Shown: piece after piece, positions 1 through 64,000 of the stretch
Layout of the letters: every line of letters begins with the position of its first letter
Numbering within the stretch: position 1 is the first letter of the stretch
Assembly: GCF_011039075.1 (NCBI RefSeq)
Contig: NZ_JAAKEG010000001.1
Span: 1 to 64,000 of the forward strand
Direction of reading: 5' to 3'
Source: Adlercreutzia sp. ZJ304
GTDB lineage: Bacteria > Actinomycetota > Coriobacteriia > Coriobacteriales > Eggerthellaceae
Length of the DNA: 64,000 bases
The notes under the pieces: model-generated
Seen by the model: only the letters and a program-made list of their open reading frames with translations
Database searches by the model: none
Told to the model about the DNA's origin: nothing
Translations under genes and position numbers: made by a program

Positions 1-28
1 TGATCGGTATTGAGCAGGTAGAATGCTC

Positions 29-1144
29 TTAGGTCAGCGTCCCTTCGCTCATGCGCCCGAGCGCCCATATCCAGCATGCCAACTCGCGCGCAGTGGCCAC
101 GTTGGCCACAACGGGACGCTTATGCAGATCGATGGTGAAGTGCTGCCTTCGATCGACCAGCCGCCTTACGCCTTGCGCCGCATGGTTCGATATCGAGGTC
201 GGCACGGAATCGTCGTAGAGACCGCGCTTCCGCTCCTTGGTGGCACGCGTGTAGTGCCAGCTCGCATCCACGAGGAGCTTCCGCAGATGTGAATTGCCGG
301 CCTTGGTAATGCCACCCCGGCACACATGCTCACCTGACGAGTGCTCCGAAGGGACGAGTCTTAACCATGAGGCGAATGCGCGGGCGGTTTCGAACCGTGA
401 GAACACGCCCGTCTCGACCACCAGGAAAAAAGCGGTCATGGTCTCGATGCCCTTCATGCATCGAAGCGCCTCTACTCGCTCATGCCAGTGTGGCTTCTGC
501 GTGTATTGGCAGATCCTCTTCTCGATCGCCTTCTTCTGAGCTTCTATGTGCCGAACTTGGGAGATGTAATAGTCAAGCGATTCCTGCGCTGCTGCATCAG
601 GAAGCTCTATGCGCCTGATCCATTCCCAGTGGGCGCGTGTCCACGTGCCGCGACGTTTGCCTTCCTCTGTGCATTCGCTCCAGACCCATCCCCAGCGGAT
701 GAGCAGATGCGTCAGGCGATGTTTGGCGCGCGTGAGGTCGTCTCGGATATCTTCCAGCACGCGGGAGAGATTGCGGGCGCCTTCGGTCTCCATATCCGGC
801 ACGAACACTTCCACGATATTGTGCGCCATAAGCTGTCGCGCCAGAAACTCCGCATCACTGCGGTCGTTCTTCTTGCGCTTGTCGGATGCGGGTTTGTGCA
901 TCTTGGAAACTGCCCCGACGATACAATCAACCTCGAGTTCCCGAAGCGAGCGGACAAGGTGGAACCCCGTCACGCCGGACTCCTAAACTGCTTTCGGGGA
1001 TTCGAACTGAAGTATCCAGCTTGCCACTTCCGCAGGTTCATAGCCGAACTTCTGCGAACGAACCTCGCCCGTGATGGAGTCAAGTGCGACCGCAGTGATA
1101 GAACGCGCGTGGACATCAAGACCGATTGAAGTAACATGGTTCAT
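29..1144 (-). pseudogene. IS110-family transposase, interrupted by one in-frame stop
   Basis: Seen: read on the minus strand from ATG at 1144, the frame gives an IS110-type protein of about 371 codons. It has an N-terminal DEDD-type RuvC-like part (start MNHVTSIGLDVHA) and a C-terminal Transposase_20 part (GIETMTAFF, SEHSSGEH, GGITKAGNSHLRK). A TAG at 985-983 falls in the family motif that normally reads like YESGVTGF, here '*ESGVTGF', so Tyr TAT/TAC has probably become TAG. Downstream of the stop the frame is open for another 315 codons, so the inactivation looks recent. An AGGGG Shine-Dalgarno lies 6 nt before the ATG. Known of the family: IS110 enzymes recombine DNA using DEDD and Ser residues and a bridge RNA. 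A restart at GTG 973 would lack the N-terminal catalytic residues. Confidence 0.85.
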
Positions 1145-1290
1145 GGTGAGCCCCTCTCATATATGTGGCAACCTAGCTGGTTGCCGGTTTTGGTTAGACA
1201 GAACCATTATCAGCCTCGACCCACGGTTATATGAATAGACGATATGAAGCAGGGGCTCACAATGTTCTACTCATATCGTCTTATTTTTTG
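1145..1290 (-). ncRNA. Candidate IS110 bridge RNA / structured left end
   Basis: This stretch upstream of the transposase start folds strongly. An 11-bp perfect stem pairs 1237-1247 with 1271-1281 around a 23-nt loop. A 7-bp hairpin (GGCAACC/GGTTGCC) lies at 1167-1185. Ten bases inside the large loop (1251-1260) are exactly complementary to 1146-1155, which contains the transposase Shine-Dalgarno. IS110 elements are known to make a bridge RNA from the noncoding end next to the transposase. That this is such an RNA is inferred from position and structure; the loops and element ends were not defined. Confidence 0.4.
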
Positions 1291-1355
1291 AATGCTGTTA
1301 GCGGAGACATTTTGTACGGTGAAAGGTATGGATACACCCGGGGGCGTGTTATGGC

Positions 1356-1384
1356 TTGACACCCGGTTTTCTCTAACGTATCAT
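1356..1384 (+). promoter_or_regulatory. Strong sigma-70-type promoter for the tRNA/tuf region
   Basis: A perfect -35 TTGACA (1356-1361), a 17-nt spacer and a -10 TATCAT (1379-1384). It lies between the broken IS110 element and the tRNA-Tyr gene and reads toward tRNA-Tyr, tRNA-Thr, tRNA-Met and tuf. Confidence 0.7.
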
Positions 1385-1430
1385 TCATTCGCTTGGTTTG
1401 TTGCTCAGTTGTAACTTTCCGGGCGGCAGC

Positions 1431-1465
1431 TTGAAAATTACACATGAATTTTCAAACGCTTTTTG
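1431..1465 (+). terminator. AT-rich hairpin with T-run in the leader
   Basis: A 9-bp stem (1431-1439 with 1447-1455) and a 7-nt loop, followed by ACGCTTTTT. It lies about 45 bp after the promoter at 1356-1384 and before tRNA-Tyr, so it would act as an attenuator or early terminator of that transcript, or it could end an older unit. The stem is AT-rich and weak. Confidence 0.4.
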
Positions 1466-1473
1466 CTTGTACG

Positions 1474-1633
1474 GCACAAGATGTGCTGTGCAGGATTAAT
1501 TTTTTTGAACCTGCACAGTGCGGCTTGGGCAAGGAAAGCCAATGCGTATACGAGGGAGCAGCCTTGAGTGCTGTGACCGAGAATACGGCATTGAGCTTGA
1601 CGAAGCACAAGATGTGCTGTGCAGGTTCAAAAA
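1474..1633 (+). repeat. Direct and inverted repeats upstream of tRNA-Tyr
   Basis: A 21-bp sequence occurs twice as a direct repeat (1474-1494 and 1605-1625); each copy holds a small GCACA/TGTGC hairpin. The segment 1502-1518 is the exact reverse complement of 1617-1633 (17 bp), and 1486-1494 pairs with 1510-1518. The second copy abuts tRNA-Tyr. Together with the leader this accounts for 1291-1633, which has no convincing gene. Confidence 0.6.
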
Positions 1634-1718
1634 GGGCGTGTGCCCGAGTGGTTAAAGGGGACGGGCTGTAAACCCGTTGGCTATGCCTACCTAGGTTCGA
1701 ATCCTAGCGCGCCCACCA
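1634..1718 (+). tRNA. tRNA-Tyr (GTA)
   Basis: An acceptor stem of GGGCGTG pairs with CGCGCCC, the anticodon loop is CTGTAAA (GTA), the T-arm contains GGTTCGAATCC, and the gene encodes CCA. The 85-nt length fits a class II tRNA with an extended variable arm. Confidence 0.95.
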
Positions 1719-1791
1719 TTTTCTTTTGAGCCTTTTAGGTGCGCATGATGCAAAGTCTGACGCAACATGTGTGCATAAAAGCGGTCAAATT

Positions 1792-1867
1792 GCCTGTGTA
1801 GCTCAGTCGGTAGAGCACTTCGTTGGTAACGAAGAGGTCACCGGTTCAAGTCCGGTCGCAGGCTCCA
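1792..1867 (+). tRNA. tRNA-Thr (GGT)
   Basis: The acceptor stem GCCTGTG/CGCAGGC, anticodon loop TTGGTAA (GGT) on a CTTCG/CGAAG stem, T-loop GTTCAAGTC and an encoded CCA are all present. Confidence 0.95.
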
Positions 1868-1897
1868 TTAAATCTGCAATTATAAAGAGATTAAAAT

Positions 1898-1974
1898 GGC
1901 GGTGTAGCTCAGTTGGTCAGAGCACACGGTTCATACCCGTGGCGTCACTGGTTCAAATCCAGTCACCGCTACCA
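1898..1974 (+). tRNA. tRNA-Met (CAT), elongator type
   Basis: The anticodon loop is TTCATAC (CAT) on a CACGG/CCGTG stem, with an encoded CCA. The stem lacks the three G-C pairs of initiator tRNA, so an elongator is likely. The first acceptor pair is a G-U wobble. A tRNA-Ile2 read as CAT cannot be fully excluded. Confidence 0.9.
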
Positions 1975-2040
1975 AGAAAGCCCGCGTCCGCTAAGGACGC
2001 GTTCCTATGTAAAGTACAGAATTTCCTACAAGGAGGAAAA

Positions 2041-3243
2041 ATGTCAAAGGAAAAATTTGAGCGTTCCAAGCCGCATGTTAACATCGGCACGATTGGTCAC
2101 GTCGACCACGGCAAGACCACGCTGACAGCAGCTATCTCCAAGACGCTTTCTTCCAATGATGGTAGCCATGGCACTGCTAAGGCTGACTTCACCGCATTTG
2201 AAGATATCGACAAGGCTCCTGAAGAGCGCGAGCGCGGCATAACCATTTCTATTGCTCACATCGAATACGAAACAGACACTCGTCACTATGCTCATGTTGA
2301 CTGCCCCGGTCATGCTGACTATGTAAAGAACATGATTACCGGTGCTGCTCAGATGGACGGTGCAATACTTGTTATTGCTGCTACTGACGGTCCAATGGCT
2401 CAAACTCGTGAGCACATCCTGCTTGCTCGTCAGGTAGGCGTGCCTTACATCGTAGTCTTCCTGAACAAGTGCGATATGGTTGACGACGAAGAGCTTATCG
2501 AACTTGTTGAGATGGAAGTTCGTGAACTGCTTGACAGCTATGAATTCCCGGGAGACGACACCCCGATTATTCGCGGCTCTGCTCTTAAAGCTCTTGAGGG
2601 CGACAAGGACGCACAGGACAAAGTTTGGGAGCTTATGGATGCTGTAGATTCCTACATCCCCACTCCCGAGCGCGATGTAGACAAGCCATTCCTGATGGCT
2701 GTAGAGGACACCATGACAATTACTGGTCGTGGTACTGTTGCTACTGGTCGTGTAGAGCGCGGCGTTCTTCACATGAACGACCCGGTAGAAATCGTTGGTA
2801 TTAAAGAGACTCAGGAAACTGTTTGCACTGGCATTGAGATGTTCCGCAAGCTGCTTGATGAGGCTCAGGCTGGCGACAACATCGGTGTTCTACTTCGCGG
2901 TATTAAACGTGAAGACATCGAGCGTGGTCAGGTTCTTTGCAAGCCCGGCAGTGTGACACCGCACACCGAGTTTGAGGGTCAGGTATACATCCTAACTAAG
3001 GAGGAAGGCGGACGTCACACTCCATTCTTCGATGGTTATCGCCCGCAGTTCTACTTCCGTACCACCGACATTACTGGTGTAGCTCACCTGCCCGAGGGCA
3101 CCGAGATGGTTATGCCCGGTGACAACGTAACTATTACTGGCGAGCTGATTCACCCGGTAGCTATGGAAGAGGGTCTGAAGTTTGCTATCCGTGAGGGTGG
3201 TCGTACCGTTGGCTCTGGTCGCGTTACTAAGATCATCAAATAA
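2041..3243 (+). CDS. tuf: Translation elongation factor EF-Tu
   Basis: EF-Tu is a GTPase that delivers aminoacyl-tRNA to the ribosome. The 400-residue protein has the family length and all G motifs: the P-loop GHVDHGKT (19-26), switch region with [13 protein letters not shown], and NKCD. The C-terminal barrel domains are complete, ending VTKIIK. The start ATG at 2041 follows AAGGAGGAAAA, an excellent ribosome binding site; the frame is open further upstream across tRNA genes, which is not coding. It sits after three tRNA genes and is followed by a long hairpin at 3259-3292. Separation from fusA/rpsG and linkage to tRNAs and rpmG-secE-nusG is the usual tufB-like arrangement. Confidence 0.98.
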
Positions 3244-3258
3244 CAACGTATAACGAGA

Positions 3259-3292
3259 AATCGGGTCGTAATTTTAGAATTGCGACCCGATT
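3259..3292 (+). terminator. Hairpin terminator after tuf
   Basis: A 15-bp stem with one G-U pair (3259-3273 with 3278-3292) and a 4-nt loop starts 15 bases past the tuf stop. No clear T-run follows, so it may act as an mRNA-stabilising or Rho-assisted end. Confidence 0.6.
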
Positions 3293-3305
3293 CTGCAGAT
3301 TCATG

Positions 3306-3313
3306 TGTATAAT
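3306..3313 (+). promoter_or_regulatory. -10 element upstream of rpmG
   Basis: A perfect TATAAT (3308-3313) preceded by TG lies 37 nt before the rpmG start and after the tuf hairpin. No good -35 is visible. Confidence 0.45.
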
Positions 3314-3350
3314 CGCAAGCTTGCGATAAGATTGCGTAAAAGGAGTATTC

Positions 3351-3500
3351 ATGCGAACGTTGGTCACGATGGCGTGCACGGACTGCAAGCGCCGTAACTA
3401 CACGACCACGAAGAACAAGCAGAATAATCCCGAACGCTTAGAGTTCAAGAAGTACTGCAAGTGGTGTCGTAGCCATACAGTACATCGCGAGACTCGTTAG
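3351..3500 (+). CDS. rpmG: 50S ribosomal protein L33
   Basis: A 49-residue L33 translated from ATG 3351, preceded by AAAGGAG. It has the zinc-binding form of the protein with two Cys pairs, C9-x2-C12 and C36-x2-C39 (CTDC and CKWC), and the basic core typical of L33. It lies between tuf and tRNA-Trp and just ahead of secE-nusG, the common bacterial order. L33 sits near the E site of the large subunit. The C+ form needs zinc; whether a cysteine-free paralogue exists elsewhere cannot be told from this window. Confidence 0.95.
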
Positions 3501-3529
3501 TGTGAAGGATTTTTTTGTAGACAGGCAAT

Positions 3530-3606
3530 AGGCCAGTAGCTCCAATTGGTAGAGCGGCGGTCTCCAAAACCGCATGTTGGGGGTTCGAGTCCCTCCTGGC
3601 CTGCCA
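3530..3606 (+). tRNA. tRNA-Trp (CCA)
   Basis: The acceptor stem AGGCCAG/CTGGCCT, anticodon loop CTCCAAA (CCA), T-arm GGGGGTTCGAGTCC and an encoded terminal CCA are present. Placement between rpmG and secE is the usual one. Confidence 0.96.
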
Positions 3607-3714
3607 GCTTGCATCACGAGCAGCTTGAGGGCTGCTTGTTTGGCGTTATGAGACGGCTTCGAAGTGCAGTCGCGAAGACGTTTTCCATAAAAAGACTGCA
3701 AAGCAGAGGAACAC

Positions 3715-4389
3715 ATGGCTAAGAAATCGAAAACCCAAAAGGCAAAGGCATCGGCTGCACGTCAAGCTAAGAAGGCTGAACGTGAGCAGGAGTCTATTGA
3801 GGCTTCGGAAAATACAAAGCCTGAAACCGAACAAGCTGCTGAAAGCGGTGCAAAGAAACGTGGTCTTTTGAAGAAGGACAGCACCGAGGAAAGCAAGCCT
3901 GAGAAGTCGAAAGCGGCTTCAAAGGGTTCCGATATAAAAAAGGCAGACAAACCGAAGAAGAAGCATTTTCAATTCCTTCGCGATGTGCGAGCAGAGATGA
4001 AAAGGGTTACGTGGCCTACAAAAAAAGATGTGGGTCAGTGGACTGTCGTTGTTGTTGCAGCACTAGTTTTCTTCGGTGCCTATGTAGCCATCCTTGATAA
4101 TTTAATTATTACTCCGGCACTTATTGGTGTATCTAGCATCGAGGCGCCAGAAGTAAGTAATGAATTAGACAATACTGGTGGCGGCGGTAATGTTGGTTTG
4201 AATGTTAGCGATGGTTCAGACCAAGGCGCAAGCTCTGATGCTACTTCCGAAGGCGAAACTAGCGAAACTCAGGATGCATCTGCTGCCCCTGAATCTGATC
4301 AGGGTGCAACTGAGGGCACAAGCGAAGGCGATTCCGGTGCAGAGGCACCCGGAGCCGCAACGGATAGCGAATCTTCTCAGGAAGGCTAA
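3715..4389 (+). CDS. secE: Preprotein translocase subunit SecE with long extensions
   Basis: SecE clamps SecY in the plasma-membrane translocon. The core is at residues 81-140: an amphipathic helix with the signature RAEMKRVTWPTKKD and one membrane helix (about 109-130). At 224 residues it is far longer than the 60-80 residues common in single-helix SecE. The first 80 residues are a Lys/Glu/Ala-rich cytoplasmic arm. The last 80 or so are rich in Ser, Gly, Glu and Asp and would lie outside the membrane. It is followed 2 nt later by nusG, the standard pairing. The start ATG 3715 follows AGAGGAAC. The function of the tails is unknown. Confidence 0.93.
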   Translation: MAKKSKTQKAKASAARQAKKAEREQESIEASENTKPETEQAAESGAKKRGLLKKDSTEESKPEKSKAASKGSDIKKADKPKKKHFQFLRDVRAEMKRVTWPTKKDVGQWTVVVVAALVFFGAYVAILDNLIITPALIGVSSIEAPEVSNELDNTGGGGNVGLNVSDGSDQGASSDATSEGETSETQDASAAPESDQGATEGTSEGDSGAEAPGAATDSESSQEG

Positions 4390-4391
4390 GC

Positions 4392-4922
4392 ATGTCTAAA
4401 AAATGGTATGTGCTACACACCTATTCCGGATACGAGAATAAGGTAAAGAACAACCTTCTGACACGTGTTGAGACTATGGGTCTTGAGAACAACGTATTCA
4501 AGGTTGAAATACCTACTGAGCGAGTTGCCGAAATACGTGATGGTGGTCGTCGCAAAGAGACTGAGAAAAAAGTTTTTCCGGGTTATGTTTTGGTGAAAAT
4601 GGAAATGGACGACCGCAGTTGGGCGGCTGTCCGTAATACTCCCGGAGTAACTGGTTTTGTGGGTAGTCAGGGCAACCCAAGCCCTCTTACTCGCGAAGAG
4701 TACAATAAGATTATGAAACGTACTAGCCAAGATACTCCAAAGCGTACATCTACTACTCTTGAGGAAGGTCAATCGGTACATGTTACCGACGGTCCTCTGA
4801 AAGATTTTGATGGTATTGTGGCAGAAGTAATGCCCGATGCCGGGAAAGTACGCGTTATGGTTTCCATCTTTGGTCGTGAAACTCCTGTGGAGCTTACATT
4901 TGATCAGGTGGCAAGAATTTAA
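4392..4922 (+). CDS. nusG: Transcription termination/antitermination factor NusG
   Basis: NusG binds RNA polymerase and links it to Rho or the ribosome. The 176-residue protein has the NGN domain (KKWYVLHTYSGYE at the N-terminus, PGYVLVKM, NTPGVTGFVG) and a C-terminal KOW domain (DGPLKDFDGIVAEV). The length is the ordinary bacterial one without the N-terminal extension common in many actinobacteria. The start ATG at 4392 is 2 nt after the secE stop, so the two are cotranslated. Confidence 0.97.
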   Translation: MSKKWYVLHTYSGYENKVKNNLLTRVETMGLENNVFKVEIPTERVAEIRDGGRRKETEKKVFPGYVLVKMEMDDRSWAAVRNTPGVTGFVGSQGNPSPLTREEYNKIMKRTSQDTPKRTSTTLEEGQSVHVTDGPLKDFDGIVAEVMPDAGKVRVMVSIFGRETPVELTFDQVARI

Positions 4923-5023
4923 GGTTGAATATTCAGCGTGGTCGTGCCCTAGTGGACAGGGGCTTCTCGCGGCGACGCAGACTATAGATTTGTATTAACG
5001 ATAAACGAGTTAAGGAACTAAAA

Positions 5024-5536
5024 ATGGCTGACAAGAAAGTTACTGGCTTCATAAAGCTTCAGATTCCGGCTGGTCAGGCTAACCCTGCTCCTCCGGTTGG
5101 TCCTGCACTTGGCGCCCAAGGCGTTAACATTATGCAATTCTGCCAATCATTCAATGCGCAAACGCAAGATCAGACTGGCACTATTATTCCTGTTGAGATT
5201 ACGGTATACGAAGACAAGTCTTTCACTTTCATAACAAAGACTCCTCCGGCTGCTGTTCTTATTAAGGAAAAGCTGGGTATTGAGCATGGTGCTGGTATTC
5301 CGCAACTGCAAAATGTAGGCACACTGACCGATGCACAGCTGACTGAAATTGCTGAAATCAAACTTCCCGATCTGAATGCAAACGATATAGATGCTGCAAA
5401 AGAAATTATTGCTGGTACTGCGCGTTCAATGGGCGTGCGCATTGAGGGTCGCGAAATGAAGAAAAAGTACGAAGTAACTCGTAAGTTGGCAGCTCTTTTG
5501 AAGGGCGAATCTGTAGACGATGGTGCTTCGGCATAG
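5024..5536 (+). CDS. rplK: 50S ribosomal protein L11 with C-terminal extension
   Basis: L11 forms the GTPase-associated centre with 23S rRNA. The N-terminal domain carries the expected [18 protein letters not shown] loop and the C-terminal RNA-binding domain ends in GTARSMGV around residue 138, where most L11 proteins stop. Here about 32 more residues follow (basic first half, [14 protein letters not shown], then acidic). The start ATG 5024 follows AAGGAACT. The next gene is rplA, the usual partner. The preceding 100 nt contain a GC-rich hairpin that might be a leader for L1 autoregulation, which is inference. Confidence 0.96.
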
Positions 5537-5618
5537 TAGGGTTAATGTAACGCAAGTGCGTTGCGTACATATGAAGTGGAAGGGTTCTGCCCGCCATTAC
5601 CACGAAAGGGATTAAAAA

Positions 5619-6329
5619 ATGGCTAAGAAATCAAAGAAGTACAAGGCAGCAGTTGCTAGCGTTCCTGCAGAGGAGCTTACACCGCTAGAAGCGATGAAAA
5701 CTGTTAAGGAAATTGCTACTGCCAATTTTGATGAAACTGTAACAGGCGACTTTCGTTTGGGCATCGATACCCGTCAAGCCGATCAACAGCTGCGCGGTAC
5801 GGTTAGTCTTCCGAATGGCTCTGGCAAGACTGTGCGTGTTGCGGTTTTTGCTGAAGGCGATGCGGCTAAGGCTGCACAAGAGGCTGGTGCCGATATCGTG
5901 GGTACCGACGAGTTAACCGAACAGATCAATCGCGGCGAGTTTAATTTTGATGCTGCTGTTGCTACGCCCGATCAGATGGGTAAAGTTGGCAAGCTTGGTA
6001 AGGTGCTTGGTCCGCGCGGTCTTATGCCGAACCCGAAGTTGGGTACTGTTACCAACGATGTTGTTAAGGCTATCAATGAACTTAAAGGTGGTCGCGTTGA
6101 GTATCGCGCCGACCGTTTTGGCATTGTGCATGTTGTGCTCGGTAAGGTTAGCTTTACCGCTGAGGCTCTTGCTGAAAACTATGGCGCTGTATACGATGAG
6201 ATTATACGTATGAAGCCTGCAGCTGCTAAGGGCAAGTATGTAAAGTCGATTGCAGTATCTTCAACCATGAGCCCCGGTGTTCGCGTTGATTCTAGTGTGC
6301 AGCGTGCATATACGGAAAGCGCTGAATAG
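5619..6329 (+). CDS. rplA: 50S ribosomal protein L1
   Basis: L1 builds the mobile stalk at the ribosomal E site and in many bacteria represses its own operon. The 236-residue protein is the usual length and carries the L1 signature [14 protein letters not shown] and the paired KSKKYK N-terminus. The start ATG at 5619 follows GAAAGGG. It ends the rplK-rplA unit: a strong hairpin terminator follows at 6393. The rplJ-rplL pair that often comes next is absent here. Confidence 0.97.
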
Positions 6330-6392
6330 TCAGCCATATAGCGCGAAAGTATATGAGCCTGAAAAGGTAGCAAAGACATAACGGATTATCAG

Positions 6393-6420
6393 AAGGTCGC
6401 AGATGTTTGCGACCTTTTGT
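6393..6420 (+). terminator. Rho-independent terminator after rplA
   Basis: A 9-bp perfect stem AAGGTCGCA/TGCGACCTT with a 6-nt loop, followed by TTGTT, 64 nt past the rplA stop. Confidence 0.85.
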
Positions 6421-6470
6421 TATGATAGGCATATAGGCAGCTATTGCAAAACAAACATACAAGGAGCCTA

Positions 6471-7505
6471 ATGGATCGCAAATCTTCAAGCGACAACAGA
6501 TTCGCACTTCTCATAGATGCAGATAATGTTTCAGCACGTTATATCAAGCCGATTCTTGATGAATTATCAAAATATGGAACCGTTACAGTAAAGCGTATAT
6601 ATGGCGATTGGACGCTTCCACTGCACTCTAAATGGAAAGATGCATTGCTGGAAAATTCAATAATGCCCATCCAGCAATTTGGCTATACGCAGGGCAAGAA
6701 TGCAACTGATTCAGCCATGATAATCGATGCTATGGATTTGCTTTACGGCGAGAACTTGGATGGGTTTTGTATTGTAAGCAGCGATTCTGATTTTACGCGT
6801 TTGGCAGGTCGTCTGCGAGAGAGTGGTCTTACTGTAATTGGTATGGGCGAAAAGAAAACACCAACTCCTTTTAGGCGCGCTTGTGACGTTTTTACAAATT
6901 TGGAATTGCTGGCTGGTCCTAGCTCTAAGCAGGGCGGCGTAATGCATAAACAAGATGTTGAACAAGCGGTTGTTGATATTATTACCGAAAATCTGAACAA
7001 CGGAAAAGCTACAGGACTTGGCGAAGTGGGTAGCCGTATGTTGAAGCGCTATCCCGACTTTGACGTGCGAAACTATGGCACGAATTTGCTTAGTAAGCTG
7101 CTGGACGAATTCGACCGCGTCAAGATAACAAAAGACCATAGCAATGTTACTGTTGAATTAGTAGAAAGCACTAAGCCTGAAAGTACGGCTGAATATAGCG
7201 AAGACATATCGGATGACGACACGAAAAAGGAACCAGATGAGCGCAAACGCGCGCGCCGTCGCCGCTCGCGTAAGATAATGGCGGAACAAGAAGAAACTCC
7301 ACAAGCATATATTTATAAGTTGGTACGTGAATCTGGCACAGAAGGAATTCCGCTTGCGTCGCTTGGCAATAAAGTTCGCGATCGTTTCAAAGATTTCAAA
7401 GTGCGAGATTTAGGTTTTGCCCAGATGCGGCGCTATGTTGCCAGCGTGGGCGATTTTGAAATAATGAAAGAAGGTCGTTCAATTAAAGTGCGATTAGCGC
7501 AGTAA
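6471..7505 (+). CDS. NYN-domain nuclease with C-terminal LOTUS/OST-HTH domain
   Basis: Residues about 10-150 form a NYN (PIN-like) ribonuclease fold with the acidic residues expected for metal binding: LLIDADN (D16, D18), DSAMIIDAMD, and VSSDSDF. The middle is charged and basic (RKRARRRRSRK). Two winged-helix stretches, near 160-235 and 275-344, resemble OST-HTH/LOTUS domains, which bind RNA. Known family members (LabA/Limkain type) are thought to cut or regulate RNA; the target here is unknown. The ATG at 6471 follows AAGGAG at 6461 and was preferred over an upstream ATG at 6444 that lacks a ribosome binding site. It stands alone between rplA and an antiporter gene. Confidence 0.85.
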   Translation: MDRKSSSDNRFALLIDADNVSARYIKPILDELSKYGTVTVKRIYGDWTLPLHSKWKDALLENSIMPIQQFGYTQGKNATDSAMIIDAMDLLYGENLDGFCIVSSDSDFTRLAGRLRESGLTVIGMGEKKTPTPFRRACDVFTNLELLAGPSSKQGGVMHKQDVEQAVVDIITENLNNGKATGLGEVGSRMLKRYPDFDVRNYGTNLLSKLLDEFDRVKITKDHSNVTVELVESTKPESTAEYSEDISDDDTKKEPDERKRARRRRSRKIMAEQEETPQAYIYKLVRESGTEGIPLASLGNKVRDRFKDFKVRDLGFAQMRRYVASVGDFEIMKEGRSIKVRLAQ

Positions 7506-7551
7506 GTAATTATTCCAAAATATTATTCGAATTTATCGAGAGGAGAAATGC

Positions 7552-9597
7552 GTGGAAACTCTGACGCTTGTATTATTCCTGACAATAGCAGTATTGTTGT
7601 CTGCTGTAATAGACCAAGTTGTTCCGCGCGTTTCGCTGCCTCTTATTCAGATTGGTCTTGGGGTTATTATTGCAATATTTGCCAGTGACACTATAACGAT
7701 AGACCTAGAACCTAACCTGTTTTTGGTGCTATTCATTGCGCCGTTGCTATACATAGAGGCAAAAAACGCCGATAGAATGCAATTATGGGTAAACAAAGCC
7801 CCAATTTTATCCCTAGCTATTGGTTTGGTTATAGTAACTGCTGTAATAATTGGCTTTGCGCTGCATTCGCTTATACCGTCTATTAGTATTGCGGCGGCAC
7901 TTGCGCTTGGCGCGGCATTGGGACCAACAGATGCTGTGGCTGTCACCTCGCTTTCAAAACAGATATCTATACCCGAGCGCCAATGGGGAATACTTAAAGG
8001 CGAACTGCTGTTAAACGACGCTTCGGGCATCGTAATGTTTCAATTTGCGCTAACTGCAGCGGTTACGGGAGCGTTCTCTATAGCAGATGCGGGCGTGTCG
8101 TTTTTGGTGGAATTTTTCGGGGGATTAATATGCGGCGCTGTATTGGGTTATGTAGCGAATTTGGCGTTGCGTAAGTTCCGCGATTTGGGAATAGAAAGCG
8201 CCACTTTCCATGTGTTATACGAATTATGCGTGCCATTCATAGTGTATTTATTGGCGCAATCTATCCATGTTAGCGGCATTATTGCTGTTGTAGTTGCTGG
8301 TCTTTTGAACGTAATAACTCCACGCACAAACAGTCCCTCTATTGCGCGCATGAATATTGTTTCTAGCAATGTTTGGCAAGTTTTGTCATTTGCGCTAAAT
8401 GGCATTGTGTTTATTTTGCTAGGAACACAGCTACCTGCATCTATGCGCTATGTGTGGGCAGACGAGACGCTCAATAATTTTTCGCTAATTGCCTACATTT
8501 TGTTTATTACGCTAATTTTAATGGGCGTGCGATTTGTTTGGTGTATATGTATGGAATTGTGGCATGCGCGCCGCCCCGGCAGAAATGGTGGTGAACCGTA
8601 CAAATTCAGCCGCACAAACGCTAGAGATGCGCTTATAACTACACTTTGCGGCGCTAAAGGCACTATTACGCTTTCCATTCTATTTACGATGCCAATATTT
8701 ATGTCTACGGGAGCTCGTTTTCCCGAACGTAGTTTACTAATTTTCTTAGGTTGCGGCGTTATATTGATTACGCTTTTGCTTGCTACATTTGTGGTTCCGC
8801 TGGTTGCGCCCAAGAAAGAACGCAAGCAATCTGAAATTGATGCGCGCCATAACTATTTTGAGGTACTGAGAGACATTCTGCGCAACGTTATAGAAGAGTT
8901 GACCGCGCAACAAACCAAACGTAATCGCAGAGCTACTAGGGTAGTCATTAAAAGCTATCAGGATAGGCTTGAAAATACTAAGAATATGATAGATGCCAAC
9001 GATGGCTCTATAGTTGCGTTGCGTCTGCAGGTGCTAAATTGGGAAGAAGAGCATACGCTAGAACTTATGGAACAAGGAATTGTAAGTTCTGATGTTGGGT
9101 ACGAATTCTTGGGTCGCTTAGAGCGTATGGAAAAATTGATAAAGCACGGAGCAGGGCAGCGATTCGATGCTAAGAAGTGGGTATCGCATATTAGGATAGC
9201 ATTTGTGCGAATGCGCTTGGCAATAGTGCGCCAATTGCCCGATTCAAAACTGACAGACAATGGCGAGGAAATGCGTCGTTTGCAGGAAGAGGCGGCGCGT
9301 TATGTGGTGGAAGTTCTGAAGGCTGAAATGCAAAAAAGCACTGTTGCAACTGAAGACGCAAGTAAGTTAATTATGGAATACGAGGCGAGTATTGCGGCAT
9401 TGAATCAGTCGCGCACAAGCGTCACTACTTCAATTCGTGTGGTTGATGAGTCGGATGATATAAGGCGCTTGGCTTACCAAATAGAGTTAGGGCAAATTCA
9501 GCATATGTTTGAAGAAGGTCGCATAAGCAGGCAGGAATCACGCAATATGCGCGATAACGTTTTCCTTATGATGATGGATTTGGAAGATAGAGTTTAA
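7552..9597 (+). CDS. CPA1-family Na+/H+ antiporter (NhaP/NhaK type)
   Basis: An integral membrane cation/proton exchanger of 681 residues. The first 420 residues or so contain about 12 hydrophobic segments and the CPA1 signature with the key acids: ALGPTDAVAV and LLNDASGIVMFQ (the ND pair used in ion binding). About 260 cytoplasmic residues follow, rich in charged helices, a typical regulatory tail. The start is GTG 7552 after GAGGAG; the ATG four bases earlier is out of frame. It is a single gene, convergent with the MFS gene at 9654. Substrate choice between Na+ and K+ cannot be read from the sequence. Confidence 0.88.
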   Translation: METLTLVLFLTIAVLLSAVIDQVVPRVSLPLIQIGLGVIIAIFASDTITIDLEPNLFLVLFIAPLLYIEAKNADRMQLWVNKAPILSLAIGLVIVTAVIIGFALHSLIPSISIAAALALGAALGPTDAVAVTSLSKQISIPERQWGILKGELLLNDASGIVMFQFALTAAVTGAFSIADAGVSFLVEFFGGLICGAVLGYVANLALRKFRDLGIESATFHVLYELCVPFIVYLLAQSIHVSGIIAVVVAGLLNVITPRTNSPSIARMNIVSSNVWQVLSFALNGIVFILLGTQLPASMRYVWADETLNNFSLIAYILFITLILMGVRFVWCICMELWHARRPGRNGGEPYKFSRTNARDALITTLCGAKGTITLSILFTMPIFMSTGARFPERSLLIFLGCGVILITLLLATFVVPLVAPKKERKQSEIDARHNYFEVLRDILRNVIEELTAQQTKRNRRATRVVIKSYQDRLENTKNMIDANDGSIVALRLQVLNWEEEHTLELMEQGIVSSDVGYEFLGRLERMEKLIKHGAGQRFDAKKWVSHIRIAFVRMRLAIVRQLPDSKLTDNGEEMRRLQEEAARYVVEVLKAEMQKSTVATEDASKLIMEYEASIAALNQSRTSVTTSIRVVDESDDIRRLAYQIELGQIQHMFEEGRISRQESRNMRDNVFLMMMDLEDRV

Positions 9598-9653
9598 CGC
9601 GCAATTATAAATTGTGTAATTTGCACTTTATTGCTTGTAGTGGTGGGTGCGTT

Positions 9654-10952
9654 TTATTTTGGATATACGATACGCGCTGATATATAGGCAGTTATAAGGC
9701 ATAAAATTACGGCGCAAATTGTAGCAGTGAATCCTAGAGTTTCGCTTAGAAAGCCCCATGCAACCGAGAGTGCGCCGTTACCTATGTCTACACCAAGCAT
9801 AAAAAGCGCATTTGCTGCGCCCCAGCGATCGGCTGGGCTAAAGCGCACGGCAACTGTCTGGTTTACGGGTACAGCTAGACCCATACACAGTCCAAAAGGC
9901 AGCCCTGAAATATAGAAGATCAGTTCGGTTATATCTCCAAATGCGCCCATAGTGCATGCCAAAAGCATTGCGAAACATACAAGACCAGCCACTACAGCAA
10001 CTTCCATAATATGAATTGGTGCAACTTTATCCATGAAGCGACCAGATGTTAAGCGCACTATAATCATAACTACGGCTGAAGCTGTATAGAAAATACCCGG
10101 GTTGCCTACGTTCAAAGAATTGCCCAACAGCCCCATGTAGAAAATGTTGAATGAAAACGCACCGCACATGAAAAGGATGGGTACTGTGCCCGGCAGCGCT
10201 TTTGGTTCAAACACGCTATCAAGTACACGATGCCAGCCGTGTAACTCTTGCTTTTTGGCTGCATTAGACGTTTTTGTCTCTTTGTTAGCGGTTCTGTTTT
10301 GCTCTTGGCGGACGCGGTATTCGGATGTGGCGGGAAGTTTGTATGGGTTGTTTTCGTAGCGAATCAACAAGCTAAGTACAAACGCCAAAAGACTGCATGC
10401 GGCGCATCCAAAATAGAAATTTTGTGCCGGGTCGGTAGATACAAGGAAAATTGCAAGAGCTGGTCCTATAGACATAGATACAGCTTGACCTAATCCGTAG
10501 TATCCAATGCCTTCCCCCATACGCGAAAACGGAAGCACATCTGCTGCGGCGGTTGCGGTAGCTGTTGTGGCTGCTGAAAAGCCTGCACCTTGCAATATGC
10601 GCCATAGAACAAAAGAAGCACCGTCATTGGCGGCAAGAGGACCAACACAGCCAACAAACATAACGATTGCACCAGCCATAATAACGATACGTCTGCCGCG
10701 CGTGTCTATAACAGGACCGCTTATAATACGCGCTACACCGGCTGACACCGAAAAACATAGCGCGCCTATTCCGGCAAGCCCGACAGAGCCGCCAATGCGT
10801 TCAAGATAAACCGAAGTGCCAGCGTTTATGCCTTGTCCCACGAGAAATGTTGAAAGCGTGCATGTAAGAATTAAAATGAAAATGGGCGACCAAAGCCCTT
10901 CGCGTATACCAGATGGTGTTGTGCTTTTAGTCGTATTCGCCTTGCGTTCCAT
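9654..10952 (-). CDS. MFS transporter
   Basis: A 432-residue major facilitator protein with twelve hydrophobic helices and the cytoplasmic loop 2-3 motif in the form GPVIDTRGRRIVIM. The central loop is charged (residues about 200-240). A second MFS gene at 27078 has the same GEGIGYYxL and SGRxMDR/DKV style and may be a paralogue. Substrate unknown; the look is that of the drug/sugar efflux (DHA1-like) branch. It diverges from the gene at 11205, with a 250-bp shared control region. Confidence 0.85.
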   Translation of the reverse strand: MERKANTTKSTTPSGIREGLWSPIFILILTCTLSTFLVGQGINAGTSVYLERIGGSVGLAGIGALCFSVSAGVARIISGPVIDTRGRRIVIMAGAIVMFVGCVGPLAANDGASFVLWRILQGAGFSAATTATATAAADVLPFSRMGEGIGYYGLGQAVSMSIGPALAIFLVSTDPAQNFYFGCAACSLLAFVLSLLIRYENNPYKLPATSEYRVRQEQNRTANKETKTSNAAKKQELHGWHRVLDSVFEPKALPGTVPILFMCGAFSFNIFYMGLLGNSLNVGNPGIFYTASAVVMIIVRLTSGRFMDKVAPIHIMEVAVVAGLVCFAMLLACTMGAFGDITELIFYISGLPFGLCMGLAVPVNQTVAVRFSPADRWGAANALFMLGVDIGNGALSVAWGFLSETLGFTATICAVILCLITAYISARIVYPK

Positions 10953-11204
10953 TAGCTAATATCCTTTTGTAGCGCATTGGCATTAGCGGCGCAATTGTGC
11001 TGATAGTAGCGCAGCGCTAACTAATACCTTATATGTAGGTTGCTTATAACAATTGTATGCTAGAACCCGAATCATGTAGTTAAAAATGTCAATTGACTAT
11101 ATTTGTTTGTATCCATGCTTATTCGGCGGTTTGATTTGATATTTATTGACTTTGGTTGTATTACGAAATTAACATGCTTGCATGGTATTTTGTAAGGAGT
11201 AAGC

Positions 11205-12122
11205 ATGGGTGATAGATTCGAAGTTTCTGAATTAGAAGATGTACTAGAGCTGCTAGAGCTTGTTGAAGAGGGTAGCGGCAAAGCCATCGTTACTATGGGT
11301 GGCACCGAGCGTTTTGTCGTTATGACCGCCGAGCGTTATCGTGCATTAAGCGATGGCTACAGGCGCGAAAAAGAGCGTGCAGAAGAAGCTAACGAGCGCA
11401 TTCGCGCGGCACAGACAGAAATAGAGAATGCCCATGCTCAAGTTGCGCGTGCAAATAGTCGAGCGGATGCTGCAGAAGCTGCACACACTGTACAAGTTTC
11501 TGCAGAAAACACAGCTGCGCATGTAGCACAAACATTTTCACCTGCGCAAAACCTTGGTGGTAACGCCAAGGAATACAAAACCGCTAAACTGCCCAACACT
11601 CCCATAGATTCCGACGATTATCAGCGCAGTATGTGGCAAGAAGCCATAGTAGAGCGCATGCGCAAAGTTATAGAGGCTGAAGCTCCGGTTGAAAAACAGC
11701 GCCTGTTCAACACTGTGCGCGCTAGCTTTGGCATAAAGCGCAGCGGTCGCGATATTCAATCGCATAATGAATGGCTGTTCAATCGCAAGATTAATGCGAA
11801 ACAAACTGAATTTAACGGTTGCACATTTGTGTGGCGTGGCGATCAAGATCCGAAAACCTACTGCATATTTCGTCCCACCGACGAAGAGTCTAATCGCCAA
11901 ATAACAGAGTATCCGTATCAAGAATTGGTTGCGGCAATACTTGCTGCACTGAAAAGCCAAGAAAAACTAACCTACGAAGATTTAATAGAAGCTACCATGC
12001 GCTTGCTAGGCTATAAGCGCAAAACGAATCGCGTGCGCGAGGTTATTGGTGCAGCAATAGAGCAAGCCGGTGAAAATGGCACTATTCGCGTATTCACTGA
12101 CGGTACGTTTCGTGTGGTGTAG
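11205..12122 (+). CDS. Phd/YefM-like N-terminus fused to a DUF3320-like C-terminal domain
   Basis: A 305-residue protein in three parts. Residues 1-45 resemble a Phd/YefM antitoxin fold (LVEEGSGKAIVTMGG, then FVVMTAERYRAL). Residues 46-115 are a charged coiled coil. Residues 140-230 (IVERMRKVIEAEAPVEKQRLFNTV as two short motifs, then FGIKRSG) look like DUF3320, a domain usually found at the end of large DUF4011-type helicases; the rest resembles a winged-helix end. No toxin gene lies next to it. The start ATG has AAGGAG upstream. Domain calls are from pattern recognition and the function is unknown; a DNA-binding regulator or defence remnant are both possible. Confidence 0.6.
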   Translation: MGDRFEVSELEDVLELLELVEEGSGKAIVTMGGTERFVVMTAERYRALSDGYRREKERAEEANERIRAAQTEIENAHAQVARANSRADAAEAAHTVQVSAENTAAHVAQTFSPAQNLGGNAKEYKTAKLPNTPIDSDDYQRSMWQEAIVERMRKVIEAEAPVEKQRLFNTVRASFGIKRSGRDIQSHNEWLFNRKINAKQTEFNGCTFVWRGDQDPKTYCIFRPTDEESNRQITEYPYQELVAAILAALKSQEKLTYEDLIEATMRLLGYKRKTNRVREVIGAAIEQAGENGTIRVFTDGTFRVV

Positions 12123-12144
12123 CAGCTAGACTAGCCTTGCGGGT

Positions 12145-12888
12145 TTATAAGGGCTTGTAAGCTGTATGTACGGCTGCTATGCCGCCTGTGCAGTTTACCC
12201 ATGCAACATCTTTAAACCCAGCATCTTCCATCATTTTTGCAAGGCTTTGCTGATCGGGAAATGCGCGAATGGAATCTCCTAAGTAGACAAATCCTTCGCG
12301 CTCTCCCGCAATAAGACCGCCCCAAAAAGGAATTAAGTGGCGCAAGTAAAAACCATATAGTGAACGCCAAATTGCATTTTTCGGCGTAGAAAATTCTAGG
12401 CAAGTAAGGCTTCCGCCCGGCTTCAGCACACGCAACATTTCGCGCAGCGCCAACGGACGGTCGGGCATGTTGCGTATCCCGTAAGCCACTGTTACAGCGT
12501 CAAACTGCTCGTCTTCAAACGGTAGCGCTTGCGCGTCGGCAACCATGAAATCTACTGGTACGCCGTCTGCGCGTCCATCTGCAAAATGTTTACGTGCAAC
12601 TTCTAGCATTTCGGGTACTAAATCGGTACACATTATATGTGCCGGTTTTTTCGTGCGTGCTATTTCGAAAGTAACATCACCTGTGCCTCCTGCCACGTCA
12701 AGCACACGTGCGTCACTATTAATGGCAGCCATCTTTGCCATTTTATGCAGCCACGCTTTATAAGTTCCAAAACTTGAAATGGCGTTAAAGCGTTCGTATT
12801 TAGGCGCAATGTGCGAAAAAATCAGCTTCACACGTGCGGATGAAATCTCTGATGGTGCCTCTGCTCCTGTTGCGGTATCTATGCTCAT
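12145..12888 (-). CDS. menG: Demethylmenaquinone methyltransferase
   Basis: A class I SAM-dependent methyltransferase of 247 residues of the MenG/UbiE family, which adds the C-2 methyl group that turns demethylmenaquinone into menaquinone. Seen: the SAM loop LDVAGGTGDVTFE, the UbiE signatures VAYGIRNM and YGFYLRHLIPFWGG. Its ATG (12888) follows the TAG of the radical SAM gene (12891-12889) with no gap, so the two are one operon and probably coupled in translation. The menaquinone product would serve anaerobic respiration. Confidence 0.93.
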   Translation of the reverse strand: MSIDTATGAEAPSEISSARVKLIFSHIAPKYERFNAISSFGTYKAWLHKMAKMAAINSDARVLDVAGGTGDVTFEIARTKKPAHIMCTDLVPEMLEVARKHFADGRADGVPVDFMVADAQALPFEDEQFDAVTVAYGIRNMPDRPLALREMLRVLKPGGSLTCLEFSTPKNAIWRSLYGFYLRHLIPFWGGLIAGEREGFVYLGDSIRAFPDQQSLAKMMEDAGFKDVAWVNCTGGIAAVHTAYKPL

Positions 12889-14229
12889 CTATTCGTCCAT
12901 GTTCGTATATATTGTGCCATTTCCAAACAGCAGCTGTCTTTCAGACCCCGAAAGTTCGGCTCGTGCTTGTTCGCGCAAATTATTCATACCGCTTAAGAAT
13001 TGTCTGTACATTACTAGCACCAAATAGCGCCCCATTTCGGTCAAAGTCAATTCATCTTTGGTATCAGTTGCAAACGCGCCATTTAGTCGCATGAATGCCA
13101 TTTCAGCCGGAAGCCCGAATTCTACTGATACACCAAATTCGTCGCGGAAAGCGCGTTTGTCAAACCGCAATCGATACAAATTCAAAAGGAAATTGTATCG
13201 CATTAAATCGCGCTTGCTTAGCGTCGATTTTCCCATAATAGGCATGCGACCTTCCTCAATATGTCGGTTATAGTCGCTTATGCTGAAGTCGTTTACATAC
13301 AGCGCACCTGCCAAGTGTGTTATAGAGCCGCTGCCTATGGCGGGATAATCCACATAAGATGTTTGGTATTCGTCATGTATTAAGGCGTGGTCATCGCTTC
13401 CGTCGGCACCTAAGCGGTTGAATGTCCATACAGTTTCGCGGCGAAATAGCGGATGGGCACCCTCAGCTAAAACTCCATCTATTATGCGGTAGAAGCGCAG
13501 TTCGCGTTTCCAATCCATTTTTCCCAGCGTGCGGTTCATATTGTCAGCTGTAGCGCCAGATATATAAAGCGGCGAAAACGTTGTCTGCCTTGCTCCGCAC
13601 ATGGCTATGTGCTCCAAATCGGCAAATAACATGTCTTCAGTTTGTGTGGGAAAGTTGAAAATCATATCCACATTCAGCGAATCGAAATAGGGCACAGCTT
13701 GCGCTATACGCTCCATTATTACTTCTCCGCTGCCGTATTTATAGTAGCGATCCATAGTCTTTAGAAGTTCATTGTTGAAGCTTTGTACGCCCACCGATAG
13801 CCGCTGTACGCGTCCATGCATTTTATCTAGCCATGGCTGTACTAGATGATTCGGATTTGTCTCACTTGCCACTTCCTCGATATTCCACGTATCGCGCGCC
13901 AAATCAAGCGTTTCGCATAGCTCGTCTAGCATTATTGTTGGCGTGCCGCCGCCTACGTATATGCTTTCTATGTCATACCCTAAATCTCGCAGCATCAGCA
14001 TCTCTTTGCGCATGCTTTCAAAGTAAGGTCTGGCAACCTCTTCACGATATGTATACCTATTAAAGCTGCAATAAGGACACAATCTTTCACAAAACGGCAC
14101 ATGCATATAAAGCATGTAGCGCCTATTTTCCTCCGGTTTTGGCATGAATGTTTCCGAAGTTGGCTTCAATGTTAGTGTGTGCCGCGTCATAGTTTTTACA
14201 AGTTTTGTTAAAAAGCGTTCGGATAACAC
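12889..14229 (-). CDS. menK: HemN-like class C radical SAM enzyme, probable menaquinone methyltransferase
   Basis: A 446-residue protein with the [4Fe-4S]/SAM motif C47-x3-C51-x2-C54 (CERLCPYC) and the HemN-like glycine motif GGGTPT. It could be mistaken for coproporphyrinogen oxidase. Established knowledge: MenK-type enzymes of Eggerthellaceae (Adlercreutzia and relatives) are HemN-like class C radical SAM methyltransferases that methylate menaquinone at ring positions C-7 or C-8. The zero-gap operon with menG points strongly to that role; the symbol is inferred from family plus context. The start is GTG 14229, with AGGAG 5 nt upstream. Confidence 0.78.
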   Translation of the reverse strand: MLSERFLTKLVKTMTRHTLTLKPTSETFMPKPEENRRYMLYMHVPFCERLCPYCSFNRYTYREEVARPYFESMRKEMLMLRDLGYDIESIYVGGGTPTIMLDELCETLDLARDTWNIEEVASETNPNHLVQPWLDKMHGRVQRLSVGVQSFNNELLKTMDRYYKYGSGEVIMERIAQAVPYFDSLNVDMIFNFPTQTEDMLFADLEHIAMCGARQTTFSPLYISGATADNMNRTLGKMDWKRELRFYRIIDGVLAEGAHPLFRRETVWTFNRLGADGSDDHALIHDEYQTSYVDYPAIGSGSITHLAGALYVNDFSISDYNRHIEEGRMPIMGKSTLSKRDLMRYNFLLNLYRLRFDKRAFRDEFGVSVEFGLPAEMAFMRLNGAFATDTKDELTLTEMGRYLVLVMYRQFLSGMNNLREQARAELSGSERQLLFGNGTIYTNMDE

Positions 14230-14377
14230 ACTATCTCCTAGTCCAATCGATTAATTTCAACACAAGATTTGAATTGTAATTGTATGTTTCGCGTTTTCGC
14301 AATATCTGCGATTTGCTTTTATGTATGGAATGTAAAATGATGAACGCATATTCACGAATAATAGGAGAAACATCGAA

Positions 14378-15346
14378 ATGTTGAAAAGCTATAAAAAATT
14401 TGTAGGCGCAGTTCTTGTTGCGTCATTAACTATGTTTGCCATGGCTGGGTGTTCGCAGTCGCAACCGCAGCAGGAAACTGAAACGGATGTGGTGGTAATA
14501 GATACTACAGACACATCGGGCGGTGTTGCTGCTACGGTAAACGGTGTGGAAATTGGTGAAAATGCAGTATCTGCCTACATAGATAATTTCCGTCAAACAA
14601 ACGATTTAACTGACGACGAAGCTTGGGGCAGCTATATGGGTCAGAACGGCTATACGCCAGAGTCGCTTCGTGAAATAGTTGTAGATAATTTTGTGAATGA
14701 GGAAATAGTGCGCCAAGCTGCTAAGGAAAACGGCATAGAAGTAACCGATGAAGATGTTGAGGCTGCATTCGAACAAGCTAAGAAAAGTGCTGGTAATGAA
14801 TCTAGCTGGCGAATTGCTCTGAAATATTCCGGTATGACAGAAGACCAATACAAAGACAGCTTGCGTCAGCAACTTCTGCAGCGCGAATTGTTCTATAAAG
14901 CCACTGGAACAAGTCAGCTTGACTCTACGGTTTCGCAAATAACCAGCACGCTGCGTCAGTCGGGTGGGGAAGAGTTGGCAAATCTGATAGACCGCGCTTC
15001 TGCGAAGATGTCTGAGTCAACAGATACTCAGAAAGTAAAGGCAGACGATGAGTTGGTGCTTAGTCTCATAAAAACCTACGAGCAAGACTACGCTAATGCC
15101 GAATCGCTAGATGGTATTCCTGCTGATGTGGTGGTGCTTTATCGCACTCAAGCCGACTCTGTTGTGCAAAATCAGGCGTTCGAAGATTTTATGAAGAAGT
15201 ATACAGATGCTGCCGATGTACAAAAGAATGGCTTACCTGAAGGGGCTACTTATAAAGTAGAGGTTATTGTTGCAAGCCCAAATGAGACGACAGAGGACCA
15301 ACCGGCAGCTGCTGAAGGCGAACAAACAGATACGGCTTCCGAATAA
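14378..15346 (+). CDS. SurA-like peptidyl-prolyl isomerase/chaperone lipoprotein
   Basis: A 322-residue secreted lipoprotein: signal peptide with hydrophobic core and lipobox MAGC (Cys near residue 25). Residues 50-180 match the SurA N-terminal chaperone layout (VNGVEIGENAVSAYI, then VDNFVNEEIVRQAAKENGI, then a helix with GMTEDQYKDSLRQQL). A PPIase (parvulin) domain with its usual motifs is not evident, so it may be a chaperone only. The C-terminus is acidic and low complexity. The ATG follows ATAGGAG. It would act outside the membrane on exported proteins. Confidence 0.75.
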   Translation: MLKSYKKFVGAVLVASLTMFAMAGCSQSQPQQETETDVVVIDTTDTSGGVAATVNGVEIGENAVSAYIDNFRQTNDLTDDEAWGSYMGQNGYTPESLREIVVDNFVNEEIVRQAAKENGIEVTDEDVEAAFEQAKKSAGNESSWRIALKYSGMTEDQYKDSLRQQLLQRELFYKATGTSQLDSTVSQITSTLRQSGGEELANLIDRASAKMSESTDTQKVKADDELVLSLIKTYEQDYANAESLDGIPADVVVLYRTQADSVVQNQAFEDFMKKYTDAADVQKNGLPEGATYKVEVIVASPNETTEDQPAAAEGEQTDTASE

Positions 15347-15476
15347 ACCCAATAAGATATAAGCAGGCACAACTTTTTGTGCCGAAAAAACATTTCAGTT
15401 TGTGCGCGGGTGTTCGATTGATGCCCGCGCTCTGTTATCATTCTACGGAAAAGAAAAACGCATCAAGCGAGGTTCA

Positions 15477-16835
15477 ATGCTCATCACTGCGAAATATGTA
15501 TTCCCTATTACAAGTGAGCCCATATTGGATGGGGCGGTGCTTGTTCGGGAAGATCGAATTGCAGATATAGGCGATCTAAATTCACTACGTCTGCGCTATC
15601 CCGATGAAGACGTGGAAGATTTTGGAATGGCAGCCATAATGCCCGGTCTTATTGACCTGCATACACGTCTTGAAAAATCGGTATTGCGTGGTGTTGTGGC
15701 GGATAAACCTTATTCTGAATGGATTATGGCGGTTCTCGATAGAAGCATTCAGTTAGAACAGTCTGATTGGTATGATTCTGCAATTCTCGGTGGGCTGGAT
15801 GCTCTTTCGTCGGGCATTACCACAGTGGTTGACATAACCAGTACAGGCGCTGCTGGTCGTGCGGCGCAAGAACTAGGGCTTCGCGGTGTAATTTATCGCG
15901 AAGTGGGCGCAATGGATAAAATGCGTGTTGATTATGCTATGCATTCTGCCCAGCGCGACATAAACCGATGGAAAGAAGATTTCGACCCAGAGCGCATAAC
16001 GGTAGGAATTGCACCTGCCGCTATATATGCAAACCATCCGTCTGTTTTTCAGCGTGTTACCGACATTGCTATTCGTGACGATTTGCCGGTGGCTATGCGC
16101 TTGGCTGGCAGTCGTGAAGAATATAACTTCGTAATGTATGGTTCATCTATGTTTGCTGTAGACAATATGGATGAAGAAGTTCGCGGGTACGTGGAAATTC
16201 CACCTTGGCTGCCATTTGGTGTTACCCCTGTGCGCTATGCGCTAAATTGGGGTGCGTTCGATGCGCCTAATGTTTTACTGATTCATGCTGTGCATGTAAC
16301 CGATGAAGATATAAAGAAGCTTCGTGAATTTGATGTTGCCATATGTACATGTCCTAGCGCCAACGCAAAACTGGGCATGGGCGTGGCTCCTTTGTCGCAA
16401 TTCTTGAAAGCTGGTCTTCGCGTTGGTTTTGGTACCGATTCGCCTGCGGCTACAGAATCTACCGATATGTTGTCCGAGATGCGTATGGGGCAATTGCTGC
16501 ACCGCGCAAGCGACACCAGCCGCTTCATAACAAGCCAAGAGATTCTGGAACTAGCAACTATAGGCGGCGCTAAGGCTTTGCGGCAAGAAGATAAAATAGG
16601 CTCTCTTGAAGTGGGAAAACTGGCAGATATAATAGCTGTAGACTTATCGGCATCGCACCAATCGCTAGATCAAAACCCAATATCTGCCTTGGTTAGCACC
16701 TGTACTGCCAGCGATGTATTAATGACCATGATCGGCGGCAAGACGCTATACGAGAAAAATAATTGGCACGTGAACGTTGAAGTAGCGAAGAATATTGCGC
16801 GTGTTATAGAAATTCGCGCTAAGCTGAAAGCGTAG
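15477..16835 (+). CDS. Amidohydrolase-family protein (MtaD/SAH-deaminase-like) with lost metal ligands
   Basis: A 452-residue protein with the amidohydrolase frame: N-terminal beta sandwich (MLITAKYVFP), PGLIDLHT, a central barrel and the C-terminal GGAKALRQEDKIGSLEVGK-type return (split here by motif). The catalytic metal site is damaged: HxH is H62-T-R64, and the usual HLAE motif reads RLAG (R208, G211). The later His (LIHAVHV) and Asp (FGTDSPAA) remain. It may be inactive or use a different chemistry. ATG 15477 was chosen because AGCGAGG precedes it; earlier in-frame codons lack a site. The next gene starts 3 nt after the stop, so it leads into the tat-hyp run. Confidence 0.82.
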   Translation: MLITAKYVFPITSEPILDGAVLVREDRIADIGDLNSLRLRYPDEDVEDFGMAAIMPGLIDLHTRLEKSVLRGVVADKPYSEWIMAVLDRSIQLEQSDWYDSAILGGLDALSSGITTVVDITSTGAAGRAAQELGLRGVIYREVGAMDKMRVDYAMHSAQRDINRWKEDFDPERITVGIAPAAIYANHPSVFQRVTDIAIRDDLPVAMRLAGSREEYNFVMYGSSMFAVDNMDEEVRGYVEIPPWLPFGVTPVRYALNWGAFDAPNVLLIHAVHVTDEDIKKLREFDVAICTCPSANAKLGMGVAPLSQFLKAGLRVGFGTDSPAATESTDMLSEMRMGQLLHRASDTSRFITSQEILELATIGGAKALRQEDKIGSLEVGKLADIIAVDLSASHQSLDQNPISALVSTCTASDVLMTMIGGKTLYEKNNWHVNVEVAKNIARVIEIRAKLKA

Positions 16836-16838
16836 GCA

Positions 16839-17039
16839 ATGGGCAAATCTAGCAAACATAAAATGACGCGCCAGCAACGCGAGGCGAAGATAGAACAAGC
16901 CAAGCAACGTGAAGCTGCGATAAAAGCTCAAAAAGAGCGCTCTGAGCGCATAAAAAAGATATTCACAGTGGTGATATGTGCCATTTTGGTACTGGCTTTG
17001 GGCATACCCACTATGGCTATCGCGGTTTTAGGAATGTGA
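16839..17039 (+). CDS. Small tail-anchored membrane protein
   Basis: A 66-residue protein: a strongly basic, Gln/Lys/Arg-rich helix (residues 1-42) followed by one hydrophobic helix (about 44-64) at the very end. No family recognised. It sits between the amidohydrolase-like gene (3-nt gap) and tatA (9-nt gap), so it is cotranscribed with the Tat genes. A role linked to membrane export is possible but unproven. Confidence 0.7.
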   Translation: MGKSSKHKMTRQQREAKIEQAKQREAAIKAQKERSERIKKIFTVVICAILVLALGIPTMAIAVLGM

Positions 17040-17048
17040 GGTTAGCCA

Positions 17049-17603
17049 GTGTTCGGTATAGGTGGTTTTGAGTTATTCCTCATCCTTCTATTCGGATTCC
17101 TTATTTTTGGGCCTGATAAACTGCCTGAAATTGCTAAGACTGTTGGGCATGCCATAGCAAAATTTAGGAATGCTCAAGAAGAAATGAAAGGTACTTTAAG
17201 CACACAGTCTTTTATCGATAAAGATTCTGATGCGCCACTAAAAAATCCACTAGAAGTTATAGAGCAGGCTGCAAATGAGGCGCAGAGTAAAACGCGCACA
17301 GCACAGGCTGCTGTAAGTGACGCCACAGATAAAGCGGCAGAAAAACTATCGGAAAAGTCGGTTAGTTTTGCGGAGCGTAAAGCAAAATACGATCGCGAAC
17401 GTGCCGAGCGCAAGGCTGCCGAGGCGGCAGCTGCCGAAGCTGCCAAAGCGCAGGAATCTGCTGAAAAAGCTGGTGTGTCTGAAGAAAAGGTTTCTGATGC
17501 CAAGCAAGATCCAAAAACCGATGTGGCTGTAAAAACTGCAACTTCTGTTACCGATGCAACTAGCACCAAAAGCGCCCAGTCTATTGAGGAGGTGGCAAAG
17601 TAG
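17049..17603 (+). CDS. tatA: Twin-arginine translocase subunit TatA/TatB
   Basis: A 184-residue Tat component: short N-terminal membrane helix, the hinge FGPDKLPE and an amphipathic helix, then a long Ala/Lys/Glu-rich coiled tail (residues 75-184). The length and the G-F-E-L start suit TatB or a long TatA; the two cannot be separated by eye and a single-copy TatA with both jobs is possible. The start is GTG 17049. tatC follows 2 nt after the stop, supporting the call. The Tat pathway exports folded, cofactor-bearing proteins. Confidence 0.88.
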   Translation: MFGIGGFELFLILLFGFLIFGPDKLPEIAKTVGHAIAKFRNAQEEMKGTLSTQSFIDKDSDAPLKNPLEVIEQAANEAQSKTRTAQAAVSDATDKAAEKLSEKSVSFAERKAKYDRERAERKAAEAAAAEAAKAQESAEKAGVSEEKVSDAKQDPKTDVAVKTATSVTDATSTKSAQSIEEVAK

Positions 17604-17605
17604 TC

Positions 17606-18391
17606 ATGCCTATAGGTCCTGCAAGAATGCCCCTCTTTGATCATTTAGGTGAATTGCGCATGCGTCTTGTACGTATAGTGGCTTGCTTAGCGGTTGCTGT
17701 ATGTATCTTTTATTTCGCAGCGCCGGCAATGGGTCAGTTCTTACTACTGCCAATTACGCCCTACATTCCGGTAGATGTTGATACCGGTTGGGCAGAAATG
17801 ATGGCGCTAGATCCGTTCGAGGCGTTTGCGGTAAGGTTCCAAATAGCATTATTTTTCGGCGTTGTAGCAACATCGCCTGTTATTTTGTGGCAAATTCTTG
17901 CGTTCTTTCTGCCTGCCCTAAAGCCGAAAGAGCGTAAGTGGTTTATGCCCACATTTGTTATTGCTGTTGTGCTTTTTATACTTGGAACCGTGTTTTGCTA
18001 CACCATTATATTGAACGCAGCATTTCAGTGGCTGACCGAGCAGGCGCAAGGCTTGGGTTATGTTGCGCCTAGAATGTCATCTTACATAGATATAATCATC
18101 AAATTTGAAATAGCTTTTGGTATAGCCTTCGAGTTGCCTCTAATCATTTTCTATTTGGTTATATTCGATGTTATACCATACAAAAAATTGCGTTCTAGCT
18201 GGCGTATCGTCTATGTATCGTTGATGATTTTGTGCGCCATGGTAACTCCAGATGCCTCACCTGTAACAATGCTTCTTATGTTTGCTGCGATGGTGGCGCT
18301 GTATGAAGTTAGTTTGCTGCTTGCGCGTATAGTGCTAGCAAAACGCATAAAGCAACAAAACGAAGAATTAGCCGCAGAGGAAGACGAATAA
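17606..18391 (+). CDS. tatC: Twin-arginine translocase subunit TatC
   Basis: A 261-residue, six-helix membrane protein with the TatC signature: MPLFDHLGELRMRL at the N-terminus, the conserved LKPKERKW loop and FEIAFGIAFELPL. It is the receptor for RR signal peptides. The lipoprotein at 33484, with an RRSFVG signal, is a likely client. Its stop TAA ends one base before the hypA start GTG, so the Tat and Hyp genes are linked. Confidence 0.96.
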   Translation: MPIGPARMPLFDHLGELRMRLVRIVACLAVAVCIFYFAAPAMGQFLLLPITPYIPVDVDTGWAEMMALDPFEAFAVRFQIALFFGVVATSPVILWQILAFFLPALKPKERKWFMPTFVIAVVLFILGTVFCYTIILNAAFQWLTEQAQGLGYVAPRMSSYIDIIIKFEIAFGIAFELPLIIFYLVIFDVIPYKKLRSSWRIVYVSLMILCAMVTPDASPVTMLLMFAAMVALYEVSLLLARIVLAKRIKQQNEELAAEEDE

Positions 18392-18766
18392 GTGCACGAA
18401 TTGGGCATAATGACCGGTGTTTTGGATGCCGCAAAAGAAACAGCCAAAAATGCCGGAGCTACTCGCTTGTTGGAAGTTACATTGCGCATAGGAGATATGA
18501 CTGAAGCCATTGAAGATGCGCTTGTGTTTGCTTTTGAGGCACTAACCGAGGGCGATCCTTTCACAGAAGGTGCCAAGCTAAATATTATTATGGTGCATCC
18601 GAAAAGCCGCTGTTTAGAGTGCGGTGCAGAATATTCTCACGATCGATTTAATATGTTTTGCCCTGAATGTGATAGTTTTGCAACCGAATTACTAGAAGGT
18701 AAGGAATTGCAGATAGATTCCATTGAGGTAGATTTACCCGAAGATGATGCTTTAGCTAAAAATTAG
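18392..18766 (+). CDS. hypA: Hydrogenase nickel-incorporation protein HypA
   Basis: A 124-residue HypA: N-terminal Met-His-Glu (His2 is the nickel ligand) and a zinc site C74-x2-C77 ... C90-x2-C93 (CLECG and CPEC). HypA passes nickel to the [NiFe]-hydrogenase large subunit together with HypB. The GTG at 18392 is the only start that gives the essential MHE terminus. It lies directly after tatC and before hypB. No hydrogenase structural genes are in this window. Confidence 0.95.
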   Translation: MHELGIMTGVLDAAKETAKNAGATRLLEVTLRIGDMTEAIEDALVFAFEALTEGDPFTEGAKLNIIMVHPKSRCLECGAEYSHDRFNMFCPECDSFATELLEGKELQIDSIEVDLPEDDALAKN

Positions 18767-18788
18767 CTGTCAGAGGAGTTTTGCTGTT

Positions 18789-19439
18789 ATGCAGATAGAT
18801 ATGAAACAACCCATTCTGGAGAAAAACGACGCTATAGCTGCCCAGTTGCGCCAGCGTTTTGCCGATGCGGGCGTGTTTGTACTGGATTTGCTTGCAAGCC
18901 CCGGGTCGGGTAAAACATCTACAATTCTTGCCACGATAGATGCGTTGCGCGACGAATTCAACATAGCCGTTATTGAGGGTGATATAGCTAGCAGCGTAGA
19001 TGCTGAAAAGATTAAGCGCCAAGGTACATCGGCTGTGCAGATAAATACTGGCGGTGCATGTCATCTGGAAAGTGCGATGATAAAGCGTGCTGTAGACGTG
19101 TTAGACCTTGATAGGCTTGACTTGATAATAATTGAGAATGTGGGCAATTTGGTGTGTCCTACCGATTTCGATTTAGGCGAAAATGCCAAGGTTATGATTT
19201 TGTCGGTTCCTGAAGGTGATGATAAACCGCTTAAATATCCGGGTGTCTTTCAGGTATCTGATGCAATTGTGCTTAACAAAGTTGACACTATGCCTGTATT
19301 CGACTTTAACGAGCAAGCATTTCGCGATGAGGTTCATAGGCTAAATCCTACGGCTCCAATCTTTCCTATAGCTGCTACAAAGGGCAGCGGTGTAGAAGAG
19401 TGGGCATCGTGGTTAGCTGAAAAGATTCGTGCAATTTAG
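18789..19439 (+). CDS. hypB: Hydrogenase maturation GTPase HypB
   Basis: A SIMIBI-class GTPase of 216 residues that works with HypA in nickel insertion. It has the Walker A SPGSGKTS (37-44), the metal-binding motif GGACHLE, and NKVD for guanine. The N-terminus lacks the His-rich nickel-storage region and the CxxCGC motif seen in some HypB proteins, so it has only the low-affinity GTPase-domain site. The ATG follows AGAGGAG. It is part of the hypA-hypB-nadE run. Confidence 0.95.
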   Translation: MQIDMKQPILEKNDAIAAQLRQRFADAGVFVLDLLASPGSGKTSTILATIDALRDEFNIAVIEGDIASSVDAEKIKRQGTSAVQINTGGACHLESAMIKRAVDVLDLDRLDLIIIENVGNLVCPTDFDLGENAKVMILSVPEGDDKPLKYPGVFQVSDAIVLNKVDTMPVFDFNEQAFRDEVHRLNPTAPIFPIAATKGSGVEEWASWLAEKIRAI

Positions 19440-19458
19440 TGCTTTATAGGGGTTTAAC

Positions 19459-20277
19459 ATGCAGATTGCCGATATATACGAGGCGTGCAAAGATGCAACT
19501 GCAAGTTTTGTGCACAACGCTGGGTTTACGCATGTTGTTATAGGTCTTTCTGGTGGTATAGATTCCAGCTTAGTAGCCACAATAGCCGTAGATGCGCTGG
19601 GTGCAAACAATGTGCATGGGGTGCTGCTTCCGGGTCCTTATTCTAGCGATCATTCCGTAAGCGACGCAAAGCAGCTATCGGAAAATTTAGCAATAGACGC
19701 TATAACTATTCCAATTATTGAACCCTACAATGCTTTCGCGAAAAATATATCAGACGCTACTGCGTCGCCTTTTGACGGCTTAGCATCTGAAAACACACAG
19801 GCGCGCTGCCGCACAGTGGTGCTTATGGCGCTTTCCAATATGTATGGTTGGCTTATGCTGAACACTGGTAATAAATCGGAAGCTGCTATGGGCTATTCAA
19901 CGCTGTATGGTGATGCGGCGGGCGCTTTTGCGCCTATTGGTGGTATATACAAGACGCAGGTATATCAGATGTGTGAATGGCGTAATAAGCAGGCACTAGA
20001 CGCAGGCGAAATTGCCCCCATTCCGCGTAATGTAATAGAGAAACCTCCGTCTGCGGAATTGTCGGTGGGACAGTTGGATGAAAAGGCGCTTGGCATAGAC
20101 TACAAAACGCTAGATACTATTTTGATAGAACTGGTTGAACATAATGCCGATGTGCAATCAGTTGTAGATATGGGTTTTTCTAAGGCTCGGGTGCAAAACA
20201 TTTTACAGCGTTTTGAAGCTAATGCGTTTAAGCGTGCTATGGAACCGCCATATCCGAGCGTGCAATTCTATGAATAA
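19459..20277 (+). CDS. nadE: NH3-dependent NAD+ synthetase
   Basis: This enzyme converts deamido-NAD to NAD using ATP and ammonia. The 272-residue size fits the ammonia-dependent form, with no glutaminase domain. The ATP-pyrophosphatase P-loop is SGGIDSS (about 31-37), and the motifs NTGNKSEAAMGYSTLYGD and RNVIEKPPSAEL are present. The histidine kinase start (20270) overlaps its end by 8 bases. Together with pncB at 57261 it covers two steps of NAD synthesis. Confidence 0.95.
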   Translation: MQIADIYEACKDATASFVHNAGFTHVVIGLSGGIDSSLVATIAVDALGANNVHGVLLPGPYSSDHSVSDAKQLSENLAIDAITIPIIEPYNAFAKNISDATASPFDGLASENTQARCRTVVLMALSNMYGWLMLNTGNKSEAAMGYSTLYGDAAGAFAPIGGIYKTQVYQMCEWRNKQALDAGEIAPIPRNVIEKPPSAELSVGQLDEKALGIDYKTLDTILIELVEHNADVQSVVDMGFSKARVQNILQRFEANAFKRAMEPPYPSVQFYE

Positions 20278-21496
20278 GCACAGGTTTAGGTTATACCTTC
20301 GCGATGTGCCCATGAGCGGTACGGATTGGCTTGTGGATGCCGTTATAGCATTAGGTGCTTTTGGATTTGGTCTTCTTCAGATGAGCGCCTCGGCTAATCT
20401 AATGATTCCCGATGATTTTATACGGCGCTTGCTTGGGGTCCGCACAATAACGCTTTCCGGATGGGGAATATTAATGGTGGCGCTTACATGCATTCCTCTG
20501 ACGGTACGCCGACGTCTTCCGTGGGTTGTGTTTGTGGTTACAACTCTATTGTGGGCGTTTTTTGAAATGCAAATGGGTGCCACAACGCTTTCGCTTGTAG
20601 GTCCGCTAATTGCATTGTTTACCGTTGCGTATGAATGCACCAAATATGAAGCCGCATTGGCAGGCGGTGTGTTGTTAGTAACAGTTGCGGGTTGTGCGTT
20701 TTTTGCTCCCACATCTTCACTTGCAATGCTTATGCTGGTGCAGAACACAGCCATAGTGGTGGCTGTTGCCTTTGCCGGGTTTGCTCTTCATGCTAGACAA
20801 GATTCTGTGAAGGCGCTGGCTGCTCGCGCTGCCGAAGCTGAGCGCACACGTGAAATTCACGCTGAAAAGCGCGTGGAGGAAGAACGGCTGCGCATAGCGC
20901 GAGAAGTGCACGATATAACAGCACATTCGTTGTCTGCTGTAAGCATACAGTCGGCGGCGGCTGCTGCGCTTATACAGACAGATCCGGAGGCAGCCAAACA
21001 CGCTTTAGACAACATTCGCAAAACTTCTAAAGATGCGCTTTCGGAAATGCGCGGCATGATTGCTGTCTTGCGTGATGGCTCATCAGATGCTGACATACAG
21101 CCCATGATGGGCATAGATGAATTATCTGGTTTGAAGGATTATTTGGAAGAGGCTGGATTGGCGGTATCGCTTCGCGTAGACGGGCGCAAAGACACTCTGC
21201 CGGCTTACATAAGCATGGCGCTTTATGGCATATCGCGCGAAGCGGCTACTAATATAGTTAGGCATTCTCATGCAAGCAAAGCGTCTATCAGCTTGACGAT
21301 TAATAGTGATGTTGCAATGCTCGATATTGAAGACGATGGTTGCGGAATTAAATCAGATGCGCCGATGGGTCATGGAATTGAGGGCATGCGAGAGCGGGTA
21401 AAAGTCCTTGGCGGAACGTTCTATATATCGCCTAGCAATACGGCGGGAACTAAGATAAGTGTACGTATTCCAGTGGCGCGTGTAGATATTCACTAG
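20270..21496 (+). CDS. NarL-family sensor histidine kinase
   Basis: A 408-residue membrane sensor kinase. About six hydrophobic segments fill residues 20-175. A coiled linker leads to the HisKA_3 dimerisation domain with the phospho-acceptor His214 in REVHD, and an HATPase_c domain with DDGCGI and the G2 loop GHGIEGMRERV. The pattern is the DesK-like type with a membrane sensor and no extracellular domain. The ATG at 20270 overlaps nadE; the frame is open upstream but only inside nadE. It is immediately followed by its response regulator. The signal is unknown. Confidence 0.9.
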   Translation: MNKHRFRLYLRDVPMSGTDWLVDAVIALGAFGFGLLQMSASANLMIPDDFIRRLLGVRTITLSGWGILMVALTCIPLTVRRRLPWVVFVVTTLLWAFFEMQMGATTLSLVGPLIALFTVAYECTKYEAALAGGVLLVTVAGCAFFAPTSSLAMLMLVQNTAIVVAVAFAGFALHARQDSVKALAARAAEAERTREIHAEKRVEEERLRIAREVHDITAHSLSAVSIQSAAAAALIQTDPEAAKHALDNIRKTSKDALSEMRGMIAVLRDGSSDADIQPMMGIDELSGLKDYLEEAGLAVSLRVDGRKDTLPAYISMALYGISREAATNIVRHSHASKASISLTINSDVAMLDIEDDGCGIKSDAPMGHGIEGMRERVKVLGGTFYISPSNTAGTKISVRIPVARVDIH

Positions 21497-21505
21497 GTGA
21501 AAACA

Positions 21506-22198
21506 ATGGATGATAAACAAATTCATGTACTAATAGCAGACGATCAGGAACTTGTTCGCAGCGGATATCGGGCAATATTGGGAACGTATTCCGATATAGA
21601 TGTGATAGGTGCTGCATCTGATGGGGATGAAGCTGTACGAATGGCTCAACTCATGCGACCAGATGTGGTGCTGATGGATATACGTATGCCCGGAAAAGAT
21701 GGCATAAGTGCTACGCGCGATATAGCGCACAACCCATTGTTGTTGGGCACGCATATACTTGTATTGACAACGTTTGATGTAGATAGGTATGTCTACGATG
21801 CGCTAGAAGCAGGCGCAAGTGGGTTTCTTTTGAAAGATGCCGATCCTGATGAAATAGTGCATGCTATTCGCGTTGTTGCTGCGGGGGATGCGCTTATTCA
21901 GCCAAGTGTGATGCGCCGTTTAGTGGAGACATTTGCGGCTACGGGGAAACGAGCAGTATCTTTAGGGAATGCGGAGTCGAATGCCTTGTTGGCAACATTG
22001 ACCGACAGAGAGCGCGAGATTCTTACATTGGTAGCGCGCGGGCTTTCTAACGAGCTTATCTCTAAAGAACTATTCATTTCGCCAGCTACGGTAAAGACGC
22101 ATCTTGCGCGCATTATGTCGAAAACAGATTCTCATGATAGAGCACAGCTTGTGGTATTTGCCTACGAAAGTGGACTAGTTTGTCCGGGGACTTTGTAA
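21506..22198 (+). CDS. NarL/LuxR-type response regulator
   Basis: A 230-residue regulator: receiver domain with acidic pocket D12-D13, phospho-acceptor D58 (VVLMDIRMPG) and the conserved Lys (LLKDAD), then a LuxR-type HTH near residues 165-225 (LTDREREILTLVARGLSN, SPATVKTHLARI). ATG 21506 follows AGGTGA by five bases; a GTG at 21497 directly after the kinase stop is possible. It pairs with the kinase at 20270. Targets are unknown. Confidence 0.93.
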   Translation: MDDKQIHVLIADDQELVRSGYRAILGTYSDIDVIGAASDGDEAVRMAQLMRPDVVLMDIRMPGKDGISATRDIAHNPLLLGTHILVLTTFDVDRYVYDALEAGASGFLLKDADPDEIVHAIRVVAAGDALIQPSVMRRLVETFAATGKRAVSLGNAESNALLATLTDREREILTLVARGLSNELISKELFISPATVKTHLARIMSKTDSHDRAQLVVFAYESGLVCPGTL

Positions 22199-22235
22199 GA
22201 TTAACGTTATCTCTTGTAAAAAATTCGCCTTTTAA

Positions 22236-22262
22236 TTAGCAATCGGAGGCTTTGAGTGCTAA
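22236..22262 (+). promoter_or_regulatory. Upstream CIRCE element (HrcA operator), one mismatch
   Basis: TTAGCAATC - 9 nt - GAGTGCTAA, one base away from the CIRCE consensus TTAGCACTC-N9-GAGTGCTAA. Its centre lies 40 bp upstream of the centre of the perfect copy. Confidence 0.8.
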
Positions 22263-22275
22263 TATATACACCACT

Positions 22276-22302
22276 TTAGCACTCGGTATTCTTGAGTGCT
22301 AA
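22276..22302 (+). promoter_or_regulatory. Perfect CIRCE element (HrcA operator) for groESL
   Basis: TTAGCACTC - 9 nt - GAGTGCTAA, a perfect match to the HrcA heat-shock repressor site, 63 bp before groES. The right arm overlaps a possible -35 TTGAGT (22292-22297), with GATATT 17 nt later as a -10. Confidence 0.95.
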
Positions 22303-22365
22303 TTTTTAGAATTAGATATTGGCTTAACTTTAGATTAAGAAACGTGACCAAAGAAGGAGTCAAAC

Positions 22366-22653
22366 ATGAATCTTAAGCCGCTGGGTGATCGTGTCATCAT
22401 TAAGCAGGACGAAGCTGAAACTACAACAGCATCGGGACTGTTTCTAGCTGGTGACAGCAAAGAGAAACCGCAGACTGGCACCGTTCTTGCTGTGGGAGAA
22501 GGTCGTCTTGACAAGGATGGCAACCGTATTGAGGTGCCCGTAAAAGTGGGCGATCGTGTGGTCTATAGCAAGTATGGCGGAAACGAAATTTCTTGCGACG
22601 ACGAGGAAGTACTAATTGTCCGCGCAGATGATATTTACGCTGTCTTCGCGTAG
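22366..22653 (+). CDS. groES: Co-chaperonin GroES
   Basis: A 95-residue GroES, the lid of the GroEL chamber. Seen: the start MNLKPLGDRVIIK, a mobile loop around TTASGLFL, and the roof and C-terminal strands ending DDIYAVFA. The ATG follows AAGGAG. It lies 29 nt before groEL in one operon, under two CIRCE operators, so HrcA heat-shock control is expected. Confidence 0.97.
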   Translation: MNLKPLGDRVIIKQDEAETTTASGLFLAGDSKEKPQTGTVLAVGEGRLDKDGNRIEVPVKVGDRVVYSKYGGNEISCDDEEVLIVRADDIYAVFA

Positions 22654-22664
22654 TTAATAAATAA

Positions 22665-24314
<1,650 letters not shown>

Positions 24315-24379
24315 GAGCCACCAAAGGAGCAAAGCGGTGCAAGCTTGCGTGCGCAATGCTCAGTTGTTCACACAGATAC

Positions 24380-24411
24380 AACAATAAGGGTCCTTCGGGA
24401 CCCTTATTGTT
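24380..24411 (+). terminator. Strong terminator after groEL
   Basis: A 14-bp perfect stem closed by a TTCG tetraloop, 65 nt after the groEL stop; the 3' arm ends in TTATTGTT. Confidence 0.9.
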
Positions 24412-24453
24412 GCGGGATTGTAGCACGTCGCGCACGTTACTTTTTTATTGAGA

Positions 24454-24459
24454 TAGAAT
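24454..24459 (+). promoter_or_regulatory. -10 element placed for a leaderless mRNA
   Basis: TAGAAT ends six bases before the ATG at 24466, so transcription would begin at or next to the start codon. No Shine-Dalgarno is visible before that ATG. Confidence 0.5.
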
Positions 24460-24465
24460 CCAATT

Positions 24466-25455
24466 ATGGACAGTTTTCTTTATATAGCAGAACATGTTTT
24501 AGGGCACTCGTTTGAAGATACACTCTATCTTGTGCCGTTTTTATTCGTTACCTATCTTCTTATGGAATGGCTTGAGCACAAGACCGGTGCGAAAACTCAA
24601 AATGCTATACGACATGCCGGGGCTGCAGGGCCTGTGATAGGTGCATTTCTTGGTGTTGTGCCTCAGTGTGGTTTCTCTGCAGTTTCCGCTACTTTATATG
24701 CGGGACGCGTTATTACGCTTGGCACATTGTTTGCAGTATTTCTGTCAACGTCCGACGAGATGCTACCGATATTCATAGCTGAACAAGTGCCACCCAATAC
24801 CATTTTGTCTATCATGGGCGCAAAGGTAATTATTGGCATGGTAATGGGATTTATTGTAGACGCAGTTCTGCGTCTAGCCAGACGCGACAAGCAAGATCTT
24901 CGCATACACGAATTATGTGAGCACGACAATTGTGGTTGTTCTGGTGACTGTGCCACGTGTACTGCGAATCCGCAATTAGCTTATCAGCATGCAGATGATT
25001 GTTGTAGTGATTGCACCCACGAGCATCACCAGCACGATCATAGTCATGATGCTGGCTGGAAGGGCATACTTGTATCGGCTCTAAAGCATACGGTGCAGGT
25101 AATGGTGTTTATTTTCTTTATAACTATAGTGCTCAATGCTGTACTTGAAGTGGTTGGCGAGGATATTCTAGGTAACTTTATGGAAGCTAATCCTGAATTT
25201 GCCGTGTTTGCTTCGGCGCTTGTTGGGCTTATTCCCAATTGTGCCGCTAGTGTAGTAATAGCCGATTTATACATTGAAGGTGTGCTTGGTGCGGGGGCTA
25301 TGCTTGCGGGGCTTTTAGTATCGGCAGGTGTGGGGATTTTAGTACTTGCACGCGCAAATCGTCATTGGAAGCAAAATCTTGCCATAATAGCAGCATTATA
25401 TGTAACAGGAGTTTTCTGGGGCCTAATAACGAACGCCCTAAACATAGTCTTCTGA
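24466..25455 (+). CDS. Heavy-metal/manganese exporter of the ArsP_2 (10-TM) family
   Basis: A 329-residue membrane protein in two matching halves. Each half has the inverted-repeat style motif seen in this family (GVVPQCGFSAVSATLYAGR in the first, GLIPNCAASVVIADLY in the second). Between them, residues about 145-200 form a loop with some nine Cys and over a dozen His and Asp/Glu, ending in a His/Asp cluster (HEHHQHDHSHD), an obvious metal-binding segment. The family is annotated as a putative manganese or arsenic exporter; the metal here is not known. The ATG has no ribosome binding site and a -10 lies just upstream, so it may be leaderless. Confidence 0.78.
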   Translation: MDSFLYIAEHVLGHSFEDTLYLVPFLFVTYLLMEWLEHKTGAKTQNAIRHAGAAGPVIGAFLGVVPQCGFSAVSATLYAGRVITLGTLFAVFLSTSDEMLPIFIAEQVPPNTILSIMGAKVIIGMVMGFIVDAVLRLARRDKQDLRIHELCEHDNCGCSGDCATCTANPQLAYQHADDCCSDCTHEHHQHDHSHDAGWKGILVSALKHTVQVMVFIFFITIVLNAVLEVVGEDILGNFMEANPEFAVFASALVGLIPNCAASVVIADLYIEGVLGAGAMLAGLLVSAGVGILVLARANRHWKQNLAIIAALYVTGVFWGLITNALNIVF

Positions 25456-25456
25456 T

Positions 25457-25495
25457 TTGGATACGAATAGTGCGTTGTATTGCCACGTTTTGAAC
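25457..25495. repeat. Direct repeat, left copy
   Basis: About 39 bp beginning TTGGATACGAATAGTGCG and ending TTTTGAAC. It recurs with two substitutions and one extra T at 26257-26296. The two copies bracket about 760 bp of mobile-element debris (IS junction, truncated transposase, inverted-repeat element). Confidence 0.7.
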
Positions 25496-25653
25496 TTCAA
25501 TAATGTCTGGCTTAAAGAGCGCATCTTAGACATATAGGCAAAAGTGTGTAAGAATTCATGCTGTTTTCCCTGTTCAGATACCAAATAGATGCCTTTTAAG
25601 TCGATGCTGCTCGACTTTCATATAGGCAAAAAGTGCGCCTAATTCTTACTTGA

Positions 25654-25708
25654 CACCCCTGTTCATAACTGACTTTTTCTAGGAAAAAGTCAGTTATGAA
25701 CAGGGGTG
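25654..25708. repeat. 25-bp perfect inverted repeat with 5-bp spacer (abutted IS ends)
   Basis: The segment 25654-25678 is the exact reverse complement of 25684-25708, with CTAGG between. The truncated transposase start lies 5 bp past the right arm. Two IS termini facing each other with a few bases between is the arrangement of an IS circle or tandem-dimer junction. A perfect TTGACA (25650-25655) overlaps the left edge. Confidence 0.7.
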
Positions 25709-25712
25709 AGCA

Positions 25713-25905
25713 GTGTCTATCTCAAAATGCAGCATTTGCAGCAGCAAAATGTCAAAGAACAAATTCACTAAAGCAGGAAAGCAGAGGTGGAGATGCACCT
25801 TATGCGGAGGCTCTAGCGTTAGGAGAAACGATACCTCCGCAAGATGGCTTAAAGTGTTTGTTGGATGGCTTTTGGATAAACTCTCAACACCCCGGACGCT
25901 AGATT
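25713..25905 (+). pseudogene. Truncated IS256-superfamily (IS1249-like) transposase, N-terminal part
   Basis: Only the first 65 or so residues remain. They carry a zinc-ribbon start with two Cys pairs (C6-x2-C9 and CTLCG) and the stretch KAGKQRWRCTLCGG, then WLKVFVGWLLDK, which is the opening of IS1249-type transposases of actinobacteria. After about 25905 the frame runs into unrelated sequence and then the inverted-repeat element at 25950. The start is GTG 25713 next to the terminal repeat. It is a dead remnant. Confidence 0.75.
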
Positions 25906-25949
25906 ACGATTCAACTCATCCGCATACTAGTTCAAAAAAGTTAGAAAAA

Positions 25950-26102
25950 TGGTCAAAACTTCCGACTTTCCATGGTCATAGTGCCACATAGCTAACTTGA
26001 ATTGTGGAGAACACTGGGCAAACAGGGTTCTTCAATTCCATTTTGATTCGTAATTGGCGTAATTTGGCATTGTAGACTGTGGAAAGTCGGAAGTTTTGAC
26101 CA
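25950..26102. mobile_element. 153-bp MITE-like element, copy A
   Basis: It is bounded by perfect 23-bp terminal inverted repeats (25950-25972 and 26080-26102, starting TGGTCAAAAC). There is no coding capacity. An inverted copy of exactly the same length lies at 63848-64000, with conserved termini and a diverged centre. Homology continues about 115 bp beyond the right end (26103-26216). Confidence 0.75.
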
Positions 26103-26216
26103 CTTTTCGCCTAAAAAGTGACGAAGGTAACACACGGTCTGGTTTGGTCAGAGTTCCACAACAGCGCGCCCTATCCATATGCAATCGACTGAGCCTTACA
26201 CACTTTTCTGCCTATA
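26103..26216. repeat. Conserved flank of the 153-bp element, copy A
   Basis: This segment, including a CACTTTT/AAAAGTG inverted repeat next to the element, matches the reverse complement of 63733-63847 closely. It ends in a motif related to ATATAGGCA-AAAGTGTG, which also occurs at about 25531 and 25619. So the 153-bp core sits inside a longer repeated unit of about 270 bp. Confidence 0.65.
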
Positions 26217-26256
26217 TGCCGCATCATATTGAACTGCTCTAAGACCAAGTTGTCTT

Positions 26257-26296
26257 TTGGATGCGGATAGTGCGTTGTATTGCCACGTTTTTGAAC
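26257..26296. repeat. Direct repeat, right copy; also part of a hairpin downstream of the tRNAs
   Basis: This is the second copy of the 39-bp repeat at 25457-25495. Its last part (TTGCCAC...TTGAAC) is an imperfect inverted repeat of GTTCAAAATAAGTGGCAA at 26321-26338, forming a hairpin downstream of tRNA-Gln on the minus strand that could end the tRNA transcript. Confidence 0.6.
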
Positions 26297-26362
26297 CGAA
26301 TTGGCTTCGTCCAATGAAGAGTTCAAAATAAGTGGCAAGACGACGTGCTAGACGTATTCAAA

Positions 26363-26436
26363 TGGCTGGGGTACCAGGATTCGAACCTAGATAGCTGGCA
26401 CCAAAAACCAGAGTCCTGCCGTTGGACGATACCCCA
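26363..26436 (-). tRNA. tRNA-Gln (TTG)
   Basis: On the minus strand the acceptor is TGGGGTA/TACCCCA, the anticodon loop TTTTGGT (TTG) sits on CTGGT/GCCAG, and CCA is encoded. It lies 23 nt downstream of tRNA-Lys on the same strand. Confidence 0.93.
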
Positions 26437-26459
26437 GCGAAGCATTCCGCATAAAGAAA

Positions 26460-26535
26460 TGGTGGGCCGTGAGGGAATCGAACCCGCGACCTTGGGATTA
26501 AAAGTCCCCTGCTCTACCAACTGAGCTAACGGCCC
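26460..26535 (-). tRNA. tRNA-Lys (TTT)
   Basis: On the minus strand the acceptor is GGGCCGT/ACGGCCC, the anticodon loop is CTTTTAA (TTT), the T-loop is GGTTCGATTCC, and CCA is encoded. A possible promoter lies upstream on the minus strand (TTGACC at 26587-26582, 15 nt, TATAAA at 26566-26561). Confidence 0.95.
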
Positions 26536-26648
26536 AAACCTTTTGCGGACGAACCGTTATTTTATACGTGTATGTCAATGTGGTCAATCGTAGTTACGGT
26601 AATATGATCAGAATAGTTGGCGAAAAAACACGAAAGGGAGGGTCATAA

Positions 26649-27074
26649 ATGTGGTGTAACAAGATTTTAGTAGCATATGATGGCTCGGCTGCATCGAAGC
26701 GCGCGCTGAATATGGCACTTGGCATCATAAGACCCAGCGAACATATAGAGTTGGTGTTCGTACATGTAACGCGCATGGCGGGAGTAGGCACTATGACTGC
26801 CGGAGTTGATACCGTCATTGCAAATGATGCGCAAGATATTCTTGAAGAATTAGAACTTATCGCTAATAACATACCGAATTCCGTCGAAATAAAGCTGCTT
26901 GTGGGCACTTCGCCTGCAGATCTTATAGTTCGTTGTGCACGCGAAGAAGGATGCGATCTTATAATTATGGGAAGTCGTGGTCGCGGCGGCGTTAAGGGAT
27001 ATCTTGGCAGTGTTAGCTATGCGGTTACAAAAGAATCTCCTATAGCAGTACTTATCGCGAAAGAGGATGAATGA
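26649..27074 (+). CDS. Universal stress protein, UspA family
   Basis: A single-domain UspA-type protein of 141 residues: an N-terminal strand ILVAYDGSAASKRAL and the C-terminal ATP-binding motif G-x2-G-x9-GS (MGSRGRGGVKGYLGSVS), so it belongs to the ATP-binding class. The ATG follows GGGAGGG. It lies 3 nt before an MFS transporter start and is probably cotranscribed; the pairing of Usp with a transporter is common. Confidence 0.92.
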   Translation: MWCNKILVAYDGSAASKRALNMALGIIRPSEHIELVFVHVTRMAGVGTMTAGVDTVIANDAQDILEELELIANNIPNSVEIKLLVGTSPADLIVRCAREEGCDLIIMGSRGRGGVKGYLGSVSYAVTKESPIAVLIAKEDE

Positions 27075-27077
27075 TAG

Positions 27078-28298
27078 ATGTCTTCTGCGTCATCTAAGGA
27101 ATTGTGGACGCCATCTTTTCTAATAGGAACATTTGCGAATTTCACAATAACACTTAATTATTTCATGCTTATGGTTGTTATGACCGCCTATGCGATGCGT
27201 GCCTACAGCGCACCCGAATCGCTAGCGGCATTTACAGCTAGCATATTCATTATTGGTACTTTATTTGCCAGACTTGTTAGCGGTGCAGCTATGGAGCGCG
27301 TGGGCAGGAAGCGTCTTTCTATTATAGGCGCGGTATTCACCATCGTTTTTACTGCACTTTATCTTGTGGGCACAGATATCTTACTCTTGCTTTGTATTCG
27401 ATTTTTGCATGGCTTTGCTTATGGAATATTCTCTACTTGTATGGCTACGATAGTTACCGCCATAGTGCCGCCAACTCGTAAGGGAGAAGGTATAGGCTAC
27501 TATATGTTGTCGGTTACGCTCGGTGCGGCTATAGGTCCATTTGTGGGGATTCTTGTATCGAATCATTTCGATTTTCGGGTGTTGTTCATTTTTGCAATTG
27601 CCGCTGCTGTGATAGCGCTAATTTTGGCGGCGCTAATGCGCGTGCCTGCTACTAAACGCTCTCAGACAAGTTTGAAAGCCGCTAAACCTATTCCAACACA
27701 AGCGCCGCAAAAACTAGGTTTGCTCGATAAGATTATAGAGGTTGGGGTGCTTCCAATTGCAGGTGTGGCTGGATTGGTGTACTTTGGCTATTCGGCTTTG
27801 CTTACCTTCTTAACACCGTTTGCAGAAACCATGGATATGACCCGCGCAGCTAGTGTTTTCTTCATTGTGTATGCAATCAGTATGTTCATAACTAGACCAT
27901 TTACCGGTAAAGCATTCGACCGCTATGGACCAAGACCAGTTATGATTCCAGCATTTCTATCGTTTGCTCTTAGTATGGCTGTATTGAGCGCTACTACAAA
28001 CGATTGGATGCTTTTAGGCTCGGCGCTTCTTGCTGGTTTTGGAGTAGGCACTGTGCAATCGTGCGGCTTGGCAATGGCGGTGCGCGTCACATCCGACACT
28101 CGTTTAAGCTTGGCTAATTCAACTTTTTACATAATGCTAGATTTAGGAGTTGGGGTAGGACCGCTATTGTTAGGATTACTGGTACCGCTTAGTGGGTATC
28201 GGCTTATGTATTTATGTCTATCAGGTCTTGCTATTGTGGCGTTTCTCCTATTTCTGCTTATTACCAAAAAGGGGAATATGTCCCAAAAAGCAATATAA
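27078..28298 (+). CDS. MFS transporter
   Basis: A 406-residue major facilitator protein with twelve hydrophobic segments. It has the loop 2-3 motif (SGAAMERVGRKRL) and its second-half counterpart (TGKAFDRYGPRPV). It resembles the transporter at 9654. The start is ATG 27078, closely behind uspA. Substrate unknown; drug or metabolite efflux is the usual reading for this branch. Confidence 0.85.
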   Translation: MSSASSKELWTPSFLIGTFANFTITLNYFMLMVVMTAYAMRAYSAPESLAAFTASIFIIGTLFARLVSGAAMERVGRKRLSIIGAVFTIVFTALYLVGTDILLLLCIRFLHGFAYGIFSTCMATIVTAIVPPTRKGEGIGYYMLSVTLGAAIGPFVGILVSNHFDFRVLFIFAIAAAVIALILAALMRVPATKRSQTSLKAAKPIPTQAPQKLGLLDKIIEVGVLPIAGVAGLVYFGYSALLTFLTPFAETMDMTRAASVFFIVYAISMFITRPFTGKAFDRYGPRPVMIPAFLSFALSMAVLSATTNDWMLLGSALLAGFGVGTVQSCGLAMAVRVTSDTRLSLANSTFYIMLDLGVGVGPLLLGLLVPLSGYRLMYLCLSGLAIVAFLLFLLITKKGNMSQKAI

Positions 28299-28344
28299 TT
28301 CGAATGCACATGCTGTTTGCGTTTTGCAATAAAGGAGTGGTTTG

Positions 28345-28788
28345 ATGAAACAATTTAAGCGATTTGGTATATGCCTTGTAGCCCTAGTAATGTCTGCGTC
28401 AATGTTTCTGTTCGGATGCGCAAGTGGCGCACCTAGCGTGGAAGACATGGATCAGGACACGAGAAATCCCGTTCCTGAGAGTGCTGTAGAAGCTGGGGAA
28501 GTAGTACATGTTACGGTGGAAAATCCTGACGGAGAAGAGCCAATAGCCGATACTGATGTGAAAATAAAAGACGGTATGACTGCCTTAGGTGCGCTTACCG
28601 AACTTGATATACAGGTGGCTACGGTTGATTCGTCTTACGGTCCGTTTGTAGAAATGATTGATGGTATATCTAATGAGGGTTCTAATGGTTGGACTTACTC
28701 TGTCAATGGGGAAATGCCATCTGTATCGGCTGGAGAATATGCGGTATCTGCAGGCGATAAGGTTACATGGACTTATTACAAAGCCTAG
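28345..28788 (+). CDS. DUF4430-domain lipoprotein
   Basis: A 147-residue secreted lipoprotein: signal peptide with lipobox LFGC (Cys near 24) followed by a DUF4430/transcobalamin-like C-terminal fold (VKDGMTALGAL-type strand, GSNGWTYSVNGE, AGDKVTWTYY). This domain, found in cobalamin carriers and in surface proteins of gut actinobacteria and clostridia, is a small ligand-binding or anchoring unit. ATG 28345 follows AAGGAG; a TTG three bases earlier is less likely. It stands alone. Confidence 0.82.
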   Translation: MKQFKRFGICLVALVMSASMFLFGCASGAPSVEDMDQDTRNPVPESAVEAGEVVHVTVENPDGEEPIADTDVKIKDGMTALGALTELDIQVATVDSSYGPFVEMIDGISNEGSNGWTYSVNGEMPSVSAGEYAVSAGDKVTWTYYKA

Positions 28789-29165
28789 TTTATTTGCTAT
28801 TTGTGGTTTATTTTAATGCGCTCGTTAGCTTAGATGCTTGCGAGCGCATCTGTATTTCTGCTAACATCTCTTTTGCCGACAAGGCGGCAGCGTTTGCTTT
28901 TCATGCAATGCGAATACCTGGCGACCTAAGCTTTGTCGCACGTACTGCGGCAACGTCTAAGATTTTAGGTTGCGCGGCTTTAAGCCGCTAGCCTGACAAG
29001 CAGGTTCTAAAAACCAGCACCGCCGGTTTCATTTTTTGTGCGCCATTTTTTCAAATTCTCATTCAAAATACAGAAGTTTTTTGTTAGGATAGATAGCTGC
29101 TGCGTATTCGCGGCAAAACGGCGGGTGATAAAGCCCGGAAAACATGAATGCTTTGGAGGACACTT
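28789..29165 (+). other. Gene-free stretch before infA with hairpins
   Basis: I see no convincing gene. A 9-bp stem at 28816-28824/28841-28849 (ATGCGCTCG/CGAGCGCAT) may terminate the lipoprotein transcript. A small GCGGC-TTTAA-GCCGC hairpin lies at 28976-28990. An open frame of 74 codons runs through the first part but has no ribosome binding site or recognisable product. The final 120 nt are the leader of infA, ending in GGAGG. adk and map, which often precede infA, are not here. Confidence 0.5.
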
Positions 29166-29384
29166 TTGGCTAAAGAAGATGTTATCGAGCTTGAGGGCAC
29201 CGTTAAAGAAGCGTTGCCGAATGCAATGTTTAAGGTGGAGCTCGAAAACGGCCATGAGATTCTGGCACACATTTCCGGCAAAATGCGTATGCATTACATC
29301 AAGATACTTCCGGGGGATAAAGTTACGGTTGAACTTTCCGTATACGATTTGAACCGCGGTCGCATTACTTACCGCTTTAAATAA
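29166..29384 (+). CDS. infA: Translation initiation factor IF-1, TTG start
   Basis: IF-1 binds the ribosomal A site during initiation. The 72-residue S1-fold protein begins (M)[12 protein letters not shown] and ends RITYRFK, the standard length and termini. The start codon is TTG at 29166: GGAGG lies 6 nt upstream, and the family N-terminus begins exactly here. An in-frame ATG at 29148 lies upstream of the ribosome binding site and is not used. It leads the infA-rpmJ-rpsM-rpsK-rpsD-rpoA-rplQ operon. Confidence 0.96.
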
Positions 29385-29454
29385 CAGCCTAGAAAATAAT
29401 CGCCAGCGGCTGGGCGTGGAATATAGAGAAGACGCATAACCGAAAGGAATTGAA

Positions 29455-29568
29455 ATGAAGGTACGTCCTTCGGTCAAGAAGATGTGCGACAAGTGCAAGA
29501 TCATTAGGCGCCATGGCAAGGTGCTCGTAATTTGCGAGAACCCCCGCCATAAGCAGCGCCAAGGTTAA
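29455..29568 (+). CDS. rpmJ: 50S ribosomal protein L36
   Basis: A 37-residue L36 (start [11 protein letters not shown], end HKQRQG). It has the zinc site of the C+ form: C11-x2-C14, C27, H32. The ATG follows GAAAGGAA. It stands between infA and rpsM as in most bacteria. Confidence 0.97.
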
Positions 29569-29581
29569 GGGGGTTTATAAC

Positions 29582-29953
29582 ATGGCAGTACGTCTTGTCG
29601 GTGTTGACCTTCCGCAGAGCAAGCGCATCGAAATAGCCTTGACCTACATCTACGGAATCGGACTCACCACATCTAAAGAGGTTCTCGCATCCACCGGTGT
29701 TAATCCTGACACTCGTGTGAAGGACCTGACGGAAGAAGATTTAGCGAAACTACGCGACTACATTCAGGCTAACCTTAAAGTTGAAGGCGACCTGCACCGC
29801 GAGGTTTCTCAGAACGTAAAGCGCTTGATGGAGATTGGCTGCTATCGCGGTCTTCGCCATCGTAAGGGTCTTCCCGTTCGTGGGCAGCGCACCCATACCA
29901 ATGCGCGCACGCGCAAAGGTCCGCGCAAGCAAATCGGCGGTAAGAAAAAGTAA
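29582..29953 (+). CDS. rpsM: 30S ribosomal protein S13
   Basis: A 123-residue S13 of the small-subunit head, contacting the P-site tRNA and the inter-subunit bridge B1. Motifs: [21 protein letters not shown], and the C-terminal [16 protein letters not shown] tail. ATG 29582 lies 13 nt after the rpmJ stop. Standard length. Confidence 0.98.
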
Positions 29954-29965
29954 GCGAGGAGCATA

Positions 29966-30361
29966 ATGGCAAAGAAAAACGTTACAACGCGCGTTAAGCG
30001 CTCTGAGCGTAAGAACATTGCTGTGGGTGCTGCTCACATCAAATCTACGTTCAATAACACTATTATTAGCATCACCGATCCTCAGGGTAATGTGATCGCT
30101 TGGCAGTCTGCTGGTACAGTTGGTTTTAAAGGCTCTCGCAAATCTACGCCGTTTGCGGCACAGATGGCAGCTGAGGCATGCGCCAAGGTGGCTATGGAGC
30201 ACGGTCTTCGCAAGGTGTCCGTGTTCGTTAAGGGTCCGGGCAGCGGTCGCGAGACAGCCATTCGTACTCTTCAGGCTGCAGGGCTAGAAATTGCTAGCAT
30301 TCAAGATTGCACACCCATTCCGCACAACGGCTGCCGCCCCAAGAAGCGCCGCCGCGTGTAA
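29966..30361 (+). CDS. rpsK: 30S ribosomal protein S11
   Basis: A 131-residue S11 of the platform of the small subunit. Signatures [16 protein letters not shown], the conserved [15 protein letters not shown] and the C-terminal [18 protein letters not shown] are all present. The ATG follows CGAGGAG. It is the third ribosomal gene of the alpha-type operon. Confidence 0.98.
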
Positions 30362-30377
30362 CTGAAAGGATCTATTT

Positions 30378-31004
30378 ATGGCAAGATACACAGGAGCGGA
30401 CTGCAGGCTGTGCCGCCGCGAAGGGTGCAAGCTCTTCCTGAAGGGCGACCGCTGCTATTCCGACAAGTGCGCCATGGAGCGCCGCGCTTATGCACCGGGT
30501 GATGCTGGTAAAAAGCGCATTAAAGAAAGCGAATATCGTCAACAGCTTCGCGAGAAGCAGAAGACTAAGCGCATTTACGGTCTACTAGAAAAGCAATTCC
30601 GCCATTATTACGACTTGGCAAACCGTGCCCAAGGTATTACTGGTGAGAATCTGCTGCGTATTCTTGAAAGCAGACTTGACAATGTTGTGTACCGTCTTGG
30701 TTTCTCCAAGTCGCGCGCAGAGGCGCGTCAGCAGGTACGCCATGGTCACATTCAGGTTAACGGTCGCAGGGTGGATATCCCATCGTTTAGAGTGCGTCCG
30801 GGCGATCTGGTTTCTGTTGCACCTAAGGCACGCGACATGCTAGTTATCAAGAGTGCTCTTATCAGTAACGAGCGTTCGGCAGTTCCGGCATGGCTGGAGG
30901 TAGACATAGAGAAGTTGCAGGGCAGCGTGCTCTCACTTCCACAGCGCGATCAGATCGACTCCGACATTCGCGAACAGCTCATCGTCGAACTTTATTCGAA
31001 ATAA
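30378..31004 (+). CDS. rpsD: 30S ribosomal protein S4, zinc-binding form
   Basis: A 208-residue S4, an early assembly protein. The N-terminus carries a zinc site ([10 protein letters not shown] ... CYSDKC, four Cys), and the middle has the S4 RNA-binding domain ([34 protein letters not shown]). The ATG follows AAAGGAT. In E. coli S4 represses this operon; whether it does here is unknown. Confidence 0.98.
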
Positions 31005-31033
31005 TCGCGGCTATTTAAGGAGGCTACCCGAAC

Positions 31034-31984
31034 ATGACAGAGTTCATGAGGCCTACTGTAACAACGGAAGAAGTGAACGCCACAGTAGCTCGCTACATCG
31101 TAGAACCATTAGAGCGTGGGTACGGTTCAACTCTCGGCAATTCTATGCGCCGCGTGTTGCTCTCGTCTCTTGATGGGGCAAAGGCTACTGCTATTCAGAT
31201 AGAAGGTGTCCAGCACGAATTCACTACTGCTGAAGGCGTGATAGAGGACATAACCGATATAGTATTAAATGTTAAGGGTTTGGTATTTGCGCAGCAGGTT
31301 GATGATGTGGAGGAAGCCACAGCTCACGTTTCTGCGGAAGGACCTTGCACTGTTACTGGTGCCGACCTACAGGTTCCCACCGGGTTTACGCTTATTAACC
31401 CAGAGCATGTTATAGCTACTGTTGCCGACGGTGGTCAGTTTGATATGACTATTCGCATTGGTGTTGGACGCGGTTATGTTTCCGCTGACAACAATAAGCG
31501 TACTGAAGATCCTATCGGCATAATCCCTGTGGATTCGCTGTTTAGTCCGGTAAAGCGCTGCACTATGAATGTGGAAGACACTCGTGTAGGTCAGCGTACT
31601 GACTACGATAGGCTGGTACTTGAGGTAGAGACTGACGGATCTATCACTCCAGCCGATGCGGTCTGTCAGGGAGCAAACATAATCAATCAGTATATGGGCG
31701 CTTTCCTTGCGCTCGGCGACCACGACGAGGAAGACGAGGTGGAGGCAGTCTCCATCTTCGCTCCTGAGGGTACTGAGAGTAATGCAGAGCTAGATAAGCA
31801 GATTGAAGATTTGGACTTGTCGGTCCGTTCCTACAACTGCTTAAAGCGCGCTGGTATACATTCGGTGCGTCAGTTGGTGGAATTCAGCGAGAACGATCTG
31901 CTGAATATTCGCAATTTCGGCGCGAAATCTATCGAGGAAGTGAAAGATAAGCTTATCTCGATGGACTTGAATTTGAAACTATAG
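31034..31984 (+). CDS. rpoA: RNA polymerase alpha subunit
   Basis: A 316-residue alpha subunit. The N-terminal assembly domain has EPLERGYGSTLGNSMRRVLLSS. The C-terminal domain (about 250-316) binds UP elements and activators: LDLSVRSYNCLKRAGI, and NFGAKSIEEVKDKL. An acidic linker (about 225-245) joins them. The ATG follows AAGGAGG. It is followed 12 nt later by rplQ. Confidence 0.98.
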   Translation: MTEFMRPTVTTEEVNATVARYIVEPLERGYGSTLGNSMRRVLLSSLDGAKATAIQIEGVQHEFTTAEGVIEDITDIVLNVKGLVFAQQVDDVEEATAHVSAEGPCTVTGADLQVPTGFTLINPEHVIATVADGGQFDMTIRIGVGRGYVSADNNKRTEDPIGIIPVDSLFSPVKRCTMNVEDTRVGQRTDYDRLVLEVETDGSITPADAVCQGANIINQYMGAFLALGDHDEEDEVEAVSIFAPEGTESNAELDKQIEDLDLSVRSYNCLKRAGIHSVRQLVEFSENDLLNIRNFGAKSIEEVKDKLISMDLNLKL

Positions 31985-31996
31985 GAGCGAAGTGTT

Positions 31997-32578
31997 ATGA
32001 GACATAAGTATAAAGGGCGCAAGCTTGGCACCGATTGGAGCCACACAAAAGCTATGAAGCGCAGCTTGGTTCAGGCACTGTTTCTGAACGATCGCATTAA
32101 GACTATCGATAGCCGCGCGAAGGAAATTCGTGGCGATGTCGATAAGATTATCACTTGGGCTAAGCGCGGCGATTTGCATTCTAGGCGTTTGGCTATTGCT
32201 GCTCTTGGTGGCGACAAAGAACTTGTTCGTGAGATATTTGAAAAAGTCAACCAAGGCATGTTCGAGGGTCGCAATGGTGGCTACACTCGTATTATGAAGC
32301 TAGGTCCGCGCAAGGGCGACAATGCGCCCATGGTTATCATGGAACTCGTGAACGAGACTGTTAAGCCCAAGGCTGAGAAGAAGGCTACTTCTGCTAAGAA
32401 AGCGGCTCCGAAGAAGGCTGCTCCTAAAGAGACTGCTGAAGAGAAAGAAGCCGCTAAAGAGGCTGAGGAAGTGCGCGCTGAGGAAACTGAAGAAGTGCGT
32501 GCTGAAGAAGCTGAGGCTGAAGAAAAGGTTGCCGAGAACGACGAGGCTGCCGAAGAGAAAGTTGAAGAGAAAGCTTAA
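31997..32578 (+). CDS. rplQ: 50S ribosomal protein L17 with long charged tail
   Basis: The first 120 residues are ordinary L17 (start MRHKYKGRKLG, motif RAKEIRGDVDK), which sits near the tunnel exit. Then follow about 70 residues of Lys/Ala and then Glu/Ala-rich sequence with repeats of EEVRAEE. Most L17 proteins stop near 120-130 residues, although long Ala/Lys/Glu tails are known in actinobacteria. The ATG follows TAGGAGCG. It ends the ribosomal operon and is followed 6 nt later by ecfT. Confidence 0.96.
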   Translation: MRHKYKGRKLGTDWSHTKAMKRSLVQALFLNDRIKTIDSRAKEIRGDVDKIITWAKRGDLHSRRLAIAALGGDKELVREIFEKVNQGMFEGRNGGYTRIMKLGPRKGDNAPMVIMELVNETVKPKAEKKATSAKKAAPKKAAPKETAEEKEAAKEAEEVRAEETEEVRAEEAEAEEKVAENDEAAEEKVEEKA

Positions 32579-32584
32579 TAGCAT

Positions 32585-33358
32585 TTGGCTGCTATCAGCA
32601 TCTCTACATACATTGCAGGTAATTCGAGCGTGCATCGCTGTGATGCGCGCTCGAAAATTATTCTGCTACTAATTTATTCAGTCTGTTTATTTTTCATAGA
32701 TTCTTGGATTGGGATGGGCATTGCCGCTGTAGCGCTGGTTGCGGTTTTGCTAGCATCGCGTATCCCTGTTGCGCGTGTATTCGGGATAGCGACGGTGGTG
32801 TATGTGTTAGCGGCATTCACCATTGTGGCAAATGCGTTTCTTTTTGAATATGGCAGTTTTACTTTTACGATAGACGGTCTAATCCGCGGCTGTTTTTTTG
32901 CGATACGCATTCTTTTGCTTGTTTGGGCAAGCCTAATAGTTTGTTTTACATCCACATCCACTCAGCTAACCGACGCGCTAAATAGTTTTCTTAGTCCGCT
33001 TCAAAAATTGCGCGTTCCTACTGACGATATATCAATGGTTTTTAGCATAGCTATACGTTTTATCCCTGTTACAGCTGAGGAATATATGCGAATACGTGAT
33101 GCTCAGTGGTCGCGCGGCGCTCCGTTAAATGAGGGGTCAATTATTGGGCGAATTAAGGCTCATATGGCTATTCTTATCCCGATGTTTGTGGGCTTGTTTC
33201 GCAGAGCCGATAGGCTTGCAATGGCTATGGATGCTAGGTGTTACGGCATGCCGGGTGTTAAAAGAACTCAACTATCCGAGACGAAATTTTCACCTAGCGA
33301 TGGCGTGCTAACCGCGCTGGGGGGCGCACTTCTTATTGTAATGGCAGTCTTTTTATAA
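32585..33358 (+). CDS. ecfT: ECF transporter transmembrane component EcfT
   Basis: A 257-residue membrane protein of the EcfT/CbiQ family, with five or so hydrophobic helices and the two coupling-helix motifs of Ala-Arg-Gly type (DAQWSRGAP near 180 and MDARCYG near 215). EcfT links a substrate-binding S component to two ATPases. The start TTG 32585 has only a weak ribosome binding site, and translation may couple to rplQ. In many bacteria ecfA1-ecfA2-ecfT follows rplQ; here the ATPase genes are missing. A vitamin ECF module, or a link to the nickel operon that follows, are both possible. Confidence 0.85.
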   Translation: MAAISISTYIAGNSSVHRCDARSKIILLLIYSVCLFFIDSWIGMGIAAVALVAVLLASRIPVARVFGIATVVYVLAAFTIVANAFLFEYGSFTFTIDGLIRGCFFAIRILLLVWASLIVCFTSTSTQLTDALNSFLSPLQKLRVPTDDISMVFSIAIRFIPVTAEEYMRIRDAQWSRGAPLNEGSIIGRIKAHMAILIPMFVGLFRRADRLAMAMDARCYGMPGVKRTQLSETKFSPSDGVLTALGGALLIVMAVFL

Positions 33359-33412
33359 CCAGTTTTTCTAGCCAATTCTCTAATTCTTAAAAGATTGTAT
33401 GCAAATGCGAAG

Positions 33413-33459
33413 GTAACATGCTAGAATCAGCGGTGTTACGAAAAACGAAAACGTAACAT
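33413..33459 (+). promoter_or_regulatory. Three NikR-like half sites over an extended -10 promoter
   Basis: GTAACAT (33413-33419), GTGTTAC (33433-33439) and GTAACAT (33453-33459) are each separated by exactly 13 nt. The last two form GTGTTAC-N13-GTAACAT, one base from the nickel repressor (NikR) motif GTGTTAC-N13/14-GTAACAC described in deltaproteobacteria. An extended -10 TGCTAGAAT (33419-33427) lies between the first two. Binding would block this promoter when nickel is plentiful (inference). Confidence 0.72.
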
Positions 33460-33483
33460 TCTTAATGGAGGGAAGTGGATAGT

Positions 33484-35139
33484 ATGGCTCGCGGAATCAC
33501 ACGTAGGAGTTTTGTGGGTGCAGCAGGCGCTGGAATTGCGGCACTGACCGCATCGTCGCTTCTGGGTTGCAGTAGTTCTAGTAATGCAAGCAGCGCTGAG
33601 CAAACGGCTAAAAAGACGAACGAGGTAACAGTTTCCATGACTACAACCTCTGAGCCCGAGGCGGGGTTTGATCCTCTGTTTAGCTGGGGCTGCGGAGAGC
33701 ATGTGCACGAGCCGCTAATTCAATCTACCCTTATAACAACAGATACCGATCTTAATTTTGTAAATGATTTGGCAACATCTTATGAGTGTTCAGAAGATGG
33801 ACTTACGTGGACTTTCAACATTCGCGACGATGTAAAATTCACCGATGGAGAACCCCTTACAGCACATGATGTAGCCTTCACCATAAATGGCATAAACTCT
33901 AATGAAGCTGCGCAAGCTGATTTATCCATGATTGATACGGCTGTGGCTACTAGCGATACTTGTGTGCAGCTGCATCTGAATAAGCCCTATAACGCTATGT
34001 TGTACACGTTGGCTGTTGTTGGAATTGTGCCAGAGCACGCATATGATGCAGCCACATATGGCACAAACCCCATTGGCAGCGGTCGCTACATGTTGGAACA
34101 GTGGGACAGGGGTCAGCAGGTTATTTTGAAGGCTAACCCCGATTATTATGGCGATGCGCCTTTGATGGAGCGCCTTATTGTTGTGTTTATGGGAGAAGAT
34201 GCTTCACTTGCCGCCGCTAACTCCGGTCAAATTGATGTGGCTTATACTGCTGCCACAATGGTCGATTCTGCGCATCCTACAGGATATGAAGTATTGAATT
34301 GCGAATCGGTAGATTCGCGCGGAATATCGCTACCTGCTATTTTGGCGGGTGATAGCCGGGTAATAGAAGACGACATGGTGATAAGCGCTGGCAACAATGT
34401 TACAAGCGATATTGCCGTTCGTCGTGCTATTAATTTTGGAGTAGACCGGCAGAAGATGATAGATAGCGTTTTGAATGGCTACGGTAGTGCTGCTTATAGC
34501 GTGTCTGACGGTATGCCGTGGTACAACCCCGATATGGAAGTGTCTTTTGATGCAGAAGCCGCGAAGAAATGTATGGAAGATGCCGGGTGGGTTTTAGCTA
34601 GTGACGGCATTTATGCAAAAGATGGGCAGCGTGCAGCTTTTGATTGCTATTACAGCGCTAGCGATTCGGTGCGCCAAGCGCTGACGAATGAATTTGCGAA
34701 TCAGATGCGTGATATAGGCATTGAGGTTAATCCTGTTGGGTCGGGGTGGACTTATGATGCATCCGGTATATATGCGCACCAATATAGCGACCCTGTGCTT
34801 TGGGGATGGGGCTCGAATAGCCCGGTAGAGGTATATATGCTTTACTATGGCGATTCGTCTGGCAATTACGCATGCTACAAAAACGCACAAGTAGACAAGC
34901 ATTTAGATGCTGCCTTAGCTGCTACCAGTGTGGATGCGTCGTATCCTGAATGGCAAGCGGCACAATGGGATGGTGTGGAAGGCGTTGCTCCGCAGGGTGC
35001 TGCTACATGGGTATGGTTATGCAATGTGGATCACCTATATTTCAAGCGCGAAAACTTGGTAGTAGCTGCTCAGAAACCGCATCCGCATGGACATGGGTGG
35101 TCGCTCGTGAACAACGTGGATAAGTGGTATTGGGAGTAA
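33484..35139 (+). CDS. nikA: Nickel-type ABC transporter substrate-binding lipoprotein (SBP_bac_5)
   Basis: A 551-residue extracytoplasmic binding protein of the oligopeptide/nickel family (SBP_bac_5). The signal peptide has a twin-arginine motif (TRRSFVG) and a lipobox (LLGC), so it is a Tat-exported lipoprotein; tatA/tatC are in this window. Family strands such as GLTWTFNIRDDVKFTDGEP and GSGRYMLEQW are present. A His-rich HPHGHGW lies near the C-terminus. ATG 33484 is placed 10 nt after GGAGGGA; a GTG at 33475 would be too close. Nickel is inferred from the NikR-like operator, His-rich segments and hypA/hypB; a peptide or other metal complex is the alternative. Confidence 0.8.
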   Translation: MARGITRRSFVGAAGAGIAALTASSLLGCSSSSNASSAEQTAKKTNEVTVSMTTTSEPEAGFDPLFSWGCGEHVHEPLIQSTLITTDTDLNFVNDLATSYECSEDGLTWTFNIRDDVKFTDGEPLTAHDVAFTINGINSNEAAQADLSMIDTAVATSDTCVQLHLNKPYNAMLYTLAVVGIVPEHAYDAATYGTNPIGSGRYMLEQWDRGQQVILKANPDYYGDAPLMERLIVVFMGEDASLAAANSGQIDVAYTAATMVDSAHPTGYEVLNCESVDSRGISLPAILAGDSRVIEDDMVISAGNNVTSDIAVRRAINFGVDRQKMIDSVLNGYGSAAYSVSDGMPWYNPDMEVSFDAEAAKKCMEDAGWVLASDGIYAKDGQRAAFDCYYSASDSVRQALTNEFANQMRDIGIEVNPVGSGWTYDASGIYAHQYSDPVLWGWGSNSPVEVYMLYYGDSSGNYACYKNAQVDKHLDAALAATSVDASYPEWQAAQWDGVEGVAPQGAATWVWLCNVDHLYFKRENLVVAAQKPHPHGHGWSLVNNVDKWYWE

Positions 35140-35162
35140 GTTACTCGCTTGAAGGTTACGAT

Positions 35163-36146
35163 TTGAGTCGGATTATTTTTTGGAATATTGGACGGTTTTT
35201 GCTGCTGATGGTAGCAGTATCTGTTGTTGTGTTTACGCTGGTATCGGTTTCGCCGGTTGATCCTGTGGCAGCTAATGTTGGACAGGCAGCTCTTGTGGGA
35301 ATGTCTGACGAGAAGCGTGCGGCGCTTGATGCCTATTGGGGTCGCAATGTGCCGCTGCCCGAGCGTTACCTATCGTGGGGTAGTGCTCTTCTGCAGGGCG
35401 ATATGGGCACATCACTGCGATTCAATGCGCCCGTTGCAGACGTAATAGCAAATCGTGCGTTAAATTCACTTTTGCTGATGAGCGTTGCGTGGCTAGTAAG
35501 TGGCGTGCTTGGCTTTGCTCTGGGCGTTTTGGCGGGCACGCATCGCGACACATTCTTAGATCGTGCAGTTAAATCATACTGTTTCGTTTTGGCGGCAAGT
35601 CCTACGTTTTGGGTTGCGCTTCTTTTGCTAATAGTATTTAGCGTGTGGCTGGGCTGGTTTCCCATAGGTTTTTCGCAGCCTATAGGAAAATCTGCAGCTA
35701 GCGTTACGCTTGGCGATGCGCTTTATCACTTGGCATTGCCGGCAATTACTCTTTCTCTTGTTGGCGTAGCGAATGTGGCGCTGCATACCCGCGAAAAAAC
35801 AATCGATGTTATGAATTCGCCGTATGTGCGTTTTGCTCGCACGCGCGGGTTGACCGAAAGGCAAATAGTGCTTCGTCATGGACTGCGAAACTTGGCGTTG
35901 CCAGCGATTACTATACAGTTCGCTCAGATTGCCGAAATATTTGGCGGTTCGGTTCTTGTGGAACAGGTATTCAGTTATCCCGGGCTTGGGCAGGCTGCAG
36001 TGGTTGCCGGAATTGGCGGAGATGTTGCGCTGCTTGCTGGTATTGCTCTGGTTTCTGCTGCTCTCGTGTTCGGTGGAAATGCTTTGGCAAATATTCTTTA
36101 TGGAGTGATTGATCCGCGAATAAGAAAAGGGCAAACGCATGGCTGA
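35163..36146 (+). CDS. nikB: ABC transporter permease, NikB/DppB type
   Basis: A 327-residue permease of the BPD_transp_1 family with six membrane helices. The family's long extracytoplasmic segment after helix 1 (VPLPERYLSWG) and the EAA loop (VRFARTRGLTERQIVLRHGLRN) are present. The start is uncertain: TTG 35163 follows GAAGG and puts helix 1 close to the N-terminus, while a GTG at 35124 would overlap the binding-protein gene and add 13 residues. It overlaps nikC by 8 bases. Confidence 0.85.
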   Translation: MSRIIFWNIGRFLLLMVAVSVVVFTLVSVSPVDPVAANVGQAALVGMSDEKRAALDAYWGRNVPLPERYLSWGSALLQGDMGTSLRFNAPVADVIANRALNSLLLMSVAWLVSGVLGFALGVLAGTHRDTFLDRAVKSYCFVLAASPTFWVALLLLIVFSVWLGWFPIGFSQPIGKSAASVTLGDALYHLALPAITLSLVGVANVALHTREKTIDVMNSPYVRFARTRGLTERQIVLRHGLRNLALPAITIQFAQIAEIFGGSVLVEQVFSYPGLGQAAVVAGIGGDVALLAGIALVSAALVFGGNALANILYGVIDPRIRKGQTHG

Positions 36147-37002
36147 GGCTGTGGCGAACATACTCCACGTGCCTAAGCGCAATCGCGTTTCGAATAGGCG
36201 CTTTATGCTGGTAAGTGTTGTGTTGGCGGCGGCTGTGCTGATAGCTATAGCCATATGCGGCGCAATGCTAATGCCTGAAGCTATAAAAACCGATTTCACG
36301 CAAAAAAACCTAGCGCCTTCACCCGCGCACATTTTTGGCACCGACTGGATGGGTCGTGATATGCTAGTGCGTACCATCGCGGGTTTAAGTACTAGCATTT
36401 TAGTGGGGCTTATTGCGGCGTGTGTCTCGTCGCTTATTGCGCTAATTCTGGGCACTATTGCTGCTCTTGGTGGTCGTCTTGCCGATCGCATAATCACATG
36501 GCTTATCGATTTACTTATGGGTGTGCCGCACATTGTGCTTCTAATTCTTATCTCGTTTGCACTTGGTAAAGGTTTTTGGGGCGTAACAATTGGAGTTGCG
36601 TTAACGCATTGGGCTTCGCTTTCTCGCGTTATACGTGCCGAAATTCTACAATGCCGCGAATCTGGCTTTGTTGCTGTGGCGCGCAGGCTAGGAGTGTCGC
36701 GCATAAAAATAGCTGTTCATCACATGCTTCCTTATGTGCTGCCGCAATTTATTGTGGGGCTAATTTTGATGTTTCCGCATGCTATATTGCACGAGGCTGC
36801 CATCACATTTTTGGGCTTCGGATTGTCGCCAGAACAGCCCGCCATTGGCATAATTCTTTCTGAGTCTATGTCGTATCTGTCGGCTGGTATGTGGTGGCTT
36901 GCAGTATTTCCGGGGCTTGCGCTTATAGGTATTGTTATGCTGTTCGATATAGTTGGGTCTGGCATACGTCGCATGGTCGATCCGTCTAGCGCTCAGGAGT
37001 AA
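36139..37002 (+). CDS. nikC: ABC transporter permease, NikC/DppC type
   Basis: A 287-residue permease, the partner of the previous gene. It starts with a cytoplasmic segment and helix 1, then the family motif HIFGTDWMGRDMLVRTI, and the EAA loop (VAVARRLGVSRIKIAVHHMLP). It ends SGIRRMVDPS, the usual DppC-like end. ATG 36139 lies within the end of nikB, showing translational coupling. Confidence 0.88.
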   Translation: MAEAVANILHVPKRNRVSNRRFMLVSVVLAAAVLIAIAICGAMLMPEAIKTDFTQKNLAPSPAHIFGTDWMGRDMLVRTIAGLSTSILVGLIAACVSSLIALILGTIAALGGRLADRIITWLIDLLMGVPHIVLLILISFALGKGFWGVTIGVALTHWASLSRVIRAEILQCRESGFVAVARRLGVSRIKIAVHHMLPYVLPQFIVGLILMFPHAILHEAAITFLGFGLSPEQPAIGIILSESMSYLSAGMWWLAVFPGLALIGIVMLFDIVGSGIRRMVDPSSAQE

Positions 37003-37004
37003 AT

Positions 37005-37949
37005 GTGGATACGACGCAGCACTCGCAAAATCATATTTCTGCGGAATTTCACCATCATCATTCGCATGGGGCGGGGTCGCTGCATTGCGGTGGGCATCAT
37101 CTGCTGCAAATAGAGGGGCTTACAGTTTCTTTCAAAATGTATAAAGAAACAGACAGTGGGCTGCGCGGGTATCTGAACGCCAAAAAGCATACTGTTCAGG
37201 TAGTTCACAACTTAAATTTGTCTGTTCACGTTGGCGAAGTGGTTGCGGTAGTTGGCGCATCCGGGTCAGGTAAAACTTTAATGGCTGATTCGATAATGGG
37301 TATTTTTGAACCAAATGCGGAAATCTGCGGAACCATTTGGTTTGATGGGAAGCCACAAACCGCTAACAGTTTGGCTGCTTTGCGTGGCAACGGTATTTCT
37401 CTTGTGCCGCAAAGTGTGGATAGTCTTGATCCGCTAATGCGTATTGGCAGGCAGGTGCGTGGCGTTGCTCATGGCTCGGCAAGTCGCGCGAACAAGGCGC
37501 AACGCGCACAACTTCAAAAGCGCCTATTTAAGCGGTACAAATTGGCTTCGGAAGTGGAGCAAATGTATCCTTATCAGCTATCGGGCGGTATGGCGCGCCG
37601 CGTACTTTTGTGCTGTGCGCTAATGGAAGAGCCGTCGTTAATTGTGGCAGATGAGCCAACGCCCGGGCTAGATTTAGATCTTGCCGTGCGCGCCATGGAC
37701 GATTTTCGCGAATTTGCCGACGCGGGTGGGGGAGTTTTGCTTATTACGCACGATATAGAGCTGGCTTTACGTGTGGCTGACCGCATTGCTGTGTTCAAAG
37801 ATGGCACAATTGTAGAAGAAACGCCATCGGCGAATTTCCGCTCTGAAGAACTTTTGCAGCATGAATTTACGCGCGAGCTTTGGCGTGCGCTTCCAGAGCA
37901 TGGTTTTAAGGTGTCATCGGGCAAAATTGAAGGTGAAGAAAATGCTTGA
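37005..37949 (+). CDS. nikD: ABC transporter ATPase NikD-like, His-rich N-terminus
   Basis: A 314-residue ATPase with Walker A GASGSGKT, signature LSGGMARR, Walker B LIVADEPT and switch His (THD). The first 32 residues hold ten His and a Cys28, including HHHHSHG, an unusual place for a metal-binding segment in a cytoplasmic ATPase. It suggests nickel storage or sensing next to the transporter (inference). The start is GTG 37005, 6 nt after CAGGAG; an ATG two bases earlier is out of frame. It overlaps the next gene by 8 bases. Confidence 0.85.
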   Translation: MDTTQHSQNHISAEFHHHHSHGAGSLHCGGHHLLQIEGLTVSFKMYKETDSGLRGYLNAKKHTVQVVHNLNLSVHVGEVVAVVGASGSGKTLMADSIMGIFEPNAEICGTIWFDGKPQTANSLAALRGNGISLVPQSVDSLDPLMRIGRQVRGVAHGSASRANKAQRAQLQKRLFKRYKLASEVEQMYPYQLSGGMARRVLLCCALMEEPSLIVADEPTPGLDLDLAVRAMDDFREFADAGGGVLLITHDIELALRVADRIAVFKDGTIVEETPSANFRSEELLQHEFTRELWRALPEHGFKVSSGKIEGEENA

Positions 37950-38538
37950 GGCGCGCAATGTGGTGTTTCGTTACGGGCACGATAAGCCAATTTACGATAA
38001 CTTTTCTGTGCAAGTGAAGCGGTCGGAGCGGCTATATTTGGATGCTCGGTCGGGTTTTGGTAAGACGACGCTGTGCAGGCTTCTTGCGGGCTATGAACAG
38101 CCTGAAGCAGGAGGAATATACATAGATGGCGACCCACTTCCGCAGCGTGGCGTTTGCCCAGTTCAACTGATAGGGCAGCACCCCGAACGCACGCTGGATG
38201 CGCGCATGCGTATGCGTAACAGTTTGGCGGAGGCAGGCAGCTATGATAAGGCGTTGCTTGCACGTTTGGGAATACGTAAAGAGTGGCTAAGCCGTTTTCC
38301 GCACGAATTATCTGGTGGTGAATTGCAGCGGTTTTGTATTGCGCGCGCCTTAATGGCTAATCCTAGTTATCTTATTGCTGATGAAATATCTACCATGCTT
38401 GATGCGGTTACGCAGGTGCATATCTGGAATGTAATCTTGGAAGAATGCCAGCGCCGAGAATTGGGTCTAGTTTTTACTACGCATTCTAGGTCGCTAGCAG
38501 ATCGCATTGCCACCCGCACATTGTGTCTTGAATCGTAG
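37942..38538 (+). CDS. nikE: ABC transporter ATPase NikE-like, short
   Basis: A 198-residue ATPase, short for the NikE/DppF family (about 260). The Walker A reads ARSGFGKT, with Ala in place of the first Gly. The signature LSGGELQR and Walker B YLIADEIS with its catalytic Glu are intact, and TTHS supplies the switch His. ATG 37942 overlaps nikD; the frame is open further upstream but inside nikD. With nikD it makes the ATP-hydrolysing pair of the importer. The family's C-terminal oligopeptide domain is missing. Confidence 0.83.
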   Translation: MLEARNVVFRYGHDKPIYDNFSVQVKRSERLYLDARSGFGKTTLCRLLAGYEQPEAGGIYIDGDPLPQRGVCPVQLIGQHPERTLDARMRMRNSLAEAGSYDKALLARLGIRKEWLSRFPHELSGGELQRFCIARALMANPSYLIADEISTMLDAVTQVHIWNVILEECQRRELGLVFTTHSRSLADRIATRTLCLES

Positions 38539-38649
38539 CGGCAATTAAGCCTAATCTGTTGAAATCGTGAAGGGCTCTGCCCATTCTCAAATTTATGCTT
38601 GCATTTTGCTTTGCGCGAGGCGTATAAACTGTTCAGCCTTAAAAGGCAT

Positions 38650-38703
38650 CGGGTAATACAACTTAACCATCGCTTTACTTTGCAGTGGGATGCAAAAGAT
38701 GGT
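38650..38703 (+). other. Structured leader of the surface-protein block
   Basis: Between nikE and the LRR gene a nested hairpin pairs ACCATC (38666-38671) with GATGGT (38698-38703) and TTTGCA (38679-38684) with TGCAAA (38691-38696). A GCCT-TTAA-AGGC hairpin lies just before it. I could not match it to a known riboswitch. Confidence 0.35.
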
Positions 38704-38723
38704 AAGAAAAGGGACAGATTGTT

Positions 38724-41300
38724 ATGCGGAAAGATTTTATGCTCAAACGGGCTGCGTGTGTAGTTCTATCTACAACTTTAGCTTGCACGTTTTGCCCTTA
38801 TGTTGCTTTTGCGTCAGAAGATAACGCAATAGACACTGTGCAGCTGCAGGCAGAATCGAAGATAAGCACAACTGAAATAGAGCCCAGCGAAGATGTTATA
38901 CACGCAAGTGTGTCTATTGATAAAAGTGCGCCTAAAGCTATGTTTAGCTACAACAATCTTATCTTCCAAATAAATGAAGATGCGGAAAACACTGTAACTT
39001 TGCTCGGTTTTGGTGCAAAGCCACAAAACGTGCTAGAAATTCCCGAAACTGTAGTGTATGGCAATGTTGAATATATAGTAACGAACATTAGTACGCTTGC
39101 GCAAATGGGGGGGGGGTTCTGTGATTCTGCGCTAGAACCTAGCGACCCCACAGAAGCTCAAAAATCTTCCAATTCCGATAAAAATTCAAACCCTTATATA
39201 ACCGAATATTATGCAGATGCCGAAAAAGCGGCAGATGTAAGCTCCATAACCATTCCTGCCACAGTTCAATCAATAGATGTGGCATTCTTTCAGCTATTTC
39301 CTAATGCCGCAAATATTGAAGTGGCGGCAGACAATCCCAATTATCAAAGCTATAACGGCATTGTTTTTAGTGCCGATTTATCTAGCCTCACCCTCGTCCC
39401 GGAGGGTATAGAGGGCACAGCCGTGCTCCCCACAGAATTGACCAACGTCCCTGCTTGCGTCTTTTCCCGTTGCACCAAGCTTTCGGTCATAACTGTTCAA
39501 AATGGGGGCACGGCAACATCTAGTGCCTATGTATCTTCGGGCGGTATCTTATATACAGCTGATAAAACTACTCTTGTGGCTGCTCCTGCTGGAATTGGCG
39601 CTAGCGTAGTTATAGACGAAGAATGCACAGCCATTGCGCAAGGAGCCTTTGTTGGAAACAAAGACTTGTCCACAATAATTGCAAAAGGCAATGTTGCGAA
39701 CATAGCCACAGAAGACAAAACGCACCTTGGTGCATTTGATGCGCAAGTTGTATCTGGCGCAACAGTGGTACTTTCCGCTAACTCAGACCGAAGCGTTTGG
39801 GAAAAAGCTGGCTTTGTAAACTTTGAAGAACCGGTAAGTGTAGGAGATTCAGTTACCCCTGATGCGGACGGTCTTGCGTTTACGGTGCTTCCTAACTACA
39901 CGTTATCGTGCTATTGGGCAGGAGATAAAGCGCATGTGCCTAGCACACTTGTAATACCAGATTATGGAATTATTAAGGGTGTGCCTTATAACATCTCTGC
40001 AATAGGAGACGAAGCGTTCGAAGGTGCTTCAAATTTACAAGCCGTACAATTGCCAAAGACAATTGATTCAGTAGGCAAGCGCGCTTTTGCGAACTGCGAA
40101 AATCTGTCTTACGTAGAGCTAAATGCTTCAATTACTGCGCTTCCAGCGGGCGTATTTGCTAACACCTCTCTTGCAAGTGTGGTGTTGCCAGCATCTATCG
40201 AATCGATAGAAAGCGAAGCTTTTGCGGGAGTAAGCAACACGACAATAGTTCAGTTAGGCGCAATTGAAAACATTGCAGAAGATGCCCTTGAGGGTGCGTC
40301 GAACGTAGATGTGTACGTGCCTTATAACAGCCAAACTGAAACCTATATGTGGAACACATCTCTTCCTATTCAGAACAACCATGTAATTCCTTATGGCATT
40401 AAGTTTGCAGATGGAATAGACAGTCTGCAAACAGGGGACGAGGTTGAACTGTTTGGAGCGGGCGGATATCTGTATGCAACAGGTAAAGTAAAAGCAAACA
40501 TAAGCTATGACGCAAACTGCATTAGTATTGACACTAAAAACAATACTCTAAGTGCAAAGCGAGACGGTGCGTTTACTGTAAATGTAGACTTGTCTATTAC
40601 AGTGCCGGAAGTTTTGCCTACAGGAACAGAATATAAGAATGTAAAACTAACTCCTGCATCATACGGTGGGCAGGCTTCCAGCGCACCAGCCCAAACATCT
40701 ACCATACATAGAAGCGTTCGCGCGCTAAATGAAACTCTTAGGGGTAGTGTGTCAACTCCTAAAGTTGCAGCGGAAGATATGCTGTCTATTACGGTTCCTA
40801 TCTATGTAACATTTGGTGGGGATGAGGGTGTTGATGTATCAAAGGAAAGCAATCTTGCGCAGCCTATAACTACAGAGACTTTTATCAGGAGTAACGGTGC
40901 TGCATGCACACTTGAGAGTCTTACATGTGTGGAGGCAGAAGCGGGTAGCGCGCAGAAAGTCTTAAAGACAAATGCTGGCACGCTTGATGCACAATCAGAT
41001 CTGTTTAGCATTCTTGGAAATGGTGATGCATCGTCTGTCAATTTTGGCTACAGCGCAAATAACACGCTTGATAGTACAGCCCTTACCAGCATTCAAGATA
41101 CATTCACGTTAGCTGCATCTTCTGCAGCCTTACCTACAGAACAAAAATTCTCATATCGTCTAAACCTAAGCAGCGGTGGTGCATCAATTAAGACCAGAAG
41201 CGAACTAGAAAGTTCTCTGGGAGCAATAGATAAAACAAAAACTCACCCTCTAGTCTTACTTACTTTCACATTTAAGAAAGCCGACACCAACACAAACTAA
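38724..41300 (+). CDS. Secreted BspA-type leucine-rich repeat surface protein with G10 tract
   Basis: An 858-residue protein with a signal peptide (about 1-30, ending near AFAS). Residues about 160-570 contain two blocks of BspA-type (LRR_5) repeats, such as ISAIGDEAFEGASNLQAVQL and VGKRAFANCENLSYVEL. Residues about 690-858 are a beta-rich domain beginning LSITVPIYVTF and ending LVLLTFTF, which resembles parts of the next three secreted proteins. No LPxTG or membrane anchor is visible. A run of ten G (39107-39116) encodes MGGG and sits before an Asp/Ser-rich insert. A one-base slip either way hits a stop within eight codons, so expression may vary by phase. The start could also be ATG 38739. 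Confidence 0.8.
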   Translation: MRKDFMLKRAACVVLSTTLACTFCPYVAFASEDNAIDTVQLQAESKISTTEIEPSEDVIHASVSIDKSAPKAMFSYNNLIFQINEDAENTVTLLGFGAKPQNVLEIPETVVYGNVEYIVTNISTLAQMGGGFCDSALEPSDPTEAQKSSNSDKNSNPYITEYYADAEKAADVSSITIPATVQSIDVAFFQLFPNAANIEVAADNPNYQSYNGIVFSADLSSLTLVPEGIEGTAVLPTELTNVPACVFSRCTKLSVITVQNGGTATSSAYVSSGGILYTADKTTLVAAPAGIGASVVIDEECTAIAQGAFVGNKDLSTIIAKGNVANIATEDKTHLGAFDAQVVSGATVVLSANSDRSVWEKAGFVNFEEPVSVGDSVTPDADGLAFTVLPNYTLSCYWAGDKAHVPSTLVIPDYGIIKGVPYNISAIGDEAFEGASNLQAVQLPKTIDSVGKRAFANCENLSYVELNASITALPAGVFANTSLASVVLPASIESIESEAFAGVSNTTIVQLGAIENIAEDALEGASNVDVYVPYNSQTETYMWNTSLPIQNNHVIPYGIKFADGIDSLQTGDEVELFGAGGYLYATGKVKANISYDANCISIDTKNNTLSAKRDGAFTVNVDLSITVPEVLPTGTEYKNVKLTPASYGGQASSAPAQTSTIHRSVRALNETLRGSVSTPKVAAEDMLSITVPIYVTFGGDEGVDVSKESNLAQPITTETFIRSNGAACTLESLTCVEAEAGSAQKVLKTNAGTLDAQSDLFSILGNGDASSVNFGYSANNTLDSTALTSIQDTFTLAASSAALPTEQKFSYRLNLSSGGASIKTRSELESSLGAIDKTKTHPLVLLTFTFKKADTNTN

Positions 41301-41422
41301 TAGAAGGGTACGCGTTATGGCTTACAGAAAGGGCATCAGTGTATGTCGAAGTGCTCGCGCACCTGCATACACCTAATAGGGCTAACAAACACAAAGCTTA
41401 TGGAAAACAAGCAAGAGGAAGA

Positions 41423-43471
41423 ATGGACACAATTATGAAACGCATATCTTTGGCAAAGCGGAGTGCAAGTGCTTTTAGTGCACTTGCTCTGGCTGCCACG
41501 ATGGTGCCTCTAGCTGGGGCAATACCGGGGGCAGAAGTTGAACAAGCTTATGCTGCTGCCACTCCGGGTAAGCAAATGAACATAACTGCTCCTATGTCAA
41601 TTGAGTTTGGAAGTAGCGCCAGTCGCATATCGGCAGATGCCAGCAATGCTACAACTACATTTAAGCTTCAAAATAAGGGCGAGATTGGCATGGCTGTAAG
41701 TGAGCTGAATTATTTGGCTCCCAATAAATGGAAAGAAGCTAATAATTTTATCTTAAAGGCAAAAGATGAAGGGCAGCCACTTGGTCTTGATAAAGATACT
41801 GACCCTACGCTATTTACCATGTGGGAGGGAAATGGTGCCAACCCCGGTGATGCTACCAAAACCATGAAATTTGACTTTGCCACAGTAGGTGATAAATCTA
41901 TCAAATGGGGAAGCGGCGTACCAAATACTATAGACACTATGATAGATGTGCAGCCATCCAACGAACAGACTTGCACTCTTTATATGGATCTAGCAAGCTC
42001 TAATGCTAAGTTAAATACTAATGCTGCAGTATCGAACTCTTATACCTCGCTCGGAAGTGTGAAGTTCACATTTAGTGAATGCTCTACTGTGGGCGATCTT
42101 ACTGGCTTAAATACCGAACAGTTAAAGACACAAGATTTTTATCTTAAAGACACAAGAAGCGATGCCACCATTACAAAAGATCAAGTTTTCTCGCTTGACC
42201 AAGTAAGTCGCGCTTCTGCAAGTATTAGTAAGTATCAGTACGCCAATGGTGATGGTAACGTAGTTAGCAATTCGCCTTATTATGGTTGGTACAAGGCTCT
42301 GCTTCAAAGCGATATTGATGAACATAAAGATGCTGCTGACTACGAGAAAAGAGTAAACCCGACAAGTGGATATGAGTGCCGTACACATTGGGGATCTCAT
42401 AGCAAGAATCTAGCTGACAACCCTAATGTTGCTCCATATCATCCAGCAAATCGCGATTACGCTACATATGATGTTCGTATTATTGGTCTTTTGCATGATG
42501 ATAAAGCTAATGTTACAGCGGGCGCAAAAAGTAACAACGAGAACGATTTAAAAGAGGGTTCTAAGGCTGGTATTACATTCCAGTTTGTATACATCATGGA
42601 TGAAGGTGATGCGGCGGCTTGGACATATGGTAAGGCACTTTATGGACCATTTCGTTCATGGGGTTATCGCTTTAATTATTCCGATAATGTGAACGAAGGT
42701 AGTGCTGAGAATTGGAGCGTTAACGACGGCTCTACTAACACCAACTATTCAGGTTGGGCTGACTCTGAACTTCGTGAACGCATGAACCAAACTTACAGTG
42801 TTGCTAAAGAAGGTCTTGCCAAGACTTATCGCGAAAAGTATTCCGCAAACTATGATGTTTGGACACCTGAACGAAATACTGGCATTGCTAACAAGGAAAA
42901 GACAATTTATGATTTGGCGCCTGCAGCTCTAACTGAAAAGATGGTTCCTGTTGTTAAAAAAACTGCGCAATTCACTGGAGAATGCACATCAACAACTTCA
43001 GTTGAAGGCGAAAATACAGTTACAACTAACAAACAAGAAGGACAACTCACATACACTTCAGACAAAATGTTTTTAGCTAGCTATGTTGAGTTTAGTGGAG
43101 ATACTGGCGGTGTTGGAGAAAAAGATAGTACCACAACTAAATGGGATTACAACAAAGCTTTGCTTTCCGGTAGTGACGGATCTCAATATGAGTACTATCA
43201 AAGTATTGGTATTGCTCCGACCTCTGCTAATGTGAATCTCACGAAAGTTTATCAGTGGCAAGTTGATAAAAATATACTTGCGCCGACCGTTGATGGTAAT
43301 GGTCCAGTTCGTGATGGTGTTGGGGGAGGTTCACGTAAGGATGGGTTATGGAATACGCGTTCTTTGTACCCCGGAACTACATTTAAAATTATACAAATAG
43401 GTGCGGGTGGTTATTTTGGATGGAACTATGTTGGGAATGGTATGGGTGTCTGTCCCTGCTTCTGTCTCTAA
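41423..43471 (+). CDS. Secreted protein with DUF6273-like C-terminus
   Basis: A 682-residue exported protein. The signal peptide ends near AYA-A (residue about 46). A beta-rich N-terminal domain follows, beginning MNITAPMSIEF and ending LGSVKFTF. The rest is large and Tyr/Asn-rich, and ends in a DUF6273-like tail (LWNTRSLYPG, then GVCPCFCL). ATG 41423 follows GAGGAA; a second ATG at 41435 is possible. An upstream extension in the same frame has no ribosome binding site. It lies between the LRR protein and the repeat protein in the surface block. No anchor seen. Confidence 0.72.
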   Translation: MDTIMKRISLAKRSASAFSALALAATMVPLAGAIPGAEVEQAYAAATPGKQMNITAPMSIEFGSSASRISADASNATTTFKLQNKGEIGMAVSELNYLAPNKWKEANNFILKAKDEGQPLGLDKDTDPTLFTMWEGNGANPGDATKTMKFDFATVGDKSIKWGSGVPNTIDTMIDVQPSNEQTCTLYMDLASSNAKLNTNAAVSNSYTSLGSVKFTFSECSTVGDLTGLNTEQLKTQDFYLKDTRSDATITKDQVFSLDQVSRASASISKYQYANGDGNVVSNSPYYGWYKALLQSDIDEHKDAADYEKRVNPTSGYECRTHWGSHSKNLADNPNVAPYHPANRDYATYDVRIIGLLHDDKANVTAGAKSNNENDLKEGSKAGITFQFVYIMDEGDAAAWTYGKALYGPFRSWGYRFNYSDNVNEGSAENWSVNDGSTNTNYSGWADSELRERMNQTYSVAKEGLAKTYREKYSANYDVWTPERNTGIANKEKTIYDLAPAALTEKMVPVVKKTAQFTGECTSTTSVEGENTVTTNKQEGQLTYTSDKMFLASYVEFSGDTGGVGEKDSTTTKWDYNKALLSGSDGSQYEYYQSIGIAPTSANVNLTKVYQWQVDKNILAPTVDGNGPVRDGVGGGSRKDGLWNTRSLYPGTTFKIIQIGAGGYFGWNYVGNGMGVCPCFCL

Positions 43472-43486
43472 TTTCTAAATAAACAA

Positions 43487-43512
43487 GCCTGCTGAGCTAA
43501 TGCTCGGCAGGC
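43487..43512 (+). terminator. Hairpin after the DUF6273-like gene
   Basis: An 11-bp stem with one G-U pair (GCCTGCTGAGC/GCTCGGCAGGC) and a 4-nt loop. Only a weak T-run follows. Confidence 0.5.
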
Positions 43513-43558
43513 AAATCTTGGCATGCAATCAAACAACTAGAAACAAGGCGATTTTGCA

Positions 43559-45790
43559 ATGAAAGATACTAGAGGTATACATAAAAAGCGTTTAGGGTAT
43601 CGCTATGCTTTCGCAGGTGCGGTCGCCTTGGCATGCACATCTGTGTTCTTTGGGGGTGGATGCGCTCAGGCTGCATATGCAAATGAAATGCAGTCGATTT
43701 CTACAATGGGTGTGTGGGTTGACCCCAGCCGAGATGCTAGTGCGTTTAACTCTGAAACGAGCATGGCAACACCCTGTGCAAGCATAGATATAGAGTCTGA
43801 AGTTAGAGTTTGGACCCAGTCAGAAGAAGATGCAAACACAAGCACATCTGCAGGAAACGCTTCTGCTTCATCCGAGTTAGCTTTGTCTTCAGAAGTAGGT
43901 ATATGGGTAGATGTTTACGAACGTGAAAGCGGCAACACTGTTGCTGGTAATGCTTCCGCAACAACAGAACTAGAAACATCCACCAATGTTGGTGTATGGG
44001 TTGAAACAGAAGAAGACCCTGACGCTGGTAACTCTGCAAGTGGCGTAACTGGTACAACTTCTGATTCTTTAACTATCCAGTCTGAAGTTGGTATTTGGGT
44101 TGATATTCCTGAAAGTGAAAGCGAAAGTGGCAACACTGCTGCTGGCAACACTGCTACAACAACAGAACTAGAGACATCCACTAATGTTGGTGTATGGGTT
44201 GAAGCAGAAGAAGACCCTGACGCGCCTAACTCTGCAAGTGGTGTTACGGGTACGACTTCGGATGAACTAATTGTTCAATCTGAAGTTGGCATCTGGGTTG
44301 ATATCCCTGAAAACGAAAGCAGCAATGGTGTTGTAATAACAGAACTAGAAACATCAACAAATGTCGGTGTGTGGGTTGAGGCTGAAGATGATCCTGACGC
44401 TGGTAATTCTGCAAGTGGCGTAACTGGTACAACTTCTGATTCTTTAACTGTCCAGTCTGAAGTAGGCATTTGGGTTGATATTCCTGAAAGCGAAAGCGAC
44501 AACTCTGCTGCTGGCAATACTGCTACAACGACAGAGCTTGAAACATCCACTAATGTTGGTGTGTGGGTTGAAACAGAAGAAGACCCTAATGCGGGCAATT
44601 CTGCAAGTGGTGTAACGGGTACAACTTCAGACGAGCTGACTGTTCAATCCGAAGTAGGCATTTGGGTTACACCTGATAATGGCAACAGTTCGTCTGGTGT
44701 ATATGACCCAACTACATCGCCGACACTTGATGTATCAACTAATGTTGGCGTTTGGGTAGACCCGGTTGGAGATGCTACATTTGAGGGCGAAAATACAGCA
44801 TCGCCTCAAACTACGCTCGGTATTCGCCTTAGTGTTCCAGATACTTTAGATGTGACCCTTGATCCAAATGTTGGTACAGACTCAAGTGCGGGCTGGCAAG
44901 GAAGCGACGCGTCCGGGAACACTACTTGGGACCCGAGCAGTTCTACTAGCGAAGTTGATAGCGGAACAAAACTAGGCGATGTGCTGCACGCAGCAGGCAC
45001 ACCGCAGCGACCGGGGTATCTCTTTGGTGGTTGGTATACAGACAAAGAATGTTCGCCCACCGCAAAGGCAGACCCGGATACGTTAGTTACAGAAGATATG
45101 CCTCTATATGCACAGTGGATTGCAATAACTGATGTAGAAGTCCCGATAGACGTACATCTAAACATCAAGCAAGACAGCGCAGATACATTCACTGTAACAA
45201 CCGATAAAGACACCAAGTTTGAAAGCAGAAGTTCGCTTCCTGTGCAGATTGACAATGTGTCTATTAAGAACGACGCGCAAACTTCAACGCGCACGCAAAA
45301 TGCAAAGGATATGCTTGGCAGCAGCGATATAAGCAATGTGAAGCTTCATGTTGCGGCTGCGCAAAGCGATGACACTTACGAGCTAGCGGTAAAAATAGAC
45401 GAATTAACTGGTCTTGCAACACTAGATATAACGAACGACACGAACAGGGCAGTTTATTCGCTTCCGCTAAGCGATGCTCTGTCTAATGCAGGCGCTTATG
45501 AGGGCGCTTCTAAGCTAGTTATTCCTGCTGCCACATTCTACGAAAAAGACGGTGTAGCCGTTAAAGAGGCAGATGGCTCTTGGAAGCTAGACGAGGGCAC
45601 CTTAGACGTTCTTTATGCAATAAGCGGCTTTAACAGCAACACTTTGAGCTATTCGGCTGACTCTGTAGAGATCGCAAAGCTTGTCTACACGATATCTATT
45701 CAAGGTGACCCAATAGATACAGAGGTAAAGCTGGTAAGTGAATCGGGCGGCATGGAAGATGCTCCATCAATTCCGGGCGCTGGGAACTAG
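43559..45790 (+). CDS. Secreted repeat protein with 12 'GVWV/GIWV' motifs
   Basis: A 743-residue exported protein with a signal peptide (ends near AYANE). Residues about 50-420 contain twelve copies of a short hydrophobic motif, alternating NVGVWVE and EVGIWVD (one degenerate, RVWT). They are separated by Asp/Glu/Ser/Asn/Gly linkers of roughly 25-35 residues, many almost identical (GNSASGVTGTTSD). Next comes an InlB/Flg_new-type beta-grasp repeat (GYLFGGWYTDKECS ... LYAQW, about 480-525). A beta-rich C-terminal domain opens VEVPIDVHL and ends KLVYTISI, like its neighbours. No anchor visible. The DNA repeats are nearly identical, which favours length variation by recombination. Confidence 0.75.
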   Translation: MKDTRGIHKKRLGYRYAFAGAVALACTSVFFGGGCAQAAYANEMQSISTMGVWVDPSRDASAFNSETSMATPCASIDIESEVRVWTQSEEDANTSTSAGNASASSELALSSEVGIWVDVYERESGNTVAGNASATTELETSTNVGVWVETEEDPDAGNSASGVTGTTSDSLTIQSEVGIWVDIPESESESGNTAAGNTATTTELETSTNVGVWVEAEEDPDAPNSASGVTGTTSDELIVQSEVGIWVDIPENESSNGVVITELETSTNVGVWVEAEDDPDAGNSASGVTGTTSDSLTVQSEVGIWVDIPESESDNSAAGNTATTTELETSTNVGVWVETEEDPNAGNSASGVTGTTSDELTVQSEVGIWVTPDNGNSSSGVYDPTTSPTLDVSTNVGVWVDPVGDATFEGENTASPQTTLGIRLSVPDTLDVTLDPNVGTDSSAGWQGSDASGNTTWDPSSSTSEVDSGTKLGDVLHAAGTPQRPGYLFGGWYTDKECSPTAKADPDTLVTEDMPLYAQWIAITDVEVPIDVHLNIKQDSADTFTVTTDKDTKFESRSSLPVQIDNVSIKNDAQTSTRTQNAKDMLGSSDISNVKLHVAAAQSDDTYELAVKIDELTGLATLDITNDTNRAVYSLPLSDALSNAGAYEGASKLVIPAATFYEKDGVAVKEADGSWKLDEGTLDVLYAISGFNSNTLSYSADSVEIAKLVYTISIQGDPIDTEVKLVSESGGMEDAPSIPGAGN
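43730..44770 (+). repeat. Intragenic tandem repeats coding for the GVWV/GIWV motifs
   Basis: The composite unit is about 180 bp (two motifs plus linkers), repeated about four times with high identity; shorter variants lie at both ends. The reading frame is kept across all copies. Confidence 0.8.
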
Positions 45791-45812
45791 GGCAAATACA
45801 ACTTATAGGTAA

Positions 45813-46454
45813 ATGATAGACGGGAAGAAGATGACAGGCGATATAAACAACAATACACAAAAACCTAATGTATCAGGGCGTGGCATGAAGGTGCCGGGTG
45901 CAGATAGAGCGCCGCAAACGACAGCGCCCAAGCAGCGGGTACGCACGTCAAGCAAGCCTCCTAAAAAGCGCACAGTAATAATAGTAATAGCGTGTGTGCT
46001 GGTGGCTCTTCTTGTGTGGCTTTTGATATGGCTGTTTGCATGCAATGGGAATAGCCTGCTGGATAAAAACGCAAGGTCGGGACAAGCTCCGTATAAAACT
46101 CAAGAAGAGATGCAGGCTGAACTTGACCGCACGGTTGAAGAGGGAATGTTTAACATCTCCATTGCAAGCGTTATTAACTTTGCAGATGGCACATCTTCTG
46201 GCACCGCCTACATCGAAAACGTACCGGGAAATCAGTACATGATGCAGGTAAAGATTACGGATGACGAAACCGGAGAAGTGCTATACGAATCGGGCATTCT
46301 TCAACCTAATCAATACATAGAAAACATCACTCTTGCACGCGATTTAGATGCAGGAAGTTATAACGCTACAGCCACATTTACCGCACTTGATAAGACAACT
46401 TATGAAGAGGTAGGTCAGGCTGCCGCAAAGATAACTCTGAATGTAGAGGGCTAG
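45813..46454 (+). CDS. Single-pass membrane protein with extracellular domain, paralogue 1
   Basis: A 213-residue protein: a cytoplasmic basic N-terminus (1-52), one membrane helix (about 53-75), then an extracellular beta domain (TVEEGMFNISIASVINFADGT, a motif MQVKITDDETGEVLYESG, and LDAGSYNATATFTAL). It is clearly paralogous in its C-terminal 110 residues to the protein at 47871. It is located between two secreted proteins. Domain family not recognised; Ig-like by appearance. It may hold a secreted partner at the cell surface. The start ATG 45813 has a weak ribosome binding site; MTGDIN at 45831 is an alternative. Confidence 0.75.
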   Translation: MIDGKKMTGDINNNTQKPNVSGRGMKVPGADRAPQTTAPKQRVRTSSKPPKKRTVIIVIACVLVALLVWLLIWLFACNGNSLLDKNARSGQAPYKTQEEMQAELDRTVEEGMFNISIASVINFADGTSSGTAYIENVPGNQYMMQVKITDDETGEVLYESGILQPNQYIENITLARDLDAGSYNATATFTALDKTTYEEVGQAAAKITLNVEG

Positions 46455-46467
46455 GGGCGGAATGAAG

Positions 46468-46658
46468 GGAGAGAGCGGGGATATGCGCTGGAGTGAGCAG
46501 GCTGTGGAGAGAGCGGGAATATGCGCTGGAGTGAGCAGGCTGTGGAGAGAGCGGGGATATGCTCAGTCGCTCTGCAGTCCTCGCTCTGCAGAAATGTTCA
46601 CAGAACATTTCTGTTCGCTGCGGAACTCGCTTTGTGAGCACATCCCCGCTCTCTCTCC
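46468..46658. repeat. 38-bp tandem repeat and inverted repeats in an intergenic region
   Basis: A 38-bp unit (starts GGAGAGAGCGGGGATATGCG) occurs at 46468-46505 and 46506-46543, with a partial third copy from 46544. The start of the unit returns inverted at 46642-46658. A 7-bp AAATGTT/AACATTT hairpin lies at 46592-46610. Together with the parS site and the structured block at 46755-46894 this fills the 490 bp between 46455 and 46944, where I see no gene. Confidence 0.75.
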
Positions 46659-46682
46659 AATTCCCTGAAACGCTTTCAAAAA

Positions 46683-46698
46683 TGTTTCACGTGAAACA
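46683..46698. promoter_or_regulatory. parS centromere site (ParB/Spo0J binding)
   Basis: TGTTTCACGTGAAACA is a perfect match to the bacterial parS consensus. It lies inside a 26-bp perfect palindrome (46678-46703). ParB spreads from such sites and loads SMC. parS usually lies near oriC, so this window is probably within the origin region. Confidence 0.9.
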
Positions 46699-46754
46699 TT
46701 TTTAAGAACAACACGGTAACAAGCGGATAGGGAATCCGCTTCTACATAGAACCT

Positions 46755-46894
46755 TGACAATCGAATAGAGGATTAAGTTTGAGCATGAAAAAAGCGTCGG
46801 AGCTAAGGGCACTGCACCCCCTTCGGACGCTTTTAATAGCTGAATTATATCGCATGTTGATCCCGGTATTGGGGAATCTTCTATTCGGTTGTCA
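46755..46894. repeat. Long inverted repeat enclosing a bidirectional terminator-like hairpin
   Basis: 46755-46774 and 46875-46894 are inverted repeats (18 of 20 match). Between them, AAAAGCGTC (46790-46798) pairs with GACGCTTTT (46826-46834) around an inner GC stem. It lies in the leader of the secreted protein at 46945. It could be a folded RNA leader, a bidirectional terminator, or a small mobile element. Confidence 0.5.
46790..46834. terminator. Bidirectional terminator-like hairpin
   Basis: A 9-bp stem flanked by an A-run on the left and T-run on the right, with an inner AAGGG/CCCTT stem. It could stop transcription from either side. Confidence 0.55.
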
Positions 46895-46944
46895 GGGTGC
46901 ATAAGCAAGGACAGATGGCTTTGAAGAATAAAGGAGGAAAAGCC

Positions 46945-47853
46945 ATGAAGAAAACAAGTAAGTTAATAGGTGCATTGGGTCTAAGCGCCGCCTTGATCGT
47001 AGGCACAGCACTACCGGCTTTCGCTGTCGATGAACTGTCGGATGGTATTTTAGAGAAGTCTGATAATCCTAATATCGACAACACTACTAGCTCTACTGAA
47101 ACTACAGGCTCAGCTGATACAACAGTAAAACTGAGCGCTGTGAACACTCAGATTAAGGCAACTGTTCCTGTTCAAATTGCAGCTTATGGCACAATTGGAG
47201 GCGGTGCCTTAATAACACCTCGCGAATACGCCTATACCATTACTAATGAGTGTGACAACAGCGCAAAACTGTATCTAACGGGTATAGATGCAACACTGCT
47301 TTCTGATACTCCTACTGAGTCTACAGGTGTATATAAAGTTGACTGGACTGCTAGCGATAAAACTGAACTAAGTGCGGCTGGTGCCCAAGTTACTCCGCAG
47401 TCAAATACTGTGGATGCTTCTGTAGTGGGAGGAACTAGCGGAAGTAACGCAACACTTCAGCCTGAGTATGGTTCTGTATATGTTCAACTTACAGCAGGTC
47501 AACTAAGCAGCAAGTACAACAATGATGCTGATACCACCAATGACGGAAAAACTTACAAAGAAGGTAAGAAATATATCGATTATGGTAAGCAAACCACTGT
47601 GAAACTTATTCATACTTCAAATTACAGTACAGAAAATAATGTAAATATAGAAATGGATTCTAAAGACACGGAGGGTGCCCAGATTGGTCTTCGTTTAGAG
47701 GGATACAATTCGCAACTTACTGGTCTAGAACCAGACAAACTGATTGAATTGATGAAAATTACATATACCGTTCAAGCTTCTGCTGCTTATGTAGGCGATA
47801 TGGATATGCATACTACTGATACGAATTTTGACTATGTTGGCAAGTTAGCTTAG
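46945..47853 (+). CDS. Secreted protein with the shared beta-rich domain (pilin-like size)
   Basis: A 302-residue exported protein: signal peptide ending PAFAVDE (about residue 27), a Ser/Thr/Asp-rich stretch, then a beta-rich domain opening TQIKATVPVQIAAY and ending MKITYTVQA. These edges resemble the domains in the proteins at 38724, 41423 and 43559. No Cys in the mature part, no sortase motif. ATG 46945 follows AAGGAGG, a strong site that suggests high expression. It lies directly before the membrane-anchored protein at 47871 (17-nt gap) and is likely its partner. A structural subunit of a surface layer or fibre is one guess; no family was recognised. Confidence 0.75.
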   Translation: MKKTSKLIGALGLSAALIVGTALPAFAVDELSDGILEKSDNPNIDNTTSSTETTGSADTTVKLSAVNTQIKATVPVQIAAYGTIGGGALITPREYAYTITNECDNSAKLYLTGIDATLLSDTPTESTGVYKVDWTASDKTELSAAGAQVTPQSNTVDASVVGGTSGSNATLQPEYGSVYVQLTAGQLSSKYNNDADTTNDGKTYKEGKKYIDYGKQTTVKLIHTSNYSTENNVNIEMDSKDTEGAQIGLRLEGYNSQLTGLEPDKLIELMKITYTVQASAAYVGDMDMHTTDTNFDYVGKLA

Positions 47854-47870
47854 TCGAAAAGTAGCTTGAT

Positions 47871-48680
47871 ATGTCGCGCGATATGGGACAACAAGATAAC
47901 AGAGACACGCATCGGGTAGTAAGCGATCGCGCGAACACCTATGGGATGAGGGCATCTGGATTTAATTCAGGTGCCACATCCTCTGGTTACTATCAGCAGC
48001 AGCCATATACGGTGCAATCGCAGCAAGCGCCTCAGCCTCAAACTCAGCCGCAGCCGCAGCCGCAGCAACCACCGCAACCGCAGCAACCGCAGCAGCCGCA
48101 ATGGTTCCAAGGACCAGATGGCACGCAGTATATTCTGGGACCAGACAACAGGCTATATCCTGTTGCGCCAAGCGACGCTGCACCCAAACCCAAAAAGCAC
48201 AAAGCAGGCTTTTGGGTGGCAATAATACTTTCAATTGTGTGCATTGCGCTAGCTGCAATAGTGGCATTCAACATGTGCACTGAAAAGCCTAAACGGTCAG
48301 GCGAACTGGGCTCTGTTGCCGGCATGAGCGAAGACGAAATAAGAGACGAACTAGATAAAGTTGTACAAGCAGGCATGTTCGACATATCTATTGCCTCTAT
48401 GGCTCAGTTTGAAGACGGCACAAGCAAAGGCGATCTGAAAATAGAAAACCCAGCAACTAACCACTACTTAATGAAAGTAGATATCACGCGAGACGATACC
48501 GGGGAAGTTATCTATTCAACAGACATGATAGAGCCGGGGTACATGATCTATTCGGATGCGCTTTCAAAAGACCTAGATGCTGGCACGTATCAGTGCAGCG
48601 CAACTTTTACGGCGTATGACGAACAAGAAATAGAAGTAGGCAAAGCATCAGCCAAAACAACAATAGTAGTTAAAAACTAG
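47871..48680 (+). CDS. Single-pass membrane protein with extracellular domain, paralogue 2
   Basis: A 269-residue protein: a cytoplasmic N-terminus with a Gln/Pro-rich tract (about 42-77), one membrane helix (about 112-133) and an extracellular beta domain (VVQAGMFDISIASMAQFEDGT, DDTGEVIYSTDMIEPG, LDAGTYQCSATFTAY). The last 110 residues are paralogous to those of the protein at 45813. It is cotranscribed with the secreted protein at 46945. Family unknown. A long imperfect hairpin (48698-48752) follows. Confidence 0.75.
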   Translation: MSRDMGQQDNRDTHRVVSDRANTYGMRASGFNSGATSSGYYQQQPYTVQSQQAPQPQTQPQPQPQQPPQPQQPQQPQWFQGPDGTQYILGPDNRLYPVAPSDAAPKPKKHKAGFWVAIILSIVCIALAAIVAFNMCTEKPKRSGELGSVAGMSEDEIRDELDKVVQAGMFDISIASMAQFEDGTSKGDLKIENPATNHYLMKVDITRDDTGEVIYSTDMIEPGYMIYSDALSKDLDAGTYQCSATFTAYDEQEIEVGKASAKTTIVVKN

Positions 48681-48697
48681 CGAAACAAAGAAACAAA

Positions 48698-48752
48698 GAA
48701 TGCTGTGCATATAGCACAAGGCGTGTGTTTGTGTGCCATATACAGGGCATTC
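48698..48752 (+). terminator. Long imperfect hairpin between surface genes
   Basis: GAATGC (48698-48703) pairs with GCATTC (48747-48752), and most of the inner 15 bases also pair with a few mismatches. No T-run, so it may be an RNA-stability element rather than a terminator. Confidence 0.4.
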
Positions 48753-48795
48753 TTGCAAAAGAAGGTATAAGGGAAAGCGATTTAGGGAAACAACT

Positions 48796-51700
48796 ATGAA
48801 AACACTCGCTAAAAAGATTGTATCGTGTATGGTGGCTGTGGTGCTCGTCTGCTCGTTTGTTCCTGTGTCTGCTATGGCAAACAGCGCTGACATAAACGAT
48901 GAAGGCATAGGCGAAAAAGCAAGCATAGTAAGTACAGATGCAGCTGTGGCTGACACCACTGTGTACCTAAAAGCTGTCGATACGTCTTATCAGATAGATC
49001 AGGTATCGGGTAGTGGTGTTTGGCTTGAAGGCGAAGATATGTGGGTTCATACCGCCTATGGCGATGAAAGCTGCAATTCTTATCTTGTTAGTTGGTATAG
49101 GCAACCCTATAAGCTAGATCCTAACGCAACAGATGAAAATAGTTATATAGCTGGCAGCGTAGAGACGCTTGTAGAAAATCATGCGGTAACTACACATACC
49201 GATAAATTTGTATTCAATAAATCGTGGGATAAGTCTATAGACCCTACTCAATATAAGTATGTTTACTGGGCTGAAGTGTCGCAGAACGTAAACGGCACAT
49301 GGATTCAAGCAAAAAATACAGCTGAGCCAAGCGATATAACGCGCATGGTAGCGCAGTGGTGGACAGGACCTTTATACGACAAGTACGACGCAATAAATCC
49401 TGCAAATCCGGGAGACTGGACTTGGAGTGCGTGGGGTGCGGTAGATAGCACAATAGGTGCAACCGGTCTTTTCCCGAAGAGCGCTGAACTTCAAAGTGAA
49501 AGCCTAGCTACTAGCCCAGTTTATACAGACATTACATCGGCTGTGCAGGCGAATGAAAATGAACAGGTGTTTGGCGCATGGGATCTGAATATTGTTCCGG
49601 GAGAGGATGCAGACGGTGCGTTCATTAACAGCATCCGCATGACAACGGATGTTACAGACCATGCAAAAGATATTCTGGACGCGCTTGCAAACGGCGAAAT
49701 TTCTGCCGATCAAGCAAAGGCAAAACTGGAAGACAGCTTAAAGCTGTGCAGTTATAAAGAAAACAAATTGGAAAATATACAAACGAAGTATCGCATAGAG
49801 CAAGAAGGTGCGGTTTTTCGCGCTTACTTAGACTACTTTACCGATGATGCAGCCGCGCAGGCATCGGGCAAGCTGGGTATGGTTGTGTTGGTGGGCACAA
49901 CGCAGCCCTCTGGTGTAGATTCACACTATGTAACTTTAGTGGTTAACAAAGACGCAAGTGGAAATGTAAACGGTACAACCAGTGTGTCTGCCGGACAGCA
50001 TGTAGTATATGAAAACCAGTCGCCTACTTATAATTTTGAGCCAGATGCAAAATATTATGGCGAATATAAAGTTGAATATGCCGATGCAACAAATGGCGGC
50101 GCTTGGACAACTTTAACAGCGGGAACAGATTACACATCTGGTGCGAATTTCGTTATGCTTGGTGTGGCAGGTGCAAGCGGAGATGTAGTTCCCACTCTTT
50201 CCGTTTATAAAGCCGATCTGCGTATAACGGTAGAATTTAAAGAGATAACAACACCGCCTTCAGCTGATACTGAATACGATATAACGCTTTCCAAAATTGG
50301 TGGAGCTAGCACAGCGCAGATTACATTCATTGGCTCCGATGGGCGCGAAGTTGTGCTTGCAGCACCGGGTAGTGCTGGCGCGTTTCCAGCTGATGCTGTC
50401 GGTATAGAGGTAGCGCCGCCTGAAGGTTTTAGCGCATCGCATGCGATAGTAACTTGGGCAGACAATTCCACCGAGACGATAAGTTTCAACAACAATGCAG
50501 CGCTTATTAGCTACTTGCAATCGGCGGCTAGCATTGAAATAGTGCTAGAACCAAGCACTTTAGAGCCTAAGTACGTAAACGTAACTATAGATTCTGCTGT
50601 GCGCGCATATTTCGACAACATAGATTCCAATGGTGTACAAACTGTAGAAATTGGCGGTACAGCGTCGTTTAATGTTACGGCACCTGCATGGTCTACAATT
50701 AAAAGCATAAGCGTTAGTGCAAGCGATGGCAGCGCTGTGTCTAGCAATAACGTGCGTGTAGGTGGCATAGGGGAACAAACTGGTTCACTTGTAATCTATA
50801 ACGTAGCGAAGAATTTGCGTGTAAGCGCGCAGTTTGAATACGAAACTCGCAAACTTATAGTGCCCGCTGCATCTGATGTAATGGGCGCAAGCAGCATAGA
50901 TAAAAGTGGCACTTACAATATATCAACCGATCCGAATAATCCGGCGAAAGTTACCGTGCGTTTAGATGCGGGCTATGAACTTCCCGCGACAGGTGTGGTG
51001 CTTACGGGCAAGCTAGGCGGACAAGATATAAGCATGCCGGCTGCTGCTGTTAAGCAAAGCGATGGGTCGTATGTAGTGGTTGTTGACTTGGGTAGCCCTA
51101 CTGTGTCTACTGCTCCGGGAAACTGGGATAAAGATGCAGGCATTACTGTGAACATAGCGCCTACAAAGATGCCTGTTCAGGAAGTGTTTCACAAGATTAA
51201 TACCAGCGTATATGCGGGGCACGAGAATTTCGGCAGCATAACGCAGTCATTTGATGTAAGCGATAACTCAGATGCCTTAGTGGAAATTTTCCCCAAGGAC
51301 GACTATGTTGCAAGCGTTACTGTGGATGGTTTCGCCATAAAAGCGGTAGAGGCGGGCGGCAGTAGCAGCGCTAACATAGTGTTCTACAACGGCACTAACG
51401 AAAACGATGCTGAGCACTACGGCGCGCCAGCTCTTATCATAAAGACAGTTATTGCCGACTATAAAGTTCAAGCGAGTTTTGCTCATAAGACCAACATATC
51501 AAGCGACCAACAGCCGCCCGATGGCGGCTATCGCGATACGGTTGATATTATTAGCAATTGCGATTCTAGCCAAGGAACTATAGAGCCCGGTTCTATTGCA
51601 AGCGTATATAAAGACACAACAAACAAGCTTACTGCAATTCCGGCAGAGCGCCACGAACTTGATAAGCTGGTAGTAGATGGGGTATGCGTGTTCTATGATG

Positions 51701-52755
51701 GCGCCCAGCTAAAAGATGACCCAGATGCGCTAAAGCAGGCAGCAAGTGCAGGCGTTACCTTTGATGCCAGCCAGCAAAAATACTGCATAGAGCGCGATGG
51801 GCATCGCGACTATTTCAGCGTGCAATACAACGAGCAAACCGGTAGCGCCGAAGTTGTATTTAGCGAAGTTCAGGCAAACCATGATTTAAGTGCCGATTTT
51901 GCGCGCTTTAAAGAAGTAGATCTTTATGTTGATAGCGAAGGCGGTTCGGTATTTGCCGAAGGCAAGGTAGACGGCTTGAAGCAGATGCGTTGGAAAATAC
52001 GCAAAGACTTGGAAGTTTATATAACACCAGAGGATGGATATGGTGTGTCTTCAGCCAAACTAATAACAACTGAAGGCGATGGTAGTACCAAAGAAACCGA
52101 CATATCAAACAGCTTAGAAAAGGTAGCTACATCTTCTGTATCAACAAGCACGAACAATAAGCTTCTATCTGATATGGTGGGCGTAGTTACAGGTGCTGAA
52201 AAAGCATATGCGGCAGCTAGCGCTACATCTTATAAGTATGTGGTGCCGTCTTCTCTTATGACCCAGATGGAAGGTGAAAGCGCAATTGTACGTGTTGCGT
52301 TTGCGAAAGACGATACAACTAATGTTCTGCATTCTGTGAAAGTTGACGTTAGGGAAGGCGCAGGCTTTGTGCAGGACGCAAATGGCAACAATGTAAAATC
52401 GGCAAAATTTAGTGTACGCCATGCCGATAACCTAACATTTACACTGGTGCCTAGTTTAAGCACGCCGTATGCCTATGTGCAAATTGGAAACGACAATCGC
52501 ATATATTACGGCAATGCTAAGCAGGTAACTGTTCAAAATGTGCAAGCCGATACGCAAGTTTATATAGACTTTGTAAGCATTCCTTATGCGGGTGACAACA
52601 ATTCTGGTACACGCGCTTTAAAGCACTTGCAAAGCCTTGCCCGCACGGGCGATTTAAGCGCACCGCTTGCTTTCGGTCTTTTGACGGTTGCTTTTGCGGC
52701 TTGTGGCATAGCAATGCTTGCGTCTAACAGGCGGCGCAATGGAGAAGAAGACTAA
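48796..52755 (+). CDS. Giant surface protein with LARTG-type sorting signal
   Basis: A 1319-residue cell-wall protein. It has a signal peptide (about 1-30, ending SAMANS) and a mature region built of many beta-sandwich repeats of the bacterial repeat (Flg_new_2-like) type. These recur as 'x-G-x-I/V ... P ... Y/H ... V-x-V-D-G', for example SQGTIEPGSIASVYKD and HELDKLVVDGV. The C-terminus has LARTG (about 1281-1285), a 20-residue hydrophobic helix and the positively charged end SNRRRNGEED. This is the layout of a sortase substrate but with Ala at the position of Pro. No sortase gene is in the window. ATG 48796 fits the signal peptide; the frame is open further upstream without a binding site. 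It ends the surface block. Confidence 0.82.
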   Translation: MKTLAKKIVSCMVAVVLVCSFVPVSAMANSADINDEGIGEKASIVSTDAAVADTTVYLKAVDTSYQIDQVSGSGVWLEGEDMWVHTAYGDESCNSYLVSWYRQPYKLDPNATDENSYIAGSVETLVENHAVTTHTDKFVFNKSWDKSIDPTQYKYVYWAEVSQNVNGTWIQAKNTAEPSDITRMVAQWWTGPLYDKYDAINPANPGDWTWSAWGAVDSTIGATGLFPKSAELQSESLATSPVYTDITSAVQANENEQVFGAWDLNIVPGEDADGAFINSIRMTTDVTDHAKDILDALANGEISADQAKAKLEDSLKLCSYKENKLENIQTKYRIEQEGAVFRAYLDYFTDDAAAQASGKLGMVVLVGTTQPSGVDSHYVTLVVNKDASGNVNGTTSVSAGQHVVYENQSPTYNFEPDAKYYGEYKVEYADATNGGAWTTLTAGTDYTSGANFVMLGVAGASGDVVPTLSVYKADLRITVEFKEITTPPSADTEYDITLSKIGGASTAQITFIGSDGREVVLAAPGSAGAFPADAVGIEVAPPEGFSASHAIVTWADNSTETISFNNNAALISYLQSAASIEIVLEPSTLEPKYVNVTIDSAVRAYFDNIDSNGVQTVEIGGTASFNVTAPAWSTIKSISVSASDGSAVSSNNVRVGGIGEQTGSLVIYNVAKNLRVSAQFEYETRKLIVPAASDVMGASSIDKSGTYNISTDPNNPAKVTVRLDAGYELPATGVVLTGKLGGQDISMPAAAVKQSDGSYVVVVDLGSPTVSTAPGNWDKDAGITVNIAPTKMPVQEVFHKINTSVYAGHENFGSITQSFDVSDNSDALVEIFPKDDYVASVTVDGFAIKAVEAGGSSSANIVFYNGTNENDAEHYGAPALIIKTVIADYKVQASFAHKTNISSDQQPPDGGYRDTVDIISNCDSSQGTIEPGSIASVYKDTTNKLTAIPAERHELDKLVVDGVCVFYDGAQLKDDPDALKQAASAGVTFDASQQKYCIERDGHRDYFSVQYNEQTGSAEVVFSEVQANHDLSADFARFKEVDLYVDSEGGSVFAEGKVDGLKQMRWKIRKDLEVYITPEDGYGVSSAKLITTEGDGSTKETDISNSLEKVATSSVSTSTNNKLLSDMVGVVTGAEKAYAAASATSYKYVVPSSLMTQMEGESAIVRVAFAKDDTTNVLHSVKVDVREGAGFVQDANGNNVKSAKFSVRHADNLTFTLVPSLSTPYAYVQIGNDNRIYYGNAKQVTVQNVQADTQVYIDFVSIPYAGDNNSGTRALKHLQSLARTGDLSAPLAFGLLTVAFAACGIAMLASNRRRNGEED

Positions 52756-52807
52756 CTTTTAGTGGCGCATCCTTGCGGTTCGCAGAATGTCATATGGTGG
52801 TGTGCGG

Positions 52808-52813
52808 TATAAT
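52808..52813 (+). promoter_or_regulatory. -10 element before malic enzyme
   Basis: A perfect TATAAT about 44 nt before the malic enzyme start; no clear -35 at the proper distance. Confidence 0.4.
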
Positions 52814-52856
52814 CGCAGACGCTAGATAACATTTGCAAAAACGCAGGAAGAAGACC

Positions 52857-54014
52857 ATGGGTATAGCAGAAGAGTCACTTGAAAAACATGAGCAATGGCA
52901 TGGAAAAATAGATACAACTCCGAAAATGAATATTGCCACGCGGCACGATCTTGCGGTGGCTTATACGCCGGGCGTTGCTAAGCCTTGTGAAGTTATAGCT
53001 GAAAATCCGCAGGCGGTGTATGACTACACGATAAAGGCTAATACGGTAGCTGTAGTAACCGATGGCAGCGCGGTACTTGGGTTGGGCAATATTGGTCCTA
53101 GGGCGGCGCTGCCTGTTATGGAAGGCAAGTGCGCGCTGTTCAAAACTTTCGGCGACGTTAATGCGTTTCCGATATGCCTAGATACGCAAGATACTGATGA
53201 AATTGTTGATGCGTGCATAAAACTAGCGCCTGTGTTTGGCGGAATAAATCTTGAGGATATATCTGCGCCGCGTTGTTTCGAAATAGAAGAGCGCCTAAAC
53301 GATGCGTTGGATATACCTGTTTTTCACGACGACCAGCATGGTACTGCTATTGTTGTACTGTCGGCATTAATAAATTCGCTGAAGCTTGTGGGCAAGCGCG
53401 TAGAAGATGTGCGTGTGGTTATGAGCGGTGCGGGTGCAGCCGGTATTGCAATAGCGCGTCTTCTTCTGTCGTATGGTTTTAAGAACATAATAATGTGTGG
53501 TAGCCGCGGAATAATATCTTCGAAGTTGGAAGGTATAAATTCGGCGCAGCGTGCAATGCTAGAGGTAACAAATTTGCAAGATATGTCAGGTACGTTGGCA
53601 GATGCAATGGTGGGTGCCGATGTATTTGTTGGGGTAAGTGCGCCCGGTGTGGTAACTCGCGCAATGGTGGAGCATATGGCAGATAAGCCAATAGTGTTTG
53701 CTATGGCGAACCCCGTGCCTGAAATATACCCGGAAGATGCGCTGGCGGCGGGTGCTGCTGTTGTTGGTACTGGTCGTAGCGATTTTCCGAATCAAGTAAA
53801 TAACGTTATAGCTTTCCCCGGCATATTTAAGGGAGCGTTGCAGGCGCGCGCGGGGCGGATAACCGAGCCTATGAAACTGGCTGCTGCAAAAGCCCTAGCC
53901 AACCTTGTAAGCGAAGATGAGCTATCAGCAGATTTTGTTATGCCTGATCCGTTTGATCCGCGTGTGGCTGAAGCTGTTGCCGCTGCTGTGCGTAAATGCG
54001 CAGAGAATGCTTAA
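52857..54014 (+). CDS. Malic enzyme (NAD(P)-dependent, bacterial short form)
   Basis: This enzyme decarboxylates malate to pyruvate with reduction of NAD(P)+. The 385-residue protein is the short bacterial type without a phosphotransacetylase domain. Motifs: VAYTPGVAKPC, the metal site with FHDDQHGTA, the Rossmann loop SGAGAAGIA and ANPVPEI. ATG 52857 follows AGGAAGAAG. Its stop (54014) is 12 nt from the tmk start, with which it may be transcribed. Preference for NAD or NADP was not assigned. Confidence 0.94.
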   Translation: MGIAEESLEKHEQWHGKIDTTPKMNIATRHDLAVAYTPGVAKPCEVIAENPQAVYDYTIKANTVAVVTDGSAVLGLGNIGPRAALPVMEGKCALFKTFGDVNAFPICLDTQDTDEIVDACIKLAPVFGGINLEDISAPRCFEIEERLNDALDIPVFHDDQHGTAIVVLSALINSLKLVGKRVEDVRVVMSGAGAAGIAIARLLLSYGFKNIIMCGSRGIISSKLEGINSAQRAMLEVTNLQDMSGTLADAMVGADVFVGVSAPGVVTRAMVEHMADKPIVFAMANPVPEIYPEDALAAGAAVVGTGRSDFPNQVNNVIAFPGIFKGALQARAGRITEPMKLAAAKALANLVSEDELSADFVMPDPFDPRVAEAVAAAVRKCAENA

Positions 54015-54025
54015 GGAATTCTATA

Positions 54026-54718
54026 TTGGGTGGCTTTTTTATAACTTTCGAAGGCGACGATGGTGTAGGGAAATCTACACATGTGCATCTGCTTGCTGAA
54101 ACCTTATCCAACATAGGTTTCGATGTGCTGTGTCTGCGTGAGCCCGGCAACACATCTATAGGTGAAAAGCTGCGCGACGTGTTGCTTGACAGCGGCAATT
54201 CCGAGATGGTTCCAGAGTGCGAGTTGCTTATATATGAGGCGGCGCGCTCGCAGATGGTGCGCGAGGTTCTAATTCCTGCTTTGCAGGCTGATAAGGTGGT
54301 CATATGCGATCGCTTTACCGATTCTACATTGGCTTATCAAGCTGCAGGGCGCGGTCTTTCCGCTGAATTTGTTGAAGCTGCTAACAATTTTGCTACTGGT
54401 GGCTTGCAGCCAGATTTAACAATACTGATGGAATTGCCAGACACTTCAGAGAAGGTAAGGCGCATTGAAAAGCGTGGTGCTAGCGATAGGCTAGAGTTAG
54501 CTGGGGCAGATTTTCATAACCGTGTAAGCAATGCCTTTGCGAATATGCCCGGTGCACATATGCAGCGAATTGTTAGGGTTGTTACGGAAGATGATGAAGA
54601 GGAAACGGCGAAGCGCGTTATAGAGCTTGTGTGTGCACGCATGGGTATAGAGGCTACACATGATGCAAGCGCTGCGTCAAACATTGGAGATGGGTGTGAA
54701 AGAGGCGCGCGTGGCTGA
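54026..54718 (+). CDS. tmk: Thymidylate kinase
   Basis: This enzyme phosphorylates dTMP to dTDP. The 230-residue protein has a P-loop FEGDDGVGKST, the DRx motif CDRFTDSTLAYQAAGRG and the LID region. The proposed start is TTG 54026, after AAGGA, which places the P-loop at the usual distance from the N-terminus; ATG 53996 lies inside the malic gene. The C-terminus has a 20-residue extra tail that overlaps holB. tmk-holB-ricT is a common order. Confidence 0.92.
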   Translation: MGGFFITFEGDDGVGKSTHVHLLAETLSNIGFDVLCLREPGNTSIGEKLRDVLLDSGNSEMVPECELLIYEAARSQMVREVLIPALQADKVVICDRFTDSTLAYQAAGRGLSAEFVEAANNFATGGLQPDLTILMELPDTSEKVRRIEKRGASDRLELAGADFHNRVSNAFANMPGAHMQRIVRVVTEDDEEETAKRVIELVCARMGIEATHDASAASNIGDGCERGARG

Positions 54719-55868
54719 TGCGTTTGAGAGCATACTTGGGCAGCCGCAAGTACGCGATTTGCTTCGCACTAGCGTTCGTTCAGAGCGCATAACTCATGCG
54801 TATCTTTTTACTGGTCCTGCGGGTTCGAACAAAACGGCTACGGCGTATGCACTAGCGCGTGCGCTTTTGTGCCCCAAAGGGGCAAAAGGTCCGGGCGGCG
54901 GTTTGTGTGGTTATTGCGATAATTGTTCTCGTATTGTTCGCCGCACGCATCCCGATGTTCACTTTATAGAACCGGCTGGCATGAACGGGTGGCTAATAGA
55001 GCAAATACGCGAAATAGCATCCGACGTTGCTCTGGCACCAATACAAGCTAACATCAAGGTTTACATACTTGATAGGGTAGATCTTATGGGAGTAGCGCCC
55101 GCTAATGCGTTCCTAAAAACATTGGAAGAGCCACCCGATAATGTTGTGTTTATTTTGATGGGGCGCACGCGTAATTCGGTTCTGCCTACAATTGTATCGC
55201 GCTGTCAGGTTATTCCGTTTCGCCATATCCCGCCGACCGAGGCTGCGGGCATTGTTAGCCAGAATACAGGTGCGCAACCGCAACTCGCACGGCAGGCGAT
55301 AGAGGCTTGCGGTGGATCAATTTCGGCTGCCGTGGCTTTTCTGCGTGCGTCGGGAAATGAACGTGTTGGTTTTCGCGCCAAGGTGCTAAAAATCTTAGCT
55401 GATATAGATACGGCAGACGATTGGCATATCATTCGCCACGCACGCGATCTGGTGCAGCTATCAAAAGCGCCGCTAGATGCTGTTCGCGTGCAGCTTGAGC
55501 AAGAAATTTCTGCGAATGCCGATTTTCTGGAGAAGTCGGCTATGCGCCAGATAGAAGCTCGCAATAAGCGTCAAATGTCGGCGAAGACGCGTGAATACCT
55601 GAATCAAACAATTGATATTGCAATATCTTGGTTGCGAGATGTGCTTGTGGTGTGTGCAGGTACGCCTGAACTTGTTATTAATACTGACGTTATGTCCGAC
55701 ATACAGGCAGTTGCCGTTGCCGCTGATGTGGCTTCTGTATCGCGTGCGTTGGCTTCTGTAAGTCAGCTTTCGGGCATGCTGTCCTATAATGTATCTCCAG
55801 AAACATGCATAGATGTTCTACTTTTAGAAATAAAGGATGGTTTGAATGGCACTGGTAGCGCCAGTTAA
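54711..55868 (+). CDS. holB: DNA polymerase III subunit delta'
   Basis: A clamp-loader AAA+ subunit of 385 residues. Seen: AYLFTGPAGSNKTATA (a P-loop), a zinc-binding four-Cys module (CPKGAKG... CGYCDNCSR) and the sensor 1 region LKTLEEPPDNVVFIL. GTG 54711 was chosen because AGAGG precedes it and it gives the family N-terminus (VADAFESILGQP); earlier in-frame starts lie in tmk. It overlaps tmk by 8 bases and ricT begins inside its end (55846). Confidence 0.92.
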   Translation: MADAFESILGQPQVRDLLRTSVRSERITHAYLFTGPAGSNKTATAYALARALLCPKGAKGPGGGLCGYCDNCSRIVRRTHPDVHFIEPAGMNGWLIEQIREIASDVALAPIQANIKVYILDRVDLMGVAPANAFLKTLEEPPDNVVFILMGRTRNSVLPTIVSRCQVIPFRHIPPTEAAGIVSQNTGAQPQLARQAIEACGGSISAAVAFLRASGNERVGFRAKVLKILADIDTADDWHIIRHARDLVQLSKAPLDAVRVQLEQEISANADFLEKSAMRQIEARNKRQMSAKTREYLNQTIDIAISWLRDVLVVCAGTPELVINTDVMSDIQAVAVAADVASVSRALASVSQLSGMLSYNVSPETCIDVLLLEIKDGLNGTGSAS

Positions 55869-57261
55869 CCTTGCATATAACGTGCATACACTTTGGTTTA
55901 GCCCTGAAGGTTTAGACCTAAAGGCAGGTGACAAGGTTGTTGTAGAAACCGCACGCGGCTTAGAGTTAGGCGTGTGCGCAAGTGAAATTATCGAGGTTTC
56001 TGCCGAGGATATAGAAAATCTGAAAAGCCCGCTTAAGCCTGTTAAGCGCATAGCTACGGATGAAGATTTGCAAAAAGCTGAGGAAATGGAGCGGCTCTCG
56101 AAAGAAGCTATGGTGGTATTTCGGGAACTCGCGCGTGAAACTAGCGAAGATATGCATCCGGTTTCGGTGGAGTATCTGCTAGATGGCGATAAGGCGGTGT
56201 TTTACTTCGAAAGCGAAGCCCGCATAGATTTTCGTGAATTGGTGCGCAAACTTGCTGCGCGTTTTCATGTGCGTATCGATATGCGACAGATCGGCGTTCG
56301 CGACGAAGCGCGCATTGTGGGAGGATTGGCACACTGTGGGCAAGTGGTTTGCTGCAAGCGATTGGGCGGCGAATTTAATCCGGTGTCTATTCGCATGGCG
56401 AAAGACCAAGATTTGTCTTTGAACCCGCAGAAGATATCTGGTTTGTGCGGCAGATTGATGTGTTGTCTGCGTTACGAAAACGAGGCTTACTGCGACTTTA
56501 AGCAGCGTGCGCCTAAACTTCGGGCTCCTATTCAGACGCCCGACGGGGAAGCTAGGGTAATAGAATTTGATGTTCCTCGCGAAGTTATAGTTCTGCAGAT
56601 TGATGAAGAAAAACCTATAAAGGTTCCGCTTGCAGCATTTGAACCTGCTCGGGATGGTAAACGTCCAAGTGTTGTAGGTGCCGAGGCGTGGGAGGACGCT
56701 AAGGGAAAAAGTACAGAGTTGTTTAGTACTACTGCAAGTTTTGAGATATCAAAATTTACAGGTAACGATAAATTGGCTATAGCGGGCGAATTGCACAGGC
56801 CACATTCGCAAGTTGAGCCCAGCGCGGGCATACTGGGTTCTTCGGTTGATACGCACAGAAAGCCTCGCAAGCGTAGTGGACGTGCGTCTGCGGTAGATCA
56901 ATCGCCGCAGCCACAGCAAGCACCTACGAAGACCGATCCGAAAAGAATTCCGCGCCGTAGGCGTTCCACGAAAATATCAGGCGGCGAAATTCAGCGCGTT
57001 CAAAACGAAAACTCTCAGGCAGATTCGCCAAAAGTGCAACCCAAAAAGAAGCAGAAAGCATCATCAAATTCTCAGAAACAAAATGGACAGAAGCGACAAG
57101 TTTTGCGTCCGGGGCATAAATCTTCGTCGCTTTCGCATGCTGATGCCGACGATAAGAAGCAGGCTTTCTCGCATAAACAAAGGCGACCTAGGCGGCGCAA
57201 GAACGCAAACGAGGCAAGTGGCAATGCGTCTGGTGGCAACAAAAAGGGCGGCGATAAATAA
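55846..57261 (+). CDS. ricT: PSP1-domain protein RicT/YaaT
   Basis: RicT (YaaT) is part of the Ric complex in Bacillus, which carries [4Fe-4S] clusters and affects RNase Y and mRNA processing. The 471-residue protein has the PSP1 domain (about 1-270) with the Cys-rich motif CGQVVCCKRLGGEFNPVS and GLCGRLMCCLRYE. The C-terminal 200 residues are a basic, low-complexity RNA-binding-like tail (KPRKRSGR, RRPRRRK) not found in short RicT. ATG 55846 lies within holB, as in Bacillus-type order. It overlaps pncB by one base. Confidence 0.88.
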   Translation: MALVAPVNLAYNVHTLWFSPEGLDLKAGDKVVVETARGLELGVCASEIIEVSAEDIENLKSPLKPVKRIATDEDLQKAEEMERLSKEAMVVFRELARETSEDMHPVSVEYLLDGDKAVFYFESEARIDFRELVRKLAARFHVRIDMRQIGVRDEARIVGGLAHCGQVVCCKRLGGEFNPVSIRMAKDQDLSLNPQKISGLCGRLMCCLRYENEAYCDFKQRAPKLRAPIQTPDGEARVIEFDVPREVIVLQIDEEKPIKVPLAAFEPARDGKRPSVVGAEAWEDAKGKSTELFSTTASFEISKFTGNDKLAIAGELHRPHSQVEPSAGILGSSVDTHRKPRKRSGRASAVDQSPQPQQAPTKTDPKRIPRRRRSTKISGGEIQRVQNENSQADSPKVQPKKKQKASSNSQKQNGQKRQVLRPGHKSSSLSHADADDKKQAFSHKQRRPRRRKNANEASGNASGGNKKGGDK

Positions 57262-58718
57262 TGCGTCTCGATTGGGCTTTATATACCGATCTGTATCAAA
57301 TTACGATGGCGCAGGCATATTGGGCTTCTAACAAAATAGACGACCAAGCTACTTTTACAATGTTCTTTCGCGACTACCCATTTAACGGTGGGTATGCTGT
57401 AGCTTGCGGAATGGAACAGCTAACTCAGATGTTGGCTGATTATAGTTTTTCTCAGGAAGATATTGACTATCTTGCTAGCGTGAAATCGCCAGATGGAACG
57501 CGCATGTTCGATGCGGATTTCCTGAAGTTTTTAATGGATATGCGTCTAAATGTAGATATTGAGGCGGTAGCTGAGGGCACAATTGTTTTTCCATATGAGC
57601 CGATAATGCGTGTCAGCGGACCTATTATGCAGTGTCAACTACTAGAAACAATGTTGCTTAACTGCGTAAATTTCCAGACGCTTATAGCCACAAAAGCTGC
57701 GCGCATATGCCGCGCAACACATGGAATGCCGGTGGCAGAATTTGGGTTGCGCCGCGCGCAGGGCACTGGTGGTTTGTGGGCAAGTCGCGCTGCGTTTGTG
57801 GGCGGCTGCGCTTCAACTTCCAACGTGCTTGCTGGAAAGCTTTATGGAATACCAGTGTCGGGTACGCATTCGCATTCGTGGGTAATGTCGTTTGAAAGCG
57901 AGTTGGAAGCGTTTAGGGAGTATGCCCGCTCTTTTCCGTCGAACTGCACGCTTTTGGTTGACACCTACGATGTTGAGGAAGGCGTGCGCAATGCAATAAA
58001 AGTTGGGCTAGAGATGCGCCAGCGCGGCGAAAAATTGTCAGGAATACGCATAGATTCTGGCGACTTAGCGTGGCTTGCTAGGAAAGCGCGCAAAATGTTA
58101 GACGATGCTGGGCTGACCGATGTTGGCATTGTACTTTCAAACGATTTGGACGAGCGCACCGTAGAATCAATAATGGATGAAGGTGCACCTGTAAATGCTT
58201 GGGGCATAGGTACGCGGCTTGCTACAGGTTACGATCAGCCTACTCTTGGTGGCGTTTATAAGCTTTCGGCAATCAAGCCTGCGGGGTCTAACACATGGAA
58301 AGACCGGTTGAAGATATCTGAATCGGCTGCGAAGTTAACAATGCCCGGCGTGCTAAATGTGCGTCGTTATTTTAACGAAGATGGACATGTTGCAGGCGAT
58401 ATGGTCTACGATGTAAATAGTAAAATTGATGCATCTGAGGTGATAGTTGATCCGATGGATCCTCTGCGTCAAAAGCAATTGAAGGGCAAACGCAATGTTG
58501 TGTTGTTGCAGCCTTTTATTCGCAATGGCGCTATAGTTTGTGATAAGTCGTTCACCGATGCAAAAGTGGCACGAAACCGCGCCAGTGAGCAACTTGAAAC
58601 TTTGGATGAAACGCAGTTGCGCATGTTGAATCCGCATACTTATCCTGTTGGTCTTGAGCGCGGATTGCACGAGCGCAGGCAAAACCTTGTAGCGCAACTT
58701 CGTTCTATAGACAGATAA
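57261..58718 (+). CDS. pncB: Nicotinate phosphoribosyltransferase
   Basis: This enzyme converts nicotinate and PRPP to nicotinate mononucleotide, the first step of NAD salvage. The 485-residue protein starts LDWALYTDLYQITMAQAY and has the motifs FGLRRAQG, GTHSHSWVM and RIDSGDL, all typical of PncB. Its ATG overlaps the ricT stop (TAATG). It pairs with nadE at 19459 in one pathway. Length and motifs are complete. Confidence 0.96.
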   Translation: MRLDWALYTDLYQITMAQAYWASNKIDDQATFTMFFRDYPFNGGYAVACGMEQLTQMLADYSFSQEDIDYLASVKSPDGTRMFDADFLKFLMDMRLNVDIEAVAEGTIVFPYEPIMRVSGPIMQCQLLETMLLNCVNFQTLIATKAARICRATHGMPVAEFGLRRAQGTGGLWASRAAFVGGCASTSNVLAGKLYGIPVSGTHSHSWVMSFESELEAFREYARSFPSNCTLLVDTYDVEEGVRNAIKVGLEMRQRGEKLSGIRIDSGDLAWLARKARKMLDDAGLTDVGIVLSNDLDERTVESIMDEGAPVNAWGIGTRLATGYDQPTLGGVYKLSAIKPAGSNTWKDRLKISESAAKLTMPGVLNVRRYFNEDGHVAGDMVYDVNSKIDASEVIVDPMDPLRQKQLKGKRNVVLLQPFIRNGAIVCDKSFTDAKVARNRASEQLETLDETQLRMLNPHTYPVGLERGLHERRQNLVAQLRSIDR

Positions 58719-58746
58719 AAGCCAACTGTTTTGAAAGCGAAATAAA

Positions 58747-59649
58747 ATGATACGCATAATTACAGACTCGGTTGCATCTATTACTGAAGATACTGCCCGA
58801 AAGCGTAACATAGAGGTAGTTTCGCTGTTCGTTAACTACGACGGAATTGAACATGTAGAAACCGAAATGGACATAGATGGCTTTTATGAAACCATCGAAC
58901 AGCGCATAAATAATATTCCTACATCTAGTCAGCCGTCTCAGCATGTTCTGGAAAGCATTTTGGAAGATGCAGCCATAGCGGGCGATAGCGTTGTGGGAAT
59001 TTTCATATCATCTAAGCTGTCTGGTACTTTAGAAGGTGCGATACGCGCTGCACGCATGGTGAAATCGCGCAATATAAATTTCCAATGCGCGATGATAGAT
59101 TCGACATCCGCCGGATCTGACGAGGCTTTTGTTGTGCTAGATGCTGCCGATAAGCGCGATATGGGTGCATCGTTTGAAGAAGTGATTGTTGCGGCTGAAT
59201 TAGCGGTTATGCGTTCTAGGTTCTTGTTTATACCGGAATCGTTGGCATTTTTGCGTGCTGGTGGGCGTATAGGTGCAGCTTCGGCGCTTTTGGGAACCGT
59301 CATCCAGATTTCGCCAATTTTAACGGTGGTTGATGGCATGCCCGATACATTGGCAAAAGTTCGCACGCACAAGCGGGCGGTAGCTGCTATGGTTCAAGCA
59401 TTTAAGAGCGACGTTGACGAGTACGGCTTGAAAAGGGTTGTAGTTCACTATATAGGCAAGAAAACAAAAGCGTTAGAGCAGTTGCTTGAGACAGTACGAG
59501 AAATATCTGGTACCGATGTGGAAGTGCATCCCGTAAGCCCCGTAGTGGGCGTTCATGTTGGACCTGCTATAGGTATTGCTTATGAATGCGTAGAATTTAT
59601 TAAAGGGAAACTTACAAGTGATAATCCTGATCTTTCGGTGGCAGTTTAG
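58747..59649 (+). CDS. DegV-family fatty-acid-binding protein, copy 1
   Basis: A 300-residue DegV-fold protein. Family members bind a fatty acid and feed it to the FakA kinase (FakB role). Features: IITDSVASI, the conserved TSQPS near residue 60, FISSKLSGT, DSTSAGS and the C-terminal GPAIGIAY. ATG 58747 follows a weak site. The second copy (59670) lies 20 nt downstream. fakA is not in the window. Confidence 0.92.
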   Translation: MIRIITDSVASITEDTARKRNIEVVSLFVNYDGIEHVETEMDIDGFYETIEQRINNIPTSSQPSQHVLESILEDAAIAGDSVVGIFISSKLSGTLEGAIRAARMVKSRNINFQCAMIDSTSAGSDEAFVVLDAADKRDMGASFEEVIVAAELAVMRSRFLFIPESLAFLRAGGRIGAASALLGTVIQISPILTVVDGMPDTLAKVRTHKRAVAAMVQAFKSDVDEYGLKRVVVHYIGKKTKALEQLLETVREISGTDVEVHPVSPVVGVHVGPAIGIAYECVEFIKGKLTSDNPDLSVAV

Positions 59650-59669
59650 ACTAGCGCTAGGAGAAAATT

Positions 59670-60596
59670 ATGCGTAGATGCAATTTAATAGTAGATTCAT
59701 GTTGTGACCTGCCGGTAGAACTGCTAAACCGCGAAGGCGTTACGTTGTTGAAATTCCCCTATATAGTGGGTGAGCGCACATTTGAAGACGATATGTTTCA
59801 AACGCTTGGTGCGTCCGATTTTTACGATGCCATGCGCAAAGGCGCGCAGCCATCTACATCGCAGCTTTCGGTGCCTGTGCTTACGACCGCTTTTGAAGCG
59901 GCAGCTGAAGACGGAACGCCTACGGTGTATTTATCGTTCACAAGTGGGCTTTCGGGCAGTTTTAGTGTGGCTGAAATGGTGCGCGATCAGGTGCTTTCAC
60001 GCCACGAAGGTTTCGAATTGTATTTGGTTGACACGCGCTTGGCGTCTATTGCTGAAGGCGTAGTTGTTTTTGAAGCGATAAATCAGATGGAAAAGGGGCT
60101 GACTGCCGAAGAGTTGGCACAGTGGGCAAGCGAGGCGCGCTATTTTGTCGATTGTGAATTTATGGTTGACGACTTAGATACGCTTCAGCGTGGTGGACGC
60201 ATACCTTCTAGTGTGGCTGTGGCTGGTGCGGCATTAGATGTTAAACCGATGCTTACCATAGACACCGATGGCACACTGAAGTTGGTAGGAGTGGCGCGTG
60301 GGCGCAAAAAAGGCATAAAGCAGCTAGCTGAATATTACGCCAAACATGTTGACTTTAATGGGCGAGGCAATTATGTAATGGTTGGTAACACGGATTGCGA
60401 AAAAGATATGGCACGGCTTTGCGATTCGCTTAACAAAGGGGGCGAAAATCCTCTAATTATTAAATCTTCAATAGGACCTGTAATTGGTTCGCATGTTGGA
60501 CCGGGAATGTTAGCAATAGCTTTTTGGGGAAGCGATCAGCGCGAGAATATGTCTGTAGCTGATCGTATAGCTAATCGCATAAGGAAGGCGGAATAG
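59670..60596 (+). CDS. DegV-family fatty-acid-binding protein, copy 2
   Basis: A 308-residue DegV-family protein, divergent from copy 1. Motifs IVDSCCDLP, TSQLS, LSFTSGLSGS, VDTRLAS, GGRIP and HVGPGMLAIAF. Tandem paralogues often differ in chain-length preference (FakB1/FakB2 type); which is which cannot be told here. ATG 59670 follows AGGAGAA. The GTG of the next gene starts 1 nt after its stop. Confidence 0.92.
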   Translation: MRRCNLIVDSCCDLPVELLNREGVTLLKFPYIVGERTFEDDMFQTLGASDFYDAMRKGAQPSTSQLSVPVLTTAFEAAAEDGTPTVYLSFTSGLSGSFSVAEMVRDQVLSRHEGFELYLVDTRLASIAEGVVVFEAINQMEKGLTAEELAQWASEARYFVDCEFMVDDLDTLQRGGRIPSSVAVAGAALDVKPMLTIDTDGTLKLVGVARGRKKGIKQLAEYYAKHVDFNGRGNYVMVGNTDCEKDMARLCDSLNKGGENPLIIKSSIGPVIGSHVGPGMLAIAFWGSDQRENMSVADRIANRIRKAE

Positions 60597-60597
60597 C

Positions 60598-61560
60598 GTG
60601 GGTGTTTATGCATATAGAGGTTGCGATAATCTTATAGAGGCTATTTCTCCCAGACTGGAAGAGGCTGGATGGCGCCGCGAAGGCGAACCCGAATTAGCCG
60701 ATATGGTAATAACGTATTTCCCCACAATGAACGATTTGGAAGATTTATGCTTTGGCGATAATGGGCTTATGCAGGTTATGAAGCCGGGGTCGATGATAGT
60801 TGATCTTAGTTCGGTTACTCCTAATTTTGCGCGCGAGATGAATGCCATAGCTACTTTGTCCGACTTGAAGTTTGTTGAAGCCCCGCTTGTTGTTAAGGAT
60901 ATGACATTGGCGGACGCTTTTGCGCGCGACAATATTTTTTGCTTTGCTTCCGGTGAAGACGGTTGTGTTGTGGAAGCAAAAGATTTGCTGGATGCAATAT
61001 TTTGCGAAGTAAAAGTTGTAGGCGGTGGTGGCGCGGCGCAGTTGATGCGTGCGGCAAATACCTTACAGACAGTGGCTGGTGTTATTTCGGCAATAGAAGC
61101 GCATGCGTTATTTATGGCATCGAAAAGGTCGATATCTAGCATTGAGATGGGCGAAATTCAGATTGAGTTTTCCGACTTTGGGGCCCAAGCGATAATACAA
61201 GCTATTCGCGATGAGCGCTTCGATAGCTCTTTTACTTGCGAAATGCTTATGGGTGAACTGTCGGCTGCGATAATGGCGGCTGACGATTACGAGCTAATAA
61301 TGCCTCAGGCAGAATCGGCTATGCATTTATTGGAGTTGCTGGCTGTTATAGGCGGCGCTGATAAAGCCCCTGTGGCATTAGCGCTAGTATATGGCGAAGA
61401 GGCGGCGTGTGCTGCTAATGGGCTTGACTGGTCGAGAGCCGAGACGCTATACGCGCAGGAAGATGGCATATATTCAGAAGATGATTACGATGATGCCTTT
61501 GACGACTACGACGATAGCGACGATAGTGGTTCGATAGGCTTTGGCTATTCGGTAAACTAG
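60598..61560 (+). CDS. Degenerate beta-hydroxyacid dehydrogenase-like protein
   Basis: A 320-residue protein with the fold of 3-hydroxyisobutyrate dehydrogenases: a Rossmann half (1-135) and a helical half (140-290). The normal GxGxxG dinucleotide loop is absent (the N-terminus reads YAYRGCDNLIEAI), and the catalytic Lys is replaced (Q148 in GGGGAAQL), with the following Asn-Asn also lost. The substrate strand DLSSVTP is kept. The last 40 residues are strongly acidic (DDYDDAFDDYDDSDDS). It is probably a non-catalytic derivative. The start is GTG 60598, right after degV2. Confidence 0.8.
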   Translation: MGVYAYRGCDNLIEAISPRLEEAGWRREGEPELADMVITYFPTMNDLEDLCFGDNGLMQVMKPGSMIVDLSSVTPNFAREMNAIATLSDLKFVEAPLVVKDMTLADAFARDNIFCFASGEDGCVVEAKDLLDAIFCEVKVVGGGGAAQLMRAANTLQTVAGVISAIEAHALFMASKRSISSIEMGEIQIEFSDFGAQAIIQAIRDERFDSSFTCEMLMGELSAAIMAADDYELIMPQAESAMHLLELLAVIGGADKAPVALALVYGEEAACAANGLDWSRAETLYAQEDGIYSEDDYDDAFDDYDDSDDSGSIGFGYSVN

Positions 61561-61574
61561 TAGCAGTTTTCACG

Positions 61575-61580
61575 TATATT
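61575..61580 (+). promoter_or_regulatory. -10 element placed for a leaderless mRNA
   Basis: TATATT ends 6 nt before the ATG at 61587; there is no Shine-Dalgarno, so transcription probably starts at the A of ATG. Confidence 0.45.
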
Positions 61581-61586
61581 AACAGT

Positions 61587-62543
61587 ATGTCTGAGCAGAC
61601 TATTCCGCACGATTATTCACACTGTATGCTGTGCCCACGCGCTTGTGGGGTTAATCGGCGGGATGGGCAGCGTGGTGCTTGTGCATCTAGTGCTGTTATG
61701 ACTGTTGCGCGTGTAGGTTTGCATGCTTGGGAAGAGCCACCTATAAGTGGAAATGTTGGTAGTGGCACCATATTTTTTACGGGATGTTCGCTGGCTTGTT
61801 CGTATTGCCAAAATTCTGCGATATCGCATGGTGGGTGCGGACAACAATTCAGTGTGGACATGCTTGTGCAGTCGTGTTTGTCGCTGCAGAAAATGGGTGC
61901 TATGAATGTGAATATGGTTACGCCGACGCATTTTGCTCCCAGTGTGCGGCTGGCTATAGGTGTCGCAAAAGATCGGGGGCTGCGATTGCCTGTGGTGTGG
62001 AACACCAGCGGATATGAAACAGTGGATGCTATACGTGCTAACAGCGGTTATGTAGATGTGTATTTAACAGATTATAAGTATGCAGATTCTAATCTTGCGG
62101 CTTCACTTTCTGGGGTAGCCGATTACGCAGATGTTGCGGCGGCGGCAATTGGGGCAATGATAGATCAGGTGGGGGCTCCTACATATGACGAATTTGGGGG
62201 CGTTCAGCGGATGGTGTCTGGAGTTGTGGTGCGTCACTTGGTGTTGCCCGGTCATGTAGATGAGTCGATTGAGGCTGTCCGGCGTGTTCATGAGGAATTT
62301 GGAGATAGCGTGCGACTGTCGATAATGAATCAGTACACTCCCGTATTGCCCCGCTTGGCGCAGCAAGGAAACAGTAGGGCTGCTGCATGTTTGCGGCGTT
62401 TTCCAGAACTTGCTAGATGCGTGAGCGATAGTGAATATGAGGCGGTACTAGATTTCGCTGATACAATAGGAATTGAAGATTATTTTTGGCAACAAGGTGT
62501 TGCTGCTAGCGAAAGTTTTATTCCCGATTTTTGTTGCGATTAG
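61587..62543 (+). CDS. PflX/YfkA-like radical SAM protein (PFL-activating-enzyme relative)
   Basis: A 318-residue radical SAM protein with C67-x3-C71-x2-C74 (CSLACSYC) and an N-terminal set of Cys (C13, C16, C20, C32) that may hold a second cluster or zinc. It resembles the PflX family, close to pyruvate formate-lyase activases; the true substrate is unknown. The motif VWNTSGYE and a C-terminal strand SIMNQYTP are typical. The ATG at 61587 has no ribosome binding site but a -10 directly upstream, suggesting a leaderless mRNA. It follows the acidic dehydrogenase-like gene after a 26-nt gap. Confidence 0.82.
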   Translation: MSEQTIPHDYSHCMLCPRACGVNRRDGQRGACASSAVMTVARVGLHAWEEPPISGNVGSGTIFFTGCSLACSYCQNSAISHGGCGQQFSVDMLVQSCLSLQKMGAMNVNMVTPTHFAPSVRLAIGVAKDRGLRLPVVWNTSGYETVDAIRANSGYVDVYLTDYKYADSNLAASLSGVADYADVAAAAIGAMIDQVGAPTYDEFGGVQRMVSGVVVRHLVLPGHVDESIEAVRRVHEEFGDSVRLSIMNQYTPVLPRLAQQGNSRAAACLRRFPELARCVSDSEYEAVLDFADTIGIEDYFWQQGVAASESFIPDFCCD

Positions 62544-62766
62544 AGCTATTCTGCGTTGATTTGGTAAAAGCCAAATGTGTGTTTAATACAGAAAACCTGC
62601 ACTCAATTGACTTAAAAAATACACATACGCTGGTATTTTGTGAAGAAAATGTTGCAAACCTGTAGTTGAATTGTAGGAATGTTGGTTCTGAAGGCAATGA
62701 AAGGCAATTGCAAGGTAGCCTTATTTGCGCAATTGTAGGCGAGGTTAGGATATCTATTTGTATTTA

Positions 62767-63330
62767 ATGAAAAGGGTTAGGTCCCAATTCATAACGTTTT
62801 GCATTCTTCTAGCGCTTCTTCTTACTACTATGTTATATGTGTCTCAGTGGGCGGAATCTCCTCTTGTGCAGTTGGCGTTTGCCGATCCTGTTGCTGCAGC
62901 GGACGATAAAGCCAGCGGCGAAAATACGCTAGGAAATATGGTTGGAAGTCAGATTAATGGTGTTGCCGAGACTGCTAAGGTAGAGGCTTTGGTGTCTGTG
63001 GCTGAAAACAATATTGGTGCAAGATATGTGCGCGGCGGGCGCACGCCTTCTGGTTTCGATTGTTCTGGTCTTGTGCAATATTGCGCTGGCGAAGCGTTAG
63101 GGATTGAGCTTCCGCGCACCAGTTATTCTCAGGCACAATATGGAATAGATGTGCCAATGGATCAACTGCAGCGTGGAGACATTTTGTTTTGGGGTTCGCG
63201 CGGCGGTGCGCATCATGTAGGTATTTATGTGGGCGACAACACTTATATACATGCTGCCGGCAGAGGGGAAGGTGTATGTTATTCCACTTTTGATACCTAT
63301 AAGCCATCGTTTGCTAAGCGAATAATATAG
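62767..63330 (+). CDS. NlpC/P60 cell-wall hydrolase
   Basis: A secreted peptidase of 187 residues with an N-terminal membrane helix or signal anchor (about 8-25). The NlpC/P60 domain (about 72-187) has the catalytic Cys99 (GFDCSGLV), His150 (AHHVGIYVG) and a third polar residue near His162. It cuts stem peptides in peptidoglycan. The proposed start is ATG 62767; an in-frame TTG at 62758 is also possible. The 220 bp upstream is AT-rich and holds no gene, with a weak TAGGAT -10 at 62746-62751. Confidence 0.9.
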   Translation: MKRVRSQFITFCILLALLLTTMLYVSQWAESPLVQLAFADPVAAADDKASGENTLGNMVGSQINGVAETAKVEALVSVAENNIGARYVRGGRTPSGFDCSGLVQYCAGEALGIELPRTSYSQAQYGIDVPMDQLQRGDILFWGSRGGAHHVGIYVGDNTYIHAAGRGEGVCYSTFDTYKPSFAKRII

Positions 63331-63407
63331 GCGCAGGCTATAGGCGCAGGCGCATTTTAGAGATTTTAGAGATTTCGAAAATTTCTACCGACGAATACTA
63401 AGTGTTG

Positions 63408-63436
63408 TTATCAGTTTCGATTATGTAGGCTATAAT
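63408..63436 (+). promoter_or_regulatory. Promoter of tRNA-Thr (TGT)
   Basis: TTATCA (63408-63413), a 17-nt spacer and a perfect TATAAT (63431-63436), 12 nt before the tRNA. Confidence 0.6.
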
Positions 63437-63448
63437 ACAACCTTGTTT

Positions 63449-63523
63449 GCCAGCGTGGCTCAACGGTAGAGCAACTGATTTGTAATCAGTGGGTTGCGGG
63501 TTCGATTCCTGTCGCTGGCTCCA
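63449..63523 (+). tRNA. tRNA-Thr (TGT)
   Basis: The acceptor GCCAGCG/CGCTGGC, anticodon loop TTTGTAA (TGT) on ACTGA/TCAGT, T-loop GGTTCGATTCC and an encoded CCA are all present. Confidence 0.95.
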
Positions 63524-63594
63524 GAATTTATCGCAGGTCAAGTGAGATTTCTTGCTTGACCTGCTTTGCTTCTGATATTTGCGCAACCTGTTCA

Positions 63595-63738
63595 AATCTG
63601 CAGATTGCTGCGATATTCACCTATGAATCCGGCGAAGAAATTGCAGTCACATTTCCCGATCTAGACGTAGCTACCAGCGGATAGACAAACGAAGATGCTC
63701 TGCTTTCGGCACGTGAGCTTCTAGGATGTGTGATATAG
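63595..63738 (+). pseudogene. HicB-antitoxin remnant
   Basis: Read in frame from 63595, the sequence resembles the start of HicB antitoxins: IAAIFTYESGEEIAVTFPD, then after a TAG at 63682-63684 the stretch TNEDALLSARELLG, which is the family's next helix. No start codon, an internal stop and no C-terminus or hicA partner remain. It lies directly before the repeat at 63733. Confidence 0.65.
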
Positions 63739-63847
63739 GCAGAAAGGTGTGTCTGTTTTAGTCGATTGCATATGGATAGGGCGCGCTGTTGTGGAACTCT
63801 GACCAAACCAGACCGTGTGTTGCCTTCGTCACTTTTTAGGCGAAAAG
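63733..63847. repeat. Conserved flank of the 153-bp element, copy B
   Basis: It matches the reverse complement of 26103-26216 with few changes, starting with ATATAGGCAG and ending with a CACTTTT/AAAAGTG repeat next to the inverted-repeat element. Confidence 0.65.
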
Positions 63848-64000
63848 TGGTCAAAACTTTCGACTTTCCACGGTCCTGAACACAAAACCCTGCCTGCTAA
63901 GGCATCAAAAAAGCGTCAAATTTTCTGTTTGCCCAGTGTTCTCCACAATTCAAGTTAGCCATGTAGCGCTATGACCATGGAAAGTCGGAAGTTTTGACCA
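63848..64000. mobile_element. 153-bp MITE-like element, copy B (inverted)
   Basis: It is bounded by 23-bp terminal inverted repeats at 63848-63870 and 63978-64000 (one mismatch between arms). Same length as copy A, opposite orientation, a diverged centre and no gene. The element ends exactly at the window end. Confidence 0.75.

Follow-up and report, generated by a model that had tools for sequence, protein, structure and literature searches.

The region that begins at position 38724 of the window (the whole 64,000-nucleotide stretch of Adlercreutzia sp. ZJ304 DNA analyzed here) probably represents a single copy of a surface-display cassette that is both multi-copy and phase-variable, built on a common beta-rich domain, designated D. 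We assign this reading a probability of roughly 0.6. About 11 copies of the seven-gene cassette, all in the same order, were found in this 2.0-Mb genome, and the window holds one of them. Note that the surface-assembly reading is made without physical interaction, secretion or expression data.

Genes of the cassette

All genes lie on the forward (+) strand, and the four ORFs named in a preliminary description of this DNA (38724, 41423, 43559 and 46945) were each present at those positions. Two of them start at an ATG inside a longer listed GTG ORF (w2, ATG at 41423 within ORF 41339; w5, ATG at 46945 within ORF 46897). The first gene, w1 (38724..41300), encodes a secreted, adhesin-like BspA-type LRR protein (Pfam LRR_5, 3.4e-28) that is putatively phase-variable and carries D at its C-terminus (~40782..41282). 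In the secreted protein w2 (41423..43471), D is N-terminal and not C-terminal (~41501..42106), and the C-terminus is a DUF6273-like domain (42725..43468) that falls below the cut-off (E 0.0014); a w2 paralogue in locus L041 is over it (2.7e-7). The secreted protein w3 (43559..45790) contains S-x-V-G-I/V-W-V type repeats, one Listeria-Bacteroides repeat and a C-terminal D domain (~45131..45697). The small secreted protein w5 (46945..47853) consists of a signal peptide and D, which occupies the whole mature part (~47140..47781), and nothing else. The LRR_5 and Listeria-Bacteroides repeats of w1 and w3 recall BspA-like LRR and Listeria-Bacteroides repeat proteins, but those of the cassette are linked to D and to an anchor module that is conserved.

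That module comprises the upstream anchor A1 (45813..46454; cytoplasmic tail, TM helix at residues 51-77, short helix and Ig-like domain) and the downstream anchor A2 (47871..48680; proline/glutamine-rich cytoplasmic tail, TM and Ig-like domain). These two interleaved membrane proteins had been described as paralogues, which their 44% identity bears out. The last gene, w7 (48793..52755), encodes a secreted protein of ~1320 residues that, as previously claimed, ends in LARTG; this C-terminal motif (52636..52650) is followed by a hydrophobic stretch and a basic tail. Sortases are encoded in this genome. Judged from its sequence, w7 thus meets the criteria for a sortase-anchored protein (LPxTG-like motif, hydrophobic stretch, basic tail and genomic sortase). 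Sorting ends are of the LARTG/LAKTG/LAQTG type in Eggerthellaceae cassettes and LPNTG, IPNTG or IPDTG in those of Anaerotruncus.

DUF6273 is a target domain of diversity-generating retroelements (DGRs) in phages, and the C-terminal domains of w2 and its paralogue resemble such targets. Diversification of w2 by a DGR was rejected. No match to the reverse transcriptase PF00078 was found in this genome, so there is no sign of it, and no copy of the w2 3' end that could act as a template was found in the genome.

An inverted-repeat element at 46751..46898 (no strand assigned) has 24-nt arms, TTGACAATCGAATAG...CTATTCGGTTGTCA, with 100 nt between them. An invertible promoter is disfavored here: this element and similar repeats in other cassettes have spacers that differ in length (~100 to 790 nt), some holding small TA-like ORFs, and they therefore look more like small mobile elements, although this is not proved. 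Promoter and terminator scans gave nothing above chance.

Relatedness of the D domains

The preliminary description held that four secreted neighbors have a beta-rich domain in common, a claim that different folds would have refuted. Profile comparison confirmed from sequence that w1, w2, w3 and w5 carry one such domain. An HMM was seeded on the w5 family only and then iterated, after which it matched w3 (E 2.3e-14), w1 (E 3.9e-5) and the N-termini of w2 paralogues. The D domain of w2 itself is part of the training set of a second, independent profile, built from the w1 C-terminus and the w2 N-terminus; in genomes other than this one, the profile detects small D-only proteins (best E 4e-5 and 2e-4). 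When separate families were compared by hhalign, the w1 C-terminus matched the w2 N-terminus at 99% (E 1e-19), and the latter matched the w5 family at 87% (E 4e-6). A broad D profile matched the C-terminus of w3 at 88% (E 3e-6), the N-terminus of w2 at 84% and the C-terminus of w1 at 36%. In control comparisons, unrelated parts of the same cassette scored no more than 1%, and the best match to reversed sequences had an E value of 0.4. The weakest link is that between the w3 C-terminus and the w5 family, which match directly at only 2%, so the w3 domain is joined to D through intermediates (the broader profile).

Neither D nor the anchors matched a Pfam, NCBIfam or PDB-sequence family above threshold. 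ZinT and ABC2 were considered as known families for them and rejected as weak matches below the cut-off.

The D proteins might simply act independently, with a common secreted beta fold spread by duplication and clustering reflecting co-expression only. Beta-sandwich domains are widely reused and the D copies are highly divergent (mean column identity 16%), yet we consider this very unlikely, because genes with unlinked functions should not keep a fixed order, nor anchor clades specific to position, across two phyla.

Distribution of the cassette and its anchors

The core order is large D protein, A1, small D protein, A2 and LPxTG-type protein, and this core was found again in Eggerthellaceae and in gut Clostridia, which are unrelated to them. 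Several cassettes are present in Adlercreutzia murintestinalis (including loci L063-L068 and L079), and the order large D, A1, small D, A2 recurs in further Eggerthellaceae and in Clostridia, among them Anaerotruncus and Oscillospiraceae/Clostridia MAGs. In some relatives, a D/anchor pair is all that is present. With contigs duplicating others removed, 22 anchors were counted in this genome.

A tree was built from 103 anchors; the clade counts that follow cover those classified by position. One clade (support 0.95) holds 44 upstream anchors, and a second (support 0.90) holds 40 downstream anchors. Upstream and downstream anchors are thus two clades in the sequence tree with few exceptions, namely one upstream anchor (Christensenella, locus L091) and, from Clostridia, three deep downstream sequences that belong to neither clade.

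The genes had been proposed to form one extracellular assembly without a name, an idea that would have failed had they never occurred together elsewhere. Their repeated co-occurrence, the related domains, the lack of a Pfam or NCBIfam family and the absence of any published description of the gene set from our literature search support the proposal; the physical assembly itself remains inferred. The multi-copy nature of the cassette, its wider taxonomic range, the fixed-position anchor clades and the poly-G switch had all been missed.

Poly-G tract in the LRR gene

New in this analysis is a poly-G tract in the LRR gene, with two of the four tract-bearing copies frame-broken. In the window, the tract (39107..39116, + strand) has 10 G and is in frame; when 8, 9, 11 or 12 G were modeled instead, the product was 132-137 residues long rather than 858. 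Only six sites with eight or more G occur in the 2.0-Mb genome, and four of them are in w1 genes (binomial P ~8e-8). The copies with 10 G and 8 G are intact and those with 9 G and 11 G are broken, while some w1 copies have no tract of eight or more G. Tracts at the homologous site were found in A. murintestinalis (L065, intact) and in a further genome of the Eggerthellaceae, where L056 is intact and both L054 and L057 are broken. No poly-G switch could be traced in the Clostridia loci.

The tract lies inside the ORF, is rare elsewhere in the genome and decides the frame by its length, as in contingency genes. We take it as a signature of slipped-strand phase variation. Note that the lengths compared are those of paralogues and species, not of one population, so that switching within a population is inferred, and that homopolymer assembly errors cannot be excluded in a draft genome. 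Poly-G contingency loci of Neisseria, Campylobacter and Helicobacter likewise have a G tract inside a surface-protein ORF, with in-frame and broken alleles; here, in contrast, the host is a Gram-positive gut actinomycetote and the tract recurs at one site across paralogous cassettes.

Predicted structures and comparison with filaments

The AlphaFold2 model of A1 has block-mean pLDDT values of at least 93 over residues 121-213; the anchors have a TM helix and a confidently predicted Ig-like fold. The model of w5 is of lower quality (mean pLDDT 68; best Foldseek E 0.025). CanA cannulae and archaeal bundling pili are donor-strand filaments. Aligned with VIA-align, the w5 model gave Z 8.2 to Pyrobaculum bundling pili (7ueg; rmsd 7.6, 141 aligned), Z 8.2 to the Sulfolobus thread (7pnb; rmsd 8.6, 141 aligned), Z 6.9 to the CanA cannula (7uii; rmsd 4.7, 146 aligned), Z 5.5-6 to FimA/FimG entries and Z 4.8 to TasA (8aur). 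The matches other than CanA and the bundling pili are likewise donor-strand filaments (PMC9674648, PMC9715654). Within the limits of its moderate quality, the model of D thus resembles donor-strand filament subunits (Z 7-8), which are its best structural matches. A further likeness is a conserved extra strand-like stretch ahead of the first core strand in D sequences, and the large cassette proteins with their pilin-like end resemble the adhesin-pilin architecture.

Polymerization of D is a plausible but unproven extension of the surface-display reading. In its full form, D would polymerize by donor-strand complementation into a thin filament, with w5 as the repeating subunit, w1, w2 and w3 as adhesin-bearing subunits akin to FimH-like tips and A1 and A2 as membrane-tethered PapD-like chaperones. 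We regard this as possible but doubtful. The matches are moderate and rest on a medium-quality model, Z values below 8 can reflect a common arrangement, and the two top matches have large rmsd values. The A1 model matches FimC, FaeE and PapD at Z ~7, but unrelated Ig domains (GbpA, alpha-2-macroglobulin) match it about equally well, and Pfam PapD_N reached only E 0.13 against the anchors. PapD-like chaperones are two-domain soluble periplasmic proteins; the anchors instead have an N-terminal TM helix followed by a single Ig-like domain. Strand donation in trans is so far only hypothetical. The cassette contains no gene for an usher, TapA or SipW but has a sortase-type protein instead, and the Pfam camelysin/TasA model matched none of 41 D members. 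That the cassette represents a class of donor-strand filament not yet described, made by Gram-positive bacteria of the gut, with strand exchange between D domains, PapD-like chaperoning or ordering by A1 and A2, incorporation of adhesin-D proteins and poly-G tracts choosing which LRR adhesins are displayed, is on present evidence unlikely.

Comparison with WxL clusters

Alternatively, single D domains might bind the wall or the anchors without polymerizing, with adhesin domains facing outward, as in the platform proposed for WxL clusters. Those clusters comprise small WxL, large WxL and WxLIP (DUF916-DUF3324) proteins, often with an LPxTG protein (PMC10599100, PMC9772566, PMC1534035). As in csc of Lactiplantibacillus plantarum and the elr operon of Enterococcus faecalis, the cassette has a small domain-only protein and large proteins in which the shared domain stands at the C-terminus beside adhesin modules, LRR among them. 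Both also have an LPxTG protein and a membrane protein with an Ig-like fold, with several clusters per genome, mostly in gut bacteria. The parts list is thus nearly identical, but it is met on architecture only. The WxL domain PF13731 matched none of 41 D members at E<=1 and was found in 0/8 genomes with the system, and hhalign of D against WxL gave 0.1%. WxL did not feature in the VIA-align list, which counts neither for nor against a link. WxLIP DUF916 (PF06030) was also found in 0/8 of these genomes and did not match the anchors, and DUF3324 was not among the Pfam matches of 17 anchors (only anchors were searched). Membership in the WxL clusters is rejected on PF13731, PF06030 and hhalign, although the two systems may function in a similar manner. 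The anchors, two at fixed places, have an N-terminal TM and one Ig-like domain and not DUF916-DUF3324-TM, D is N-terminal in w2, and the LRR gene has a putative poly-G switch. A WxL-like platform of this kind therefore remains a tentative possibility only.

Proposed working and implications

In the surface-display reading, D would be a common assembly or docking module, and outward-facing binding would fall to the variable LRR, DUF6273-like and repeat regions. At the membrane, the anchors may hold, chaperone or order the D proteins, with A1 probably serving the large D protein before it and A2 either the small D protein or w7. The latter, the giant, would link the complex to the wall by way of a sortase. 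Slippage in the poly-G tract would turn individual adhesins on or off, giving a population with different displayed mixtures.

The ~11 cassettes occupy several percent of the 2-Mb genome, a large investment. They now provide a testable system for dark surface proteins of gut Eggerthellaceae (Adlercreutzia, Gordonibacter, Eggerthella and Enteroscipio relatives) and Clostridia, in which two anchor families at fixed positions offer a well-defined starting point for genetic and structural studies. A poly-G switch in an adhesin gene of gut Actinomycetota would explain surface variation against host immunity or phages.

The cassette and its shared domain

All open reading frames listed in the preliminary description were found in the window by ORF listing. 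Seven of them form the cassette: the LRR protein w1 (starting at 38724), w2 (41423), w3 (43559), the anchor A1 (45813), the small protein w5 (46945), the anchor A2 (47871) and the LARTG protein w7 (48793). The anchors are paralogous membrane-tethered Ig-like proteins. Only three of these proteins had Pfam matches: w1 to LRR_5, w3 to a Listeria-Bacteroides repeat and w2, below threshold, to DUF6273; an NCBIfam search of the window proteins gave nothing decisive beyond these. Within w3, imperfect S-x-V-G-I/V-W-V-type repeats occur several times in the N-terminal half (43660-44850). DUF6273 occurs in the literature on phage DGR targets; the DGR diversification that it suggests was rejected, because no reverse transcriptase was found in G000, the genome containing the window.

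The beta-rich domain D had been proposed to be common to w1, w2, w3 and w5. A profile seeded from the w5 family alone (19 sequences) was run iteratively against all collected loci, translated in six frames. Large proteins came up first, at their C-termini; these were followed by w3 (residues 531-719 of its open frame, E 2.3e-14), w1 (E 3.9e-5) and w2 paralogues, the last matching at the N-terminus. A separate profile of the w1 C-terminal and w2 N-terminal parts picked up, in other genomes, small proteins consisting of D alone (E 4e-5 and 2e-4). In profile-profile comparisons of separate families, these two parts matched each other at 99% (E 1e-19), and the w2 part matched w5 at 87% (E 4e-6). 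When built broadly, from 41 sequences, the D profile scored 88% against the w3 C-terminus, 84% against the w2 N-terminus and 36% against the w1 C-terminus, and at most 0.7% against the anchors, the w7 N-terminus and the w2 C-terminus. Reversed-sequence controls for the D profiles gave a best E of 0.4. The proposal is thus borne out: as judged by sequence profiles, D is one family in all four proteins, with w3 the most distant member, joined via intermediates.

Copy number, distribution and anchor clades

An A1 search returned 24 anchor matches in G000, which has 33 contigs totalling 1,998,085 bases, and a further 20 in a genome of the same genus, that of Adlercreutzia murintestinalis DSM112345. 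Since contigs C6 and C7 contain repeats of C32 sequence, probably an assembly duplication that would inflate copy counts, we counted 22 anchors and about 11 cassettes in G000. Loci L037 (C7), L038 (C32) and L042 (C6) carry the same cassette and the same flanking genes. The order w1-w2-w3-A1-w5-A2-w7 recurs across loci, some copies being truncated by contig ends. On C29 the w1-to-A2 block is in tandem duplicate (L035, L036; about 8.3 kb apart) with a single giant. In other genomes w1-w3 are often fused as one giant.

Anchor profile matches were observed in 44 of 199 Coriobacteriia genomes, some being distant single matches. Scanning genome contigs turned up 37 loci. On the Eggerthellaceae side these lie in Adlercreutzia, Gordonibacter, Enteroscipio and Eggerthella sinensis, and elsewhere in Anaerotruncus massiliensis (three loci), Christensenella, Faecalibacterium and Oscillospiraceae/Clostridia MAGs. 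Clostridia loci begin with a giant bearing D at its C-terminus; an anchor, the small D protein and a second anchor come next, and then often a protein whose C-terminus is a TM or LPxTG-like end. In Faecalibacterium there is just small D with one anchor. The gene set does recur together, with its core order kept in Clostridia, and the candidate system proposed earlier is real and, being multi-copy, larger than was seen.

A tree of 103 anchor domains separated an upstream clade (44 sequences, support 0.95) from a downstream clade (40, support 0.90). One upstream anchor, from Christensenella, was an exception, and three deep downstream Clostridia sequences fell outside both. These clades indicate that anchor position is, on tree evidence, an old and conserved property, which argues for putative distinct partners of A1 and A2. 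Note that one Christensenella cassette (L091) has four anchors around small D and breaks the clade rule.

The poly-G tract in w1

Six sites in G000 have at least eight consecutive G, and four lie within w1 genes, which span about 17 kb of the genome (binomial P near 8e-8). The tract is 10 G in the window (39107-39116) and 8 G at L031, both with w1 intact, and 9 G at L032 and 11 G at L033, where w1 is broken exactly at the tract. Of the two other sites, one (9 G; L111, C28 near 52804) is in a SipW-type signal peptidase gene (TIGR02228) and one in a murD-like gene. The tract lies after the conserved stretch IP..V..G...Y.V..I. Modelling 8, 9, 11 or 12 G in the window copy gave 132-137 residues rather than 858. 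In A. murintestinalis the tract has a counterpart at the homologous place, with L065 intact. Another Eggerthellaceae genome also has it there, in L056, which is intact, and in L054 and L057, which are both broken. G9 sites overall are far commoner in high-GC relatives, and it is thus in G000 that the enrichment carries most weight as an argument. Switching of tract length within a population is inferred.

The peptidase gene (L111:3892-5197; TIGR02228, 9e-21) has an open frame that starts at the 9-G tract and is apparently frame-broken; it adjoins genes for a 533-aa secreted protein and an LRR-like protein.

Inverted-repeat elements and neighbors

Inverted-repeat elements with ends TTGACAATCGAATAG/CTATTCGGTTGTCA occur at 46751-46898 in the window, L031:6216-7065 and L032:6913-7746. 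Some such elements contain small toxin/antitoxin-like ORFs. All ten exact occurrences of the end motifs in G000 lie inside cassettes, two being the same site on duplicated contigs. Recurrent similar proteins (about 540-680 aa) adjoin the cassettes of the Eggerthellaceae genome that carries L054, L055, L056 and L057; the two that were read are of GGDEF-EAL type, a hint of c-di-GMP control of these cassettes.

Predicted structures

The A1 model has a TM helix (51-77), a helix (97-107) and then a confident Ig-like domain (pLDDT block means of 93 or more, residues 121-213). It matched many Ig-like domains, with GbpA at the top (Z 8.3), while FaeE, FimC and PapD, which are pilus chaperones, reached a Z of about 7; the modeled likeness should be considered generic.

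The w5 model is weaker (mean pLDDT 68; best core parts 82-89). Its top VIA matches were strikingly alike in kind: archaeal bundling pili (Z 8.2, rmsd 7.6, 141 aligned), an archaeal thread (Z 8.2, rmsd 8.6, 141 aligned), CanA cannulae (Z 6.9, rmsd 4.7, 146 aligned), type 1 pilins (Z 5.5-6) and TasA (Z 4.8, rmsd 6.3, 166 aligned). TasA and threads polymerize by donor-strand complementation (PMC9674648, PMC9715654). Due to a best E of merely 0.025 from Foldseek alone, and to Z values below 8 being common by chance, the predicted resemblance of w5 to donor-strand filament subunits was treated as a lead. That the cassette is a new class of donor-strand filament is possible, though we consider it unlikely.

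Comparison with WxL clusters and proposed mechanism

Among known arrangements the WxL cluster comes closest. It comprises a small WxL protein, a large protein with C-terminal WxL, often an LPxTG protein, and WxLIP, which has Ig-like folds and a TM helix (PMC9772566, PMC10599100). L. plantarum has several copies of such clusters (PMC1534035). The parts lists are alike, but the sequences are not. PF13731 and PF06030 were found in none of eight genomes carrying the system, no WxL match was found among the 41 D members, and hhalign of D against WxL domains gave 0.1%, which rules out membership. At most, and by analogy, the cassette may work like a WxL cluster. We rate the candidate as a surface-display cluster, a kind already known, in a new variant form.

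Domain sharing, cassette repetition, conserved order, anchor clades, and tract and frame state were observed; the roles that follow are inferred. D would serve as the assembly module, the LRR, DUF6273-like and repeat parts would bind targets, A1 and A2 may act as tether or chaperone, and w7 would be linked via sortase. Slippage at the tract would then vary what is displayed.
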